Positions 1 to 49,200 of a DNA stretch of 49,200 nucleotides are shown here, one piece after another (position 1 is the first letter of the stretch; each line of letters opens with the position of its first letter). Under the pieces are notes generated by a model. The model was not told the DNA's origin, did not search any database, and was given only the letters and a program-made list of their open reading frames with translations. The position numbers and the translations under genes are program-made. This DNA is from a virus, in the IMG/VR virus record IMGVR_UViG_3300033180_000028, positions 1 to 49,200 of that record. One strand, given 5' to 3'.

Positions 1-98
1 AGGCTTGAACCTTTGCCGAACCCTTTCGGTCCAAAAGTGTTACCTATGTCTCAGGAATAAACCGTAACCCATGTGTCCAGAACGGACCCCGAGAAGGC

Positions 99-144
99 TT
101 GGCGCACCCGACAGGATTCGAACCTGTGACCTTTGGAATCGGAA
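99..144. repeat. attL: attL: 46-bp direct repeat of the tRNA-Arg 3' half
   Basis: The bases from 99 to 144 are identical to 49074-49119, where they form the T-arm, variable loop, anticodon 3' side, acceptor end and CCA of a tRNA-Arg gene. Identity stops at both edges (98/49073 and 145/49120 differ). This is the classical footprint of tyrosine-recombinase integration into a tRNA 3' end. Bases 1-98 are host flank with no gene seen. Bases 145-315 hold integrase-arm repeats. Confidence 0.92.
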
Positions 145-168
145 GGCAAACGTGAACGTTTTTCCGCT

Positions 169-293
169 GCTTCCTCTTGTTTACCCCATTTCGATTTTGC
201 TATCCAGATCAAGCGGTAAGCCTTTTCCGCGATTACAACGGTCTGGATCAAATTTACCCTGATTTGCTTCCTGCCGCTTCCTATATGCTTCCT
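169..293. repeat. Left integrase arm-type sites (GCTTCCT x4)
   Basis: GCTTCCT occurs at 169-175, 266-272, 276-282 and 287-293. The last three are spaced 10 and 11 bp apart, about one helical turn. A 19-bp block, GCTTCCTATATGCTTCCTG (276-294), recurs at 49009-49027 beside the right att repeat. Repeated heptamers on helical phasing at both ends of an integrated element, just outside the core repeat, are what arm-type binding sites of a tyrosine integrase look like. The assignment is inferred. Confidence 0.65.
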
Positions 294-315
294 GTAGCGG
301 GTGGAGTGAGCCAGT

Positions 316-1557
316 TTGGCTAAATTGACGAAGAGAATGATAGACGCCCTTGAGGCTCGCGACAAAGACTATTTCGCATGGGACGACGAGTTGCCGGGGT
401 TCGGAGTCCGCGTCTGGCCGAGCGGACGCAAGACCTATGTTGCTCAGTATAGGGCAGGCAAACAATCGCGTCGTTTCAAGATTGGCATCCATGGTCCGCT
501 GACGGTTGAGGAAGCCCGAAAGGAAGCCAAAGGTGTCCTCGGTGATGTCGCTCGTGGCGACGATCCGCAGCTTGATCGCTTGACCCGACGCAAAGCGCTG
601 ACGGTCAAAGAACTGTGCGATATGTATTTCGAGGCTGCGGATAAGGGACTGATCTTTGGCAAGCGCGGGAAACCGAAGAAGTCTTCGACACTCTATGTCG
701 ATAGGGGGCGTGCGACCCGACACATCATCCCGCTTATGGGTAATCGGCTCGTGCAGGAACTTACAACCGCCGACGCAATTAAAATGATGCGCGACGTGAC
801 GACCGGCAAGACAGCAGCGAACGAGAAAACAGGTAAGCTACGAGGGCGGGCGGTCGTCAGGGGCGGGGCGGGAACCGCATCGCAGACGGTGACACTTTTA
901 AGTGCCATTCTAACCTATGCCGTTTCCGAAGGAATAATAGCGAATAACCCCGTGCGCGGTATAAAAAAACCTGCTGTGGGCAAGCGAACGCGGCGGCTTA
1001 GCGCGGCGGAGTATCGCGCGCTCGGTAAGGTGCTCGAAACATCCGACGATGAGCTGTGGCAAGGTATCATAGGCACCAAACTGTTTTTGCTAACCGGCTT
1101 TCGTTTGAGCGAAATTGCGGGATTGATGTGGTCTGAGGTCGATAAATCCGGAAGCTGCTTGCGCCTTGATGATTCGAAAGAGGATGCGTCTGTTCGCCCG
1201 GTAGGAAGTGTGGTGTTTGATGTGCTTGATAAGGTTTCGCGGTATGATCGAAACCCCTTCGTGTTGCCGGGGCCGCGAAGCGAGAACGGCCACTATACTG
1301 CGTTGGATGATGCGCTTGACCGTTTGACCGAAAAGGCGGGGTTGGAAGGCGTTACATCGCACACGCTAAGGCATTCCTACGCCAGCGTGGCAGGTGATCT
1401 AGGATTTACCGAGATCACAATATCCGCGCTGTTGGGGCATGCCGCGGGCAATGTAACGCAACGATATGTGCATCACCTCGATAGCGTGTTGATCGCGGCG
1501 GCGGACAAAGTGTCTAGCGAGGTTTTGAAAATGATGACAACCGATTCGCAAGGATAG
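316..1557 (+). CDS. int: Tyrosine recombinase integrase (P4/DUF4102 type)
   Basis: Site-specific recombinase that would integrate and excise the prophage at the tRNA-Arg. The protein has 413 residues. The N-terminal ~90 residues match the arm-DNA-binding domain of P4-like integrases, followed by a core-binding region (about 95-215) and the catalytic domain. Visible catalytic residues are R263 (GFRLSE), H349 and R352 (HTLRH), H375 (LGHA) and the nucleophile Y384 (QRYVHH). The start is TTG at 316, preceded by GGAG at 303-306. The gene begins just inside attL and points into the element, so it is distal to the intact tRNA. No truncation is seen. Confidence 0.95.
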   Translation: MAKLTKRMIDALEARDKDYFAWDDELPGFGVRVWPSGRKTYVAQYRAGKQSRRFKIGIHGPLTVEEARKEAKGVLGDVARGDDPQLDRLTRRKALTVKELCDMYFEAADKGLIFGKRGKPKKSSTLYVDRGRATRHIIPLMGNRLVQELTTADAIKMMRDVTTGKTAANEKTGKLRGRAVVRGGAGTASQTVTLLSAILTYAVSEGIIANNPVRGIKKPAVGKRTRRLSAAEYRALGKVLETSDDELWQGIIGTKLFLLTGFRLSEIAGLMWSEVDKSGSCLRLDDSKEDASVRPVGSVVFDVLDKVSRYDRNPFVLPGPRSENGHYTALDDALDRLTEKAGLEGVTSHTLRHSYASVAGDLGFTEITISALLGHAAGNVTQRYVHHLDSVLIAAADKVSSEVLKMMTTDSQG

Positions 1558-1693
1558 GTCATGTTGAGTATCGCGACAGGCTGTGGGTTCTGCACAATTT
1601 AGAGGCTCGCGAAACTAGCTTTGCTTCCATCAAAGTGGCATGCCCTATTGCGAGCATGAGAAAATCGCTTATAAATCTCAAGGTTGAAGATGG

Positions 1694-2752
1694 ATGCATG
1701 CAAATGGCGAGGCAGTGGAGCTCAATACGTTAAAAAAGCGGCTACAGGGCCACCTTGGGGATGGTCTAGTTTTGGTGATCGGCTCAGGGCTTTCATGTGC
1801 GGAGGGCGTTCCTGGCATGGGGCCGCTCGGTCGCCACCTTGTAACACACATTCCCTCAAGTTTATCCGATGACGATAATAAGCTGTGGGAGCAAATTCAC
1901 CCCTCTATCCAAACCGATGGACTTGAGGCGGCGCTATTAAAACATGTGCCTACGCCGTCACTTGAAGCCGCCATTGTACAGAGCACCGGCGAATTCATTG
2001 CAGCCGCCGAAGCGACTATCGTTGCAGAGATCTTTAGTAAAGCAAGGACGCTTCGCCTCACGAAGCTCATTCCTCATTTGCTAAGGCCTGACACCGGCAT
2101 TCCAATTGTTACGACAAACTATGACCGGCTTGCCGAGATCGCGTGTGAGGAAGCAGGTCTTGGTGTCGACACCATGTTCTCTGGTCAGTTCGCGGCAAAG
2201 CTGGAACCACAAGAAACATATTGGAGCTTCTGCCGCGGCGCGAAATTGGTAGGCAGGAATGTCCGCTACAAGTTCGCGAATAAGGCGAATGTGTTTAAGC
2301 CTCATGGAAGTCTTGATTGGTATCATAGGGAGGGCAGTCCTGTTCGCTATGCCGGCGTGCTTCCGCTTCCTCGCCTTATAATTACGCCAGGGTTGAATAA
2401 GTTCAGGAACGGTTACGAAAGTCCCTTTGACAAGCATCGTGAGAAAGGGAACGACGCCATAGACAAGGCAAGAAGGTTCCTGATCATTGGCTACGGGTTC
2501 AATGACGATCACCTGGAGACGCATCTCACGCCTCGCATCAGGTCCGGCGTGAAGACAGTTATATTGACCTACGAGCTATCACCGAAAGCTAAAACAATTT
2601 CGATAGAAAATAAGAATGTCGTGGCCATCGAGTTCCGCGAGACGGAAGGTATAAAAGGGGCCAATATTGTCGTTGATGGAGCCGAAATATTTTATCCCGG
2701 CATTGAATACTGGGATTTGGATGGATTTGTGAAGGGAGTTCTGTCGGCATGA
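1694..2752 (+). CDS. SIR2-like NADase of a SIR2-HerA defence system
   Basis: The 352-aa protein has a SIR2-type NAD-binding fold: VIGSGLS near residue 30 (glycine loop), TTNYD near 140 (the Asn of the NAD pocket) and PHGSLDW near 205 (the active-site His). In known SIR2-HerA systems this subunit degrades NAD+ on phage infection and aborts the cell. Its stop overlaps the next gene's start by 4 bp (ATGA), so it is translationally coupled to a HerA-type ATPase, the expected partner. GC content is lower and codon use less biased than in the phage structural genes, consistent with acquired cargo. The NADase activity is inferred from family membership. Confidence 0.88.
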   Translation: MHANGEAVELNTLKKRLQGHLGDGLVLVIGSGLSCAEGVPGMGPLGRHLVTHIPSSLSDDDNKLWEQIHPSIQTDGLEAALLKHVPTPSLEAAIVQSTGEFIAAAEATIVAEIFSKARTLRLTKLIPHLLRPDTGIPIVTTNYDRLAEIACEEAGLGVDTMFSGQFAAKLEPQETYWSFCRGAKLVGRNVRYKFANKANVFKPHGSLDWYHREGSPVRYAGVLPLPRLIITPGLNKFRNGYESPFDKHREKGNDAIDKARRFLIIGYGFNDDHLETHLTPRIRSGVKTVILTYELSPKAKTISIENKNVVAIEFRETEGIKGANIVVDGAEIFYPGIEYWDLDGFVKGVLSA

Positions 2753-4497
2753 CAAGTATAGCGCTCGAGTTTACTGATAATGACAAGATTGGGCGGGTGG
2801 CCGGTGTTGATACCAGCCGTGTGGCAATCGACGTCACAAATTCCGAGATGTTAACTCGTGTCGGGATCGGTCAGCTGATTGCCATTAAAGGTGCAACGCA
2901 GGCGGAATTTCTGATTGCGATGACCGACCGAGTGACTCGTTTACTTCGCGAGGAGCTTCCCGATCCAGAAGGGGGCGACTTTGCACCCCTGACGGTCTCA
3001 CCAGCGGATCACATGCAGGCGTTCGTCATTGGTACGTATCGCACGGTGGATGGTGATAGGGCCAATACCTTTAAGCGCGGAGCTGATAGCTTCCCCCAAA
3101 TTGATCGCGATTGTTTCGTCATTGAGGGGGGGAATCTTCAGCGCTTCATGGGTATCCTTGGAGCGGGTTTTCCGGAAGAAGAGAGATTAAAACTTGGCAC
3201 TTTCGTCGCCGATCGGAGCGCAGACGCAATCGCGAGCGGTGATCGTTTTTTCCAACGTCATGCAGCAATCCTGGGAAGTACTGGGTCTGGCAAAAGCTGG
3301 GCTGTCGCCCTCATTCTCGAAAGAGCGGCTAAGCTCAAATATCCCAACATCGTTGTTTTCGACATGCATGGGGAATATGAGCCACTTGCGGATAAGAGCA
3401 AAGGGGGCTTCGCGCAGCGGTTCCGGGTCGCGGGTCCTGGCGACCTCGCCGCGCCGAAAGATGACACGCTGTTTTTGCCATACTGGCTATTGAACCGCGA
3501 TGAAATGCTGTCAATGATATTGGACCGCAGCGATCAGAACGCTCCTAATCAGGCTTCTCGATTTACCCTTCATGTCCGTGATCTGAAGGGAGCGACGTTG
3601 GATAAGTCGGGCAAATCCAAGGTGAAAGAGACCTTTACAGTTGACTCGCCGATCCCATACAAAATCGAAGACCTCGTCGACAAACTTAAAGATGACAACA
3701 CCTCCAAAGGTATATCAGCGGCGACTGGTAAGCCCGTTACTGGTGAGTGGGAAAATAAGCTTACACGCTTCCTCTCTCGTCTCGAGGCGAAGCTGGATGA
3801 TCGCCGCTATGGGTTCATGTTCGCACCACCGGCGGAAGCCTTAGATTACGGATGGCTCGCCAAGCAAATTGTCAAGCTTTTGCGCGCGGATTCGGGCAAT
3901 GGGATAAAGGTGATCGATTTCTCGGAGGTTCCTGCAGATGTGCTTCCAGTCGTTACGGGAACGCTAGCTCGTCTCCTCTATGACGTACAATTTTGGATGA
4001 ACACCGATGCTCGGACGCCAGTCACTCTTCTGTGCGATGAAGCCCATTTGTACTTACCAGTAAAAGATGATGCTGATTCAGTTCAGAGACAGGCGCTATG
4101 GTCATTCGAGCGCATCGCGAAAGAGGGAAGAAAGTACGGATTTTCATTGCTTGTAGTAAGCCAAAGGCCCTCTGACGTGAGCAGGACTATTCTTTCTCAG
4201 TGTAATAACTTCCTTGCCTTGAGGTTGACGAACGACAGTGACCAGAACGTAATCAAGAGATTGATGCCAGACTCCCTCGTTGGCCTTACCGCTATGCTGC
4301 CGTTGCTCGATACTGGCGAGGCATTGCTGTTGGGCGACGCCGTCCTATTGCCAACTCGGATCAAGCTCGATCAACCGCAGGTGAAACCTGACAGCGCAAC
4401 GCGGGATTTCTGGAAGGAATGGGGCTCAATTATGCCTGATGAGGTGCTACTTGAAGCGGCGGTCGAATGTTTGCGTAGTCAGTCCCGGACAAGCTGA
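2749..4497 (+). CDS. HerA-like hexameric ATPase of the SIR2-HerA defence system
   Basis: The 582-aa protein starts with a HAS-barrel-like N-terminal segment (about 5-60). It has a Walker A motif GSTGSGKS at 176-183, a Walker B motif in LLCDEAH near 427-432, and a conserved SQRPSDVSRTILSQCNN segment near 475-490 that is typical of HerA/FtsK-clade DNA translocases. Together with the coupled SIR2 gene it forms the known SIR2-HerA anti-phage pair, in which the two proteins assemble into one complex. All motifs are intact and the length is normal for the family. Confidence 0.9.
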   Translation: MTSIALEFTDNDKIGRVAGVDTSRVAIDVTNSEMLTRVGIGQLIAIKGATQAEFLIAMTDRVTRLLREELPDPEGGDFAPLTVSPADHMQAFVIGTYRTVDGDRANTFKRGADSFPQIDRDCFVIEGGNLQRFMGILGAGFPEEERLKLGTFVADRSADAIASGDRFFQRHAAILGSTGSGKSWAVALILERAAKLKYPNIVVFDMHGEYEPLADKSKGGFAQRFRVAGPGDLAAPKDDTLFLPYWLLNRDEMLSMILDRSDQNAPNQASRFTLHVRDLKGATLDKSGKSKVKETFTVDSPIPYKIEDLVDKLKDDNTSKGISAATGKPVTGEWENKLTRFLSRLEAKLDDRRYGFMFAPPAEALDYGWLAKQIVKLLRADSGNGIKVIDFSEVPADVLPVVTGTLARLLYDVQFWMNTDARTPVTLLCDEAHLYLPVKDDADSVQRQALWSFERIAKEGRKYGFSLLVVSQRPSDVSRTILSQCNNFLALRLTNDSDQNVIKRLMPDSLVGLTAMLPLLDTGEALLLGDAVLLPTRIKLDQPQVKPDSATRDFWKEWGSIMPDEVLLEAAVECLRSQSRTS

Positions 4498-4540
4498 TTC
4501 GAAGATTGGGGCGGGCGCAGGCGAAGTCTAATTAAAACAG

Positions 4541-5578
4541 TTGCAGGTGAGTTCCGTCAGAGCGGTCTCAATTTTCGATATCCCAAAGTTCCTGTTGCCG
4601 GCTTTGGCGCTTTCTGGAACAGGGCTTGTCGCCAACCACTACTTTGCGATGAAAATGGTGCCCATGCATTTTACCAGCAGTGACACACGCCCACTCCCCC
4701 CCAATTCGCTGTTCAAATACCTCGCGCCAGAACGAGTCAGCGACGTTCTAGGGGCTGGAACTCTGAAATTCACTCAAATGTCGAACACCAATGACATTTT
4801 CGAGGTGCGAAAGACTTTTGAGCGCATTGCTGGCCCGCGTTTTCGCGAGTTAATTGCGAGCATAGAGGGAGACCTTGCCTCTAAACCCACCCTTGAAGCC
4901 AATATCATCAAGGCGCTTTCCGAGAGATTGGGAAGGGCGCCGAATCGGAAGGAGCGTCGTACAGCGCTCTCGGAATTTTACAAACAGGGAAAGGAAAAGC
5001 AATTTCGTGACGGGCTTGCTTTTGAGGCAAGCCAGCTCGCTGATCAATTCGGCTCGGACGAAGCTCGCGAATATTTTCTCGAATTGGTTGGCACCGGCAT
5101 GCTTTGTCTGTCTCTATCCGAGGATTTCGGCATTTCGCCGATGTGGGCGCATTACGCTAGCAATAGCACTGGTTTTGTAATCGAATTTTTCACGAACCAT
5201 TGGTGGTTCAAGAGCGAATCGGACGTGTCCAAAACCAGATTGCACCAAGTCCATTACAGCGATGGTATTATTGATGAGTTTCTTGAAAATCCAGAAGCAG
5301 CATTTGGCTCCAAAATGACGTCCTGGTCCTATGAGAAAGAGTGGAGAATGTATTGCAGCCTCGACCAAATAGAGAAAACTATACCTTTGCAGCCAGATCC
5401 AATCCATCTTATCGGGTTTCCGAGTGATTTGGTGAAGTCGATAATCGTCGGGTCGCGAGCGTCGATAGAAACGCGGACGCAAATTCAGACGGTGGTAGCG
5501 ACTCAATATCCGCATGCTAGCATCCATCTAGCCACACCAAATAATAGAACCAGCTTAATCGAACTTACCGATCTATAA
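4541..5578 (+). CDS. DUF2971-family protein, probable defence-island gene
   Basis: Of the 345 residues in the longest frame, the recognisable part begins at FKYLAPERV (about residue 58) and includes CLSLSEDFGISPMWAHYAS, the hallmark of DUF2971. Family members are common in defence islands, but their biochemical role is not settled. The start is uncertain. The TTG at 4541 gives a 36-residue, mildly hydrophobic extension with no clear Shine-Dalgarno, and ATG at 4649 (residue 37) is a good alternative. It lies 43 bp after the HerA gene on the same strand and could be a third cargo gene of the cassette or an independent one. Confidence 0.7.
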   Translation: MQVSSVRAVSIFDIPKFLLPALALSGTGLVANHYFAMKMVPMHFTSSDTRPLPPNSLFKYLAPERVSDVLGAGTLKFTQMSNTNDIFEVRKTFERIAGPRFRELIASIEGDLASKPTLEANIIKALSERLGRAPNRKERRTALSEFYKQGKEKQFRDGLAFEASQLADQFGSDEAREYFLELVGTGMLCLSLSEDFGISPMWAHYASNSTGFVIEFFTNHWWFKSESDVSKTRLHQVHYSDGIIDEFLENPEAAFGSKMTSWSYEKEWRMYCSLDQIEKTIPLQPDPIHLIGFPSDLVKSIIVGSRASIETRTQIQTVVATQYPHASIHLATPNNRTSLIELTDL

Positions 5579-5692
5579 AGTATTCCCAAAGTTGGCCTCA
5601 TGTACCTGCTCCGAGTCAGGCTTAATCTTCGCTGTTAGAGTAAAGCGCCATGAGCGAGACGTCACCGTTACGGCGTCGTAGGCTACGCCTGC

Positions 5693-5953
5693 TTAACCCC
5701 GCTCCGAGGTTGAGCGAACGGCCTTCGACAGACGCTCTTCTGCCCAAGCGTCCAGGTCCAGAATGTGATAGAGCGGAATGCGTCCGCTATATTGCATAGC
5801 TGGCCCGCCACCCACCGTTGCCATTTTGGCGAGCGTCGAAACAGCAATGTCGATGCCATGCTTTGTGGCAAGATAATTTGGCACGTCGCTGCGGCGTAGG
5901 CGAGGGCGCTGCGGCGGCATGATGATGTCAATTGTTGCGTCGGGTATGTGCAT
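5693..5953 (-). CDS. Excisionase-like helix-turn-helix protein
   Basis: An 86-aa basic protein. Residues ~20-75 read as a small winged-helix/MerR-like DNA-binding domain, with a predicted recognition helix around VSTLAKMA, a glycine-rich turn, then a segment like [17 protein letters not shown]. This layout is common in phage Xis/AlpA proteins. The start at 5953 has AAGGA about 10 bp upstream. It is the last gene of a leftward operon and its start abuts the upstream 58-aa gene. A recombination-directionality role is inferred from size, fold and position near the integrase end. Confidence 0.6.
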
Positions 5954-6130
5954 CTAGCGTTTTCCTTTTACAATACGGATGGATTCCACGAGGCCGGAGC
6001 GCAGGCGGCGCGCCTTCTGCTCGGCGTGCAAGGAGTTGCCGGCGGCGGTGGTGATGGTAGTTCCGTCATAGAAGCGGACACGAAAAAGCGCCTGCTTCGA
6101 TGCGGGTGTGGCAATGATCGACTGCTTCAT
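5954..6130 (-). CDS. Small conserved-looking phage protein (58 aa)
   Basis: This 58-residue frame starts at ATG 6130 (MKQSIIATPASKQ) and ends TAG at 5954-5956, exactly against the start of the Xis-like gene. The product is basic, with alternating beta-type residues (FRVRFYDGTTITTA) followed by an Arg/Lys-rich C-terminal half. The perfect abutment with the next gene and the AAGGAAAA within its own 3' end, which serves as the next gene's ribosome site, support a real gene. The function is unknown. Confidence 0.6.
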   Translation of the reverse strand: MKQSIIATPASKQALFRVRFYDGTTITTAAGNSLHAEQKARRLRSGLVESIRIVKGKR

Positions 6131-6143
6131 ATGCCTTGCTCTG

Positions 6144-6284
6144 TTAGATGGGCAGCGTGAGTACCAGCATGGTGAGGGCCATGGTGGCGGTGATGAGACC
6201 GATTGCAGCGCAGAGCGCGCGCATTTCCTGAGTGAGCCGAGGCAGGCTCGTGGGTGTCTCTGTCATTGGGGAAATGCGGAACAT
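6144..6284 (-). CDS. Small single-pass membrane protein (46 aa)
   Basis: ATG at 6284 is preceded by GGAGA (spacing about 8). The product is 46 residues, with a polar N-terminus (MFRISPMTETP) and one hydrophobic segment running from about residue 24 to the end (AAIGLITATMALTMLVLTLP). It sits in the leftward early operon between two other small genes. Nothing in the sequence points to a specific role. A longer overlapping frame on the same strand looks compositionally non-coding. Confidence 0.5.
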   Translation of the reverse strand: MFRISPMTETPTSLPRLTQEMRALCAAIGLITATMALTMLVLTLPI

Positions 6285-6341
6285 GATGTGATCTCCGTTC
6301 ATCCGCTCGGGAAGCAGGCCAGAAGCCGGAGCGGATGTAGA

Positions 6342-6506
6342 TCACGCAGCGCATGCGTCCTCGGCGGCGCGCAGAAGTTCCGCCGCTTCCGGCGCGTGCT
6401 TTTCGATTTCGTCTTTGGTGAAGCCCTCGGCCCTCAGCTCGGCCTCGGTCACGCCACTGCCGCGTTCGCGTGCTAGATCAGCCATCTCTCTCGGAATATT
6501 GCGCAT
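6342..6506 (-). CDS. Small acidic helical protein (54 aa), first gene of leftward operon
   Basis: Starts at ATG 6506 behind GGAG (spacing 6) and stops at 6342-6344. The 54 residues are charged and probably all helical (MADLARERGSG, then TEAELRAEGFTKDEIEKHA). It resembles small regulatory or adaptor proteins of temperate phages, but no family is recognised. As the first gene it lies about 85 bp from the nearest operator copy at 6591-6613, so repression of the operon by the CI-like protein is plausible. Confidence 0.55.
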   Translation of the reverse strand: MRNIPREMADLARERGSGVTEAELRAEGFTKDEIEKHAPEAAELLRAAEDACAA

Positions 6507-6590
6507 TGCTTTCTCCATCCGGTCTTGGGTGCGGGTTGTTGCTGCCGGTCCAGTGCGTCACCGCGTTAGCGGCGCTTGGATGGATCATTA

Positions 6591-6649
6591 AGTTTCATAA
6601 GTTGCAACTTTTTACAAGAGCTTAGAGTTTCATAAAATGCAACTTTTTT
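6591..6649. promoter_or_regulatory. Tandem repressor operator copies O1 and O2
   Basis: O1 (6591-6613) and O2 (6626-6648) share a 23-base pattern: AGTTTCATAA, two variable bases, then TGCAACTTTTT. They are spaced 35 bp apart in the same orientation. A third copy lies at 8046-8068 in the opposite orientation between the repressor and Cro genes. A related half-site, GTGAAACTT, follows at 6659-6667. Location between a leftward early operon and a rightward gene suggests control of the leftward promoter by the CI/Cro pair. Confidence 0.7.
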
Positions 6650-6651
6650 GA

Positions 6652-7626
6652 GTGTGGCGTGAAACTTCGTGGAATCTTGTTGATGCGCCAGCACTTCATT
6701 ACGATACCCGCTTGACGAGTATTGCTGGCATTTCCGATGCCGTTGCTTGTGGGTGGGGTGTTCTGGTGGCTTATTTCGAATATGAATTCAAAAAGGTGAG
6801 TACGGGACGGCGCAGCAAGCGCAACCGCTATGCGGTTGATGAGGCCGGGCTTAGGGCCGCGCTTGCTCATGATCAGCAAGTTGGCGAAGTATTCTCCGTC
6901 CGCCTGGGTGAAGCTATTCCAGCCTCCGATGCGCAGCTCGACTATCTACGCGACCTTATAGGTCGCCTTCCAAAGGCTGGGTTATCGATGTTGGAGGCGT
7001 CTGACTTGATAACGAATGCCAAAGATCTGCGACATCCTGCGGACGAGCGCGACCGACGATTGGCGGAGCGCTTTGGGGCGGATTTTACGAACTACTCAAG
7101 TCGAGCGGCGATATTTGATCGGATCACCAGCAAGTGGATTGATGAGGTGCATCTCGCGAGATGGTTTGTTTACCGGGTGTATCGCGACGGCTTCGATAGG
7201 GGCGCTGTTGATGGAGTTGACGATCCTGACCACGAGGTCCTAGCGGGAATAGCTGCTGAGATGGTTTCAAGTCGGGATCTGTGGCTGTCATTATATGACG
7301 CTGCAGGTGCTTCTTTCTGCGGGTTTCGTTGGTTTGGTGCTCTTCCGACGCCCGAGGGGGTGCACATAATTGGCGATCACGAAGGGGAGGCCTATGAATT
7401 CGTCGCTTCCCGGCTCGATGTGATGGGTCTAATTAGCCGGGCTTCAAGGCAGGCACGTCGGCAAAAGGGCGACTTCGTCAAAGAGGACTTGCCTGATGGG
7501 CGAGCGTTGGATGGTCAAGCTCAAGTAGTATCTTCCAAGCCGCATAGCGGATCGACTTTAGTAGGTGCGATTATTTTTTTGGGAGGCCTTCTGGCAATGC
7601 TTCTGATTATGCGGGCGCTACTGTAG
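6652..7626 (+). CDS. Unrecognised protein with C-terminal membrane anchor
   Basis: The longest frame gives 324 aa from GTG 6652, which would overlap the operator zone. GTG at 6766, behind a GGTGGGGTG stretch, is an attractive alternative (286 aa). The C-terminus is a clear transmembrane helix (STLVGAIIFLGGLLAMLLIM) with almost no tail, i.e. tail-anchored. A segment near residues 90-120 (SDAQLDYLRDLIGRLP then GLSMLEASDLI) resembles a short motif seen in various phage proteins without known activity. It ends 4 bp before the convergent repressor gene. Its place inside the switch region suggests a lysogeny-associated function (exclusion or regulation), but this is a guess. Confidence 0.6.
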   Translation: MWRETSWNLVDAPALHYDTRLTSIAGISDAVACGWGVLVAYFEYEFKKVSTGRRSKRNRYAVDEAGLRAALAHDQQVGEVFSVRLGEAIPASDAQLDYLRDLIGRLPKAGLSMLEASDLITNAKDLRHPADERDRRLAERFGADFTNYSSRAAIFDRITSKWIDEVHLARWFVYRVYRDGFDRGAVDGVDDPDHEVLAGIAAEMVSSRDLWLSLYDAAGASFCGFRWFGALPTPEGVHIIGDHEGEAYEFVASRLDVMGLISRASRQARRQKGDFVKEDLPDGRALDGQAQVVSSKPHSGSTLVGAIIFLGGLLAMLLIMRALL

Positions 7627-7630
7627 CCGC

Positions 7631-7981
7631 CTATTTACCATCCGTGCCAGTGCTATTTCCTTGCTGATCGAAAAAGAGCTTGAGCATTGAAATCGCCCGT
7701 TCTTTTTGCTCTTCGGTTTTGTCCCTGAAAAACTTCGCTAGCCAGTCATCATGGGGTTCGCGAAACAATCCTTGCACGTCCGTGCGGAACAGGGCCGCTA
7801 GCTTCTCCAGATATTCAGGCTTCGGGAGTGTGCCCTTAAACCACTTGGAAACAAGTCCTTTGTCGACGTTCAATTCTTCGACGATGTTAACCTGTTTGAG
7901 GTGACGCATCTCCGCCCACTCTGGAATGTAGTGGATTCTCTGCGGTGTCTTGTTCGCGTGAATAGGGCTGATGTTGCTCAT
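7631..7981 (-). CDS. CI-like prophage repressor (HTH_XRE)
   Basis: 116 aa. Residues ~28-75 form an XRE-type helix-turn-helix (VNIVEELNVDKGLVSKWFKG, then PEYLEKLAALF). The C-terminal part (about 80-110) is helical and charged and has no LexA-type Ser/Lys protease domain, so induction by RecA self-cleavage is not predicted. The gene is divergent from the Cro-like gene, and the shared upstream region carries operator O3 plus further AAGTTTCA-like half-sites. A TGTTTCAACTTT stretch overlaps its own start codon, suggesting autoregulation. Confidence 0.8.
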   Translation of the reverse strand: MSNISPIHANKTPQRIHYIPEWAEMRHLKQVNIVEELNVDKGLVSKWFKGTLPKPEYLEKLAALFRTDVQGLFREPHDDWLAKFFRDKTEEQKERAISMLKLFFDQQGNSTGTDGK

Positions 7982-8025
7982 GTTTCAACTTTACTTGCGT
8001 GACGAACGGAAAGCGTTAGTGCATC

Positions 8026-8068
8026 GTGAAACTTGGCCTCTTGCAAAAAGTTGCAAGTTATGAAACTT
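8026..8068. promoter_or_regulatory. Operator O3 and half-site between repressor and Cro-like gene
   Basis: On the minus strand 8068-8046 reads AGTTTCATAA, CT, TGCAACTTTTT, matching the two left operators in all but two central positions. GTGAAACTT (8026-8034) is an extra half-site with the same relation to the main site as at 6659-6667. The site lies just upstream of the Cro-like start at 8077, where a rightward early promoter is expected. Confidence 0.7.
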
Positions 8069-8076
8069 ATCGACCT

Positions 8077-8307
8077 ATGGAACATCCCATTGCGAAATAC
8101 CGGCGTGAACACCAATTGACGCAAGATGCGTTCGGCAAGCGCGTTGGCGCGACCAAAGGCATGGTTTCCAAGTGGGAGGCCTGCCGTGTCTTGCCACGTC
8201 CGTCGCTATTGGTTCGGATCGAAGAGGCATCGAGTGGAAGCCTATCAGCAGGCTCAATCGTTCGCTCGTTCGTGGCGGCTTCTCATTTTTATGAGGCGGG
8301 AGATTGA
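8077..8307 (+). CDS. Cro-like helix-turn-helix regulator
   Basis: 76 aa from ATG 8077. A GTG at 8026 would start inside the operator and is less likely. Residues 4-55 are an XRE-type HTH (KYRREHQLTQDAFGKRV, then TKGMVSKWEACRVLP). The protein is little more than the DNA-binding domain, as for Cro proteins, and is divergent from the CI-like gene across the operator. It would repress the repressor promoter and help commit to lytic growth. The bases after it (8308-8461) hold only a weak hairpin followed by a T-rich run near 8350-8380. Confidence 0.75.
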   Translation: MEHPIAKYRREHQLTQDAFGKRVGATKGMVSKWEACRVLPRPSLLVRIEEASSGSLSAGSIVRSFVAASHFYEAGD

Positions 8308-8461
8308 CCCACCTATTCCGTCTTTCGCGCGGCCAATCCTCCCTGCCTGCGGCGCCCCGCCCTGTGGCGCTTTCCTTCTTGTCGCCCGGCGCGGTGAAAT
8401 CTCGTTTTGCATGTGGACCTCCGTAGCTTCCTAACGCCCTGAATTTCTCATCTTCGATCAA

Positions 8462-8498
8462 TTCCCACCACGGGAAAAACACTGGGAAATTCCCGGTG
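8462..8498. promoter_or_regulatory. Paired TTCCC/GGGAA palindromes upstream of the CII-like gene
   Basis: TTCCC-N5-GGGAA lies at 8462-8476. It is followed at 8480-8498 by CACTGGGAAATTCCCGGTG, a 19-bp near-perfect palindrome (only the central base and one outer pair are unpaired), with another GGGAA at 8500-8504. The cluster ends about 15 bp before the ATG of the regulator at 8517. It is distinct from the CI/Cro operators, so it is probably the binding site of another regulator. Confidence 0.55.
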
Positions 8499-8516
8499 CG
8501 GGAAAGGCTTTGTCTC

Positions 8517-9014
8517 ATGATTCAAACTGCATGGTTTCATCGTATCAAGGCAGCACAGCGCGATCTTATCCGGCTTGTCGGCGGCATCGAGCGAGCTGCG
8601 GAAATCTCTTCGATCTCGAAAAGTCATATCGGGCGCATGAACAATGCGACGGACCCGGAAATGATGCCGTTGCACGCCGTTTACGCCCTGGAAACTGATT
8701 GCGATGTGCAGGTCGTCACCTCGGCGATGGCGGAACTGCACGGCAAACGGCTGGTCGAGCCGGGAGGCGAACGCGGGGCAAATCACTGCCTTATTGCTGC
8801 CTATTCCGACGCGGTTCGCAAGGCCGGCGACCTTATTTCCGGCGGAGCTGTCGCGATTGCCGATCTGTGGGTGACGCCTGCGGAGGCGGCCAAGATGGAC
8901 CGGGATGCGGCGGAGCTGGAAATCGGGATTGCGGCCTATCGAAAGGTGCTCGCCAGCGTCAAGGCGTCCGGCGGGCAAAAAGTCGGCTTCCATGTGGTCG
9001 GAGGCGGACAATGA
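8517..9014 (+). CDS. CII/CP76-like phage regulatory protein
   Basis: 165 aa from ATG 8517, with GGGAAAGG about 8 bp upstream (a GTG at 8496 lies in the palindrome and is rejected). The N-terminal ~65 residues resemble the phage regulatory CII (CP76) group: a short helix, VGGIERAAEISSISKSHIGRM as an HTH-like element, then MPLHAVYALETDCDVQVVTSAM. The C-terminal half is helical. It opens a tightly packed early operon with overlapping genes. It probably binds DNA and controls early transcription, perhaps through the palindromes just upstream. Confidence 0.6.
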   Translation: MIQTAWFHRIKAAQRDLIRLVGGIERAAEISSISKSHIGRMNNATDPEMMPLHAVYALETDCDVQVVTSAMAELHGKRLVEPGGERGANHCLIAAYSDAVRKAGDLISGGAVAIADLWVTPAEAAKMDRDAAELEIGIAAYRKVLASVKASGGQKVGFHVVGGGQ

Positions 9015-9259
9015 AACCTCAAACCGATCACGCCATTGATGAGCTGATGTCCCGCCCCTTGTCCGAACGTGCAAGGGGTTTTCTGCGTGAAGTGCAGTTT
9101 GCCGGCGGACGCATTGAAATCGCAACCGGCCTTGGCCGTCGCCAACTCGCGCTGGAATGCCGCCGCGGCGGCTATCTGCATATTTGCGAAGACGAACGGA
9201 CTGCGAAGCTGACTGGCCTCGGGCAAGCCTACCTCGATCGATTGATGAGGGCGAACTGA
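9011..9259 (+). CDS. Small hypothetical protein of the early operon (82 aa)
   Basis: ATG 9011 overlaps the upstream stop by 4 bp (ATGA), a coupled arrangement. The product is an 82-residue basic protein (LSERARGFLREVQFAGG, then TGLGRRQLALECRRGG and LTGLGQAYLDRL). It looks like a small winged-helix-type domain, but no family is recognised with confidence. Its own stop overlaps the next start by one base (TGATG). Confidence 0.65.
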   Translation: MKPQTDHAIDELMSRPLSERARGFLREVQFAGGRIEIATGLGRRQLALECRRGGYLHICEDERTAKLTGLGQAYLDRLMRAN

Positions 9260-10665
9260 TGGCCGGCTATTCATCCGTAAAACTCCCCAAGCCCGGTCCG
9301 AACGCGCTAGCGCTCATCAAGACAGCCGTTAGCGAAGGCGTCGTGAAGGCGACAGAGCCAAGGCATGTGACGGCGGCAAACAATGCCGTTGGTAACGGCT
9401 ATCTGAAACGCGATAAGCAAGACGCGAAAACCTACTATCCGACCGAGCGCGCCCGCGAAATGCTTGCTTTGCTGCAAGGCATAGCGGAACCGGGCGACTT
9501 GCCCGTTTCTGCGGATATCTCTCAAAATTTGTCGGATATCCTGCCCTCTGCCGACGCCTCCGGGCTGGTGGCGCTTGTCGAGCAAGCTGGTGAACTTCTG
9601 GATGCGGGTGATGTCGTCAACGCTCGCATTATTGCATCCATCGCCTATGCGCAAGCCAAGACGGCGGCGCAGTTCGCCGAGCAGATCGGCGCGACGGAAA
9701 AGCTGGTCGCCAAGGCACGGCGTATGCAGGGTCTCGCGTTGCTGATCGAAACCCGCGCAAAAATAATCATCGCCGACAAGTGGGACGAGGCGCAGGCGGC
9801 AGGCAAGATTTCGAAGGGAGGGAGGCTGAAACCCGTTTCCGATGGAAACGGGTTAACTGCTGCGGATACTGGCCTTTCGCGCAAGGAAATCCATGAAGCG
9901 CGCAAGCTGGCAGCGGCGGAACATCGCGAGCCGGGCATTGTCGAGCGCGCAATTCAGGCGCGGCTTTCTGCCGGGCTTGGGCCGACGCGCGCCAATCTTC
10001 GGGCGGCGGTGGGCACGGCGAGCGCGACGAAGGAAGCGCGCGGTAACAATCTTTATGAAACCCCGCCGGAAGCGATGCATACGATTCTAGCATTCGAAAC
10101 CTTTAGTGCGACCGTGTTTGAGCCGGCCTGCGGGCGCGGCGCGATTACCCGCATGCTCGAACTGGCCGGCTATGGGGTCGTCCTGGCCGATCTGATCGAT
10201 TACGACACGGCGGACCAGCACGGCGAAATACAGGCGGTGCAAGACTTCCTGACTTCACATCCGCCGGAAAGCGGATCTTACGACATCGTGACGAACCCAC
10301 CCTACGGCGATGTTCTGAATGCTTTCGTCGCCCACGCGCTGCGCGTTTTCCGCCCGCGCAAGATGGCTTTACTGCTCAACCTCAATTTCCTGTGCGGCTT
10401 TGCGGACGATGATCGCAATTTCGCCATGGACGATTGCCCGCCGTCCCGCGTCTACATCTTCAAGCACCGCCTCCCGATGATGCACCGCGACGGATGGGAC
10501 GGCGAAAAGGCCAGCAGTCGCATGAATACCGGCTGGTTCGTTTGGGAGCTGCAGGAAGACGGCACCTACGGCGACAAAGAGAAGTGGATACCAACGCGGC
10601 GCGTTGACTGGCAGGACTACATGCCTGCCGAAGCGGCGCAGACGGTGGAAAGCGAGGCGGCATGA
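9259..10665 (+). CDS. Phage DNA N6-adenine methyltransferase with N-terminal helical domain
   Basis: 468 aa from ATG 9259 (GAGGG 7 bp upstream). The C-terminal half has the SAM-binding motif FEPACGRGAI near residue 287 and the catalytic NPPY at about 347-350, the signature of amino-methyltransferases acting on adenine. The N-terminal half (about 100-230) is helical and charged and likely recognises DNA. No cognate restriction gene is nearby, so it is an orphan methyltransferase, probably protecting phage DNA or timing replication or packaging. Target sequence unknown. Confidence 0.85.
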   Translation: MAGYSSVKLPKPGPNALALIKTAVSEGVVKATEPRHVTAANNAVGNGYLKRDKQDAKTYYPTERAREMLALLQGIAEPGDLPVSADISQNLSDILPSADASGLVALVEQAGELLDAGDVVNARIIASIAYAQAKTAAQFAEQIGATEKLVAKARRMQGLALLIETRAKIIIADKWDEAQAAGKISKGGRLKPVSDGNGLTAADTGLSRKEIHEARKLAAAEHREPGIVERAIQARLSAGLGPTRANLRAAVGTASATKEARGNNLYETPPEAMHTILAFETFSATVFEPACGRGAITRMLELAGYGVVLADLIDYDTADQHGEIQAVQDFLTSHPPESGSYDIVTNPPYGDVLNAFVAHALRVFRPRKMALLLNLNFLCGFADDDRNFAMDDCPPSRVYIFKHRLPMMHRDGWDGEKASSRMNTGWFVWELQEDGTYGDKEKWIPTRRVDWQDYMPAEAAQTVESEAA

Positions 10666-10955
10666 GTGTGATTTTGCCAATCGTTGAGCTGCTTGCGGAT
10701 TGCAAGACCGACGCCGAGCGCGCGCAATGGCTGTTTGCGTGCCCTTCCGCCGTTCTGTATCGCGAGGACGGCAGCATACGCGCCATTCTGCGCAAAGCGG
10801 GGCTTCAAGCGGGGATCGATTATCTCGATGTCGAGCTTTCGGCGATGCGTGCCGTTCGCGGCCCGCTCGGCATGCTTGCCCCTAAGATCAAAGAGTCGCT
10901 TGACGGCGCAACCCTGGAGCTGGCAACGACTGTCGGCATGGTGAGGGCGATATGA
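10662..10955 (+). CDS. Hypothetical early protein (97 aa)
   Basis: The start ATG overlaps the methyltransferase stop by 4 bp (ATGA). The 97-residue protein is mixed helical (VELLADCKTDAERAQWLFAC, then RAVRGPLGMLAPKIKESL). No domain is recognised. It is the last gene of the 8.5-10.9 kb rightward operon and ends 2 bp before the convergent antitoxin gene. Coupling to the methyltransferase suggests a related role. Confidence 0.65.
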   Translation: MSVILPIVELLADCKTDAERAQWLFACPSAVLYREDGSIRAILRKAGLQAGIDYLDVELSAMRAVRGPLGMLAPKIKESLDGATLELATTVGMVRAI

Positions 10956-10957
10956 TC

Positions 10958-11305
10958 TTACGTCAAATCGTCCAGGCTGATCATCAAAGCGCCAGCAATT
11001 GCTTTCAATGCTTCGATCGATCCCGCCTTTTTGCCGGTCTCGATCTCGGACACGTAGGGCTGAGACAGTCCGGTTTTCTCGGCAAGCTCGGCCATCGTCA
11101 TGCCGCGATGCTTGCGAAAAACACGTGCCGGGTTTTCGCCAGCGATCAGCGCCTTCACGACGTTGTCGGGCCAAGTCTCTTCGCCAGCGTCAATGCGTGC
11201 CTTGACGGCGCGGGCATCGACGATGTCGAGCAAATCTTCATAGTCCGCTTCGGGCATGAGCACGTAGCCCTTGCCTTCGATAGTGATGCGATTGATCTCG
11301 CCCAT
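10958..11305 (-). CDS. HTH_XRE antitoxin of a type II toxin-antitoxin pair
   Basis: 115 aa. The N-terminal half contains a Phd-like stretch (GYVLMPEADYEDLLDIVDA). The C-terminal half is an XRE helix-turn-helix (MTMAELAEKTGLSQPYVSEI, then GKKAGSIEALKAIAGAL). It lies 9 bp downstream of the RelE-like toxin gene on the same strand. Toxin-first order is typical of HigBA-like modules. It should neutralise the toxin and repress the operon by binding the inverted repeat upstream. Confidence 0.85.
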   Translation of the reverse strand: MGEINRITIEGKGYVLMPEADYEDLLDIVDARAVKARIDAGEETWPDNVVKALIAGENPARVFRKHRGMTMAELAEKTGLSQPYVSEIETGKKAGSIEALKAIAGALMISLDDLT

Positions 11306-11314
11306 GGTGGTCTC

Positions 11315-11560
11315 CTATTCCTTGTAGATATCGCCGCGCGGGCCGGCTTTGACAACCAATACCGTCATGGTCTGGTCATCGATGATGACGCGATCCTGAC
11401 CGACACGGATGCGGAAGAATTCGCTTCCTTGCAGTTTCTTCAGATCGACCGCTTCGCCATTCGCAAATGCTTCGACCTTTGCAACGATGGCGGCTGCGCG
11501 CTTCGGCTGCATTTTGCGAAGGGCTTTCGTGGCGTCCTTGCTGTAAGCGATCTTTTTCAT
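11315..11560 (-). CDS. RelE/ParE-family toxin
   Basis: 81 aa with the compact RelE fold signature: KKIAYSKDATKALRKMQP at the N-terminus, LKKLQGSEFFRIRVGQDRVI in the middle and VLVVKAGPRGDIYKE at the end. The conserved Arg residues in the FRIRVGQDRVI strand are typical of ribosome-dependent RNases. The first gene of the leftward pair, it has a TATATA -10-like element 7-15 bp before the start. The pair stands divergent from the replication initiator and would act as an addiction or prophage-stability module. Confidence 0.85.
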   Translation of the reverse strand: MKKIAYSKDATKALRKMQPKRAAAIVAKVEAFANGEAVDLKKLQGSEFFRIRVGQDRVIIDDQTMTVLVVKAGPRGDIYKE

Positions 11561-11579
11561 GAACTTTATATAGCCAATG

Positions 11580-11608
11580 GCGATATTTCGCGCAAGCGAA
11601 AATATCGC
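11580..11608. promoter_or_regulatory. Inverted repeat upstream of toxin-antitoxin operon
   Basis: GCGATATTTCGC (11580-11591) is mirrored by GCGAAAATATCGC (11596-11608) around a 4-base spacer, one bulged A apart. It lies 20 bp before the toxin start and overlaps the presumed -35 region, as expected for an autoregulatory operator of the HTH antitoxin. It also lies 35 bp upstream of the divergent replication gene. Confidence 0.6.
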
Positions 11609-11643
11609 TATGGGCGATTAAAATTGCGACGCGAGGCTTCGCT

Positions 11644-12864
11644 ATGAGCCAAGAATCTAACATCCGGCGCGGCGTGCGCAACTCGGGTTATGTCCCGATC
11701 CCGAACCGTGTCTTTGAAGATGATCGCCTCTCCATGGAAGCGCGCTGGCTGCTCGGCTACCTGCTTTCCAAGCCCGACAACTGGATCGTCGTTATCGGCG
11801 ATATCATGAAGAAGGGCGGCTGCGGGCGCGACAAAGCACGCAAGATGATCGGGGAGCTTGTCGAGTTTGGCTATGCCGAACGCGAGCAAGGGCGCGCTGA
11901 TGGCAAGTTCGGTGCGTCCATGCTGGTAATCTTTGACGAACCCCGCGCGTCCGCGTCGGATGATCAGTCCGGCCAGAACGAAAGTGTTGCATTTCTACCG
12001 CAGACTGAAATGCCGGCGCCGGTAAAACCGTCGCCGGTTTTGCCGGCGCCGGCAAAATCGGCACTTAGTAATAACTTATATCTAGCAAATACTGATTATC
12101 AGCAAGAGAGAGATGCGCGCGACGAAGGCTCGGAAGAAAAGCCCGAAGCCGTCGAGCGCGCTTTCCGTCGCTGGTATGCCAAATGGCCGACGCGGGACAA
12201 AGACAGCGAATATGCTGGCCGGAAGGCGTGGCAGAAGCTCTCGCAAGAGCAGCGCGCCGAATGCATCGCCAAATCTCCGACCTACATCGAGCGGGCCGAG
12301 AAAGCGAAAATATCGGTTCCGTGGGCCGGGGCTTACCTGACCGGGCGAGATTGGGAAAAGCTTGAGGACCCGAAGTCGGACGTTGCTCTGCCAATCGTCC
12401 ACAAGCCGTATTCGAGGGCATGGCACGCCGGACGTTGTGCCGAGTTGCTGAAACCCGCATCGGCCACGATGCCGGCATTGCCGCCGTTGCTCCGGTCCCT
12501 CGTGGCCGAAGGTGGCGAAAGGGCTGATGCCATCCTGCGGGACCGTCGCATCAAGCATGGCTGGCCGAAGGTCAACACCATGGATGAGCGCGTACAGGAC
12601 CGTAAGGGCATGACGGTTGCTCCGAACGTCTTCCGCGTCTCCGAAGGTTTCGACAGCGTTGGCCGCACTGGCGAGTTGTGCGCGGCATGGGAGCGGTTCT
12701 TTGCCAGAACCGGATTGCCATGGGTGCCAACGCCAGACGGGAACGTCGAACGTTTCTTTTTCCCGCCGGTCTCATCCGAAATCACTGACTTGGACGCGGC
12801 GGTTAGTGAGGCGTGGTTTGCATTTGAACGGCTAGTTAACGAGGGAATTTCCAATGATGCATAA
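11644..12864 (+). CDS. Phage replication initiator / helix-turn-helix protein (O-like)
   Basis: 406 aa. Residues ~15-95 form a winged-helix domain like those of phage replisome organisers (GYVPIPNRVFEDDRLSMEAR, GDIMKKGGCGRDKARKMIGE, YAEREQG). It is followed by a Pro-rich, low-complexity linker (about 115-140), then a helical segment (AFRRWYAKWPTRDKDSEYAG) and a C-terminal domain. A binding domain, a linker containing DNA repeats and a C-terminal interaction domain mirror lambda O, where the origin lies inside the gene. It probably recruits the host helicase to the phage origin. Confidence 0.65.
   Translation: MSQESNIRRGVRNSGYVPIPNRVFEDDRLSMEARWLLGYLLSKPDNWIVVIGDIMKKGGCGRDKARKMIGELVEFGYAEREQGRADGKFGASMLVIFDEPRASASDDQSGQNESVAFLPQTEMPAPVKPSPVLPAPAKSALSNNLYLANTDYQQERDARDEGSEEKPEAVERAFRRWYAKWPTRDKDSEYAGRKAWQKLSQEQRAECIAKSPTYIERAEKAKISVPWAGAYLTGRDWEKLEDPKSDVALPIVHKPYSRAWHAGRCAELLKPASATMPALPPLLRSLVAEGGERADAILRDRRIKHGWPKVNTMDERVQDRKGMTVAPNVFRVSEGFDSVGRTGELCAAWERFFARTGLPWVPTPDGNVERFFFPPVSSEITDLDAAVSEAWFAFERLVNEGISNDA
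12011..12102. other. ori: Candidate replication origin inside the initiator gene
   Basis: The segment has GC-rich repeats: CCGGCGCCGG (12013-12022), GGTAAAACCG opposed by CGGTTTTGCC (12021-12030/12035-12044), and a perfect 20-bp palindrome TTTTGCCGGCGCCGGCAAAA (12038-12057). Directly after it comes a ~39-bp AT-rich tract (12064-12102, for example TAGTAATAACTTATATCTAG). Repeats followed by an AT-rich unwinding element within the initiator's linker is the lambda ori layout. Function is inferred. Confidence 0.5.
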
Positions 12865-13549
12865 CGTGAAAACCTACGCCGCCTGCAAGACGGTTGATAC
12901 TACCCTCTACGACGCATCGAAGTTCGACGCTGTGCTTGATCGTGTCGTGGCGCGGAAGCGAATCAAGGCGACCATGCTCTCCATGGCATCCGAATCGCAC
13001 CCGTCGTTCGCCAGCAAGGCGGCGTGGTTTGCGATCCAGACCCCTGACCATCGTGAGCTGGTTGTAAAAAAACTTTTGGATGACGAAAAAATTGTCACGG
13101 CATTTCCGATGGTGCCGGGACCTCGCACCTACAAACGCGGACGAGTTTCTGAGGGCGAGAAGACGCCTTTGCTCGCCGGCTATCTCCTCATCAAAATTGT
13201 TCCGTCGCCCGCTGCCTTCGTTGGTCTGCGCCAAGTAAAAGGCGTGGTCGATATCGTTGGCGGGTGCGAAAAGCCGTGGCGTGTATCACAGGAAGATGTG
13301 AGCCGATTCATCGCTTTGACGGATCTGGAATTGCGCGCCGCTGCGGATTTTGAGTTCAATCTGGGCGACCGTGTGCTCTTCGGCTTCGGTCCTTTCAAGG
13401 GGATTGAGGGAGTGATTGAGAAGCTCCACGCGACCCGTCTGCATCGCAACGACAGCCCGGCTATGCTGCATGCTGACATCACAGCTTGCGTTCATGGACA
13501 ATGGCACAATCTCAAGCGTACCCCTCTTGCATTGCTCGAAAAGCTGTGA
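12854..13549 (+). CDS. NusG-family transcription (anti)termination protein
   Basis: 231 aa. After a ~55-residue N-terminal extension comes a NusG N-terminal-type domain (WFAIQTPDHRELVVKKLL at about 58-75, TAFPMVPGPRTYKRG, LAGYLLIKI). The C-terminal part carries a KOW-like motif (NLGDRVLFGFGPFKGIEGVI, about 170-190). NusG paralogues such as RfaH bind elongating RNA polymerase and make it ignore terminators in selected operons. The start overlaps the initiator gene by 11 bp. It lies immediately upstream of a folded leader with an intrinsic terminator and then the whole late operon, so a late antiterminator role is inferred. Confidence 0.75.
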   Translation: MMHNVKTYAACKTVDTTLYDASKFDAVLDRVVARKRIKATMLSMASESHPSFASKAAWFAIQTPDHRELVVKKLLDDEKIVTAFPMVPGPRTYKRGRVSEGEKTPLLAGYLLIKIVPSPAAFVGLRQVKGVVDIVGGCEKPWRVSQEDVSRFIALTDLELRAAADFEFNLGDRVLFGFGPFKGIEGVIEKLHATRLHRNDSPAMLHADITACVHGQWHNLKRTPLALLEKL

Positions 13550-13550
13550 C

Positions 13551-13759
13551 TAGAAAGGGTCAGGTTGATCTGATGATCTCGGTTAGCGTTTGACCCGCCC
13601 GACAAGAACGGGCCGGAAGTGAGGCAAGAGCCTCCGCGTGGGTAAACCAGTCAGACCCTGCTTGAATGGCCTCGTTGGAGGCATCGATTCAAGCCCGGTG
13701 CTACTGCATTGAAAAAATCATCATCATGTCGAAGGCGGTCCAGAGTGATCGCCTTTTCT
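13551..13759 (+). ncRNA. Structured non-coding leader RNA before the late genes
   Basis: This 209-base gap contains successive hairpins: GGGTCA/TGACCC (13557-13562 with 13591-13596) enclosing GATC-TGAT-GATC; GCCCG/CGGGC (13597-13601 with 13609-13613); GAGGC-AAGA-GCCTC (13621-13634); and a long two-part hairpin, GCTTGAAT/ATTCAAGC (13660-13667 with 13687-13694), around GCCTC-GTTG-GAGGC. It ends in a strong intrinsic terminator. A possible promoter (TTGCAT at 13527, TAGAAA at 13551, 18-bp spacing) precedes it. No reading frame fits. It could be an antitermination leader or a free small RNA. No known RNA family is recognised. Confidence 0.6.
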
Positions 13760-13760
13760 G
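13732..13760 (+). terminator. Intrinsic terminator ending the leader RNA
   Basis: AAGGCGGTC (13732-13740) pairs with GATCGCCTT (13747-13755) in a 9-bp stem with one G-U pair, around a 6-base loop, followed by TTTTCTGTTTC. It lies 24 bp before the first late gene, so late transcription from upstream must read through it or start after it. Confidence 0.85.
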
Positions 13761-13783
13761 TTTCCCATAGGTAGGGCCTGCCG

Positions 13784-14353
13784 ATGACCGCGCTATCCAT
13801 GCAATGGGTTGACCGCAACCTGTCGGAGTACGGCAAGCGTATCGGTGCGCTGAAAGAGCGCTTCCCGAAAGTTCTGCCGCGCATCGTCAATCAGGTCGGC
13901 AATCGCGCCAAGACCGTTGTCATTCGCGAGCTGACGAAGCAAACCGGCCTGCCGCGTGCCACCATCGTCAGAGCCATTGGCAACCCATCGGCGGCGCGGC
14001 CCGGCAAACTCTACTACGACATGACGACGCAAGGCGGGAACATTCGTTTGAAGTTTCTGCGCCCGAAGGAAACGCCGGCTGGCGTGGTGGCGCGTCCGTT
14101 CGGTAAGCCAACGCTCTATCCCGGATCGTTTATGCGGGGTGGTCTCTTCCCCGACCGCAAGGACGTTCCACGGTTCAACGGGCATGTCTTCTATCGCCTG
14201 AACAGATCGGGCACCAAGATCACCTTTGCGCGGTCGGGCGTATTTATCCCGAAGGAAATGACGACGGGCGCAACCTCTGCTGCCTTCCATCGGCTCGCAG
14301 CGCCGTTGCTCAAGGAACGGGTCGAAGCCGCCTTGAACAAGCTGGTCCCCTGA
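13784..14353 (+). CDS. Minor tail protein Z-like (GPZ) protein
   Basis: 189 aa, basic. The N-terminal region (about 15-65: RFPKVLPRIVNQVGNRAKTV, then ELTKQTGLPRATIVRAIG) matches the pattern of the prophage minor tail protein Z family, whose members sit in tail/neck assembly. The C-terminal half is beta-rich (NIRLKFLRPKETPAGVVA, GTKITFARSGVFIPKEM). It is the first gene after the leader terminator and precedes the terminase genes, an unusual place for a tail gene. The family assignment is moderate. Confidence 0.55.
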   Translation: MTALSMQWVDRNLSEYGKRIGALKERFPKVLPRIVNQVGNRAKTVVIRELTKQTGLPRATIVRAIGNPSAARPGKLYYDMTTQGGNIRLKFLRPKETPAGVVARPFGKPTLYPGSFMRGGLFPDRKDVPRFNGHVFYRLNRSGTKITFARSGVFIPKEMTTGATSAAFHRLAAPLLKERVEAALNKLVP

Positions 14354-14532
14354 CAGGGGCCACCCCCTCGACCCCTCCGGGCCGGGCACCCCCCACCCCC
14401 CCATTCAGGGACCGGTTTGCCGACATCTTCCATGGACGGGCCTGGGGGACTGCGGGATTTCGCCAGTAGCACTTTCGAAAAGCGGTACACGGATACACGT
14501 TCTGCACGCGTGTGGATGCACGGATGGATTTG
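14354..14532. other. Non-coding segment before terminase, cos/pac candidate
   Basis: No gene is seen. The first part (14354-14410) is extremely C-rich with several poly-C runs. The last part has CACG repeated at 14488, 14496, 14505 and 14519, iteron-like and directly upstream of the small terminase gene. Packaging signals of lambda-like phages lie at this position (cos next to Nu1). The assignment rests on position and repeats only. Confidence 0.35.
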
Positions 14533-15168
14533 ATGACCGAGGAATGGATATCGATCACCGACGCCGCCGCTCGCTTGAGCGCAGTCGGTGACCGGATCGA
14601 CCGCTCGACGCTGTCGCGCTATCTGAAACAACATGCCGAGGCTCTGCCGCTAAAGGCGGACGGCAAATCGAACCTTGTCGAATTTGGCGCACTCGTTGCC
14701 CATCGCAGCGAGAATATCCGTATCAGGACGGAGGTGGCTCCGCTGTTCGTCCAGCCGGCCGGTGCGTCAGCTGCGGCCTCAATGCCATCTGCACCGCCGC
14801 CCCGTCTTAAGGGCACGCAATCAGACGGTGCCGCCCGTAAGGCGCAGGCGGAGGCCGAGCTGAAGGAAATGGACCTTGCCGAGCGTCGCGGCGAATTGAC
14901 CATCGTTGCGGAGGTCGATCAGGGCGGGCGCGATGCAATCGCTCTGATGCAGAGCGCATTCGAGCGCGCCATTGAAACGGAAGCCGCCGGCTTGTCCCTC
15001 AAATACGGATGGGATGAGCGCATGGCCCGTCTCGCGCTCAAAGGCTTTGCGAGGGAGGGCTTGAGCGTCTTCAACCGCGAAATCCTGAAGAGGCTCGACG
15101 GAATGCGGCGGCAGTCCGAAGCGGGCGGCGATGGCCAATACCATGAAACAGGGCAGGCTTTGCAGTGA
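14533..15168 (+). CDS. Terminase small subunit (Nu1-like)
   Basis: 211 aa from ATG 14533. ATG 14524 and GTG 14512 are in frame and possible. Residues 1-40 contain a winged-helix DNA-binding domain (EEWISITDAAARLS, then RIDRSTLSRYLKQH), as in lambda Nu1. A Pro/Ala-rich linker (about 75-95) and a long helical region follow (AQAEAELKEMDLAERRGEL), which typically contacts the large subunit. It would recognise the packaging site. The stop overlaps the large-subunit start (GTGA). Confidence 0.8.
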   Translation: MTEEWISITDAAARLSAVGDRIDRSTLSRYLKQHAEALPLKADGKSNLVEFGALVAHRSENIRIRTEVAPLFVQPAGASAAASMPSAPPPRLKGTQSDGAARKAQAEAELKEMDLAERRGELTIVAEVDQGGRDAIALMQSAFERAIETEAAGLSLKYGWDERMARLALKGFAREGLSVFNREILKRLDGMRRQSEAGGDGQYHETGQALQ

Positions 15169-17276
15169 GCTTTCACGATCTCCGGGCACAGTTTCCAGAG
15201 CTGTCAAATGGCGCAGCTATCCTCTTTGGGGGCTTGGCCGCAGCAAGCCGTCCGGCGGAGGATTTGACGATAAGCGAGTTTGCTGATCGTCATCGCAAGG
15301 TTTCGCCGGAATCGGGTTCGCCCTGGCCCGGCGACTTTCGCACCGACCGTGTGCCATACCTGCGCGAGCCGCAGGATTGCTTGCATCCCGATCATCCGGC
15401 CCGGCGCGTGACATGCCGATGGGCCGCGCAGCTTGGAAAATCGACCGCAATCGAAAACTGGTTCTGCTTCATCGTAGACCAGGCGCCCGGTTCGATGATG
15501 ATCGTTCTGCCGACGCTCGAAGAGGCAACCAAGTTCAACCGCATCAAGCTTCAGCCGACCATTGAGGCTTCGAAGCGCATTGCGCACAAGGTCTTGCCGG
15601 TCAACAGCCGTGACGAGCAGGGAAGTACCACGTCGTTCAAGCGCTATGCCGGCGGCTTTTGCCAGATCGTCAATGCAGGCTCCTCCAAGGGCTTGCAGAT
15701 GGTATCGATCAAATATCTCGCGATGGACGAGGTGACCGGCTATCCGAAGGACGTGGACGGTCGCGGTAGCCCTCGCGATCAGGCCCGCGCCCGTCAGAAG
15801 ATGTATGGCGATCTCGCAAAAGAGTGGCAGGGTTCCACGCCGGGCATAGCGGGTGAATGCGCGATCTCGGACGACTTCGAAAGCGGCGACCAGCGTTTCC
15901 GTTACATGCCTTGCCCACATTGTGACATCTATCAGCCGATCACCTTCGACATGATGCGCGGCGCTGACAAGGAACGAGGGCTACCGGTTCACGTTCGATG
16001 CATGCGCTGCGATGGTGTGATCCTCGACGGTCACAAGCGGGAGATGGAAGAGCGGGCACACTGGATTGCCCGCCGAGTCCAAGAAGGTGAAGAGCCGGTT
16101 CCGCTTGAGATTGCGGCGGACGAAATAGGTGATTGGATTTGCCCGCCCTGCGAAGGGCGATGCCGCGACTGGCAACCGAGCTATCATTTATGGGCAGGAT
16201 ATGCGGTTCGCGAAAAGTGGACGGACATCTGGCAGCGATGGGTAGATGCGCAAGGCGATACCACGAAGCTGAAGGCGTTCTATCAGCAGGATTTGGCGGA
16301 GCCGTACGATCCGGGCGGCGTGACGGTCGAATGGGAAAAGATCGTCGATGCCGCCAGAGACGAGATGATCCCAACCGGTATCGTACCGTCGTGGGCAGCG
16401 TTGCTTGTCTCCGCCGCCGATGTTCAGGGGTACGGCATCAAGTGGGGTGTCTATGCCATCGGTCCGCGTGAGCAATATTGCCTCGTAGACCGGGAGATTT
16501 TCGAGGGTGCGCCCGATCAGAGCGACGAGCCTTGGATCAAGTTGTCCGACGCCTTGAGCCGGACCTACCCGACATCAGGCGGGCGCGAAAAGGGGATTGA
16601 CCTTTCAGGCGTCGATTCCGGCTGGTCAACCGACCGTGTCTATCGCTTCTGCGTTGGCCGTCCGAATGTCATTCCGCTTGATGGTCGCGAGCCTATCGGC
16701 CTCCCATGGCTTGGCACTCCCGTAAAAAAGGATGTCAAAGACCATCGCAAGCGAGTGATTGCCAAGGTCTTGCTCTATCCCGTTGGCCTCTATGACGTGA
16801 AAACCGCCGTGACTGCGGCGCTCGCCAATCTCGTCCAGGGTGCCAATGAGGCCGGACAATGGCCGCGCGGCACCATCCATTTTGCAGCGAACCTTTGCGA
16901 TCCCGATTTCGCCAAGGAATTAACCGCTGAAGTTCTGGTGGACGAGGAAGAGGAAGCGCGGGCAAGCCTTAGCCGAAGGGCGAGGCGGCTGGTCAATCCG
17001 AAGGCCGGGCGGAAGTGGAAGAAGATCAACGGTCGCATGAACGACTGGTTCGATATGACCGTCTACGCCTATGCCCTCGGCTGGCACCTTCAGAACAAGC
17101 GAAAGCTGACGATAGACCGGTGGGCCGACCTTGTGCGCGAGCTGCACGGGGAGCCGGAACAGGCGGGCGATCTGTTCGATTTGGCCGACCTAAGCCCATT
17201 CAGCAAGCAACAACAACAGCCGGCTTCGCCATCTGGAAAGCCGCGTCAACGCAAGCGTTGGGGGTCATACTCATGA
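15165..17276 (+). CDS. Terminase large subunit (lambda gpA family)
   Basis: 703 aa, starting at GTG 15165 coupled to the small subunit. The packaging ATPase has a Walker A-like CRWAAQLGKST near residue 87 and Walker B in YLAMDEVTG near 190. The nuclease half has a Cys-rich stretch (YMPCPHCDIY, VRCMRCDGV) and the acidic residues of the gpA endonuclease (VSAADVQGYGIKW, VDSGWSTDRVY). Length and motif order match the lambda gpA group rather than the P2 gpP group. It cuts concatemers and drives DNA into the prohead. Confidence 0.93.
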   Translation: MSFHDLRAQFPELSNGAAILFGGLAAASRPAEDLTISEFADRHRKVSPESGSPWPGDFRTDRVPYLREPQDCLHPDHPARRVTCRWAAQLGKSTAIENWFCFIVDQAPGSMMIVLPTLEEATKFNRIKLQPTIEASKRIAHKVLPVNSRDEQGSTTSFKRYAGGFCQIVNAGSSKGLQMVSIKYLAMDEVTGYPKDVDGRGSPRDQARARQKMYGDLAKEWQGSTPGIAGECAISDDFESGDQRFRYMPCPHCDIYQPITFDMMRGADKERGLPVHVRCMRCDGVILDGHKREMEERAHWIARRVQEGEEPVPLEIAADEIGDWICPPCEGRCRDWQPSYHLWAGYAVREKWTDIWQRWVDAQGDTTKLKAFYQQDLAEPYDPGGVTVEWEKIVDAARDEMIPTGIVPSWAALLVSAADVQGYGIKWGVYAIGPREQYCLVDREIFEGAPDQSDEPWIKLSDALSRTYPTSGGREKGIDLSGVDSGWSTDRVYRFCVGRPNVIPLDGREPIGLPWLGTPVKKDVKDHRKRVIAKVLLYPVGLYDVKTAVTAALANLVQGANEAGQWPRGTIHFAANLCDPDFAKELTAEVLVDEEEEARASLSRRARRLVNPKAGRKWKKINGRMNDWFDMTVYAYALGWHLQNKRKLTIDRWADLVRELHGEPEQAGDLFDLADLSPFSKQQQQPASPSGKPRQRKRWGSYS

Positions 17277-18928
17277 TTGAAAGCAAACCTCGCATGCGTG
17301 TAAAGGCGAACTCGGTGCGGGTCGATATGCCTGCACCGCAGCCGGCTCCATCGCGCAAGATGACCGCGCGATACCTTCGCGGTGACAGGGCAGGCACGCT
17401 TAGCATGCGTCGGGCAATCACGCGGGATGCAAGGCTCGATGTCCGCGAGGCGGCGGAACGTGCGTCCGCCTTGGCATACGATTTCATGCAGAACAGCGGC
17501 TGGATATCGGGCGCTATTCAGCAGATCGTCACGGACACCATCGGTGAAGAGCTTAAGCTCAACTGCCGCGCGCTGCTGGAATCCTTCGGATACACAAAAA
17601 AGCAGGCATCCGCATGGTGCCGCCATGTTGAACGTGCGTGGCGGCGGTGGGCTTGGAACCCCAGAGAATGCGATCTCGCCGGAAAGGCGACCATTGCAGA
17701 CATGGCGGAAGCCGCGCTTCTTAGCTTTCTGGCGAGCGGCGAGGCATTCGGCATCCTCGACAATCTGCCGCTGGAAAAGCAACGCCGCCTTGGCCTGAAG
17801 TCCGGCACAAAGGTATCTTTGATTGCCTCGCATCGTTGCCCGCGAAAGACAGAGGAAGGCGTTGGGCTAGATCAGGGTATCTATCACGATGACGACGGCA
17901 GGGCCGTTGGCTATCGTTTTCGTGTCAGAGCGGGTGGCATTGAGCAGGATCGAACCGTTGACGCCTCTGATGTCATCCATGTCATGGATCGCGCCGCGAA
18001 CCTGAATAGCCCGCGCGGCATTTCGGTGATCGCCCCGGCATTGAAGGTTGTTGCACAGTCGGACCAGTTGGCAGATGCGACCTTGGCGACGGCGTTGATG
18101 CAGACGATATTCGCGGCCACGATCAAAAGCCCGGAACCGAGCGATACCGCTTTTCAGGCTATTCAAACCTTGAGTGATATCGATGCTCCCGCCGGATACG
18201 AAGGGGACTGGTCGAACTTCATCGGCGGATTGCAGCAAGATTTGCTCGACGTCTGGGATAACCGCATCGGGGCGTTGAAGGATAAGGGCATATCGATGTC
18301 CGATTCCGCCCGGATCAATCATCTCGGACCGGGTGAAGAATTCCAGATGCACACGGCTGCAACGCCGGGATCGCAGTATCTGCCCTTCTTCCAAAACCTG
18401 CTGAAAGAAATCGCCCGTTGTCTCGGCATTACTTACGAGGCGCTGGCGATGGATCACTCCAACGCCTCTTATTCGTCTGTTCGCATGGCGGTTGCCAGCA
18501 TCTGGCCGATTGTCTTGCGCAGGCGCACCCGGATCATCGCTCCATTCTTGCAAGGCATCTTCGAGCGCTGGTTGGATGAGATGATCTTTCGCGGCATCAT
18601 TCCTTTCAAGGGAGGCTATGCCGCATTCAGCCGGGACAAAGAGAGCGTCTTTCAGACGGAATGGAGCGGCCCGGCGGCACCCTCAGCAGATGATTACAAA
18701 GCTGCGATGGCAACTAAAATCCGGCTCGAGACCGGCATATCCACCTTCCACGACGAATGTGCTCTCGCCGGCAAGAACGGCGAGGAACAGATCGTCCAGC
18801 TTGGGCGCGAAAAGAAGATGTTCGAGGACGAGGGCGTCCCGCATCCGTTTGGCCGTTCGCAGGGTGGCGGCGGTCCCCTTGGGGCCGCAGCCGTTGGAAA
18901 CAGAGACCCCGCGAAGGAGGCTGCCTGA
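17273..18928 (+). CDS. Portal protein (lambda gpB family)
   Basis: 551 aa from ATG 17273, overlapping the terminase stop by 4 bp. Recognisable portal features are RDARLDVREAAERASALAYD near 55, SGWISGAIQQIVTDTIG near 80, DVIHVMDRAANLNSPRGIS near 240 and a long helical region with LGITYEALAMDHSNASYSSV near 390, all typical of lambda-type portals. It forms the dodecameric vertex through which DNA enters and to which the neck attaches. The C-terminal tail is Gly-rich. Confidence 0.92.
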   Translation: MIESKPRMRVKANSVRVDMPAPQPAPSRKMTARYLRGDRAGTLSMRRAITRDARLDVREAAERASALAYDFMQNSGWISGAIQQIVTDTIGEELKLNCRALLESFGYTKKQASAWCRHVERAWRRWAWNPRECDLAGKATIADMAEAALLSFLASGEAFGILDNLPLEKQRRLGLKSGTKVSLIASHRCPRKTEEGVGLDQGIYHDDDGRAVGYRFRVRAGGIEQDRTVDASDVIHVMDRAANLNSPRGISVIAPALKVVAQSDQLADATLATALMQTIFAATIKSPEPSDTAFQAIQTLSDIDAPAGYEGDWSNFIGGLQQDLLDVWDNRIGALKDKGISMSDSARINHLGPGEEFQMHTAATPGSQYLPFFQNLLKEIARCLGITYEALAMDHSNASYSSVRMAVASIWPIVLRRRTRIIAPFLQGIFERWLDEMIFRGIIPFKGGYAAFSRDKESVFQTEWSGPAAPSADDYKAAMATKIRLETGISTFHDECALAGKNGEEQIVQLGREKKMFEDEGVPHPFGRSQGGGGPLGAAAVGNRDPAKEAA

Positions 18929-19185
18929 TGGCTGATGATGCCGACCCGCTGAAAATCGATTGGTGCGCGCGTGCGGTGAAACTGCGCCGCGTGGAAGAGG
19001 CGTTGCTTTCCGGCGAGATGGTGACGGAAGCGCGCTTCGGTGAAGACATGAGCCGCTATGCCAATGCCTCATTGGCGGAGGTGCAGCGGGCTTTGAATGA
19101 GGCCATCCGCAATTGCCAGATTGCCAGAGGCGAGAAACCCGCGCGAACCCGATACGCGATCAGCGGTCGCATGCGCCCCTACTGA
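18928..19185 (+). CDS. gpW-like head-tail joining protein
   Basis: 85 aa from ATG 18928, which overlaps the portal stop by one base and has GGAGG at 18916-18920. The small helical core (RRVEEALLSGEMVTEARFGE, then ASLAEVQRALNEAIRNC) and basic C-terminus resemble lambda gpW, which plugs the packaged head and builds the connector. In lambda gpW lies just before the portal gene. Here it lies just after it. Confidence 0.7.
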   Translation: MADDADPLKIDWCARAVKLRRVEEALLSGEMVTEARFGEDMSRYANASLAEVQRALNEAIRNCQIARGEKPARTRYAISGRMRPY

Positions 19186-19195
19186 GGTCACTAAA

Positions 19196-20239
19196 ATGGC
19201 TGCTATTGTTGAAGACGGTAAGCTGCGGCTTTCCGGCTATGTCGGCGACTATTACTTTGAGGACGGCTTTACATCGGCCGATGTGGTCTTTGCCTTGTCG
19301 CAAATCGAGGCGGACGCGGAGCTTGCCGTTCACATCAATTCCGGCGGCGGTATCGCAACGGAAGGTGCTGCCATTCACGCGCTGCTTTCGGCGCGGCCCG
19401 GCATGACGAATGTCGTGGTCGAAGGGATCGCTGCATCTGCTGCATCGCTCATTGCGATGGCAGGCCAGACCGTCACCATGTCGGCGGGCGCTGTGATGAT
19501 GATCCACGATCCGAGTGGATACACGTTCGGCAACTCCGACGATCACAGCAAAACTATCGAAGCGCTCGAAGCCCTGGCTACGGCCTATGCGCGTGTCTAT
19601 GCGTCCAAGTCGGGCAAGACCGCTGACGAATGCCGGGACATCATGAAGGCCGAACGTTGGCTGACACCAGACGAGGCCGTCGCCGAAGGCTTTGCCGACG
19701 ACACAACCGAGAGCAAGGCCAAGGCAGTCGCGGCCTTCGATTATCGGCTTTTCGCGCACGCTCCGAACAACCTCGTTGCGCTGTCGAAGGCCAAGAACTG
19801 GTCGATGACGACCAACCCCCCTCCCAAAAATCAGAACCCCGCTTCCATCAAGGAGAACACCATGAACGACAAAGAGCGTGCGGACAGCCTTGCGACTGAA
19901 AATGCTGGCCTGAAAGCGCAAATCGAAAAGCTGACGGCCTCGGCGGATAGTGCCGTGAAGGAGGATCGCGAGCGCCGCGCCGCAATCATGGCACTCGACG
20001 AAGCCAAGGGACGCGAACCGCTGGCGGAGCATCTGTTCTCGACTGGTGTTTCTGTCGATGCTGCCAAGGCAACCCTCTCGTTCGCACCGAAGTCCGGCGA
20101 TGGTGTCGAGCCGGAATATCAGCCGCCTCGCACCATGAATGCGCAGGGCCTCAATCGCGAGCCGGTAGGTGGCAAGCCGCAGGCGAAATCCGGCCTCTCG
20201 GCTCGGATCGACGCCCGCGTGCAGCGCACCAAGGCATAA
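19196..20239 (+). CDS. ClpP/S49-type prohead protease fused to scaffold (gpC-like)
   Basis: 347 aa from ATG 19196. The protease domain (1-200) has a ClpP-like fold: AVHINSGGG near 45, GIAASAASLIAMAG with the probable Ser nucleophile near 86, and MMIHDPSG with the His near 107. Residues ~223-347 are a charged coiled coil plus a flexible tail that acts as scaffold. An internal ATG with a strong ribosome site starts a separate scaffold product in the same frame. It matures the prohead by cleaving scaffold and connector proteins. Confidence 0.88.
   Translation: MAAIVEDGKLRLSGYVGDYYFEDGFTSADVVFALSQIEADAELAVHINSGGGIATEGAAIHALLSARPGMTNVVVEGIAASAASLIAMAGQTVTMSAGAVMMIHDPSGYTFGNSDDHSKTIEALEALATAYARVYASKSGKTADECRDIMKAERWLTPDEAVAEGFADDTTESKAKAVAAFDYRLFAHAPNNLVALSKAKNWSMTTNPPPKNQNPASIKENTMNDKERADSLATENAGLKAQIEKLTASADSAVKEDRERRAAIMALDEAKGREPLAEHLFSTGVSVDAAKATLSFAPKSGDGVEPEYQPPRTMNAQGLNREPVGGKPQAKSGLSARIDARVQRTKA
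19862..20239 (+). CDS. Nested scaffold protein (Nu3-like), in-frame internal start
   Basis: ATG 19862 lies in frame with the protease, 666 bases after its start, and is preceded by AAGGAG with a 6-base spacer, one of the best ribosome sites in the region. The 125-aa product begins with a coiled coil (NDKERADSLATENAGLKAQI) and ends in a polar, basic tail. This is the gpC/Nu3 arrangement of lambda. The scaffold is made in excess from the internal start and its shared C-terminus holds the protease inside the prohead. Confidence 0.8.
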   Translation: MNDKERADSLATENAGLKAQIEKLTASADSAVKEDRERRAAIMALDEAKGREPLAEHLFSTGVSVDAAKATLSFAPKSGDGVEPEYQPPRTMNAQGLNREPVGGKPQAKSGLSARIDARVQRTKA

Positions 20240-20295
20240 ACGGCCCGGCTGCCAACATCTCATCTGCGACACATTTTCCGTGAAAGGACACGAAC

Positions 20296-20730
20296 ATGGG
20301 CATTCTGCCTGTCATGAAATTCCAGCAGACGCCGGGCATGTCCACGCTGCTGAAAAAAGAAGTCGATGCCGAAATCTGCCGTAGCGTCGGCACCTTGCTT
20401 GGTGGCGAGGATGCGACCCGGATCGTGAAAATGGGTCAGCTCGTCGGGAAGATCGTCGGAACCGAGCAAGCTCCTGCCGGCGCGAAGCTCGGCAAGCTGG
20501 TGGCATGGGACCCGTCCGCAACGGACGGCAGTCAGATCGTCCATGGTGTCTGCCTCAAGGATTGCGAAGCACCCGTGGCCATCGATCTTGTCGGCGGCGT
20601 TCTTTGCGCGCGCCGTCTCTCGGTTCTCAACCGCGCCGCCATTATCTGGCCGGCAGATGTCACCGACGCCGAAAAGGCTGCGGCGCTCGAAGACATTGAA
20701 GAGCGCCTTGGACTGATCGTCCGCGCCTAA
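20296..20730 (+). CDS. Head decoration protein (lambda gpD-like)
   Basis: 144 aa, with AAAGGA upstream. Pattern PAGAKLGKLVAWDPSATDGS, HGVCLKDCEAPVAIDLVGG and VLNRAAIIWPADVT matches phage decoration proteins of the gpD group, which trimerise on the expanded capsid and stabilise it. The position between protease/scaffold and major capsid is the lambda order (C, Nu3, D, E). Confidence 0.85.
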   Translation: MGILPVMKFQQTPGMSTLLKKEVDAEICRSVGTLLGGEDATRIVKMGQLVGKIVGTEQAPAGAKLGKLVAWDPSATDGSQIVHGVCLKDCEAPVAIDLVGGVLCARRLSVLNRAAIIWPADVTDAEKAAALEDIEERLGLIVRA

Positions 20731-20819
20731 CCCATCCCTCCATCATTCGCCGGAATTTCTGTCTCGCGCTCGCGGGTAGGGGTTCCCATGCCTATCAGGA
20801 TACAAGGATCCAATCCGCC

Positions 20820-21875
20820 ATGCCGGAAATCGTTTTGCCCTATTCGAATGTTGACCTCACGACGGAGGTCAACAAGCTGCCGAACACCTTCGGTCTTCTC
20901 AATGCGCTGAATATCGCGCCGGGGGAACCGAAGCGGTCCCGCCTCGTCCGCATCGACTATCGTGAGGGGCAGATTGTTATTCTGTCTCATCAGGAGCCGG
21001 GCGGTCCCGGCGAGATCGCCGATGATGGCGCTCAAACCGGCATCATCCTGTCTATTCCGCATTTCACCCATTTCGAAAACATCCTCGTCGGCGACATCGA
21101 TGGCCTGCTCGAAGTTGTGAATGGGCAGATTACGGACGTTTCGCTTGATGCGGAACTTGAACGCAAGCTCATCACCATTCGCAAAAACCACGCCATCACG
21201 CGTGAGTTTCTGCGGCTCGGAATGCTGCGCGGCGAGATCAAGGACGGCAAGCTGCGCACGCTCTACAATCTCTATGATGTCTTCGGCGTCGAAAAGAAGG
21301 AAGTTGATTTCGTCTTGGGCACTGCCGGAACCGATGTCCGTCAGAAATGCGAGGAAGTCAGCGACCATATCCTGAGCAACGTCAAGGGCGAGACGGTCGG
21401 CGGTGTTGAAGCCGTTATCGACACCAAGTTTTTCTCAAAGCTGATTTCCCATTCGAAGGTCGAAAAATTCTGGGTGCAGGCGCAGAACTCCGGCCTTCAT
21501 ACGCAGTTGGAGCGCCAGCGTCTCGGCGGAAATTGGGGCCGTGTGTTCGAGTTCGGCGATATCGTCTGGCGCGAATATAAGGGCGGATTGCCAATCAAGA
21601 GCAACGACGGCTCCATTTCGACCGTTAAGAATGTCGATGACAACTCCGGCACGGTCTATCCTTCCGACACGCAATCCATGTTCCGCACCTATGATGGTCC
21701 GGCCTATCATATCGAACGCGTCAATCAGGCGCCGACCGTCGATGAAGAGGGCTCGATCTTCATATCCACGAAGGAGCTGGATCACGGCGTCGGCCTCGAA
21801 CTGAAATCGCAGTCGAACATGCTTTCAGTCTGCAAGCAGCCCGATTGCTTGGTGCAGGTCAAAACCTCGAATTAG
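20820..21875 (+). CDS. Major capsid protein (lambda gpE family)
   Basis: 351 aa. HK97-fold capsid of the gpE family: N-terminal LPYSNVDLTTEVNKLPNTFG, central HFTHFENILVGDIDGLLEV and AELERKLITIRKNHAITREF, and C-terminal YPSDTQSMFRTYDGPAYHIE. Length is close to the ~341 aa of lambda gpE. The start has AAGGA upstream in a non-coding gap of 89 bp after the decoration gene. It is probably the most abundant virion protein. Confidence 0.93.
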   Translation: MPEIVLPYSNVDLTTEVNKLPNTFGLLNALNIAPGEPKRSRLVRIDYREGQIVILSHQEPGGPGEIADDGAQTGIILSIPHFTHFENILVGDIDGLLEVVNGQITDVSLDAELERKLITIRKNHAITREFLRLGMLRGEIKDGKLRTLYNLYDVFGVEKKEVDFVLGTAGTDVRQKCEEVSDHILSNVKGETVGGVEAVIDTKFFSKLISHSKVEKFWVQAQNSGLHTQLERQRLGGNWGRVFEFGDIVWREYKGGLPIKSNDGSISTVKNVDDNSGTVYPSDTQSMFRTYDGPAYHIERVNQAPTVDEEGSIFISTKELDHGVGLELKSQSNMLSVCKQPDCLVQVKTSN

Positions 21876-22177
21876 GCCGCGTGCCCAAAAATTCGAGAAA
21901 TAGCGGCAGGGGGCAGGAGCACCAGTTGTTCGGTGATCCCTGCCGCACGGCTTTCGGTGAATGCTTCGCTTGGGTCGGCGAGGCATCTTAAATGGCCTGC
22001 GAGGCGATGGATCGCTTCATTTGTTTGGCGGAGAGGACCGACGGGGTCTGTGTCATCATAATGCGCGCGACCGAAGATGGTTATTTCCGTGATCGCCGCC
22101 GCGAGGAGCATCAACAGCTCTGGGCGTTTCGCCGCGTGCATCCGATCGATCACCTGTTGCACCATAGCTTCCGTCAT
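21872..22177 (-). CDS. Leftward hypothetical protein inserted in the head-tail region (101 aa)
   Basis: ATG 22177 has GGAG 5-9 bp upstream. The 101-aa product is mostly helical (AMVQQVIDRMHAAKRPELLM, then TNEAIHRLAGHLRCLAD). Its stop overlaps the end of the capsid gene on the other strand. A single gene facing against the late operon with its own ribosome site fits a moron, expressed in the lysogen. No family is recognised. Confidence 0.55.
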   Translation of the reverse strand: MTEAMVQQVIDRMHAAKRPELLMLLAAAITEITIFGRAHYDDTDPVGPLRQTNEAIHRLAGHLRCLADPSEAFTESRAAGITEQLVLLPPAAISRIFGHAA

Positions 22178-22239
22178 CCATTCTCCGTGACGCTTTTGCT
22201 ATAGCGGCTCCACCGCGAGCGCAACCTTTGGAGAATAGT

Positions 22240-22623
22240 ATGCCGGTGGGATCATCCTTCCATAGCGTCCGCGATGCGGTTGTTTCGGCTGTTGACGGCA
22301 GGTTTGCCGAAACAGTCCGCTTGTCGCCTATGAGCGGCGGCGCAAAAGATCAGCATAGGCCGCAGCTTGAAATTGAGGCGGTCTTGCGTACCGGCGCGGA
22401 AAAATCGAACTCGGTTGAAACTGCGAACCCGGCGGCTTGGCAATCCAAGATCGCGGCAGGAAAAGCTCTGCTCTATATCGACCGCACTCGATACCCGGAT
22501 GTCGTCGTAAGGAGGCAGGACGCGGTTCGCGCTTTAGCCCGCCATGGGCAACCTGTTTTCGAGGTCTCGCTTGTCGATGACCGCAATCACACTCGGCTGA
22601 TTGTCGAGCTTGTTCACAAATAA
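22240..22623 (+). CDS. Putative head-tail joining protein (127 aa)
   Basis: 127 aa from ATG 22240 (GGAG spacing 7; TTG 22228 is rejected). Beta-rich in the second half (KALLYIDRTRYPDVVVRRQD, then GQPVFEVSLVDDRNHTRLIV), comparable in size to gpFII-type adaptors. Its position between capsid and tail modules, where lambda and Mu-like phages keep head-completion genes, supports the call. The sequence itself does not identify a family. Confidence 0.5.
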   Translation: MPVGSSFHSVRDAVVSAVDGRFAETVRLSPMSGGAKDQHRPQLEIEAVLRTGAEKSNSVETANPAAWQSKIAAGKALLYIDRTRYPDVVVRRQDAVRALARHGQPVFEVSLVDDRNHTRLIVELVHK

Positions 22624-22641
22624 CAGATTGGGCGGGTGCTC

Positions 22642-23391
22642 ATGTCCATTGTACGCGTTGCATTGCGAATATCCGCCGTCGAAGCCCTGAAAGGGCGAAC
22701 CTTGGTGGGTGGCAATGTTCTCGATAGCCAGATTGGCGCGCTCGATGTCGGGGCGAATGGTTCATTGCATACGCCGCAGGAAAGGCCGTTCATCTCGGTC
22801 TATACCGACGACTCCAAGGTGACAACCGGGCTTGAGCTGCGATCATTCACCAAAGGCGGCCTTGTGGATATTGTCTTTGAGGCCGGGATTGCGACGCCAC
22901 ATGTGGTGACGGACGCGGACACAGACGAATCCGTCATTTACGAGGGTGTGCCGGCGACGGACGCGAATTTCGAGTTTCACCTAGATTTGACGATGCGGCA
23001 GATCGCCGATGCATTGGCCGACCCGGAAAACGAATGGGCGGCAATCTTCAATGGCTTCGTCCGCAGCTTTGCCCATTCCCAACGCTCAAGGGCGAGCGGC
23101 GACACAAACGGCGTCCGGCTGGCTGCGCATCAATTGAAGCTAACCTTGGATGCGTTTGCCGACCCCGTTCGCGGGGTGGCGCTCAACGAAAACTCGCCGT
23201 TGGCGGTGTTCTTCGCGAAATGCGAAACGGACCTGGTTTCGAGGATGCCGGATATGGCCAGAAAGATAGCCCTTATGCGTGCGCAGATAACCGGCAACGC
23301 GGACGAATTGCACTCCGCTATGCGCAGGTACGGCATGATCTACGGCGAAGCCGACGCCATGTTGATGACGCCAGCCTTCGAGGTGCCGTGA
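22642..23391 (+). CDS. Putative neck/tail-completion protein (249 aa)
   Basis: 249 aa from ATG 22642 (GGGCGGG about 6 bases upstream). No family is recognised. The first half contains beta segments (RPFISVYTDDSKVTTGLELR, GLVDIVFEAGIATPHVV); the second half is helical (LTMRQIADALADPENEWAAI, AHQLKLTLDAFADP). It lies between the head module and the baseplate genes and its stop overlaps the gpV start by one base. A neck or tail-terminator role fits the position. Confidence 0.5.
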   Translation: MSIVRVALRISAVEALKGRTLVGGNVLDSQIGALDVGANGSLHTPQERPFISVYTDDSKVTTGLELRSFTKGGLVDIVFEAGIATPHVVTDADTDESVIYEGVPATDANFEFHLDLTMRQIADALADPENEWAAIFNGFVRSFAHSQRSRASGDTNGVRLAAHQLKLTLDAFADPVRGVALNENSPLAVFFAKCETDLVSRMPDMARKIALMRAQITGNADELHSAMRRYGMIYGEADAMLMTPAFEVP

Positions 23392-23942
23392 TGAGCGGTT
23401 TGGTGGAGCAGCTTTCGGACATGCTGCACCGCATCGCGGAGCTTGAGCGCCGAAACCGCAATCGTCGCAGGAAAGGGACGATTGCCGAAGTTAGCGACGA
23501 CAAGAGCCAGTACCGGGTGAAGCTGTCCGATCAGAAGGGCCAAGCCTATCTCACGCCATGGATAGGCGCGCGGACGCTGGCGGCGGGTGGCGTGAAAGTG
23601 GACGTTCTCTATCAGAAGGGCGAACAGGTCGATGTCGTGTCCGAGAACGGCGACATGACAGACGCACAGATAGATTTCTCGACCTATAGCGCCGCCAACG
23701 CTCGCGAGAACAAGGATATGCCGCTGCATATCAAGATCGGCAATACCGTCGTGGAAGCCTCGCCCGATCTGGTCAGGGTGACAGGCGCAAAGGTCATCGT
23801 AGAATCGCCCAACGTGCAGCTCGGCGGTGAGGGCGGAAAAAAGGTCGCGCGCATCGGTGACAAGGTAGATGTGGGGGCTGGTTCGTCCAGAGGGCTATGG
23901 CCTATTGTTGAAGGTTCGTCCTGCGTTTTCGCCAAAGATTGA
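23391..23942 (+). CDS. V: Baseplate assembly protein V (spike, P2 gpV-like)
   Basis: 183 aa from ATG 23391. N-terminal helix (LVEQLSDMLHRIAELERRN), an OB-fold (KGTIAEVSDDKSQYRVKLSD, TPWIGARTLA, GEQVDVVSENGD) and a C-terminal beta-helix-like segment (HIKIGNTVVEASPDLVRVTG) match the gpV/gp45 central spike that punctures the outer membrane. It opens the P2-type tail module. Confidence 0.85.
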   Translation: MSGLVEQLSDMLHRIAELERRNRNRRRKGTIAEVSDDKSQYRVKLSDQKGQAYLTPWIGARTLAAGGVKVDVLYQKGEQVDVVSENGDMTDAQIDFSTYSAANARENKDMPLHIKIGNTVVEASPDLVRVTGAKVIVESPNVQLGGEGGKKVARIGDKVDVGAGSSRGLWPIVEGSSCVFAKD

Positions 23943-23957
23943 GCGGACGCGGCTGTT

Positions 23958-24356
23958 TCAGCGCATAGCGAGATTCGCGAGCATTTCGCGAAGCTGAGGC
24001 GGTGCCAAGTCGGCTTCGCGTCCTATCGCAGCGGCGGTATACCACTTTAGCTCGGTATGTTCATCATCAATTAGGTGCGGAGAGCCATGCCAGTCATCGA
24101 CAAGATAGAGATAGAACGTGGCCGAGGCTTCGGGCACGCCTTCTGCTTCAAATCGCTCGACAAGTTGCCAGCGCACTGCCGTAACGCCGATCTCTTCGAA
24201 CAGTTCTCGGCACATCGCCGTCTCAGCGTCTTCGCCATCCTCAATGTGGCCGCCTGGAAGACTCCAACAATTGGGATACAGCTTGCGCTTCGAACCTCGT
24301 CTTGCAAGCAAAACAGTATCCTTCTGTACTAAGGCACCCATAGCAATCTCGGGCAT
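23958..24356 (-). CDS. Nudix hydrolase (moron)
   Basis: 132 aa with a complete Nudix box GX5EX7REXXEEXG starting at GGHIEDGEDAE (about residue 35), preceded by the typical LARRGSKRKLYPNCWSLP. Substrates could be oxidised dNTPs, ADP-ribose or NADH-type dinucleotides, and the sequence does not decide. It faces against the tail operon, 16 bp from the end of gpV, and has GGAG 9 bases before ATG 24356, so it is an independently expressed insertion. Coding quality is normal. Confidence 0.88.
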   Translation of the reverse strand: MPEIAMGALVQKDTVLLARRGSKRKLYPNCWSLPGGHIEDGEDAETAMCRELFEEIGVTAVRWQLVERFEAEGVPEASATFYLYLVDDWHGSPHLIDDEHTELKWYTAAAIGREADLAPPQLREMLANLAMR

Positions 24357-24594
24357 ATATGCTTCTCCGTTGACACGCTAACGCAAAAGTCAGCGTCCGC
24401 ACAAAAGGTGGCCGAATTCGGGGCTACAGCAGGCAGATGGTGCTGGGAGGGCGGGAGAAACCCTTCTGCTCCTCTCGGAGCCCCAGCTTTTCCCCTCGCC
24501 AAGTCTTACCCCCGGCTTGGGTGAGAGCATTTCGTTCTTACCAGCGCACTATTCCGCTGTGCAAGTTGTCGGTTCATAACCGCAAGGAAACCTC
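24357..24594. promoter_or_regulatory. Non-coding gap with imperfect hairpin before tail gene
   Basis: No credible gene is seen. The segment must contain the Nudix promoter (leftward). It also contains a long imperfect hairpin whose outer stem is GCTGGG/CCCAGC (24442-24447 with 24482-24487), followed by TTTT, which could attenuate rightward transcription. The rest is unremarkable. Confidence 0.35.
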
Positions 24595-24798
24595 ATGCAG
24601 AAATTCAAAGTTCGCACCGGCTGCGAGATCGCCGGGCAATGGCGCGCGTCCGGCGAAATCATATCGCTGACCGCCGATCAGGTGCGAGAGCTTGCCCCAC
24701 CATTTGGCGATGTCGTGTCGCCTGTCAAAGCAGAAAGAGGTTCGGACCATGCCGGATTCGACGGGCGTAAGCGTCACAAGCGGCAAGCCTCTCAGTAA
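24595..24798 (+). CDS. Small conserved phage protein before gpW (67 aa)
   Basis: 67 aa with AAGGAAA 5 bases upstream. The core (TGCEIAGQWRASGEIISLTA, then ELAPPFGDVV) resembles small proteins found next to head or baseplate genes in many phages, with the pattern of a Gly/Glu turn, I/V-x-L, and L-A-P-P-hydrophobic-G. It overlaps the gpW-like gene by 50 bp in another frame, so the basic C-terminal 17 residues are encoded in overlapping sequence. Function unknown. Confidence 0.6.
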   Translation: MQKFKVRTGCEIAGQWRASGEIISLTADQVRELAPPFGDVVSPVKAERGSDHAGFDGRKRHKRQASQ

Positions 24799-25126
24799 TT
24801 GGGGCCATGTCCAGCAATCGATTTGCAAAATCCTGACCACGCCGAAACGGTCCCGTGTCATGCGTCGGAATTTTGGGAGCGATGTGCCGGACCTGATCGA
24901 CGGCAAGATGACCCGCCGCAACATTCTCGCTGTCTATTCCGCAGCGGCAACCGCAATTCTCGAATGGGAACCGCGCTATCGCATGTCAGCAGGCAAGGTC
25001 ACACGAGCGGAAGTGGACGGCTCGATTACCCTCGAAATCTTCGGAACCTATTACCCACGCGGCCATCGCGGCGACTACTCCATTTCGGAGAGCGCAAGCG
25101 TCCGCGTCATTTATAGCGGGGCCTGA
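24749..25126 (+). CDS. W: Baseplate wedge protein W (gp25-like)
   Basis: 125 aa from ATG 24749 (GAGG about 8 bases upstream; earlier ATG at 24692 would be internal to the preceding gene). Contains the gpW/gp25 signature: WGHVQQSICKILTTPKRSR, VMRRNFGSDVPDLIDG, RRNILAVYSAAATAILEWEP, with a beta-rich end (VDGSITLEIFGTYY). gp25-like proteins nucleate sheath assembly on the baseplate. Confidence 0.85.
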   Translation: MPDSTGVSVTSGKPLSNWGHVQQSICKILTTPKRSRVMRRNFGSDVPDLIDGKMTRRNILAVYSAAATAILEWEPRYRMSAGKVTRAEVDGSITLEIFGTYYPRGHRGDYSISESASVRVIYSGA

Positions 25127-25128
25127 CC

Positions 25129-26019
25129 ATGGCAATCCACACGCCGACAAGCATTGACGTTTCGCGCCTGCCGGAACCGGACGCAATCGAAACGCTCGAC
25201 TTCGAGACGATCCTTGCAAGCCGCATGACCGACTTCGACACGCGGGCGGAACAGGCCGGCTTTGACTATGACGTTGGCGAGCTTGAAACCGACCCTATCA
25301 AGATCGATCAGGAAGTGCATGCCTATCGCGAACTGCTGATGCGCGCTCGCGTGAACGATGGCGTTCGCTCGGTTCTGCCGGCATTCGCCAAGGGTGCCGA
25401 TTTGGACAATGCTGTTTCACGGGCCAACGTTGTCCGCATCATCACCCTGGACGAGCGCGGAGCCGTCATCTTTCAGGAAGATGACGAGGCGCTGTTGCGA
25501 CGTTATCTCGCGAGCTTCGATGCTCCGGCGGCGGGTTCGGAAGACGGCTATCTTGCCGCGTCGTTAAAGGCTTGGCCGCAGGCCCATGACATACGGATTG
25601 TCAACGGCGGAGCGGGCAAGGTGCTTGTCTATCTCCTTGCCGCCGCCGGGTCGGCGGCTCCCATGGATGCTGTCTTTGCGGTCGCCAAGGCGCTCGATGC
25701 GAAACATGTGCGGCCGCTTACGGATGATGTGACCGTTTCGGCGGCACAGATCGCGCGCTACGCCCTTTCGGCAACGCTCGTCGTGCCGCGCGGTCCAGAT
25801 CCCGCGCAAGTCGTGGATGCTGCGGTTAAGAGCGTCAAGGCGTTCGGAGTTGCCCGATACAATATCGGGGCGGAAATTCCGGCTTCGGCCCTGCTCGCTG
25901 CCGCGTATGTACCGAACGTCCTGCGCATTGAACCTGTCGAGGTTCCCGACATGGCCGCCCGCGCCAATGTCGCGCCGTATCTGACAGGCGTCAATCTGAC
26001 CTATCGGGTGCTGTCATGA
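25129..26019 (+). CDS. J: Baseplate assembly protein J
   Basis: 296 aa of the Baseplate_J (P2 gpJ) family: LDFETILASRMTDFDTRAEQ near the N-terminus, DPIKIDQEVHAYRELLMRAR, then LLRRYLASFDA and ARYNIGAEIPASALLAAAYV near the C-terminus. It forms the wedge with gpI and gpW. It starts 2 bp after W and overlaps I by 4 bp, as in P2. Confidence 0.9.
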   Translation: MAIHTPTSIDVSRLPEPDAIETLDFETILASRMTDFDTRAEQAGFDYDVGELETDPIKIDQEVHAYRELLMRARVNDGVRSVLPAFAKGADLDNAVSRANVVRIITLDERGAVIFQEDDEALLRRYLASFDAPAAGSEDGYLAASLKAWPQAHDIRIVNGGAGKVLVYLLAAAGSAAPMDAVFAVAKALDAKHVRPLTDDVTVSAAQIARYALSATLVVPRGPDPAQVVDAAVKSVKAFGVARYNIGAEIPASALLAAAYVPNVLRIEPVEVPDMAARANVAPYLTGVNLTYRVLS

Positions 26020-27230
26020 TCCCGGCGCAGACGCATTTGCTGCCTCAAAGCTCCTTGCCATTGGAAAAGGCACTGGCGGCAGTCGGGGAGCGCACCGACG
26101 AGATAGGGATCGACTGGCAATCCTATCTTGACCCTTTGCGCGCTCCTGTTCACTTCCTGCCAGTCCTCGCCCACGCTCATTCGGTTGATATCTGGAATCC
26201 TAAGTGGCCGGTTCATCATCAGCGCCGCGTGATCGCCGACGCGATCTATCATCATCGGATCAAAGGCACGCTCGCCGGGCTGGAAGCCTATGCCGGCATT
26301 GTCGGAGCCGAGATTATTCGAGCGATCCGGCCACCCGGCACTTTCTTTCTGTCGGGCGGCATGTCGGACGAACAGCGGGCAGCGCTTGTCGATCGCATGC
26401 CGCAAATCCGCATCTACACCCGTGCTTTGCGGTCCAGTGCCGGGCATCGGCTCTTTCTGTCGGCGCGGGCCTATTCGGCGTTGGGAGCGTCTTTCGTTGC
26501 CGACAGCAAGGCGGCAGAGCGTATGCGTCCCCGCATCACGTTCTTTGAGGCAGGATTAGAGCAACCTATCAATGTCGAAGAGGTGACGGACATCATTCCG
26601 GGCCTCGGCTATGCCCTGTTTGAGCGGGCATTGCTGCGGCGCAAGCGTCGGACGTCCGTTACCTATCTCGGCGGATCGCTGCGGTTTTGGGTGACGCTCG
26701 ATCATAACCGCTCTGTTGCGGCGTTCAGGCGCGCGGATGGCGCTCCCTCGGTCATTCGCTACGGGATGCGGCCCGCCACGGTCCAGCCGGAAGCACAATA
26801 TACGGCCTCGGTAGCGGGCCGCGCGGCGTTCTTCGGGAGACCGCTGCACCGCCGCTACTGGTCGAACATGCATTCCGAAACACGGGTGTTTGAACGCATC
26901 GTCATATGGGACCCCGAAATGGTCCCGCGCCGACGGGGTGCTTCCTATTTGGGTGTCAGCCGCTTCGGCGTTGCTCCCTTCACTGCGGAGCTTGTGGTGC
27001 ATGCCCCGTCGATCCGACCTCGCCGAGCCTTTGCAGTCGGCGGCTTCTTCGGGAACTACTTTGCCGCCTCGGATGGCGAGAAATATCGCGAAACCCTGCG
27101 AGCACTTCGCGCCGCGAAATCGGCTCGGGACACCATCCTCATCAACACGAAAACTTTTCGCAGCCCGCAGGCCGGCCAGCTCATCGTTGCTGGTACGCCC
27201 TTTATCGCTGGCCGCCTACTCAGGAGCTGA
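26016..27230 (+). CDS. I: Tail protein I with long C-terminal extension
   Basis: 404 aa. Residues ~1-170 match P2 gpI (LLPQSSLPLEKALAAVGERT, LAHAHSVDIWNPKWPVHHQR, HHRIKGTLAGLEAYAGIVGA). P2 gpI is about 176 aa, so the remaining ~230 residues are an added region of mixed beta structure (RRTSVTYLGGSLRFWVTLDH, SRFGVAPFTAELVVHAPSIR), perhaps a fibre-attachment or receptor-facing domain. The start overlaps J by 4 bp. Confidence 0.8.
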   Translation: MIPAQTHLLPQSSLPLEKALAAVGERTDEIGIDWQSYLDPLRAPVHFLPVLAHAHSVDIWNPKWPVHHQRRVIADAIYHHRIKGTLAGLEAYAGIVGAEIIRAIRPPGTFFLSGGMSDEQRAALVDRMPQIRIYTRALRSSAGHRLFLSARAYSALGASFVADSKAAERMRPRITFFEAGLEQPINVEEVTDIIPGLGYALFERALLRRKRRTSVTYLGGSLRFWVTLDHNRSVAAFRRADGAPSVIRYGMRPATVQPEAQYTASVAGRAAFFGRPLHRRYWSNMHSETRVFERIVIWDPEMVPRRRGASYLGVSRFGVAPFTAELVVHAPSIRPRRAFAVGGFFGNYFAASDGEKYRETLRALRAAKSARDTILINTKTFRSPQAGQLIVAGTPFIAGRLLRS

Positions 27231-27232
27231 CA

Positions 27233-29524
27233 ATGCTGAAAACAGTGCCGTTTCAGGATCGCATGGAGGCGCGTCATAGCGACCTCAACAATATCCAGTC
27301 GTCCACCCGCGCGACCTTCGACACGTTGGTAAAGGACGCCGTGACGGCGGACGCGCCCGGCTATGCCGGTTTCGCGGTCACCAAAAACAGCGCCACCGAA
27401 TTGCAGATCGCGGCGGGCCGGGTCTATCGGCCCGATGGCGCGGTCTTCGAAATTGCGCAGGCGTCAACTCGCAACATCGTCTCCATTCTGCCTTCGGCGA
27501 CGAAACGGCTGGTCGCTGTCATCGCCTATGGTCAAGAGGAAGACAGCCGTACCGAGACCCGTGATTTCCTTGTCGATCTGGAAAGCGACACGACGGAACC
27601 GCGCATGCTTGTGGTGGAACGTCAGCGCACGGCCAAGATTGACCTCGTTCCAGGGCAGGAGAGCGCAACGTTGCCGCGTCCTGTTGTCGATCAGTCGCTT
27701 ATCGTCATTGCCTGGGTGACGCTGAACACGACCGGCATCGAGGCGATTGCGATGGAATCGGCCAATGCGCTGCCTTCCGTCACCCGCAACGATACGCGCA
27801 TTCGCTCGCTCGAAGTCTGGCGGACACAGATTGAGCCGCGCATCAACACGATTGCCAGCGATATCACCGCGCTCAAGAAGGGCATGGCGGGCATGGCCGG
27901 TTCCGGCGAGCTGATCAATGTCATGCGTGACATCGCTCGCTTGAAAGAGAGGCTGGAAATTCCGGACGATGCCTCGGATTGGGCATCGGATCGCTTCTTG
28001 ACAGCCAACGAAACCGATACCGAAAATATCGATTTGCTGTGCCTCCTCGAAGAAGGTGTGCGGTTTGCTCATGATGCGCGCAACGAAACGCAGATTTCGC
28101 TCTACAACCCGCTCGACCTGAATGCGTATCTTCCGGGCAACGGCCTGTTGCTGCCTGCGATCTCGACGCGGGAAATTCGTCTGGCTTCTTCGGCCGGTGC
28201 GGTTGACGGTTCCATCGCGATTGCACAGTACGGTTTCCAGACGCATGAGATGAAACAGTTGTCTGTCGCCCGGTCGCGTATCCGCTACGGGGTCGCTTAC
28301 AACGTCTGCAACAATTCGCAATGGTGGGCGGATGGTGTCTATGACAGCGCCACGAACACGTTCACGAAGAACGGCGAAACCTTCCTTGTGACCGGCACCC
28401 AAATTCTCGACAATGTCTACGGACAGTCGTGGTGGGACCCGCTGAACGCGCATACGCTCGTTCGAATTCAGCAATATTGGGAAGACGAGTGGGAGGATAA
28501 TTATTGGGTTGCGCAGGTGACCGACCGCACCGTTTCCGGCGCGCAGATTGCGCAGACCATCCTTAATTCGCAGGACGGATGGCTGTCCGGTCTCAAGCTG
28601 CGCTTCACCGAAAAGGGTGCGAACGGCGACGTTCATATTTCCATCGGATACACCACGACCAGCGGTTCGCCGGACCCGGCGCATCTGGTGACGCATGTCA
28701 CCATTCCCTATGCCGATATCAAGGTCGCGCCGAACGATACTTATGTTGCGATTCCGCCCGTGTTTTTGGAAGCCGGGCAACGCTATTCGCTGATTGTCAC
28801 CACGCTTGGCAATCACAAGGTCGCCATCGTGGACAGCAATAAATATGCGCAGGGCACTTTGTTCTACTCTACGGACGGTGCGTATTATCAGGGCGATCTG
28901 TCACGGGACCTCTATTTCCAGATGGAGTATCTGGTCTTCAAGGCATCCCGCGTCGAAATCGAATTGCAGGCTTTGACGCTTTCAGGTGGCATAGCCTCAA
29001 TCGACATCCTTGCCGGGACCATCAAACCGAAATCTTGCGCCATTGAGCATCAAGTGATGATCAACGGGGCATGGAAGCCGCTGAACGCGTTGACGCCTAA
29101 TTTGTTGGTGGGCTTGCCGCCGCTCTTACGTCATCGCGTCGTCATGACGGGCACGAATGCGGTTGCTCCTGCCATCGAGATACCGAGCAGCCGCGTTCGC
29201 GTGTGGCGACAACGGACCACGTTCAAGCACATCTCGACGCGCCGGACGCTCGCAACATCGGCGACGACGATCACCGTGCAGCTCATCATTGCCAAGTTCG
29301 AAGCGGATCGGCACACGCTCGCGGTCAAGCTGCGCAAGGATGACAACACGCTGATCGCGAGCAGCGGATTTGTTGATGAACCAATCGAACCCGGTCGCTT
29401 CCGGCGCACCTACAGTTTCGCCGCGTCGCCTGCCATCAACGCCTACAAAATCCAGATCGAGGGCACGACGAACAATGCCCTCGTTCCTTTCCACATCGAA
29501 GAACGCGTTGACGTCGCGCTCTAA
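27233..29524 (+). CDS. Large tail/baseplate-associated virion protein (763 aa)
   Basis: 763 aa from ATG 27233 behind AGGAG. The N-terminal region (KTVPFQDRMEARHSDLNNIQ, RVYRPDGAVFE) resembles phage proteins that attach peripheral structures to the baseplate. A predicted helical stretch lies at about 190-250. The rest is rich in beta strands and aromatic residues (WWADGVYDSATNTFTKNGET, WEDEWEDNYWVAQVTDR). A lectin- or spike-like host-recognition part is plausible. No enzyme motif is seen. The position after gpI corresponds to P2 H. Confidence 0.6.
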   Translation: MLKTVPFQDRMEARHSDLNNIQSSTRATFDTLVKDAVTADAPGYAGFAVTKNSATELQIAAGRVYRPDGAVFEIAQASTRNIVSILPSATKRLVAVIAYGQEEDSRTETRDFLVDLESDTTEPRMLVVERQRTAKIDLVPGQESATLPRPVVDQSLIVIAWVTLNTTGIEAIAMESANALPSVTRNDTRIRSLEVWRTQIEPRINTIASDITALKKGMAGMAGSGELINVMRDIARLKERLEIPDDASDWASDRFLTANETDTENIDLLCLLEEGVRFAHDARNETQISLYNPLDLNAYLPGNGLLLPAISTREIRLASSAGAVDGSIAIAQYGFQTHEMKQLSVARSRIRYGVAYNVCNNSQWWADGVYDSATNTFTKNGETFLVTGTQILDNVYGQSWWDPLNAHTLVRIQQYWEDEWEDNYWVAQVTDRTVSGAQIAQTILNSQDGWLSGLKLRFTEKGANGDVHISIGYTTTSGSPDPAHLVTHVTIPYADIKVAPNDTYVAIPPVFLEAGQRYSLIVTTLGNHKVAIVDSNKYAQGTLFYSTDGAYYQGDLSRDLYFQMEYLVFKASRVEIELQALTLSGGIASIDILAGTIKPKSCAIEHQVMINGAWKPLNALTPNLLVGLPPLLRHRVVMTGTNAVAPAIEIPSSRVRVWRQRTTFKHISTRRTLATSATTITVQLIIAKFEADRHTLAVKLRKDDNTLIASSGFVDEPIEPGRFRRTYSFAASPAINAYKIQIEGTTNNALVPFHIEERVDVAL

Positions 29525-29541
29525 CCCCCGGGAGACGAACT

Positions 29542-29727
29542 ATGACAACCAAGGCTACGGCCACTTTCAAGCCGGATGCAGACTACTGCGTCCAAGTCGC
29601 AACGGTCGTCAAGGTTGCGGGGCTGACCATCCGCCCCAGCCAAGGCGGCACCATCAAGGGTGTACTCGCCGACAGGATCAAGGATCAAATCCTCTCGTTT
29701 GAGGAAGTCATCACAACGCAGGAGTAA
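29542..29727 (+). CDS. Small tail-region protein (61 aa)
   Basis: 61 aa with GGGAG about 8 bases upstream. Beta-rich (KATATFKPDADYCVQVATVV, GLTIRPSQGGTIKGVLAD). It lies between two fibre-type genes and is tightly spaced (6 bp) from the next. It could be a small structural or trimerisation partner. No family is recognised. Confidence 0.6.
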   Translation: MTTKATATFKPDADYCVQVATVVKVAGLTIRPSQGGTIKGVLADRIKDQILSFEEVITTQE

Positions 29728-29733
29728 CCGGTC

Positions 29734-32502
29734 ATGCGCCGACTGGATCAATATCAAATCAGGGTCGGCGATGATCTCGGCGAACCTGATTACTGGAACA
29801 GACGCTTCGAAGACGTCGATCTGCGCTTGCATGCACAGGAGGAGATTGAAAAGGATTGGCAGGCCGCCGTTCGTGAGTTGCAGGAAAACGGCCTGAAACG
29901 GATCGATGAAGCCGTATCGCCGCTGATCGCACAGTTGGATGAAGATCTTCAACTTGGGGCCGTTTTCATCGCGGAGAGCAAATCCGCTATCGAGGTGAAG
30001 ACTGGCCCGATGACGATCGGCATCACCTCGACCAACAAGCGCCGTTATTCGCCTGCGGCTTATTTGGCGCTGGTAACGCGCGATGCGCCGTATGCCGTCA
30101 TGCTTGGGCGGCTGATGTCGTACAATCGCGACACGGGGACGCTCGCCGTCGATATCGAGCGGACCTTGGGCGCGGGTGACCCCATCCGCACCAACTGGAT
30201 TGTCAGCGCAACGTCGCATATCGATTATCAAGCTGATCGGGTCTTTCGCGAGGCAGGTGGTGGGCTAACCTCCACCACGGTCGAGGATGCCTTGCGCGAA
30301 ATCCTCGCCGTGACAGTTCCCAAGACCCGCTCCCTGACGACCGGAACCGGGTTGAAGGGTGGCGGAGAGATGGCTGGCGACCTCACCATGTCGCTTGACC
30401 TTGCATATACCGATGTCCGTTATGTGCGGGCGCAGGATTACGACACCCATCGGCATCCGTGGTCAGAAATTGACGACAAGCCGACGACGCTGGCCGGTTA
30501 CAAGATCGGCGATGCCCACAGCAAGAGCGAGATATTCACGCTCCTGACCGGCAAGCAGGACAAGCTTTCGTATACCGCAGAGGATATTGCCGCAAAGGGG
30601 CAGGCGAACGGCTATGCACCGCTCGGCCCTGACGGCAAAATTGCCGGTGTTTATCTTCCGGTCGATGGCAGCTTCCTGGGCGTCTACAATGCGGCGACGA
30701 ACACGCCTGCCATCACGTCGGGGTCTGGAACGAGGGGCGACTTTTGGGTTGTCTCTGTTGCGGGTGCGGTCGCGGCGGATGAGGTGGGGGTCGTGTCGGC
30801 GGGCGATCAGTTGCGCCGTGGCCCTGATCGTTGGGAGCGTGTTCCGACTTTCACCGCTGTTTCCTCGGTTGCCGGAAAGACGGGCGTCATTACCCTGACT
30901 GCCGGCGACATTTCCGATAGCGGGACAACCGGTCGCGCGATCCTGAAGGCAGGGGACGCGGCGGCGGCAAAGGCGGCTCTGTCGCTTGTTGCCGGTGATC
31001 TCCAGGACTATTCGACCGCGTGGACGGCCTCATATGAGGGTGTTACCTCGGCCTATGCTCGCACGTTGCTCGCCTCCGTCGATGCGAACGCTTTTCGCGT
31101 TTCGCTCGGTCTTGGCTCGGCTGCCTTGCAGGCGTCCACGGCATTTGCTGCTGCCGCCCATGTGGGAGCGGGTGGGGTGGCAGCGCATCCCGACGCCACG
31201 GCCACGACCAGCGGCTTCATGTCGGCAACTGACAAGGGCAAGCTCAACGGCATTGCTGCGGGCGCAAACAACTATGTTCACCCTGCCGGTGACGGCAATC
31301 TGCACGTACCAGCGACGGGTACGGGCAGTTTGAAAAAGGTGCTAACAGCCGGCGGTGCCGCTGGATCGATGACATGGACCTTCGTGGACTTTGCCGATGT
31401 CAGCGGCAAGCCCGCATCATTGTCGGGTTATGGCATCACCGATGCATATAGCTCTGCCACCATCGACGCGATGCTTGCGGCAAAACAAGCAAGTCTCGGC
31501 TATGTGGCCGAGAACATTGCCAACAAGGGGGCCGCGAACGGCTATGCCTCGCTCGACGGGGCAGGCAAAATCCCGGCGACACAACTTCCCGCGTCCGCGA
31601 TCACTGACACGTTCGTCGTTGCCACACAGGCGGCAATGCTGGCGCTGACCGTGGAAAAGGGCGATGTTGCGATCCGAACCGATATCAACAAAAGCTTCAT
31701 CTTGCAGAAAGAGCCGGCGAATGTGCTGGCGAATTGGCAGGAGCTGCGCACCCCAACGGATGTCGTCCAGTCCGTAGCCGGTAGGCAAGGGGCAATCACA
31801 CTGACATCGGCAGACCTGACGGACGCGACCGGGGCGGGTCGAGCATTGCTGACCAGCGCCGACAGTGCAGCTCAACGTGCCGCCCTCGTGCTCGGAAACG
31901 TCAACAACACGTCGGACGCCGCAAAGCCGATTTCAAATGCAACCCAAACGGCTCTCAACCTGAAGGCCGATACCGGCCACAAGCACGCCGTTGCGGACGT
32001 AACGGGCCTTCAGGCGACCCTTGACGCTAAGCAGGCGTCCCTCGGCTTTACGCCGGTCAATAAGGCCGGCGACATCATGACCGGTGCGCTTGAAATTATG
32101 GCGGCCGCTGACCCGGCGCTCTGGATGCACCGTAACGGTGTGAAACGAGGCCGGTGGGTTGTTGACAATGAAGGCGGTCTGAACTGGCAAGATCAAGGCG
32201 GTCAGGTTCATTTCGTTATCCGTGCTAACGGATCCCTATGGTGTCAGCAGCTTGGCGATTTAAACATCCGCATCGAAAACCGGGCTGCGGCCTTTGCTGA
32301 CGACCGCCGTAACAGTTGCGTCACCGACTCCCGCATGGCCGGATACGTCGAAATCCTCATGTCGAACGGTAGTGTCATCAATGACAACGGTTACGTCCTC
32401 ACGATGGCTAACCGCGTCAGCGGAGACCAATACAGGTTCGGCTCCCGTCAGCCGCAGCTCTACATTGCCAATCGCGGCTGGTTTGCCGCTTTCCAGTTTT
32501 GA
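29734..32502 (+). CDS. H: Tail fibre protein with duplicated modules (922 aa)
   Basis: 922 aa. The N-terminal ~200 residues form an attachment region. A long repetitive shaft follows. A module of ~180 residues at about 243-425 (DDKPTTLAGYKIGDAHSKSE, YTAEDIAAKGQANGYAPLG, SVAGKTGVITLTAGDISDS) is repeated at about 552-723 (SGKPASLSGYGITDAYSSAT, YVAENIANKGAANGYASLD, SVAGRQGAITLTSADLTDA), with a shorter third copy near 765. The C-terminal ~130 residues (ADPALWMHRNGVKRGRWVVD) look like a receptor-binding tip. It is a P2 H-like fibre and probably determines host range. Confidence 0.85.
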   Translation: MRRLDQYQIRVGDDLGEPDYWNRRFEDVDLRLHAQEEIEKDWQAAVRELQENGLKRIDEAVSPLIAQLDEDLQLGAVFIAESKSAIEVKTGPMTIGITSTNKRRYSPAAYLALVTRDAPYAVMLGRLMSYNRDTGTLAVDIERTLGAGDPIRTNWIVSATSHIDYQADRVFREAGGGLTSTTVEDALREILAVTVPKTRSLTTGTGLKGGGEMAGDLTMSLDLAYTDVRYVRAQDYDTHRHPWSEIDDKPTTLAGYKIGDAHSKSEIFTLLTGKQDKLSYTAEDIAAKGQANGYAPLGPDGKIAGVYLPVDGSFLGVYNAATNTPAITSGSGTRGDFWVVSVAGAVAADEVGVVSAGDQLRRGPDRWERVPTFTAVSSVAGKTGVITLTAGDISDSGTTGRAILKAGDAAAAKAALSLVAGDLQDYSTAWTASYEGVTSAYARTLLASVDANAFRVSLGLGSAALQASTAFAAAAHVGAGGVAAHPDATATTSGFMSATDKGKLNGIAAGANNYVHPAGDGNLHVPATGTGSLKKVLTAGGAAGSMTWTFVDFADVSGKPASLSGYGITDAYSSATIDAMLAAKQASLGYVAENIANKGAANGYASLDGAGKIPATQLPASAITDTFVVATQAAMLALTVEKGDVAIRTDINKSFILQKEPANVLANWQELRTPTDVVQSVAGRQGAITLTSADLTDATGAGRALLTSADSAAQRAALVLGNVNNTSDAAKPISNATQTALNLKADTGHKHAVADVTGLQATLDAKQASLGFTPVNKAGDIMTGALEIMAAADPALWMHRNGVKRGRWVVDNEGGLNWQDQGGQVHFVIRANGSLWCQQLGDLNIRIENRAAAFADDRRNSCVTDSRMAGYVEILMSNGSVINDNGYVLTMANRVSGDQYRFGSRQPQLYIANRGWFAAFQF

Positions 32503-32511
32503 GGAATGCCC

Positions 32512-33108
32512 ATGCACGATTTCGGAAAACTAACGGCGAAGGCTGAAACCATTGAACTTGCGGGAGGGCAGGCGGCTCAAGTTTATGCGTTCTACGATGC
32601 CGACAATACCGAGTGGCATGAACTTTTCGGTTCGCATCCACCTTTCGATTTCTACATTGCGGTGGATGATAACGGCTGCATTATCTCGATGGAGCCGGAC
32701 CCGGAACACTCTCAGATCGCCGGCTACAGGATCATAGGCATCAGCAAGACGGAAGCCGGCGACTTCACGCGCGGACCCGGCGGCACCGCATACGGCATGA
32801 AGTGGACCGGCGACGGGATCGCCAACCCTGCCGATCTCATGACAACGGAGGAGAAGCGTGCAGCTATGCCGCCTCTCACCCCGCGTCAGTTTCGTGATGC
32901 CCTGGTCGATAGCGATATCATGCCGGACGACGTGACTGGGGCAATCAACCAGATCGCCGATCCCAAGGCGCGAGCCAAGGCGCTCAATGCATGGGAGTAT
33001 CCGACCGAATTCTTGCGGACGGATCAACTGCTTGAGCAGATCGGTGCCTCGTTCGACCTCTCGCCGGACGCAATTGATGCCATGTGGGCGGCTGCAACAC
33101 AGCGATAG
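32512..33108 (+). CDS. G: Tail fibre assembly/chaperone-like protein
   Basis: 198 aa from ATG 32512 (GAGG 6 bases upstream; ATG 32506 is too close to it). The N-terminal half is small beta-rich domain (AAQVYAFYDADNTEWHELFG, FDFYIAVDDNGCIISME). The C-terminal ~75 residues (LTPRQFRDALVDSDIMPDDV, ALNAWEYPTEFLRTDQLLEQ) are typical of the tail-fibre-associated module found downstream of fibre genes. It lies 9 bp after the fibre gene, the place of P2 G. Confidence 0.7.
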   Translation: MHDFGKLTAKAETIELAGGQAAQVYAFYDADNTEWHELFGSHPPFDFYIAVDDNGCIISMEPDPEHSQIAGYRIIGISKTEAGDFTRGPGGTAYGMKWTGDGIANPADLMTTEEKRAAMPPLTPRQFRDALVDSDIMPDDVTGAINQIADPKARAKALNAWEYPTEFLRTDQLLEQIGASFDLSPDAIDAMWAAATQR

Positions 33109-33154
33109 TGCGCTCGTAAACTAAGCCCTTCAGTCCTCACAGTCTACAACACAG

Positions 33155-33180
33155 CCCGCCGCTTGTCCGGCGGGTTGCTT
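33155..33180 (+). terminator. Intrinsic terminator after the fibre genes
   Basis: CCCGCCG (33155-33161) pairs perfectly with CGGCGGG (33168-33174) around a 6-base loop, followed by TTGCTT. It lies in the 148-bp gap between the fibre gene and the sheath gene. The weak T-run suggests partial termination. Confidence 0.65.
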
Positions 33181-33256
33181 ACGCGTGGCCGCTCTGAACT
33201 GCACAGGCGGCGCAAATCTCAAACTCATCTTCCGTCAATTTCAATGGAGACCATTC

Positions 33257-34723
33257 ATGGCCGACCTATCCTACGCGCATGGCGTGACGCTCGCGGAAAG
33301 CGCCGAAACTCCGTCGCTCTTGCGTGTCCAGCGTAACGGCATCACCTTCGTCAACGGCACGGCACCCGACGCGGATGCCGCCGCGTTTCCGCTGAACTAT
33401 CCCTCCCTGATTACCTCCCTGCCGCAGGCGGCGGCGCTGGGCGTGGCGGGAACGCTGTTGGAAGACGTGACAACCGTTTTCAACGAAGGCGGTTCATGGT
33501 GCATCGTCAACCGCGTGCCCGACAGCGCGGACGCTGCCACATTGCAGAGCAACCTTATCGGCGATGCAGTCGCTCGTACGGGCCTCTTCGCTGCCCTGCG
33601 CGCGAAAGCGATTACCGGCTATCAGCCGCGCGTCGTCATCACCGCCGGCAATACCGGTGCCTGGGTGGAGGGCGGCGTTGTCTCTGTTTCGCTTTCCGAG
33701 CAGGGCGCCAAGCTTTTGGAAGCGCCCGTTCTCGAAGCGACCGGCGGCGGCAACGATCCCGGCAAGGTACTGCCGACACTTGAGGCCGTCATGGGTACGG
33801 GCGGGGTCGATGCCGGCAAGGTGATTTCGGTTCGGGTTGTCGATCCGGGCAAGAACCTGTCGCAAGCGCCGACAATCGTCTTTACCGGCGGTGGCGATGA
33901 TGCTGACAAAGTGTTGCCAACGGCGACGGCCAATGTGGGCGACGTTGCCAATCCGTTTGTCTCGGCGCTGAATATCATCACCCCGAAAATCCGGGCGAGG
34001 GCGTATATCACTGGCCCGAACACCACGAACGCCGAAGCCGTCCGCTTCCGTCGCACGGTCAACGGTGGTCGCATCCTCATCATCGACCCCAAGACCATCA
34101 AGAACGTCAATGGCGTTCCGGTGACGAAGCCGGTGGCCGCAGTCTTTGCCGGGGTACGTGCTCGCGTTGTCGCTTCCTCGGAAGGCGTATCCGGTTCGGT
34201 CTCGAACAAGATCATTCGCACGATCGATGGCGTTGCCCGCACAATCTCCTACCCGGAAGACAGCAACTATCTGAACGAAAAGCAGGTCGCCACGATCATC
34301 AACGAGCGCGGGGGCTTCCGTACATGGGGCAGTCGTCTCGCTACCGACGATCCACTTTGGCAATTCGACAGCGTGCGCGCGACCGCCGACATGGTGAATG
34401 AGGCGCTGGAAGACCTCTATTTCCTCTATGTGGATCGCAAGTTTACCAAGGCCAACCTGAAGATGATGGTTGAAGACGGTAACGCCGCGCTCCGGGTCTT
34501 CAAGAACAACGACGATATCCTCGGCGGGCGCGTCTGGCTGTCGAGCATCAACGAACCGACCACGCTGGCGGATGGCAAGCTCTTCCTCGATGTCGAGTTT
34601 GAGCCTGTCGGTCTCATGGAACAAATCCACATCACCACACACCGCAACATTCTCTACTACCGGCTTCTGCTGGATGAGGTGAATGGCGCAATTGAAACCG
34701 GCCCGCTCTCGCTCGCCGCCTGA
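33257..34723 (+). CDS. FI: Tail sheath protein (FI-like) with inserted repeat domain
   Basis: 488 aa from ATG 33257 (TGGAGA upstream). Sheath signatures: YAHGVTLAESAETPSLLRVQ at the N-terminus, EGVSGSVSNKIIRTIDGVAR, ISYPEDSNYLNEKQVATIIN, GFRTWGSRLATDDP and the C-terminal domain. P2 FI is about 396 aa. The excess is largely residues ~155-228, a Gly-rich insert holding two copies of TGGG(N/D)D-x4-KVLPT. The sheath contracts to drive the tube through the envelope. Confidence 0.9.
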   Translation: MADLSYAHGVTLAESAETPSLLRVQRNGITFVNGTAPDADAAAFPLNYPSLITSLPQAAALGVAGTLLEDVTTVFNEGGSWCIVNRVPDSADAATLQSNLIGDAVARTGLFAALRAKAITGYQPRVVITAGNTGAWVEGGVVSVSLSEQGAKLLEAPVLEATGGGNDPGKVLPTLEAVMGTGGVDAGKVISVRVVDPGKNLSQAPTIVFTGGGDDADKVLPTATANVGDVANPFVSALNIITPKIRARAYITGPNTTNAEAVRFRRTVNGGRILIIDPKTIKNVNGVPVTKPVAAVFAGVRARVVASSEGVSGSVSNKIIRTIDGVARTISYPEDSNYLNEKQVATIINERGGFRTWGSRLATDDPLWQFDSVRATADMVNEALEDLYFLYVDRKFTKANLKMMVEDGNAALRVFKNNDDILGGRVWLSSINEPTTLADGKLFLDVEFEPVGLMEQIHITTHRNILYYRLLLDEVNGAIETGPLSLAA

Positions 34724-34739
34724 TCAAGGAAACGCAGAC

Positions 34740-35252
34740 ATGGCAGAAAAGACCCTTCCCAGCTACATCATTCGCGATTGCATGATGTGGGCCGACCGCG
34801 TCAGCAAGCTCGGCCAAATCGGTGACATCACCGTTCCCGTGCCGGAAGCCAAGCGCGAAGACGTGCGCAACGCGGGCATGATCAAAGCCCGCAAGGTGCA
34901 GCTCGGCTATGAGGCGCTGGAATTCAAATTCAAGATGCCGGGTCTCGACCCGCAGATTTTGAAGCTGCACGGCGTCAAGCCGGGCGTTGATACGCCGTTC
35001 ATGGTGACGGGTGCTCTCGTGGACGAGGACGGCACCACGCACAGCGCCGTGCTGACCATTCGGGGCAAGATGTATAAGCCTGACCACGGCACATGGAAAT
35101 CCGGCGACCTTGCCGAAAACGACTACGCCGTCGATGTGAATTACTACAAGCTCGAAATCGACGGCGCGGAAATCTACGAGATGGACGACTTTGATTTCAA
35201 GGTCGGCGGCGTCTCGCAATACGGCGACATTCGCAACGCGCTGCTGCTTTAG
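34740..35252 (+). CDS. FII: Tail tube protein (FII-like)
   Basis: 170 aa from ATG 34740 behind AAGGAAA. Matches the P2 FII major tube protein: DCMMWADRVSKLGQIGDITV, MPGLDPQILKLHGVKPG, TIRGKMYKPDHGTWKSGDLA and VNYYKLEIDGAEIYEMD. The length is the same as P2 FII (about 172 aa). It follows the sheath gene by 16 bp, in P2 order. Confidence 0.92.
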   Translation: MAEKTLPSYIIRDCMMWADRVSKLGQIGDITVPVPEAKREDVRNAGMIKARKVQLGYEALEFKFKMPGLDPQILKLHGVKPGVDTPFMVTGALVDEDGTTHSAVLTIRGKMYKPDHGTWKSGDLAENDYAVDVNYYKLEIDGAEIYEMDDFDFKVGGVSQYGDIRNALLL

Positions 35253-35300
35253 AAGCCGGTCGCGCTCTTCCCCCCCCAAAAAAATCTTTCTCTTCCATCC

Positions 35301-35327
35301 GGCCCGCTTCGCGCGGGCCATTCTTAT
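35301..35327 (+). terminator. Hairpin between tube and tail chaperone genes
   Basis: GGCCCGC (35301-35307) and GCGGGCC (35313-35319) form a perfect 7-bp stem with loop TTCGC, followed by ATTCTTAT. It may reduce expression of downstream tail genes relative to sheath and tube. A run of eight C then seven A (about 35268-35284) lies just upstream in the same non-coding gap. Confidence 0.55.
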
Positions 35328-35337
35328 CGAGGCTATC

Positions 35338-35610
35338 ATGACTGAAGTTGTCACCCATACCCTTCTTTCGCCGGTAACACATGGCGAGCTGACCATTACC
35401 GATTTGACGTTTCGCGAAGCGGAAGTCGGCGACTTCATGGCGGCAGATCACTTCAAAGGCGAGTTTTCCGGCAATGTCGCGGTTCTGGCGTCCATCTCCG
35501 ACACTCCGCTTCCTGCCTTCAAAAAGATCAAGGCCAAAGATTTCGGCATCATCCTCGCGAAAACCAAGAAGCTGCTGGGAAACGACGACAAGAACACGAC
35601 TGGCGGCTAG
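35338..35610 (+). CDS. E: Tail assembly chaperone E (P2 gpE-like)
   Basis: 90 aa from ATG 35338. It has the gpE-like pattern LTITDLTFREAEVGDFMAAD and ends at TAG 35608-35610. The codons CTG-GGA-AAC at 35575-35583 contain the slippery heptamer G GGA AAC in the zero frame, from which a fraction of ribosomes would shift to -1 and make the longer E-E' protein. Such proteins chaperone the tape measure during tube assembly. Confidence 0.8.
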   Translation: MTEVVTHTLLSPVTHGELTITDLTFREAEVGDFMAADHFKGEFSGNVAVLASISDTPLPAFKKIKAKDFGIILAKTKKLLGNDDKNTTGG

Positions 35611-35738
35611 TCGCCGTCTTTGTCGCCCGGTTCGCCCATACACCGCTCGACGTGATCGAGCGGTGGCCTCCTGAAAAATTGTTGGCCTATTTCAATACGG
35701 CCTGCACTCTGCGCGATACCCTAAAGGAACAGCTATGA
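35338..35738 (+). CDS. E': Tail chaperone E-E' made by -1 frameshift
   Basis: Joining 35338..35583 with 35583..35738 gives about 133 aa. After the slip at GGGAAAC (35577-35583) the -1 frame is open to TGA 35736-35738, overlapping the tape-measure ATG (35735) by 4 bases. The extension reads WRLVAVFVARFAHTPLDVIE, then RWPPEKLLAYFNTACTLRD, like the E' part of P2-type phages. It has no start codon or ribosome site of its own, so frameshifting is the natural way to express it. Confidence 0.8.
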
Positions 35739-37936
35739 GCACACAGCAAAGCACGCTGCGGGTCTCCCTGCTCGATGACGTGACCGCCCGCGCGAAGCAC
35801 ATCACGCGGGCGCTGGACGGCCTGCGCGCCCAACAGATGACGGCGTTCGCGCCCATGCGTGGCATGATCGGGCAGGCTGTCGCCCTGGGGGCCGGCTATC
35901 TTGGCGTCAGGGAGGGACTGAGTGCGACGGCGGGCAGCGCCATCAAATTCGAGTCTGCCTTTGCCGACGTGAAAAAAGTGGTCGATGCGACGGACGAGCA
36001 GTTTGAAAACATGCGCCGCAGCATTCGGCGCATGTCAGGCGAAATCCCGATGTCGGCCGAGAACATTGCGGCTCTCTTCGCTGCTGCTGGCGAGTCCGGC
36101 ATTGCAACGGAGGATCTGCAAAGTTTTGCCGAAATGGCTTCCCGTGTGGGCGTCGCATTCGATATCACGGCGGAGAGGGCTGGCACGAGCCTGGCTAAAT
36201 TGAAGACCCAGTTCGGTCTGACGGTCGGCGAAACCGGCGATCTCGCCGACGTCATGAACCATCTCTCCAACAACATGGCGAGCAAGGCGTCTGAAATTAC
36301 GGACTTCATGCTGCGCGTCGGTGCACTCGGAAAAATCGCCGGCTTCACGAAAGAGCAGGTTGCCGGCATCGGCAGCGCCATGATTGCAGCCGGTGCGGAA
36401 CCGGAAGTTGCCGCGACCGCGATGCAGAACGTGACGAAAGCTCTGACCCGTGGCGCTTCGGCCAAGAAAAGCCAGCGTGACGCAGCCGCAAGGCTCGGCC
36501 TTGATTTGCCGGGCATCGCAAAGCAGATGCAGAAGGATGCGCCGGGCGCTCTGAAAAAGGTTCTCTCTGCCATCGCCAAGGCTCCGAAGGATCGGCAGAT
36601 ATCCCTTGTCTCCGATTTCTTCGGCGACGAGGCGAAGGCGTTTATTCCCCTCCTTGGCAACGTCAAGCTGCTGGACGATGCGCTTGCCAGCGTCGGCGAC
36701 AAGACGAAGTATGCTGGCTCTGCCCTCAATGAGTATAAGCAGCGCGCCAGCACCACGGGAAACGTGCTTGAGCTTTTGGGCAACAAGATATCGAATAAGT
36801 TCTCCGAGATCGGCGACAGCATGTTGCCGTCGATCAGGGAAGGGGCACAGGCCATCAGCGATGTGCTTGATACCCTTGGAAGCCGTGCGACGATCTTCGA
36901 TCAGATCAAGGTCGGGGCACAGGGTTTTGCCAAGGGCTTCGGCTACGATGGCGGCATCCGCGATTTGGTCAATGACATAAGCGATTTGATGGTTGGGCCG
37001 GTCGATCCGAACGCCGGCGAGAACCTTGGCCGGTTCTTCATGAAGGCTAGGGAATGGGGCGCTTCAATCCGTGAGTTGTCGGATGCGATCCGCGAAAATC
37101 CTATCGCACAGTTCTTTGCGGAAATGTCCGGCTATGGTTTTAAGCTCATGCTGTGGGGTGCCGGCATTGCCTTTCTGGCCGGCACTGTCCGCAAATTGGC
37201 GAGCGCGATGTTTCTGCTCTCGGGTGCAAGCACCTTGATCGGTGCGCTCAAGACCATTGGCTCTATTGCCGCGCTTGTGGGCGGGGGAGCGGTGGCAGGG
37301 GGAGTGGTGGCAGGGGGAGGGGCTGTCCCAACCGCCGCCGCAGGTGCTGCCGCAGGCGGCGCGGCGACTGGACTGCTTGGCGGCTTTGCTGCCATGCTGA
37401 AGGGCTTCGCTCGTCTCGGCGTATACGGAACTGCGGCGGCAGGTGGTTGGGAATTTGGCAAGGCGGCATACACGGGCGACACCTTTTACAAGCAGGGAAA
37501 GTCGTGGTTGCCCGGCCCGGAAGACTTCGTTCACGGTCTATTCGAAACCAATCCCCACGCCGTAAAAGCGGCAGAAACCGCCAGTGAGAAATATGCCATG
37601 CCCGAAGGCGGAGCCGGGCTACCGTTCGGCTTCACCGATTGGCGGCACTTTCTGTTAGGCAAGGGCGCGGATGAGGGGTTTAATTTCAGGGAGCATGTCG
37701 GTGTCAACATGCAGGATCGACCGGCAATGCGGATCGATGCGGGTTCCATCGCTGAGATGACGAGGCCGAGCGGGACGCAAGATGTTCGGGTCGTCAATCA
37801 GCAGCCGCCCAATATCACCGTGCACGCGCCGATCTCGATAACGGGAGTTACTGACCCGCAGGCGGCGGCGAATGCAGTGATCGGCCAGCTCAGCGCAGCG
37901 GTGAAAAATGCGGCTGATACTCAATTCAGTGATTGA
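35735..37936 (+). CDS. T: Tail tape measure protein
   Basis: 733 aa. The N-terminal ~60 residues are helical. Residues ~65-300 match the phage tail tape measure (TP901) core: KFESAFADVKKVVDATDEQF, GEIPMSAENIAALFAAAGES, SEITDFMLRVGALGKIAGFT. Hydrophobic segments lie at about 470-545 (LMLWGAGIAFLAGTVRKLAS, IAALVGGGAVAGGVVAGGGA), probably membrane-active during DNA entry. Its length should set tail length, at about 0.15 nm per residue roughly 110 nm (rule-of-thumb inference). Confidence 0.92.
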   Translation: MSTQQSTLRVSLLDDVTARAKHITRALDGLRAQQMTAFAPMRGMIGQAVALGAGYLGVREGLSATAGSAIKFESAFADVKKVVDATDEQFENMRRSIRRMSGEIPMSAENIAALFAAAGESGIATEDLQSFAEMASRVGVAFDITAERAGTSLAKLKTQFGLTVGETGDLADVMNHLSNNMASKASEITDFMLRVGALGKIAGFTKEQVAGIGSAMIAAGAEPEVAATAMQNVTKALTRGASAKKSQRDAAARLGLDLPGIAKQMQKDAPGALKKVLSAIAKAPKDRQISLVSDFFGDEAKAFIPLLGNVKLLDDALASVGDKTKYAGSALNEYKQRASTTGNVLELLGNKISNKFSEIGDSMLPSIREGAQAISDVLDTLGSRATIFDQIKVGAQGFAKGFGYDGGIRDLVNDISDLMVGPVDPNAGENLGRFFMKAREWGASIRELSDAIRENPIAQFFAEMSGYGFKLMLWGAGIAFLAGTVRKLASAMFLLSGASTLIGALKTIGSIAALVGGGAVAGGVVAGGGAVPTAAAGAAAGGAATGLLGGFAAMLKGFARLGVYGTAAAGGWEFGKAAYTGDTFYKQGKSWLPGPEDFVHGLFETNPHAVKAAETASEKYAMPEGGAGLPFGFTDWRHFLLGKGADEGFNFREHVGVNMQDRPAMRIDAGSIAEMTRPSGTQDVRVVNQQPPNITVHAPISITGVTDPQAAANAVIGQLSAAVKNAADTQFSD

Positions 37937-37991
37937 GGCAAGACTTTTTGGTCCAATCAGACCGTAGGTCCTCACAACAGACCCTCAGAAA

Positions 37992-38345
37992 TTAGTCGGG
38001 CGCTGCTCCAGGCAGGGTCTGTTCTCCATTGCGGCGGGGAATCAAGTGCACATGGGCGTGAAATATTTTCTGTCCAGCCGCTTGGCCGATGTTCGACCCG
38101 AAATTGAAGCCCCTGACGGATGAGTCTTGCTCCAGTATCGCTTCGCGGCAAGTGATCGCGAGGTGGTGAATCGCCTCTCGTTCGGCTGTAGTGGATGTGA
38201 AAATATCTGTTGTATGGCGCTTCGGGATCAGGAGGGTGTGCAAAGGTCGCACTGGAAATTTATCCCGAATGGCGAAGGCGTGAGCGTTCTCGAAGATGAT
38301 CTGATCATCTGCGATCTTACAGAATATGCATGTTTCTTCCGACAA
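37992..38345 (-). CDS. HIT-family nucleotide hydrolase/transferase (moron)
   Basis: 117 aa from TTG 38345 (GGAG about 8 bases upstream), giving the usual HIT N-terminus ETCIFCKIADDQIIFEN. A TTG at 38384 would add 13 residues. The HIT triad HAHVHLIPR lies near residue 102, and RPLHTLLIPKRH is the typical middle strand. The Cys pair CIFC is the first half of the zinc site found in many HIT proteins. It acts on nucleotide conjugates such as AMP-lysine or dinucleotides. It is inserted against the tail operon between tape measure and gpU. Confidence 0.85.
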   Translation of the reverse strand: MSEETCIFCKIADDQIIFENAHAFAIRDKFPVRPLHTLLIPKRHTTDIFTSTTAEREAIHHLAITCREAILEQDSSVRGFNFGSNIGQAAGQKIFHAHVHLIPRRNGEQTLPGAAPD

Positions 38346-38397
38346 CGCGATCTCCGCTCGTCGCAGTCCCAAGGAACCGCTCAACTATAGGTAAACC

Positions 38398-38862
38398 ATG
38401 ACGGGTGTAACATCGATGATGCTCGGAGGCTACGCCTTCGAGGCGCTGGGCTTTGGCTATCAGAACATCAAGCGCAAGGTGAACACGCCTTGGGTGGAGA
38501 TTTCTGTGGGGCAGGCCCTCAATCCACAGCAGTGGACAGGACCAACGTCTGACGAGGTGACGATTCAGGGCGTCTTGTTTCCCGAAGAATTCGGGGGGCA
38601 ATCGCAGCTCGACGGGATCATTGCCGCGCAATTGGCCGGCGCGGAAATGATGCTGGTCAGCGGCGATGCCATGGAAGGCGTCATTCGTGGCATGTTCACC
38701 GTGCAATCAGTCGAGGAAGACCAATCATTCCACGATGCGAGGGGCGTAGCTCGTCGCAATGCCTATGTCATATCGCTCAAGCGGATCCGGGCGGAAACAG
38801 CGACCGGTGCCGGCGGAGTGACCGATAGCGCAAGCTCTTTCCTCTCCGAACTTTTCCGGTGA
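38398..38862 (+). CDS. U: Tail protein U (P2 gpU-like)
   Basis: 154 aa. Matches P2 gpU: MMLGGYAFEALGFGYQNIKR, NPQQWTGPTSDEVTIQGVLF, GQSQLDGIIAAQLAG and a C-terminal beta segment with RRNAYVISLKRI. gpU caps or connects the tail tube. It is followed after 4 bp by gpX, as in P2 (U, X, D). Confidence 0.88.
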   Translation: MTGVTSMMLGGYAFEALGFGYQNIKRKVNTPWVEISVGQALNPQQWTGPTSDEVTIQGVLFPEEFGGQSQLDGIIAAQLAGAEMMLVSGDAMEGVIRGMFTVQSVEEDQSFHDARGVARRNAYVISLKRIRAETATGAGGVTDSASSFLSELFR

Positions 38863-38866
38863 TCGC

Positions 38867-39079
38867 ATGACAACGACTTACACAACACGACAGGGCGAGA
38901 CGGTCGATACCGCCTGCCTCGCTCACTATGGACGGACAGCAAGGGTTGTCGAGGCGGTGCTTGCCGCCAATCCGGGGCTTGCGAGCCTCTGCGCAACCCT
39001 GCCACTTGGCACACAAATTCACCTGCCCGATTTGCCAAGCGTGAGCGCGGAACGTCGGCTTATTAGCCTTTGGGAATGA
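38867..39079 (+). CDS. X: Tail protein X (LysM-like)
   Basis: 70 aa of the gpX family, a LysM-like fold: YTTRQGETVDTACLAHYGRT, VVEAVLAANPGLA and PLGTQIHLPDLP. Size equals P2 gpX (67 aa). It may bind peptidoglycan or the baseplate hub during infection. Its stop overlaps the gpD start by 4 bp (ATGA). Confidence 0.9.
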   Translation: MTTTYTTRQGETVDTACLAHYGRTARVVEAVLAANPGLASLCATLPLGTQIHLPDLPSVSAERRLISLWE

Positions 39080-40230
39080 TCATGCATCCTCGTGTTGAAA
39101 TCACCGTCGATGGCGTACCCGTTGCGGGCCAATTCTATGAGCGACTGATATCTGTCACTGTGACGGATGAAGAGGGCTTGAAGTCGGATACGGTCGATAT
39201 CGAGCTGAACGACGGCCCGCCAAATTTCCTTGCTCTGCCGCGCAAGGGTGCCGTGATCTCAGTCAAAATGGGATATGGCAACAACCTCGTGTCAAAGGGG
39301 CAGTTCACGGCTGACAAGATCAGTCTCGATTGCCTGCCCTATAAGATGTCGATATCGGGCAAGGCGGCTGACCTTCGCAGCGGCAAATTGAAAGAGCGGC
39401 AGGAACGGGCTTGGGACAAGGCCACGCTCGGCGACCTCATATCAGAGATTGCCGGCGAAAGCGGATTGACCCCCGCCGTGGATGCCGAGATGGCAGAGCA
39501 TCGCTACGAGTGGATAGGCCAGCAAGACGAGACGAACATACACTTCCTGCGGCGGCTGGCGGATCGACATAATGCCTTGTTCGCCATTAAGCAGGGACGG
39601 TTATTGTTTGCCCGGCGCGGCTCGGGCCTGTCGGCGTCCGGTGCGTCGCTCGGGTCGATTATCCTAACGCCTTCCGTCATCAAGACCGGCACATTGAAAG
39701 TGGATATCAACGACCGCACCAAATACAGCAAAGTCGTTTCCTACTATCAGGATGCCGATAAGGCGCAGCGGGTCGAAGTCGAGGCCGATGCGGATGCCGA
39801 TGGGGATAGCGTCTATCGCATTCCCGAAGCCTTTTCCTCGCCGGCAGAAGCCGACAAGGCGGCACGAGCAAAGGCGAAAGAGCTTGCACGCGGAGAGGGC
39901 GCGGTTTCGGTGACGGTGTTAGGCGATGCCGACATTGAGGCGGGCTTGCCGCTCCTGTTCGCGGACGTTCGTCCTGGGCTTGACGGTGTGCCCTACATCA
40001 TCAAAACGGCGCGCTCCAAATACACGAAATCCTCGGGCTTTGAGGTAGAGGTTTCGGGGCGGCTCTATGATGGCAAGTCGGCAACTGAAGGCGAGGGCGT
40101 CGGCAAGAGTGATGGCGGCGGTTCATCCGATGCCGGCGGCAAGGTCGCACCGAATAGCGCGCCGGGCACGCCTGCCACGCCTTCTGCATTCCTCACGCCT
40201 CGGAGATACGGGCGAACTGACGAGAACTAG
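39076..40230 (+). CDS. D: Tail hub protein D (P2 gpD-like)
   Basis: 384 aa from ATG 39076 (alternatives TTG 39070, ATG 39082). The gpD/gp27-like hub has VEITVDGVPVAGQFYERLIS, SDTVDIELNDGPPNFLALPR, GKLKERQERAWDKATLGDLI and DETNIHFLRRLADRHNALFA. The last ~45 residues are Gly/Ser/Pro-rich and probably disordered. The earlier annotation of P2 D as late control protein is historical. It closes the tail operon. Confidence 0.9.
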   Translation: MIMHPRVEITVDGVPVAGQFYERLISVTVTDEEGLKSDTVDIELNDGPPNFLALPRKGAVISVKMGYGNNLVSKGQFTADKISLDCLPYKMSISGKAADLRSGKLKERQERAWDKATLGDLISEIAGESGLTPAVDAEMAEHRYEWIGQQDETNIHFLRRLADRHNALFAIKQGRLLFARRGSGLSASGASLGSIILTPSVIKTGTLKVDINDRTKYSKVVSYYQDADKAQRVEVEADADADGDSVYRIPEAFSSPAEADKAARAKAKELARGEGAVSVTVLGDADIEAGLPLLFADVRPGLDGVPYIIKTARSKYTKSSGFEVEVSGRLYDGKSATEGEGVGKSDGGGSSDAGGKVAPNSAPGTPATPSAFLTPRRYGRTDEN

Positions 40231-40246
40231 ATAATTTCGGATTGGC

Positions 40247-40672
40247 TCAAGCTATTAGCTTTCCGGTAGTCCAAAATTCATGAACCTTTGTCCACCATAT
40301 GAGCGTTTCCGGTTGCAGCCATGGAAGGAAGTCTTCAGGACGAGTTATGCGATGGAGATTTGTATTCTGAAGATCTTCGAGCAGTCCGACAGTAGCGGCC
40401 TGCTTGACATATGGATCGCCCACGAGGTGCCAGCGCTCGACGACATCAAAGATGCAGTCAAACCTGCGTGTATTGCCCGTCTCCAAATTCTGAATGAGAT
40501 GGCGCGCAAGGTCTGATAGGGCGAGGTAATCCGGCAATTCGTGATGTGATTCATAGGTTCGTTTGAAACTCTCCCAAACTTCGCAAAACGAGGGGTCGGC
40601 CTTCAAGAGCGGTTCAAACATATTCGAGCGATCGAACTCAAACGGACTTGTGTTGGTGTTGTCTTTGCTCAT
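40247..40672 (-). CDS. DUF7674-like, immunity-type protein (141 aa)
   Basis: 141 aa, all-helical and acidic. The pattern FCEVWESFKRTYESHHELPD, LARHLIQNLETGN, VKQAATVGLLEDLQNTNLHR and WWTKVHEFWTTGK resembles the DUF7674 group, which is often seen among polymorphic-toxin immunity proteins. No matching toxin gene is visible here. It lies at the downstream end of the leftward cargo cluster, convergent with gpD. Function inferred only from family resemblance. Confidence 0.6.
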   Translation of the reverse strand: MSKDNTNTSPFEFDRSNMFEPLLKADPSFCEVWESFKRTYESHHELPDYLALSDLARHLIQNLETGNTRRFDCIFDVVERWHLVGDPYVKQAATVGLLEDLQNTNLHRITRPEDFLPWLQPETLIWWTKVHEFWTTGKLIA

Positions 40673-40807
40673 TTTGGCCTGGTGGATGTTGGCAATATGG
40701 GAAGCCTCGCGGGATTGGTCGATCCCACGAAAACTAGGCGGGACTGTGTAGGAGGCTTCATTCTCTCTTCCGGTCCCGAACGGACTGAGGGGTGATCCGC
40801 AATTCGG

Positions 40808-41077
40808 TCAATAGGCTACCCCATGCCGCTGTGAAAATGCGGCTCGCCCCTCGATCTCCGCTATTTGGGAGCTCGAATAGATGCCGTCAGTGGGAAGGGT
40901 GGCCCAACCTTCGGAGATGATCTCGCCCTCATACTGCGACACATAATGATACTGCTCTGCATGGGCATACAGGCCATCCTCCCGCCGTAGGATGACCATC
41001 CGACGCCTTGGATGGAGGGCAGCGCCAATTTCAGCGACGTCCAGTTCTTTCACTATCCGCATCAAAGTCCTCGGCAA
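40808..41077 (-). CDS. Conserved hypothetical protein (up to 89 aa)
   Basis: 89 aa from ATG 41077, or 84 aa from ATG 41062. Beta-rich and well composed (RRMVILRREDGLYAHAEQYH, YVSQYEGEIISEGWATLPTD, GIYSSSQIAEIEGRAAFSQR). It overlaps the 3' end of the DUF2442 gene by about 47 bp, so it belongs to the same leftward operon. No known domain. The 135-bp gap after it (40673-40807) holds no gene. Confidence 0.65.
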   Translation of the reverse strand: MPRTLMRIVKELDVAEIGAALHPRRRMVILRREDGLYAHAEQYHYVSQYEGEIISEGWATLPTDGIYSSSQIAEIEGRAAFSQRHGVAY

Positions 41078-41312
41078 TCTGGAATAGGTGATAGGCGTCT
41101 ATCGCCAAGTCCTCGCCAGCCCATTCGACTGTTGCGCCATAATCGGTAACGACAGCGGTTTTCCAGACCTCCGGGGATTTGAGCGGGGCAAGACGTTCGC
41201 CGGTCGCAATCCAGCCGACAAGGTTTGCTGCGGACGCCGGGGCATCGTTCCATCGAATTTCCAGCGTCATGTTTGACGCTGGCGTTACGCTTTCAATGCG
41301 CGGCATGTTCAT
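41031..41312 (-). CDS. DUF2442 protein
   Basis: 93 aa with the DUF2442 pattern: IESVTPASNMTLEIRWNDAP near the N-terminus, LKSPEVWKTAVVTDYGATVE, then WAGEDLAIDAYHLFQIAED. DUF2442 genes are often found beside type II toxin-antitoxin genes, as here (15 bp downstream of the HigA gene). Exact role not known. Confidence 0.8.
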   Translation of the reverse strand: MNMPRIESVTPASNMTLEIRWNDAPASAANLVGWIATGERLAPLKSPEVWKTAVVTDYGATVEWAGEDLAIDAYHLFQIAEDFDADSERTGRR

Positions 41313-41327
41313 CGGTGGTTGCGTGCC

Positions 41328-41627
41328 TCATGCGGCTGCAAGCTCTTTGATCTGTGCAAGATCGCTTTCCATCGCTTGGGCAGCAATCTTGATATCGTAA
41401 GCGTTTTGCAGATTGAGCCAAAATTCAGGGGCTGTTTTGAAGAACTTCGCCAGCCGCATCGCCGTATCTGTCGTGATGCTGGTCTTTTCGGCGATGATCC
41501 GCTCAACACGCGTACGCGGCACATTGAGGTGCTTCGCCAGCGCGTAGGGCGTCATGTCGAGCGGTTCCAAATACAGGTCCCGCAGGATTTCCCCCGGATG
41601 GATCGGGGGGAGGTTGCTGACTGTCAT
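41328..41627 (-). CDS. higA: HigA-family antitoxin
   Basis: 99 aa. The HigA signature is complete: PPIHPGEILRDLYLEPLDMT, PYALAKHLNVPRTRVERIIA, then TDTAMRLAKFFKTAPEFWLN. It binds HigB and, through its XRE HTH, the operon promoter. It lies 52 bp downstream of higB on the same strand. Confidence 0.93.
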   Translation of the reverse strand: MTVSNLPPIHPGEILRDLYLEPLDMTPYALAKHLNVPRTRVERIIAEKTSITTDTAMRLAKFFKTAPEFWLNLQNAYDIKIAAQAMESDLAQIKELAAA

Positions 41628-41679
41628 GATCGCTTGCCCTCCTTGGCTATTGGCATGATCGCTACCAAGCCCTTCCGGG

Positions 41680-41961
41680 TCAATGGTAGTCTGTGATTTC
41701 GACTTGCTCTGGGCCTGCTTCCGTCCAGATGAAGCAAATGCGCCATTGCTTGTTGATCCTTATCGAGTGCTGTCCTGCGCGGTTGCCTGACAGCTTCTCC
41801 AAGCGATTGCCGGGAGGCGACCGCAGGTCTTCGACGCTGGTTGCCGCGTTCAACACATAGAGAAGCTGCTGAGCGCGGCGTACCAGATCGGCCGGGAAAC
41901 CCTTCTTTATTGATCCGTCATCGATCGATGCGGTGAGTTTGTCTTTGAACGAACGGATCAT
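41680..41961 (-). CDS. higB: HigB-family mRNA interferase toxin
   Basis: 93 aa of the HigB/RelE superfamily: IRSFKDKLTASIDDGSIKKG (in place of the usual N-terminal IKSFK), RRAQQLLYVLNAATSVEDLR, PPGNRLEKLSGNRAGQHSIR, INKQWRICFIWTEAGPEQVE and VEITDYH at the end. All family hallmarks are intact. It is the first gene of a leftward operon whose promoter region has two GTATCATA repeats. Confidence 0.93.
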   Translation of the reverse strand: MIRSFKDKLTASIDDGSIKKGFPADLVRRAQQLLYVLNAATSVEDLRSPPGNRLEKLSGNRAGQHSIRINKQWRICFIWTEAGPEQVEITDYH

Positions 41962-41979
41962 ATCGGCCTCCTGATGTTG

Positions 41980-42033
41980 GTATCATACAATGAGACGTCA
42001 GGAAGTCAACGGAATAGTATCATAGAACGATAC
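41980..42033. promoter_or_regulatory. Probable HigA operator repeats
   Basis: GTATCATA occurs at 41980-41987 and 42017-42024. The second is part of the inverted repeat GTATCATAGAACGATAC (42017-42033). The spacing is 37 bp. The repeats flank the region where the leftward higBA promoter is expected and also lie upstream of the rightward endolysin gene. Confidence 0.55.
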
Positions 42034-42132
42034 GTTTTTGATGCTGTTCGTCGCTTATGACGGTGCATCGCGACGCGCGACTAGTGGCCGTTCGTAAGTT
42101 CCTCCTCCTAAATCACCATAGAAAGTAACCAC

Positions 42133-42765
42133 ATGGACCACGCGAAGTTCTTCGCGGCGGTTCGCCCGTCGTTGTTCGGCGGTCGGCTGTCGCAAAATCA
42201 GGTCAACGGCATCAAGGCCATTCTTGACCGCTGGGAGGTGAAGCCCTCTGATGCTCGTTGGCTGGCTTACATGCTGGCGACCGCCTATCACGAGACGGAC
42301 AACACCATGTGCGCCATCTCGGAAAACCTAAATTACTCCGCTTCTGGCTTGCTCGCGACCTTCCCGAAATACTTCACGATTTCCCAAGCCGCAGCATACG
42401 CCCGTCAGCCGCAGCGCATTGCCAATCGCGCCTATGCAAACCGCATGGGCAACGGCAACGAGGCAAGCGGCGACGGATGGCGCTATCGTGGGCGTGGGCT
42501 TGTGCAGATCACGGGCCGCGACAATTACGCCAAGTACGGTATCGCCGATGATCCTGATAAGGCGCTCGATCCGGTCAAGGCTGTCGAAATTCTGTTTGAT
42601 GGCATGATCAACGGGCGCTTCACTGGGAAGAGGCTTGCCGATTATTTCAGTGCGACCGCGACCGACTGGGTCGGAGCACGCAAGATCATCAACGGCACCG
42701 ACCGCGCCGCCGACATTGCCGGCTACGCCAAGAAGTTCGCGGCAGCGATTGAAACCGCTCGCTGA
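42133..42765 (+). CDS. Endolysin, GH19 chitinase/lysozyme-like
   Basis: 210 aa. Features of the GH19-type phage lysozymes: LSQNQVNGIKAILDRWE, AYHETDNTM with the catalytic Glu near residue 54, NRMGNGNEASGDGWRYRGRG, then LVQITGRDNYAKYG. It cleaves the glycan strands of peptidoglycan to release progeny. No signal peptide is seen, so export depends on the holin genes that follow. Confidence 0.9.
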   Translation: MDHAKFFAAVRPSLFGGRLSQNQVNGIKAILDRWEVKPSDARWLAYMLATAYHETDNTMCAISENLNYSASGLLATFPKYFTISQAAAYARQPQRIANRAYANRMGNGNEASGDGWRYRGRGLVQITGRDNYAKYGIADDPDKALDPVKAVEILFDGMINGRFTGKRLADYFSATATDWVGARKIINGTDRAADIAGYAKKFAAAIETAR

Positions 42766-42826
42766 ACGCATCCGGCACACTGACACCCATCCCATCCCGA
42801 CCTACACGCAATCGAAAGGATCAAGC

Positions 42827-43078
42827 ATGCTGAACACCAATGCGCTGCACAATATACTAAACATCCTCATCAGCCTCTCGGGGCTGCTCGTAGCCATCCT
42901 GCTTGCTAGCGGCTGCACGCAGCTCGCAAACGGTACACTGGAATGCTCGGGGTCTTTCGTTAGCCCGCAGATCACTGCCTTTGCGATTGCTGGGCTTGGT
43001 GCCCTGAAGGTATTCGTCAATATCGTGCGCGACGGTCTGTCCGGCCTTATCAAGCCGCAGCCTCCTGTCCAGAAATAA
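42827..43078 (+). CDS. Small two-helix membrane protein, holin-like
   Basis: 83 aa from ATG 42827 behind AAAGGA. There are two hydrophobic helices, about residues 9-30 (NILNILISLSGLLVAILLAS) and 49-67 (ITAFAIAGLGALKVFVNIV), linked by a short segment with two Cys. The CDS is clean and directly downstream of the endolysin. A class II holin or holin partner is likely. The gap to the next gene (43079-43246) contains only short undecided frames. Confidence 0.6.
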   Translation: MLNTNALHNILNILISLSGLLVAILLASGCTQLANGTLECSGSFVSPQITAFAIAGLGALKVFVNIVRDGLSGLIKPQPPVQK

Positions 43079-43246
43079 CCGGTGCGCGGCACTTGCTTGG
43101 CTCGCGCCCCTGCTGATCGTCGGGGTGTGGAAACTTCGAACATCAATATTCACCGCGCGCATGGAGTAAGACATGGCGATCAATGATTTTACGACACTCC
43201 TGGGATCAATGCGATTTCAGCGATATCGTTGCGGAGGGCCTGATTG

Positions 43247-43573
43247 ATGCCCGACAAGTACAATTCGCTCTATGAGTTGCTGAACGCATGGGGCGGTGGA
43301 GCGCTCGCTACCATTATCGGCGCCTTGCTCGGCCGGGTCATGTGGCATAGCAGCGAAGCGCGTAAAGGGCACCGCAAGTTCTTCGGCGCGGAACTGCTTT
43401 GGGAGTTTCCGGTAGCGATCGGCATGGCGCTGATCGGGGAGGGGCTTGCCTCCTATCTCGGCATTAATCAGCCGGTCGTATCGACCGGTCTGATCGCAGC
43501 GCTTGCCTATCTCGGCCCTCGCGGCGTCGAGGCGTTGCTATTGCGCTGGTTTATTAAACGGCAAGGCACCTAA
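43247..43573 (+). CDS. Phage holin (LydA-like)
   Basis: 108 aa from ATG 43247 with GGAGGG 8-9 bases upstream. Hydrophobic segments lie at about 14-28 (WGGGALATIIGALLGRVM), 50-65 (WEFPVAIGMALIGEGLAS) and 75-92 (VVSTGLIAALAYLGPRG). The ordering and the GPRG near the end match the LydA/holin superfamily III group. It would permeabilise the inner membrane for the endolysin. An intrinsic terminator follows directly. Confidence 0.75.
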   Translation: MPDKYNSLYELLNAWGGGALATIIGALLGRVMWHSSEARKGHRKFFGAELLWEFPVAIGMALIGEGLASYLGINQPVVSTGLIAALAYLGPRGVEALLLRWFIKRQGT

Positions 43574-43578
43574 TGAGA

Positions 43579-43610
43579 AAGGCGGGTCACCCACGGTGCA
43601 CCCGCCTTTT
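43579..43610 (+). terminator. Intrinsic terminator after the lysis genes
   Basis: AAGGCGGGT (43579-43587) pairs with ACCCGCCTT (43600-43608) in a perfect 9-bp stem with a 12-base loop, followed by TTTTCGTG. It closes the lysis operon. Confidence 0.85.
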
Positions 43611-43686
43611 CGTGTTTGTGTCGTATCGCTCGCCATTCTGCCACTTCTAACCTCTGTTGCACATACAGCACAGATATATCAATTCA

Positions 43687-43716
43687 GTTGAAGTGTGGCG
43701 TTTGGCACACTTCAAC
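43687..43716. promoter_or_regulatory. Perfect 11-bp inverted repeat upstream of glycosyltransferase
   Basis: GTTGAAGTGTG (43687-43697) and CACACTTCAAC (43706-43716) are perfect complements around an 8-base loop. No T-run follows, so a terminator is unlikely. An operator or an RNA hairpin is more likely. A consensus TATAAT lies at 43786-43791, close to the start of the next gene. Confidence 0.55.
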
Positions 43717-43800
43717 CGATGACATTCCAATTGCATATCGATACCCGGCTTTCTCGTTACAATCCAGTAACTTACATGAGCAATTTATAATGTGGGGATT

Positions 43801-44565
43801 ATGTTGTTCGATCGCATTCTTGATGTATTCCGGACTACCAAAGCGCGGCACCGGGCGGTGCTTGCGCCATTTCCTGAAAATCCAAAACCATCACCACGCT
43901 CCGACACTGCTGGCGATATCGTCGCCTTCTTCACGGTGAACTCGATCTATGAGACCGAGGCAGCCCGCATGGTTGCGTCAGCTTGGCGCTTGGGGCTTTC
44001 AGTGCACACCTGGCCTTTCATTAGCACCGGCAGTTGGGTGCGCAACGCCAGCGTAAAACCGACATTTCTTTTAAAGCAACGGGAAAGTCGGCGAGGGGCG
44101 CTGCTCTATGTAGATGTGGATGCAGTTTTCCATCGCGACCCTTGGCCTGTGCTTAGCGGCATGGATTGCGATATCGCAGTATACCGAGAGCGTGGCCGAC
44201 TGCTTTCCGGCACAATCCTGATCAACGACACGCCCGCAGCCCGTGAGTTGCTTGCCGATTGGAAGCGGCGTTGCAATGAAAATCCTGAAGTTTGGGATCA
44301 AGTCGCCTTGCAGGAGCTGCTGGACGAAGATCGCCTATCCGACAAGCCTCGCTACCGTGAAGGCGCGCTGTCCTCCGCGTTCTGCTGGGTTTTTGATCGG
44401 GTGAGCAACGGCAAACCCGGCAAGGTCTATATCGAACATTTGCAAGCGAGCCGCGAAGGGTCACGCGCTCGCGGTCAGGCTCGTAAGGGCTTGATGCGCC
44501 GTCATGAACGGGTCCGAACAATCGAGCGCATCCTTGAAGAGAATAGGCAGCGGCTACTTCGGTAG
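43801..44565 (+). CDS. Putative glycosyltransferase (nucleotide-diphospho-sugar type)
   Basis: 254 aa from ATG 43801 (GTG 43792 also in frame). A GT-A-like layout: DIVAFFTVNSIYETEAARMV with beta-strand then helix, GALLYVDVDAVFHRDPWP with the metal-binding DXD near residue 103, SGTILINDTPAARELLADWK, then WDQVALQELLDEDRL near the C-terminus. It is similar to the family of nucleotide-diphospho-sugar transferases. It stands alone after the lysis operon with its own AT-rich promoter, as expected for a lysogenic-conversion gene that alters surface sugars. The substrate is unknown. Confidence 0.75.
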   Translation: MLFDRILDVFRTTKARHRAVLAPFPENPKPSPRSDTAGDIVAFFTVNSIYETEAARMVASAWRLGLSVHTWPFISTGSWVRNASVKPTFLLKQRESRRGALLYVDVDAVFHRDPWPVLSGMDCDIAVYRERGRLLSGTILINDTPAARELLADWKRRCNENPEVWDQVALQELLDEDRLSDKPRYREGALSSAFCWVFDRVSNGKPGKVYIEHLQASREGSRARGQARKGLMRRHERVRTIERILEENRQRLLR

Positions 44566-44577
44566 CCGCACCATCGA

Positions 44578-44784
44578 TCATTCGCCGGTTTGCGCCCTTC
44601 TGCCTGCGCGTCGCTCATTGACCCATTCCCGGTCGGGAAAGTGATCCCAGCACCAAAAGCTGTTTTGACCCTTTACCGGTTCGTAGCCGAGCATGCCCCA
44701 AATGTTGCATCCGGGATGCTCGCACCAATGTTCAAAATGTACCGGCTCTTCGGGCCGCATATTGGCCCGATGTTCATCAGTCAT
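44578..44784 (-). CDS. Small putative zinc-binding protein (68 aa)
   Basis: 68 aa, coupled to the SRAP gene by a 4-bp overlap (ATGA). Metal-ligand candidates are HFEHWCEHPGC (about 17-27) and FWCWDH (about 43-48). The pattern suggests a one-zinc ribbon. It is rich in Trp. It is the last gene of the LexA-box operon, and its coupling to the SRAP gene suggests a role with DNA damage, which is inference. Confidence 0.65.
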   Translation of the reverse strand: MTDEHRANMRPEEPVHFEHWCEHPGCNIWGMLGYEPVKGQNSFWCWDHFPDREWVNERRAGRRAQTGE

Positions 44785-45509
44785 GTGGTCATGCTTTCTT
44801 TCGGCAGCAGTATAAGCCCGTCATCCGGAAAAGGCCGCTGTAGCGCCTTGGCCTCGTCCCATGGAGCCGACATCCAAAGCTCGATCTCTTCGGGAGTATG
44901 CAGGATGACCGGCATTGCTTTCTCGTGGATCGGCTCGACGATCCCATTCGGCTCCGTTGTGAGGAAGCCGTAGAGGTCGATCGTGACTTCTCCCTCTTTG
45001 ATCTTTCGCACGGATCGCCATTGCGGCACCCATATGCCGGTGAAAAACATCAGCGGCATATCGTTGTTGCCGGCGAACCACGCGTTCGGCACTCGACCGC
45101 CTTCAACCCTGTTGCCATAATCAGGCTCAGCAAAACGCGTGAAGGGTACAAGGCATCGGTTTTCAATGCCGAGCCATGGCCGCCAGTGTTTGCTTTCGGT
45201 GCGCCGGACATTGGTCGTTCCGCCATCGGGCTCCGCGCTCAACAACTTCGGAAAATCGACTGACTGACCTTTCGCGCGCAACTTTGCTGCACGCTTTTCA
45301 GCGGCCTGCATGATTGCCGCGCGCGAGGTAGGCAACCCCCAACGGACCATAGCCAACTCCCGACCGGCTGCCGTGTTGCGAATGATCGGCCCCATACGAT
45401 CAGGATAGACGTCCAGCGATGGTTCAAGATTGCCGATGCTGTCGATCATCGCGCGCGTGATCTGCCGAATGGCTTCCTGGTTGGTCGTAACATTGTACAG
45501 ATTGCACAT
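44781..45509 (-). CDS. SRAP-family DNA-repair protein (YedK/HMCES-like)
   Basis: 242 aa from ATG 45509, with GGAGG 5 bases upstream. This start places Cys at position 2 (MCNLYN), which after Met removal forms the thiazolidine crosslink to abasic sites in single-stranded DNA. Other SRAP landmarks are RWGLPTSRA, NVRRTESKHWRPWLG, RCLVPFTRFAEPD with the active-site Glu, and HEKAMPVILHTPEEIELWM with the active-site His. It shields abasic ssDNA. It is read from an operon under a LexA-type box. The frame is open upstream (see the extended form). Confidence 0.93.
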   Translation of the reverse strand: MCNLYNVTTNQEAIRQITRAMIDSIGNLEPSLDVYPDRMGPIIRNTAAGRELAMVRWGLPTSRAAIMQAAEKRAAKLRAKGQSVDFPKLLSAEPDGGTTNVRRTESKHWRPWLGIENRCLVPFTRFAEPDYGNRVEGGRVPNAWFAGNNDMPLMFFTGIWVPQWRSVRKIKEGEVTIDLYGFLTTEPNGIVEPIHEKAMPVILHTPEEIELWMSAPWDEAKALQRPFPDDGLILLPKESMTT

Positions 45510-45806
45510 TCTAACCTCCGCTGGCGTCCAGATGCCGAGCTTTGAGAACTCCTCAGCGCGGACGGTCTCACCCCCTGTTCGCTCACGGAACATGAGCGCA
45601 TTCTCCCTCTCGGCAAAGCAATATATCAGATAGCTTTCGTCGCAATAACGGCTGTGGCGTGTCCTAAGTCCAGGCTCGATTTCATAAGCCGACGCATTGA
45701 GTGGCCCCAACTCGCGATGGGTCATATTTTCGGTACGGACGATCACCTGATGCGGTCGATAGATATTGGTCCATCGCTGAGTTTGCTCCCATCGCCTTTT
45801 GACCAT
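44781..45806 (-). CDS. Extended in-frame form: unknown N-terminal domain plus SRAP
   Basis: ATG 45806 has AGGA 8 bases upstream and lies 9 bp after the preceding gene's stop. The frame runs without a stop through 99 residues (MTHRELGPLNASAYEIEPG, ESYLIYCFAERENALMFRER, FSKLGIWTPAEVR) directly into the SRAP sequence. The extension looks like a separate small protein whose stop has been lost. In the long product the SRAP Cys is internal, so the crosslink chemistry could not form. The operon may produce both a fusion and, from the internal start, active SRAP. Confidence 0.6.
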   Translation of the reverse strand: MVKRRWEQTQRWTNIYRPHQVIVRTENMTHRELGPLNASAYEIEPGLRTRHSRYCDESYLIYCFAERENALMFRERTGGETVRAEEFSKLGIWTPAEVRMCNLYNVTTNQEAIRQITRAMIDSIGNLEPSLDVYPDRMGPIIRNTAAGRELAMVRWGLPTSRAAIMQAAEKRAAKLRAKGQSVDFPKLLSAEPDGGTTNVRRTESKHWRPWLGIENRCLVPFTRFAEPDYGNRVEGGRVPNAWFAGNNDMPLMFFTGIWVPQWRSVRKIKEGEVTIDLYGFLTTEPNGIVEPIHEKAMPVILHTPEEIELWMSAPWDEAKALQRPFPDDGLILLPKESMTT

Positions 45807-45815
45807 TGGGGTTTC

Positions 45816-46142
45816 CTAAAGTTTGACGTCTTTCCAGATCGGCTTTCGGATGTGCTTTATCTCCATCAGCTTCCGCACTCTCAGCCCGACCATTTCCGCT
45901 GCTGAAGGGCTTACGAGATCAGCCCGCAGATACTGCTTGGTGTCGCAGCGCTCGCAGCGGAATTTCTTTGGTATCCGTTCGACTGTGATGTCACCGCAGA
46001 GCGGGATTAGATCGGCTGGGAGATAGAGCCGCTTCACCCGGCAGAGTTGGCAATCAATCTTGATGAAGTAGGTCCGGTCGATGAACGACGACAGCGTCGG
46101 ACGCCGCAAAACATCGTTACGGCTCGGAGACTTCTCTGGCAT
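45816..46142 (-). CDS. Zinc-ribbon-like hypothetical protein (108 aa)
   Basis: 108 aa. Two CxxC knuckles, CQLC near residue 32 and CERC near 63, frame a beta-type segment (RLYLPADLIPLCGDITVERI), as in a zinc ribbon. The C-terminal part is a basic helix (EMVGLRVRKLMEIKHIRK). It is third in the leftward operon, behind GAGGA. A nucleic-acid-binding role is plausible but not shown. Confidence 0.65.
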   Translation of the reverse strand: MPEKSPSRNDVLRRPTLSSFIDRTYFIKIDCQLCRVKRLYLPADLIPLCGDITVERIPKKFRCERCDTKQYLRADLVSPSAAEMVGLRVRKLMEIKHIRKPIWKDVKL

Positions 46143-46167
46143 TTCCTCAGCTCAGGCTTAGCGCCCA

Positions 46168-46707
46168 TCAGCCCACGTCAATGGCATCGATAAAAGCCTG
46201 AATCGTCTCATCGAGATTGGTCCCGTTCTGTGCCCATCGCGGGCCGCTGAGAAGGTCGCTTGGCCATTGCTGAATGCGAACCAGCCCACAGGTCTCGCCA
46301 GCCTTGTCATCGACAGCGATCTGAAGCTTGCCGAAGAAGATGTCGTCGGGAAGCTGGTAGATGCAGACCTGATGGAAATGAAGCCCAGACCTTTTGCTGA
46401 TTTCAGATAGCAGCAACGGGTCCGCTTGATCGAGCTGCATTGGGTCTGGGCCTGTCCAGTAGAGGTCGATCTCCTCCTCAGAATAATCGATCAACGTATC
46501 GAGCAGCACGCGCATGCGCTCTAGATGGATACGCAGAGCTCTCGATTTCGCTCCGCTTTTGGCACCGATCTCATCATAGCAGTGGCGCTCAGCGAAGCGA
46601 ATGAAGTCATCAAGAGCTTTTGCGTCGCTCTGGTTGATCGTCAGCATGCCGGCTTCCGACGCTGGAGGTGCTGTAAATTCGCCATTGAAAGGAATTATGC
46701 TTCCCAT
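46168..46707 (-). CDS. Hypothetical protein (179 aa)
   Basis: 179 aa, start ATG 46707 behind AAGGAG (spacing 7). The N-terminal half is helical (DAKALDDFIRFAERHCYDEI, RALRIHLERMRVLLDTLIDY); the second half is beta-rich (GLHFHQVCIYQLPDDIFFGK, ETCGLVRIQQWPSDLLSG). No family is recognised. It lies between two other genes of the LexA-box operon. Confidence 0.65.
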   Translation of the reverse strand: MGSIIPFNGEFTAPPASEAGMLTINQSDAKALDDFIRFAERHCYDEIGAKSGAKSRALRIHLERMRVLLDTLIDYSEEEIDLYWTGPDPMQLDQADPLLLSEISKRSGLHFHQVCIYQLPDDIFFGKLQIAVDDKAGETCGLVRIQQWPSDLLSGPRWAQNGTNLDETIQAFIDAIDVG

Positions 46708-46719
46708 CGTCTGTCTCCT

Positions 46720-46923
46720 TCAGATTTGATCCATGCTCGGCTGCCAGCCTCGCGTCATGCCCTTGCTCATCACAGCAGAGGTAAGCGTTAGCTGGTGGCG
46801 AAGATGCTGAATGCGATGCACGAGGTCAGCGACAGCAGCTCGCGCGTCGCCGCCATGCGCGGCAATGATCGCCTCAATCGGATCGAACTCGGGTTCTTCG
46901 GGTGTGGCTGCTTGGGCGTTCAT
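46720..46923 (-). CDS. Small helical protein, first gene of LexA-box operon (67 aa)
   Basis: 67 aa from ATG 46923 (GGAG 11 bases upstream). ATG 46971 would add 16 residues and has no good ribosome site. The sequence (FDPIEAIIAAHGGDARAAVA, DLVHRIQHLRHQLTLTSAVM) is helical, and the pattern EAI-x-AHGGD-x-R-A is reminiscent of small Rhizobiales phage proteins. It begins about 85 bases after the predicted transcription start. Confidence 0.6.
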   Translation of the reverse strand: MNAQAATPEEPEFDPIEAIIAAHGGDARAAVADLVHRIQHLRHQLTLTSAVMSKGMTRGWQPSMDQI

Positions 46924-47009
46924 GAGGCACACTTCTCCGTTCCGCCGGATGACAGCGGTTCTCATCATCAAATTGTTGGTAAACTCAGGCCGGGGCGCAG
47001 CTTGGGTCT

Positions 47010-47045
47010 GTTCTTATTATGTTCACGTTAAAGGAGGAGAGTCAA
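47010..47045 (-). promoter_or_regulatory. Promoter with LexA-type SOS box
   Basis: On the minus strand TTGACT (47045-47040) and CATAAT (47021-47016) are separated by 18 bp. GAACATAATAAGAAC (47024-47010) overlaps the -10 element and fits GAAC-N7-GAAC, the direct-repeat LexA box of alphaproteobacteria. It lies upstream of five leftward genes ending with the SRAP gene and the small zinc protein, so SOS control is strongly suggested. Confidence 0.8.
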
Positions 47046-47130
47046 GTTGACGAAAATGTTTCGTGGGGCTCTCTCTCGACATAATTGATTTCCTGATGCA
47101 ATCTTTGATTGCCTTTCAAAGGAGATGCCA

Positions 47131-47358
47131 ATGAAAGCGTATTACGAGCGATATCCACGACGGACATGGATTCTTACGGGCGCTATTATCGGCGCATTGG
47201 TCGGCCTTCTGATTATCGGCAATTTCGGTGTGGCTTCTGCTGGTCGTGGGCACGCGGTTTGGGGGTGGCTTTTTGGTGCCGGCCTGGGAGCATATGTCGG
47301 CTTTCGGGTCGGCGAATGGCGGCTTCGAAAGCAGACCGCCAACTCGCGGCATCTGTGA
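47131..47358 (+). CDS. Small membrane protein (75 aa)
   Basis: 75 aa from ATG 47131 with AAGGAG 6 bases upstream (ATG 47125 is too close). A basic N-terminus (MKAYYERYPRRTWI) leads into two glycine-rich hydrophobic helices (TGAIIGALVGLLIIGNFGVA and AVWGWLFGAGLGAYVGFRVG) and a basic C-terminus. It is transcribed away from the LexA-box promoter. It may be a moron active in the lysogen, for example in superinfection exclusion, but this is not shown. Confidence 0.6.
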   Translation: MKAYYERYPRRTWILTGAIIGALVGLLIIGNFGVASAGRGHAVWGWLFGAGLGAYVGFRVGEWRLRKQTANSRHL

Positions 47359-47376
47359 TCAATCGGGAGGTGGGAA

Positions 47377-47730
47377 ATGAAACCGCACGTCCGAGCGGCA
47401 GCGGCGGCTATAGCGTTAGCGCACAGTCGTCAGGCACAAATTTCATCGATCTACTCGTATGCAGAATCGTCGCATCGAAGTATCAGAGTGATTGTGAACG
47501 GCAACAGAATCAACGCTTACGACTACGCACGCTCTTGTCATATCACGGGTCAGATCGGGAACCTTTACGATTACGGCGTTAGTAAGAACTTCAATCTGAG
47601 GCCCACAGGGACCGGAGCATATAACGGCTACGACTATGACTCTGCATCGCACTTTACTGTGCGTGTGAATGGGAGAAATGTTCAGGTTTATGATTACGAG
47701 CATAGCTCGCATTTCAACTACTCAGGGTGA
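47377..47730 (+). CDS. YDY-repeat protein (117 aa), unrecognised
   Basis: 117 aa with a strong GGAGGTGGG upstream. After a short Ala-rich N-terminus the protein is four to five imperfect repeats of 13-23 residues: a divergent IYSYAESSH near 25, then YDYARSCH at 48, YDYGVSKNF at 64, YDYDSASHF at 85 and YDYEHSSHF at 105, each followed by alternating beta residues and a Gly/Asn turn (RVNGRNVQV). This is the look of a small beta-repeat protein. No signal peptide is clear and no known family is recognised. Confidence 0.6.
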   Translation: MKPHVRAAAAAIALAHSRQAQISSIYSYAESSHRSIRVIVNGNRINAYDYARSCHITGQIGNLYDYGVSKNFNLRPTGTGAYNGYDYDSASHFTVRVNGRNVQVYDYEHSSHFNYSG

Positions 47731-48009
47731 TGGCGTTAGGGGAGTGCGTGGTTCTAGCCGACCGTCCTATTGACTGTGGTGGCAAACCATTGAAACGATA
47801 ACGAAACTTTGATGGATATTTCCAAGGAATCTTATTGGAATGGCTTTGTTTTGCTTGGCCTTCCGAGGTCACAATTTTTCGGGCCACATTAAACGCAGAG
47901 TGATATACCGCTTTAACAGTGCGCGCGGGTCGATTGAATATGATCCGTGGAAATATTCGGGTGGCATGTCGGCATTGCAAATGCTCGCCTGTGGCCACGG
48001 GGAAGCCAA

Positions 48010-48840
48010 TCAAATTGGTATCGGGAAAGCCTTCACCCATTTCTCGAAGGTTTTCTCTGATGGAAAAATGCCGTTATCCATCATTGGCGACCAATCAATT
48101 TTGGCGACCTTTGGGAGAGATCGCATGAGCCAGCCGGCATTCTTCTTACGTAACGCGTTGCCGTATCGAGCGAGATCATCGGCAAGGATCTTGGAAAAGA
48201 AGATGCAAGCGTCCATCTGAGAATTGATAGCATCTACACTATTTGGATATCGGGTATCTGTACCACCAGAAGTCGTATTGCCCAAGTAAAAGTGCGTGGC
48301 CTCTTCGGGAGACCGCTCTCGGCCCTTGTATTCAACGACTAGTTCCTCGCGGTAGGCTATCGCGTGGTCGAGACCTTTGTTGGCCCGCACCAGCTCGCTC
48401 AAAGCGGCTAGCCCTCGACCGTAAATCGAGATTTTCCCAAATATTTGTCTTTCAAGCTGTTCGATCGGCACGTTGACTGGAACCACTGTCCGGAATTCGA
48501 GTGTCGGCTTAAAGGGCAAACGCAACGGCGCGGTCAAAGTTTTGTTTGTCTCCCAGATCGCATCCCGTTGCATGCGAATGTCCTCGATCGCATCCAATAT
48601 CGGCAACGCATGCTGACGCTTTGCATTTGCGAAGGCGCTGCAAGTCGAAAAGCAAAGGCTCAAGGCGGCGTTTACATTGTTGAGTTCGGTTACCACCGAC
48701 TGCCTTCGCTGCTGTCTGCTGACTATCGCCTGCGCGCCCAGTGCACCAAAAAGCGCGCCGAACGCGCCAGTAGTAAGATTGTTAAAAGCAGTAGACTGAA
48801 GAATGGTAGATATAAGATTTGTCGCCTCTGGTAGGTTCAT
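48010..48840 (-). CDS. Membrane-anchored unknown protein next to attR (276 aa)
   Basis: 276 aa from ATG 48840. An N-terminal hydrophobic segment (FNNLTTGAFGALFGALGAQA, about 19-40) is followed by a basic QQRRQ and a long helical cytoplasmic part (VVTELNNVNAALSLCFSTCS, LDAIEDIRMQRDAIWE). No catalytic motif is seen. Low GC and position immediately inside the right attachment repeat mark it as cargo. The preceding gap (47731-48009) contains no gene I can support. Confidence 0.6.
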   Translation of the reverse strand: MNLPEATNLISTILQSTAFNNLTTGAFGALFGALGAQAIVSRQQRRQSVVTELNNVNAALSLCFSTCSAFANAKRQHALPILDAIEDIRMQRDAIWETNKTLTAPLRLPFKPTLEFRTVVPVNVPIEQLERQIFGKISIYGRGLAALSELVRANKGLDHAIAYREELVVEYKGRERSPEEATHFYLGNTTSGGTDTRYPNSVDAINSQMDACIFFSKILADDLARYGNALRKKNAGWLMRSLPKVAKIDWSPMMDNGIFPSEKTFEKWVKAFPIPI

Positions 48841-49008
48841 GCGCCGCCTCTCGGATGCTTCAGCTCGAAGCTCGACTCAATTCGACGCTCCTTTACGGCA
48901 TTGTCACACCCCGAACGTCTAAAGTCACGGCATGGGCCGTTAGCGATTCAGTTTTGCCGTCCGAAAGCTAGTGCCGATCTGCACCACAGGTCGCGCTGAG
49001 CTACAAGT

Positions 49009-49027
49009 GCTTCCTATATGCTTCCTG
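49009..49027. repeat. Right integrase arm-type sites
   Basis: GCTTCCTATATGCTTCCTG is identical to 276-294 near the left att repeat and contains two GCTTCCT copies 11 bp apart. It lies 47 bp inside the right 46-bp repeat. The rest of 48841-49073 shows no gene. Confidence 0.65.
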
Positions 49028-49073
49028 CAACAGGGAGGCGTGTAGTCGGCAATCTAATAAGCTGTTGAAATTA

Positions 49074-49119
49074 TTGGCGCACCCGACAGGATTCGAACCT
49101 GTGACCTTTGGAATCGGAA
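49074..49119. repeat. attR: attR: 46-bp direct repeat within tRNA-Arg
   Basis: Identical to 99-144 over 46 bases. It covers the 3' half of the tRNA gene, including the anticodon, so recombination leaves a functional tRNA on this side. Confidence 0.92.
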
Positions 49120-49151
49120 TCCAACACTCTATCCAGCTGAGCTACGGGTGC
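49075..49151 (-). tRNA. tRNA-Arg (anticodon CCG)
   Basis: 77 bases including an encoded CCA. Read on the minus strand: acceptor GCACCCG pairs with CGGGTGC; D-arm GCTC-AGCTGGATA-GAGT; anticodon stem TTGGA/TCCAA with loop TTCCGAT, giving anticodon CCG (codon CGG); T-arm ACAGG-TTCGAAT-CCTGT. All stems close. It is the integration target of the prophage. Confidence 0.95.
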
Positions 49152-49200
49152 ATGCCTGAGGCGGGTTGACTCGCCTGTCCGATGGCAGGTTCTTAGCCTA

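Follow-up and report, generated by a model that had tools for sequence, protein, structure and literature searches.

A NusG paralogue and a structured leader RNA form a probable late-gene antitermination module in Rhizobiaceae prophages

Introduction

Phage lambda controls its late genes through a compact arrangement in which the gene for the regulator Q ends the early operon and is followed by the late promoter pR', a leader of ~200 nt, the terminator tR' and the late genes, and Q recognises DNA. Processive antitermination has also been tied to structured leaders, as in the put RNA of phage HK022, for which we know of no dedicated protein partner. RfaH, a NusG paralogue, activates a long operon. 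The EAR RNA of epsC is a further structured leader tied to processive antitermination (PMC2864571). LoaP, also a NusG paralogue, depends on an RNA hairpin for readthrough of intrinsic terminators and has been called the sole known RNA-associating bacterial NusG-like protein (PMC12691694).

Here we describe a locus that shares features with several of these systems, in a viral DNA of 49,200 nt (positions 1-49,200 of IMG/VR record IMGVR_UViG_3300033180_000028, hereafter the window). As for LoaP and the dfn/mln leader hairpin of Bacillus, the gene of the NusG paralogue adjoins its putative target operon, whose leader contains a folded RNA and then an intrinsic terminator, and the readthrough of such terminators reported for LoaP (PMC12691694) is the role that we infer for the phage protein. 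The two systems differ in that the genes concerned here are phage late genes in Alphaproteobacteria, that the RNA is much larger (helices P1 to P6) and that its last hairpin carries a different loop, whereas the LoaP leader hairpin is of UNCG type. The layout is that of lambda Q, with a candidate late promoter (recognised by conservation only), a terminator within ~200 nt and the late genes, but the protein has a NusG fold and no Q-like match, and the RNA structure is conserved. RfaH is resembled in the putative switching on of a long operon; on the other hand, the ops element is missing from the leaders, the protein falls below the RfaH cut-off and its C-terminal domain is predicted to be a beta-barrel rather than an autoinhibiting alpha-hairpin. 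The leaders also lack the boxA of lambda N/nut systems, and the leader of the window and those of four relatives match no Rfam family, EAR included.

The module is Q-like in layout and LoaP-like in its parts, belongs to neither family, and most likely serves processive antitermination of late genes. In the open-licence literature searched, neither a mechanism nor a leader RNA or promoter is described for phrog_6386, the phage protein cluster concerned, and a phage NusG late switch is likewise not described. The prophage NusG, RNA and terminator look like an undescribed on-switch for virion genes whose protein is unlike lambda Q.

Results and discussion

A NusG paralogue between the replication gene and the late genes

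The nusG-like gene (12854-13549, plus strand) encodes a protein of 231 residues, and its start is overlapped by the 3' end of a gene for a replication-initiation-like HTH protein (11644-12864, plus strand; phrog_270, E 9e-29), which is the same neighbour in the relatives. Between its stop codon and the first late gene lie 234 non-coding bases (13550-13783), and then come genes for a tail completion/Neck1 protein (13784-14353, plus strand; phrog_27, E 6e-16) and the terminase subunits TerS and TerL gpA (14512-17276, plus strand; phrog_57 and GpA_ATPase/GpA_nuclease), followed by the remaining late region (17277-40230, plus strand) with head protease, major head protein, tail genes including a tail protein, and tape measure. 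The ~26 kb of head and tail genes announced in the original prediction are thus present, all of them co-directional from 13784 to about 40230.

The same prediction had called the product of 12854-13549 a NusG paralogue, and this assignment is upheld. The protein matches Pfam NusG (E 3e-13), and its phage cluster by sequence is phrog_6386, "transcription antiterminator" (E 1e-26), a model that matches housekeeping NusG too. Its nearest solved structures, by profile and by fold, are NusG and RfaH; the E. coli NusG structure is matched over 170 residues (E 2e-34), with the NGN-then-KOW order that defines the NusG/Spt5 superfamily. An AlphaFold model built with 45 relatives as input predicts NGN and KOW domains confidently (mean pLDDT 90.9), preceded by an N-terminal extension of ~50 residues with a long helix. 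Judged by these matches, the protein is a NusG paralogue with NGN and KOW domains. It reaches the cut-off of none of the described subfamilies that we compared, scoring 32.9 bits against 135.7 for housekeeping NusG (NCBIfam nusG), 33.4 against 125 for LoaP (NF033641), 35.1 against 144.5 for RfaH (TIGR01955) and 43.9 against 100 for UpxY (NF033644), for which the relative in L011 scored 74.8. Among Pfam and PHROG profiles NusG-type families alone were matched, and no Q protein family. In one host genome (G001) a housekeeping-type NusG match was found besides the phage-type one.

A conserved candidate promoter element and an intrinsic terminator

When the DNA of the relatives was aligned on the NusG stop codon, a conservation peak was seen at CCTCTTGC, within the C-terminal Pro-Leu-Ala codons of the gene. 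The Leu codon at this place is CTT in 100 out of 100 representatives, while CTT makes up 16.8% of the other Leu codons of the same genes, and ATTGC, GTTGC or TTGAC is retained where the residue or the reading frame differs. The rhizobial -35 consensus is CTTGAC, and the conserved TTGC/TTGAC is best read as a -35 element, in the window TTGCAT at 13527-13532 (plus strand), pointing to a separate promoter for the leader. This element, lying inside the end of the nusG-like gene, had been missed by the original prediction. The candidate -10, CTAGAA (13550-13555, plus strand), stands at a 17-nt spacer from it; it is weak, only moderately conserved in the relatives and of two forms (GAGTCAtt and cTACAAAt), and for this reason the start of the transcript is uncertain. 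With the 17-nt spacer, transcription would begin just 5' of the conserved GGAYGA of the leader RNA.

At the other end of the leader, an intrinsic terminator with a 10-pair stem (13731-13756) and a T-rich tail (to 13761, plus strand) is the top-ranked terminator-like site between 10 and 20 kb of the window. Of 115 related leaders 103 contain a terminator, in most cases 10-30 nt beyond P6, as opposed to 59 of 306 control stretches, in agreement with the strong terminator originally proposed. We also considered an antiterminator hairpin opposing it, and rejected this candidate: the longest match between terminator arm and leader averages 4.77 nt, against 4.78 nt after shuffling, and complementarity at chance level argues against a switch by competing hairpins. 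Neither boxA nor ops (GGCGGTAG) was found in any of 118 leaders.

A leader RNA with covarying helices

The non-coding stretch 13550-13783 folds with -87.8 kcal/mol (z -2.7; 1 of 200 shuffled sequences was equally stable), as expected from the folded leader of the original prediction, which had also proposed that compensatory changes should preserve the stems in related prophages. This comparison has now been made and the stems are indeed preserved. In a MAFFT alignment of 34 leaders, on which covariance model R1 was based, 102 helix cells were changed on both sides, against 35 in shuffled alignments, and sliding the partner strand by one column halved the pairing. R1 matches the window at 13561-13711 (plus strand; 79.9 bits) and recovers the leader in nearly all loci that were not used to build it, the strongly diverged PPF1-like and short-leader groups among them; in the short-leader class the distance from the stop codon to the search pattern is ~90 nt and the central region is ~45 nt shorter, yet the leaders are matched to the whole of R1. 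Among 87 distinct R1 matches the both-side changes numbered 381, against 127 in shuffles. Under a tree-aware null all seven significant column pairs of this 87-row alignment fall within the proposed structure, although the alignment was fitted to R1 and is hence biased towards that structure; in the unfitted 34-row MAFFT alignment one structural pair was significant by the same procedure, which has low power there, and five of the six top-scoring pairs were structural.

The strongest covariation is that of P1, a long-range helix (TCTGAT at 13569-13574 pairing with GTCAGA at 13650-13655, plus strand) that encloses the variable central hairpins. In P1 99.5% of cells are paired, and four of the six pairs show compensatory changes, including GC/UA and UA/CG swaps. 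It is followed by the P5 hairpin (13660-13694, plus strand), with an outer stem (13660-13665/13689-13694), an inner stem (13669-13673/13678-13682) and an asymmetric internal loop, and by the mini-hairpin P6 (13696-13711, plus strand), whose columns RGTGC-NNNN-GC..TG are near-invariant in the leader alignments, with a loop conserved as GAAA, GCAA or UACU type. We propose P6 as the recognition element; since it hardly varies, covariation can judge neither P6 nor whether it acts as RNA or DNA. From the substitution patterns we conclude that the fold of the leader RNA is real. No Rfam family scored above its gathering threshold for the leader of the window or for those of four relatives; Rhizobiales-1, an unassigned motif of 2010 (PMC2864571), has no Rfam entry.

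Recurrence in rhizobial prophages

Relatives of the NusG paralogue with 27-42% protein identity occur in Rhizobium phage PPF1, Sinorhizobium phages phi2LM21 and phi3LM21, Mesorhizobium phage P1 and several plasmid-form prophages, and wherever the record extends far enough the replication gene is followed by NusG and, after a short gap, by the late genes. When the two 3' leader hairpins were turned into a DNA pattern, without use of protein information, it was found in at least 120 stretches of the viral collection and in 57 stretches of genomes, the latter almost all from Rhizobiaceae. With all loci combined there were 195 places among the matches listed, and among these this NusG lies directly upstream in 181 of the 184 places that have at least 270 nt of upstream sequence. 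The matches L141, L164 and L189, on contigs named Nitrosomonas, Bacillus and Lachnospiraceae and without this NusG upstream, were judged to be chance matches of the pattern, and an apparent insert between NusG and leader in L064 and L138 proved to be an artefact of domain splitting, NusG being directly upstream on re-reading.

A separate search with the covariance model covered 199 genomes of the host family; 19 of these together contain 22 copies, 21 of which adjoin this NusG. Across 385 genomes of the class there was a single strong match, in the centre genome itself, besides two weak ones without NusG; therefore the system seems to be centred on Rhizobiaceae and near relatives.

Some loci depart from the common form. 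Five relatives of this NusG (L261, L262, L263, L265 and L267) mostly carry TTGC close to the end of the gene and have a leader with a P1-like helix; they lack P6, the first 260 nt hold no clear intrinsic terminator, and they perhaps represent a simpler form of the system. In L257, L258 and L259 ~200 nt 3' of nusG are shared and then diverge abruptly near the same point, and P6 is absent; these are possibly decayed prophages or mark an insertion boundary. In a Rhizobium rhizoryzae plasmid-prophage (L017, 6577-6790) NusG, -35 and terminator are present and an altered 3' hairpin replaces P6. A degenerate leader-like copy lies in a 3.1 Mb genome (L273, G163:C131:6625-6763), with no NusG detected in the surrounding 3.5 kb. 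"Nostoc phage Nsp-JY10" (L018, PP395642.1) has a rhizobial-type replication gene, NusG and leader in a design very near that of Sinorhizobium prophages, and the phage may really belong to a rhizobium present in the Nostoc culture.

Joint divergence of protein and leader

Distances between NusG proteins and between leaders are correlated (0.49, 92 loci), whereas the overlapping upstream replication gene is correlated with neither (leader 0.07, NusG 0.06). Between NusG and leader the partial correlation is 0.49 and the maximum in 500 permutations was 0.14, although close linkage could account for part of this joint divergence. Large late genes of at least two unrelated kinds, and several different first late genes, are found 3' of the cassette. 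Together, joint divergence and the varied downstream genes indicate that NusG and leader behave as one exchangeable unit. These results, with the order recurring in ~180 loci in front of unrelated late modules, lend strong support to the late switch put forward in the original prediction; its description as unlike lambda Q holds for the parts, a NusG fold and a complex RNA, and fails for the layout, which is Q-like.

Proposed mechanism and alternative explanations

It is reasonable to suppose, with a probability of roughly three in four, that the module serves late-gene antitermination of Rhizobiaceae prophages, the phage NusG and the leader RNA carrying polymerase past the terminator. The transcript would start from a late promoter whose 5' part lies in the last codons of the nusG-like gene, and its first ~150 nt would fold into P1, enclosing the variable hairpins, then P5 and then P6. 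As long as the phage NusG is absent, polymerase would go no further than the intrinsic terminator, 10-30 nt past P6, leaving the head and tail genes off. Once the early operon supplies the paralogue, its NGN domain would bind RNA polymerase, as extrapolated from the family, while the protein reads the leader RNA, and the polymerase so modified would pass the terminator and transcribe the late operon of ~26 kb. Promoter activity, contact between NusG and RNA, terminator readthrough and processivity are all inferred steps, recruitment by the leader RNA being proposed because of the joint divergence and the precedent of LoaP.

The main alternative to recruitment through RNA is a DNA mode like that of RfaH at ops, in which the NusG paralogue would be recruited via DNA of the transcription bubble, with P6 as the site in DNA for recognition and pausing and the remaining RNA as an accessory. 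P6 is near-invariant and, like ops DNA, forms a small hairpin, and RfaH structures are among the fold matches. However, the ops sequence itself was found in none of the leaders, the helices that covary are located 5' of P6 and function at the RNA level, and the predicted beta-barrel of the C-terminal domain differs from the helical hairpin of free RfaH. We therefore regard this mode as unlikely, if still the best of the alternatives. Somewhat less probable again is that the leader RNA, like put of HK022, acts in cis and by itself modifies RNA polymerase, with the adjacent NusG-like gene acting elsewhere. As with put, transcription would start very close to the RNA, and the RNA is elaborate, conserved and free of boxA; against this, it adjoins this NusG in nearly all the places counted above, and its divergence tracks that of NusG and not that of the other adjacent gene.

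It is very improbable that the unit makes a stable small RNA comparable to lambda 6S RNA, with the late genes read from elsewhere: a promoter-like element, a folded RNA of ~200 nt and a terminator could form such a closed unit, but it directly precedes late genes of unrelated type and diverges jointly with NusG. A ligand-sensing riboswitch or an attenuator with an alternative hairpin opposing the terminator would equally be a structured leader ending in a terminator, and is hardly credible given the shuffled-level complementarity of the terminator arm and the absence of an Rfam match.

On the preferred reading, antitermination by the phage NusG and its leader RNA, the odds appear about even that this is a family of RNA-reading NusG paralogues, the second after LoaP, which replaces Q as the master switch of virion genes. 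The protein would be a candidate for the first RNA-reading NusG in phages and in Proteobacteria, and its leader RNA far exceeds the LoaP hairpin in size. If true, the module is a widespread and compact second case of such a paralogue in culturable rhizobial prophages; it would explain how late genes are turned on in this group of temperate phages and add a Q analogue of different descent, and the ~100 diverged leaders offer material for how a NusG paralogue selects its RNA.

Other features of the window

Beside the integrase gene, a SIR2 and HerA pair (1694-5578; PADLOC SIR2 E 2e-180, HerA E 9e-235) is of a known defence pair type, and the next gene matches the PADLOC candidate PDC-S31. On the minus strand, opposite to the early operon, an HTH antitoxin-like ORF lies beside a small RelE/ParE-like ORF (10958-11560), and, with the translations judged by eye, these are a possible toxin-antitoxin pair. 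At its right-hand end the window has a tRNA gene (49078-49151, minus strand), a possible attachment site of the prophage.
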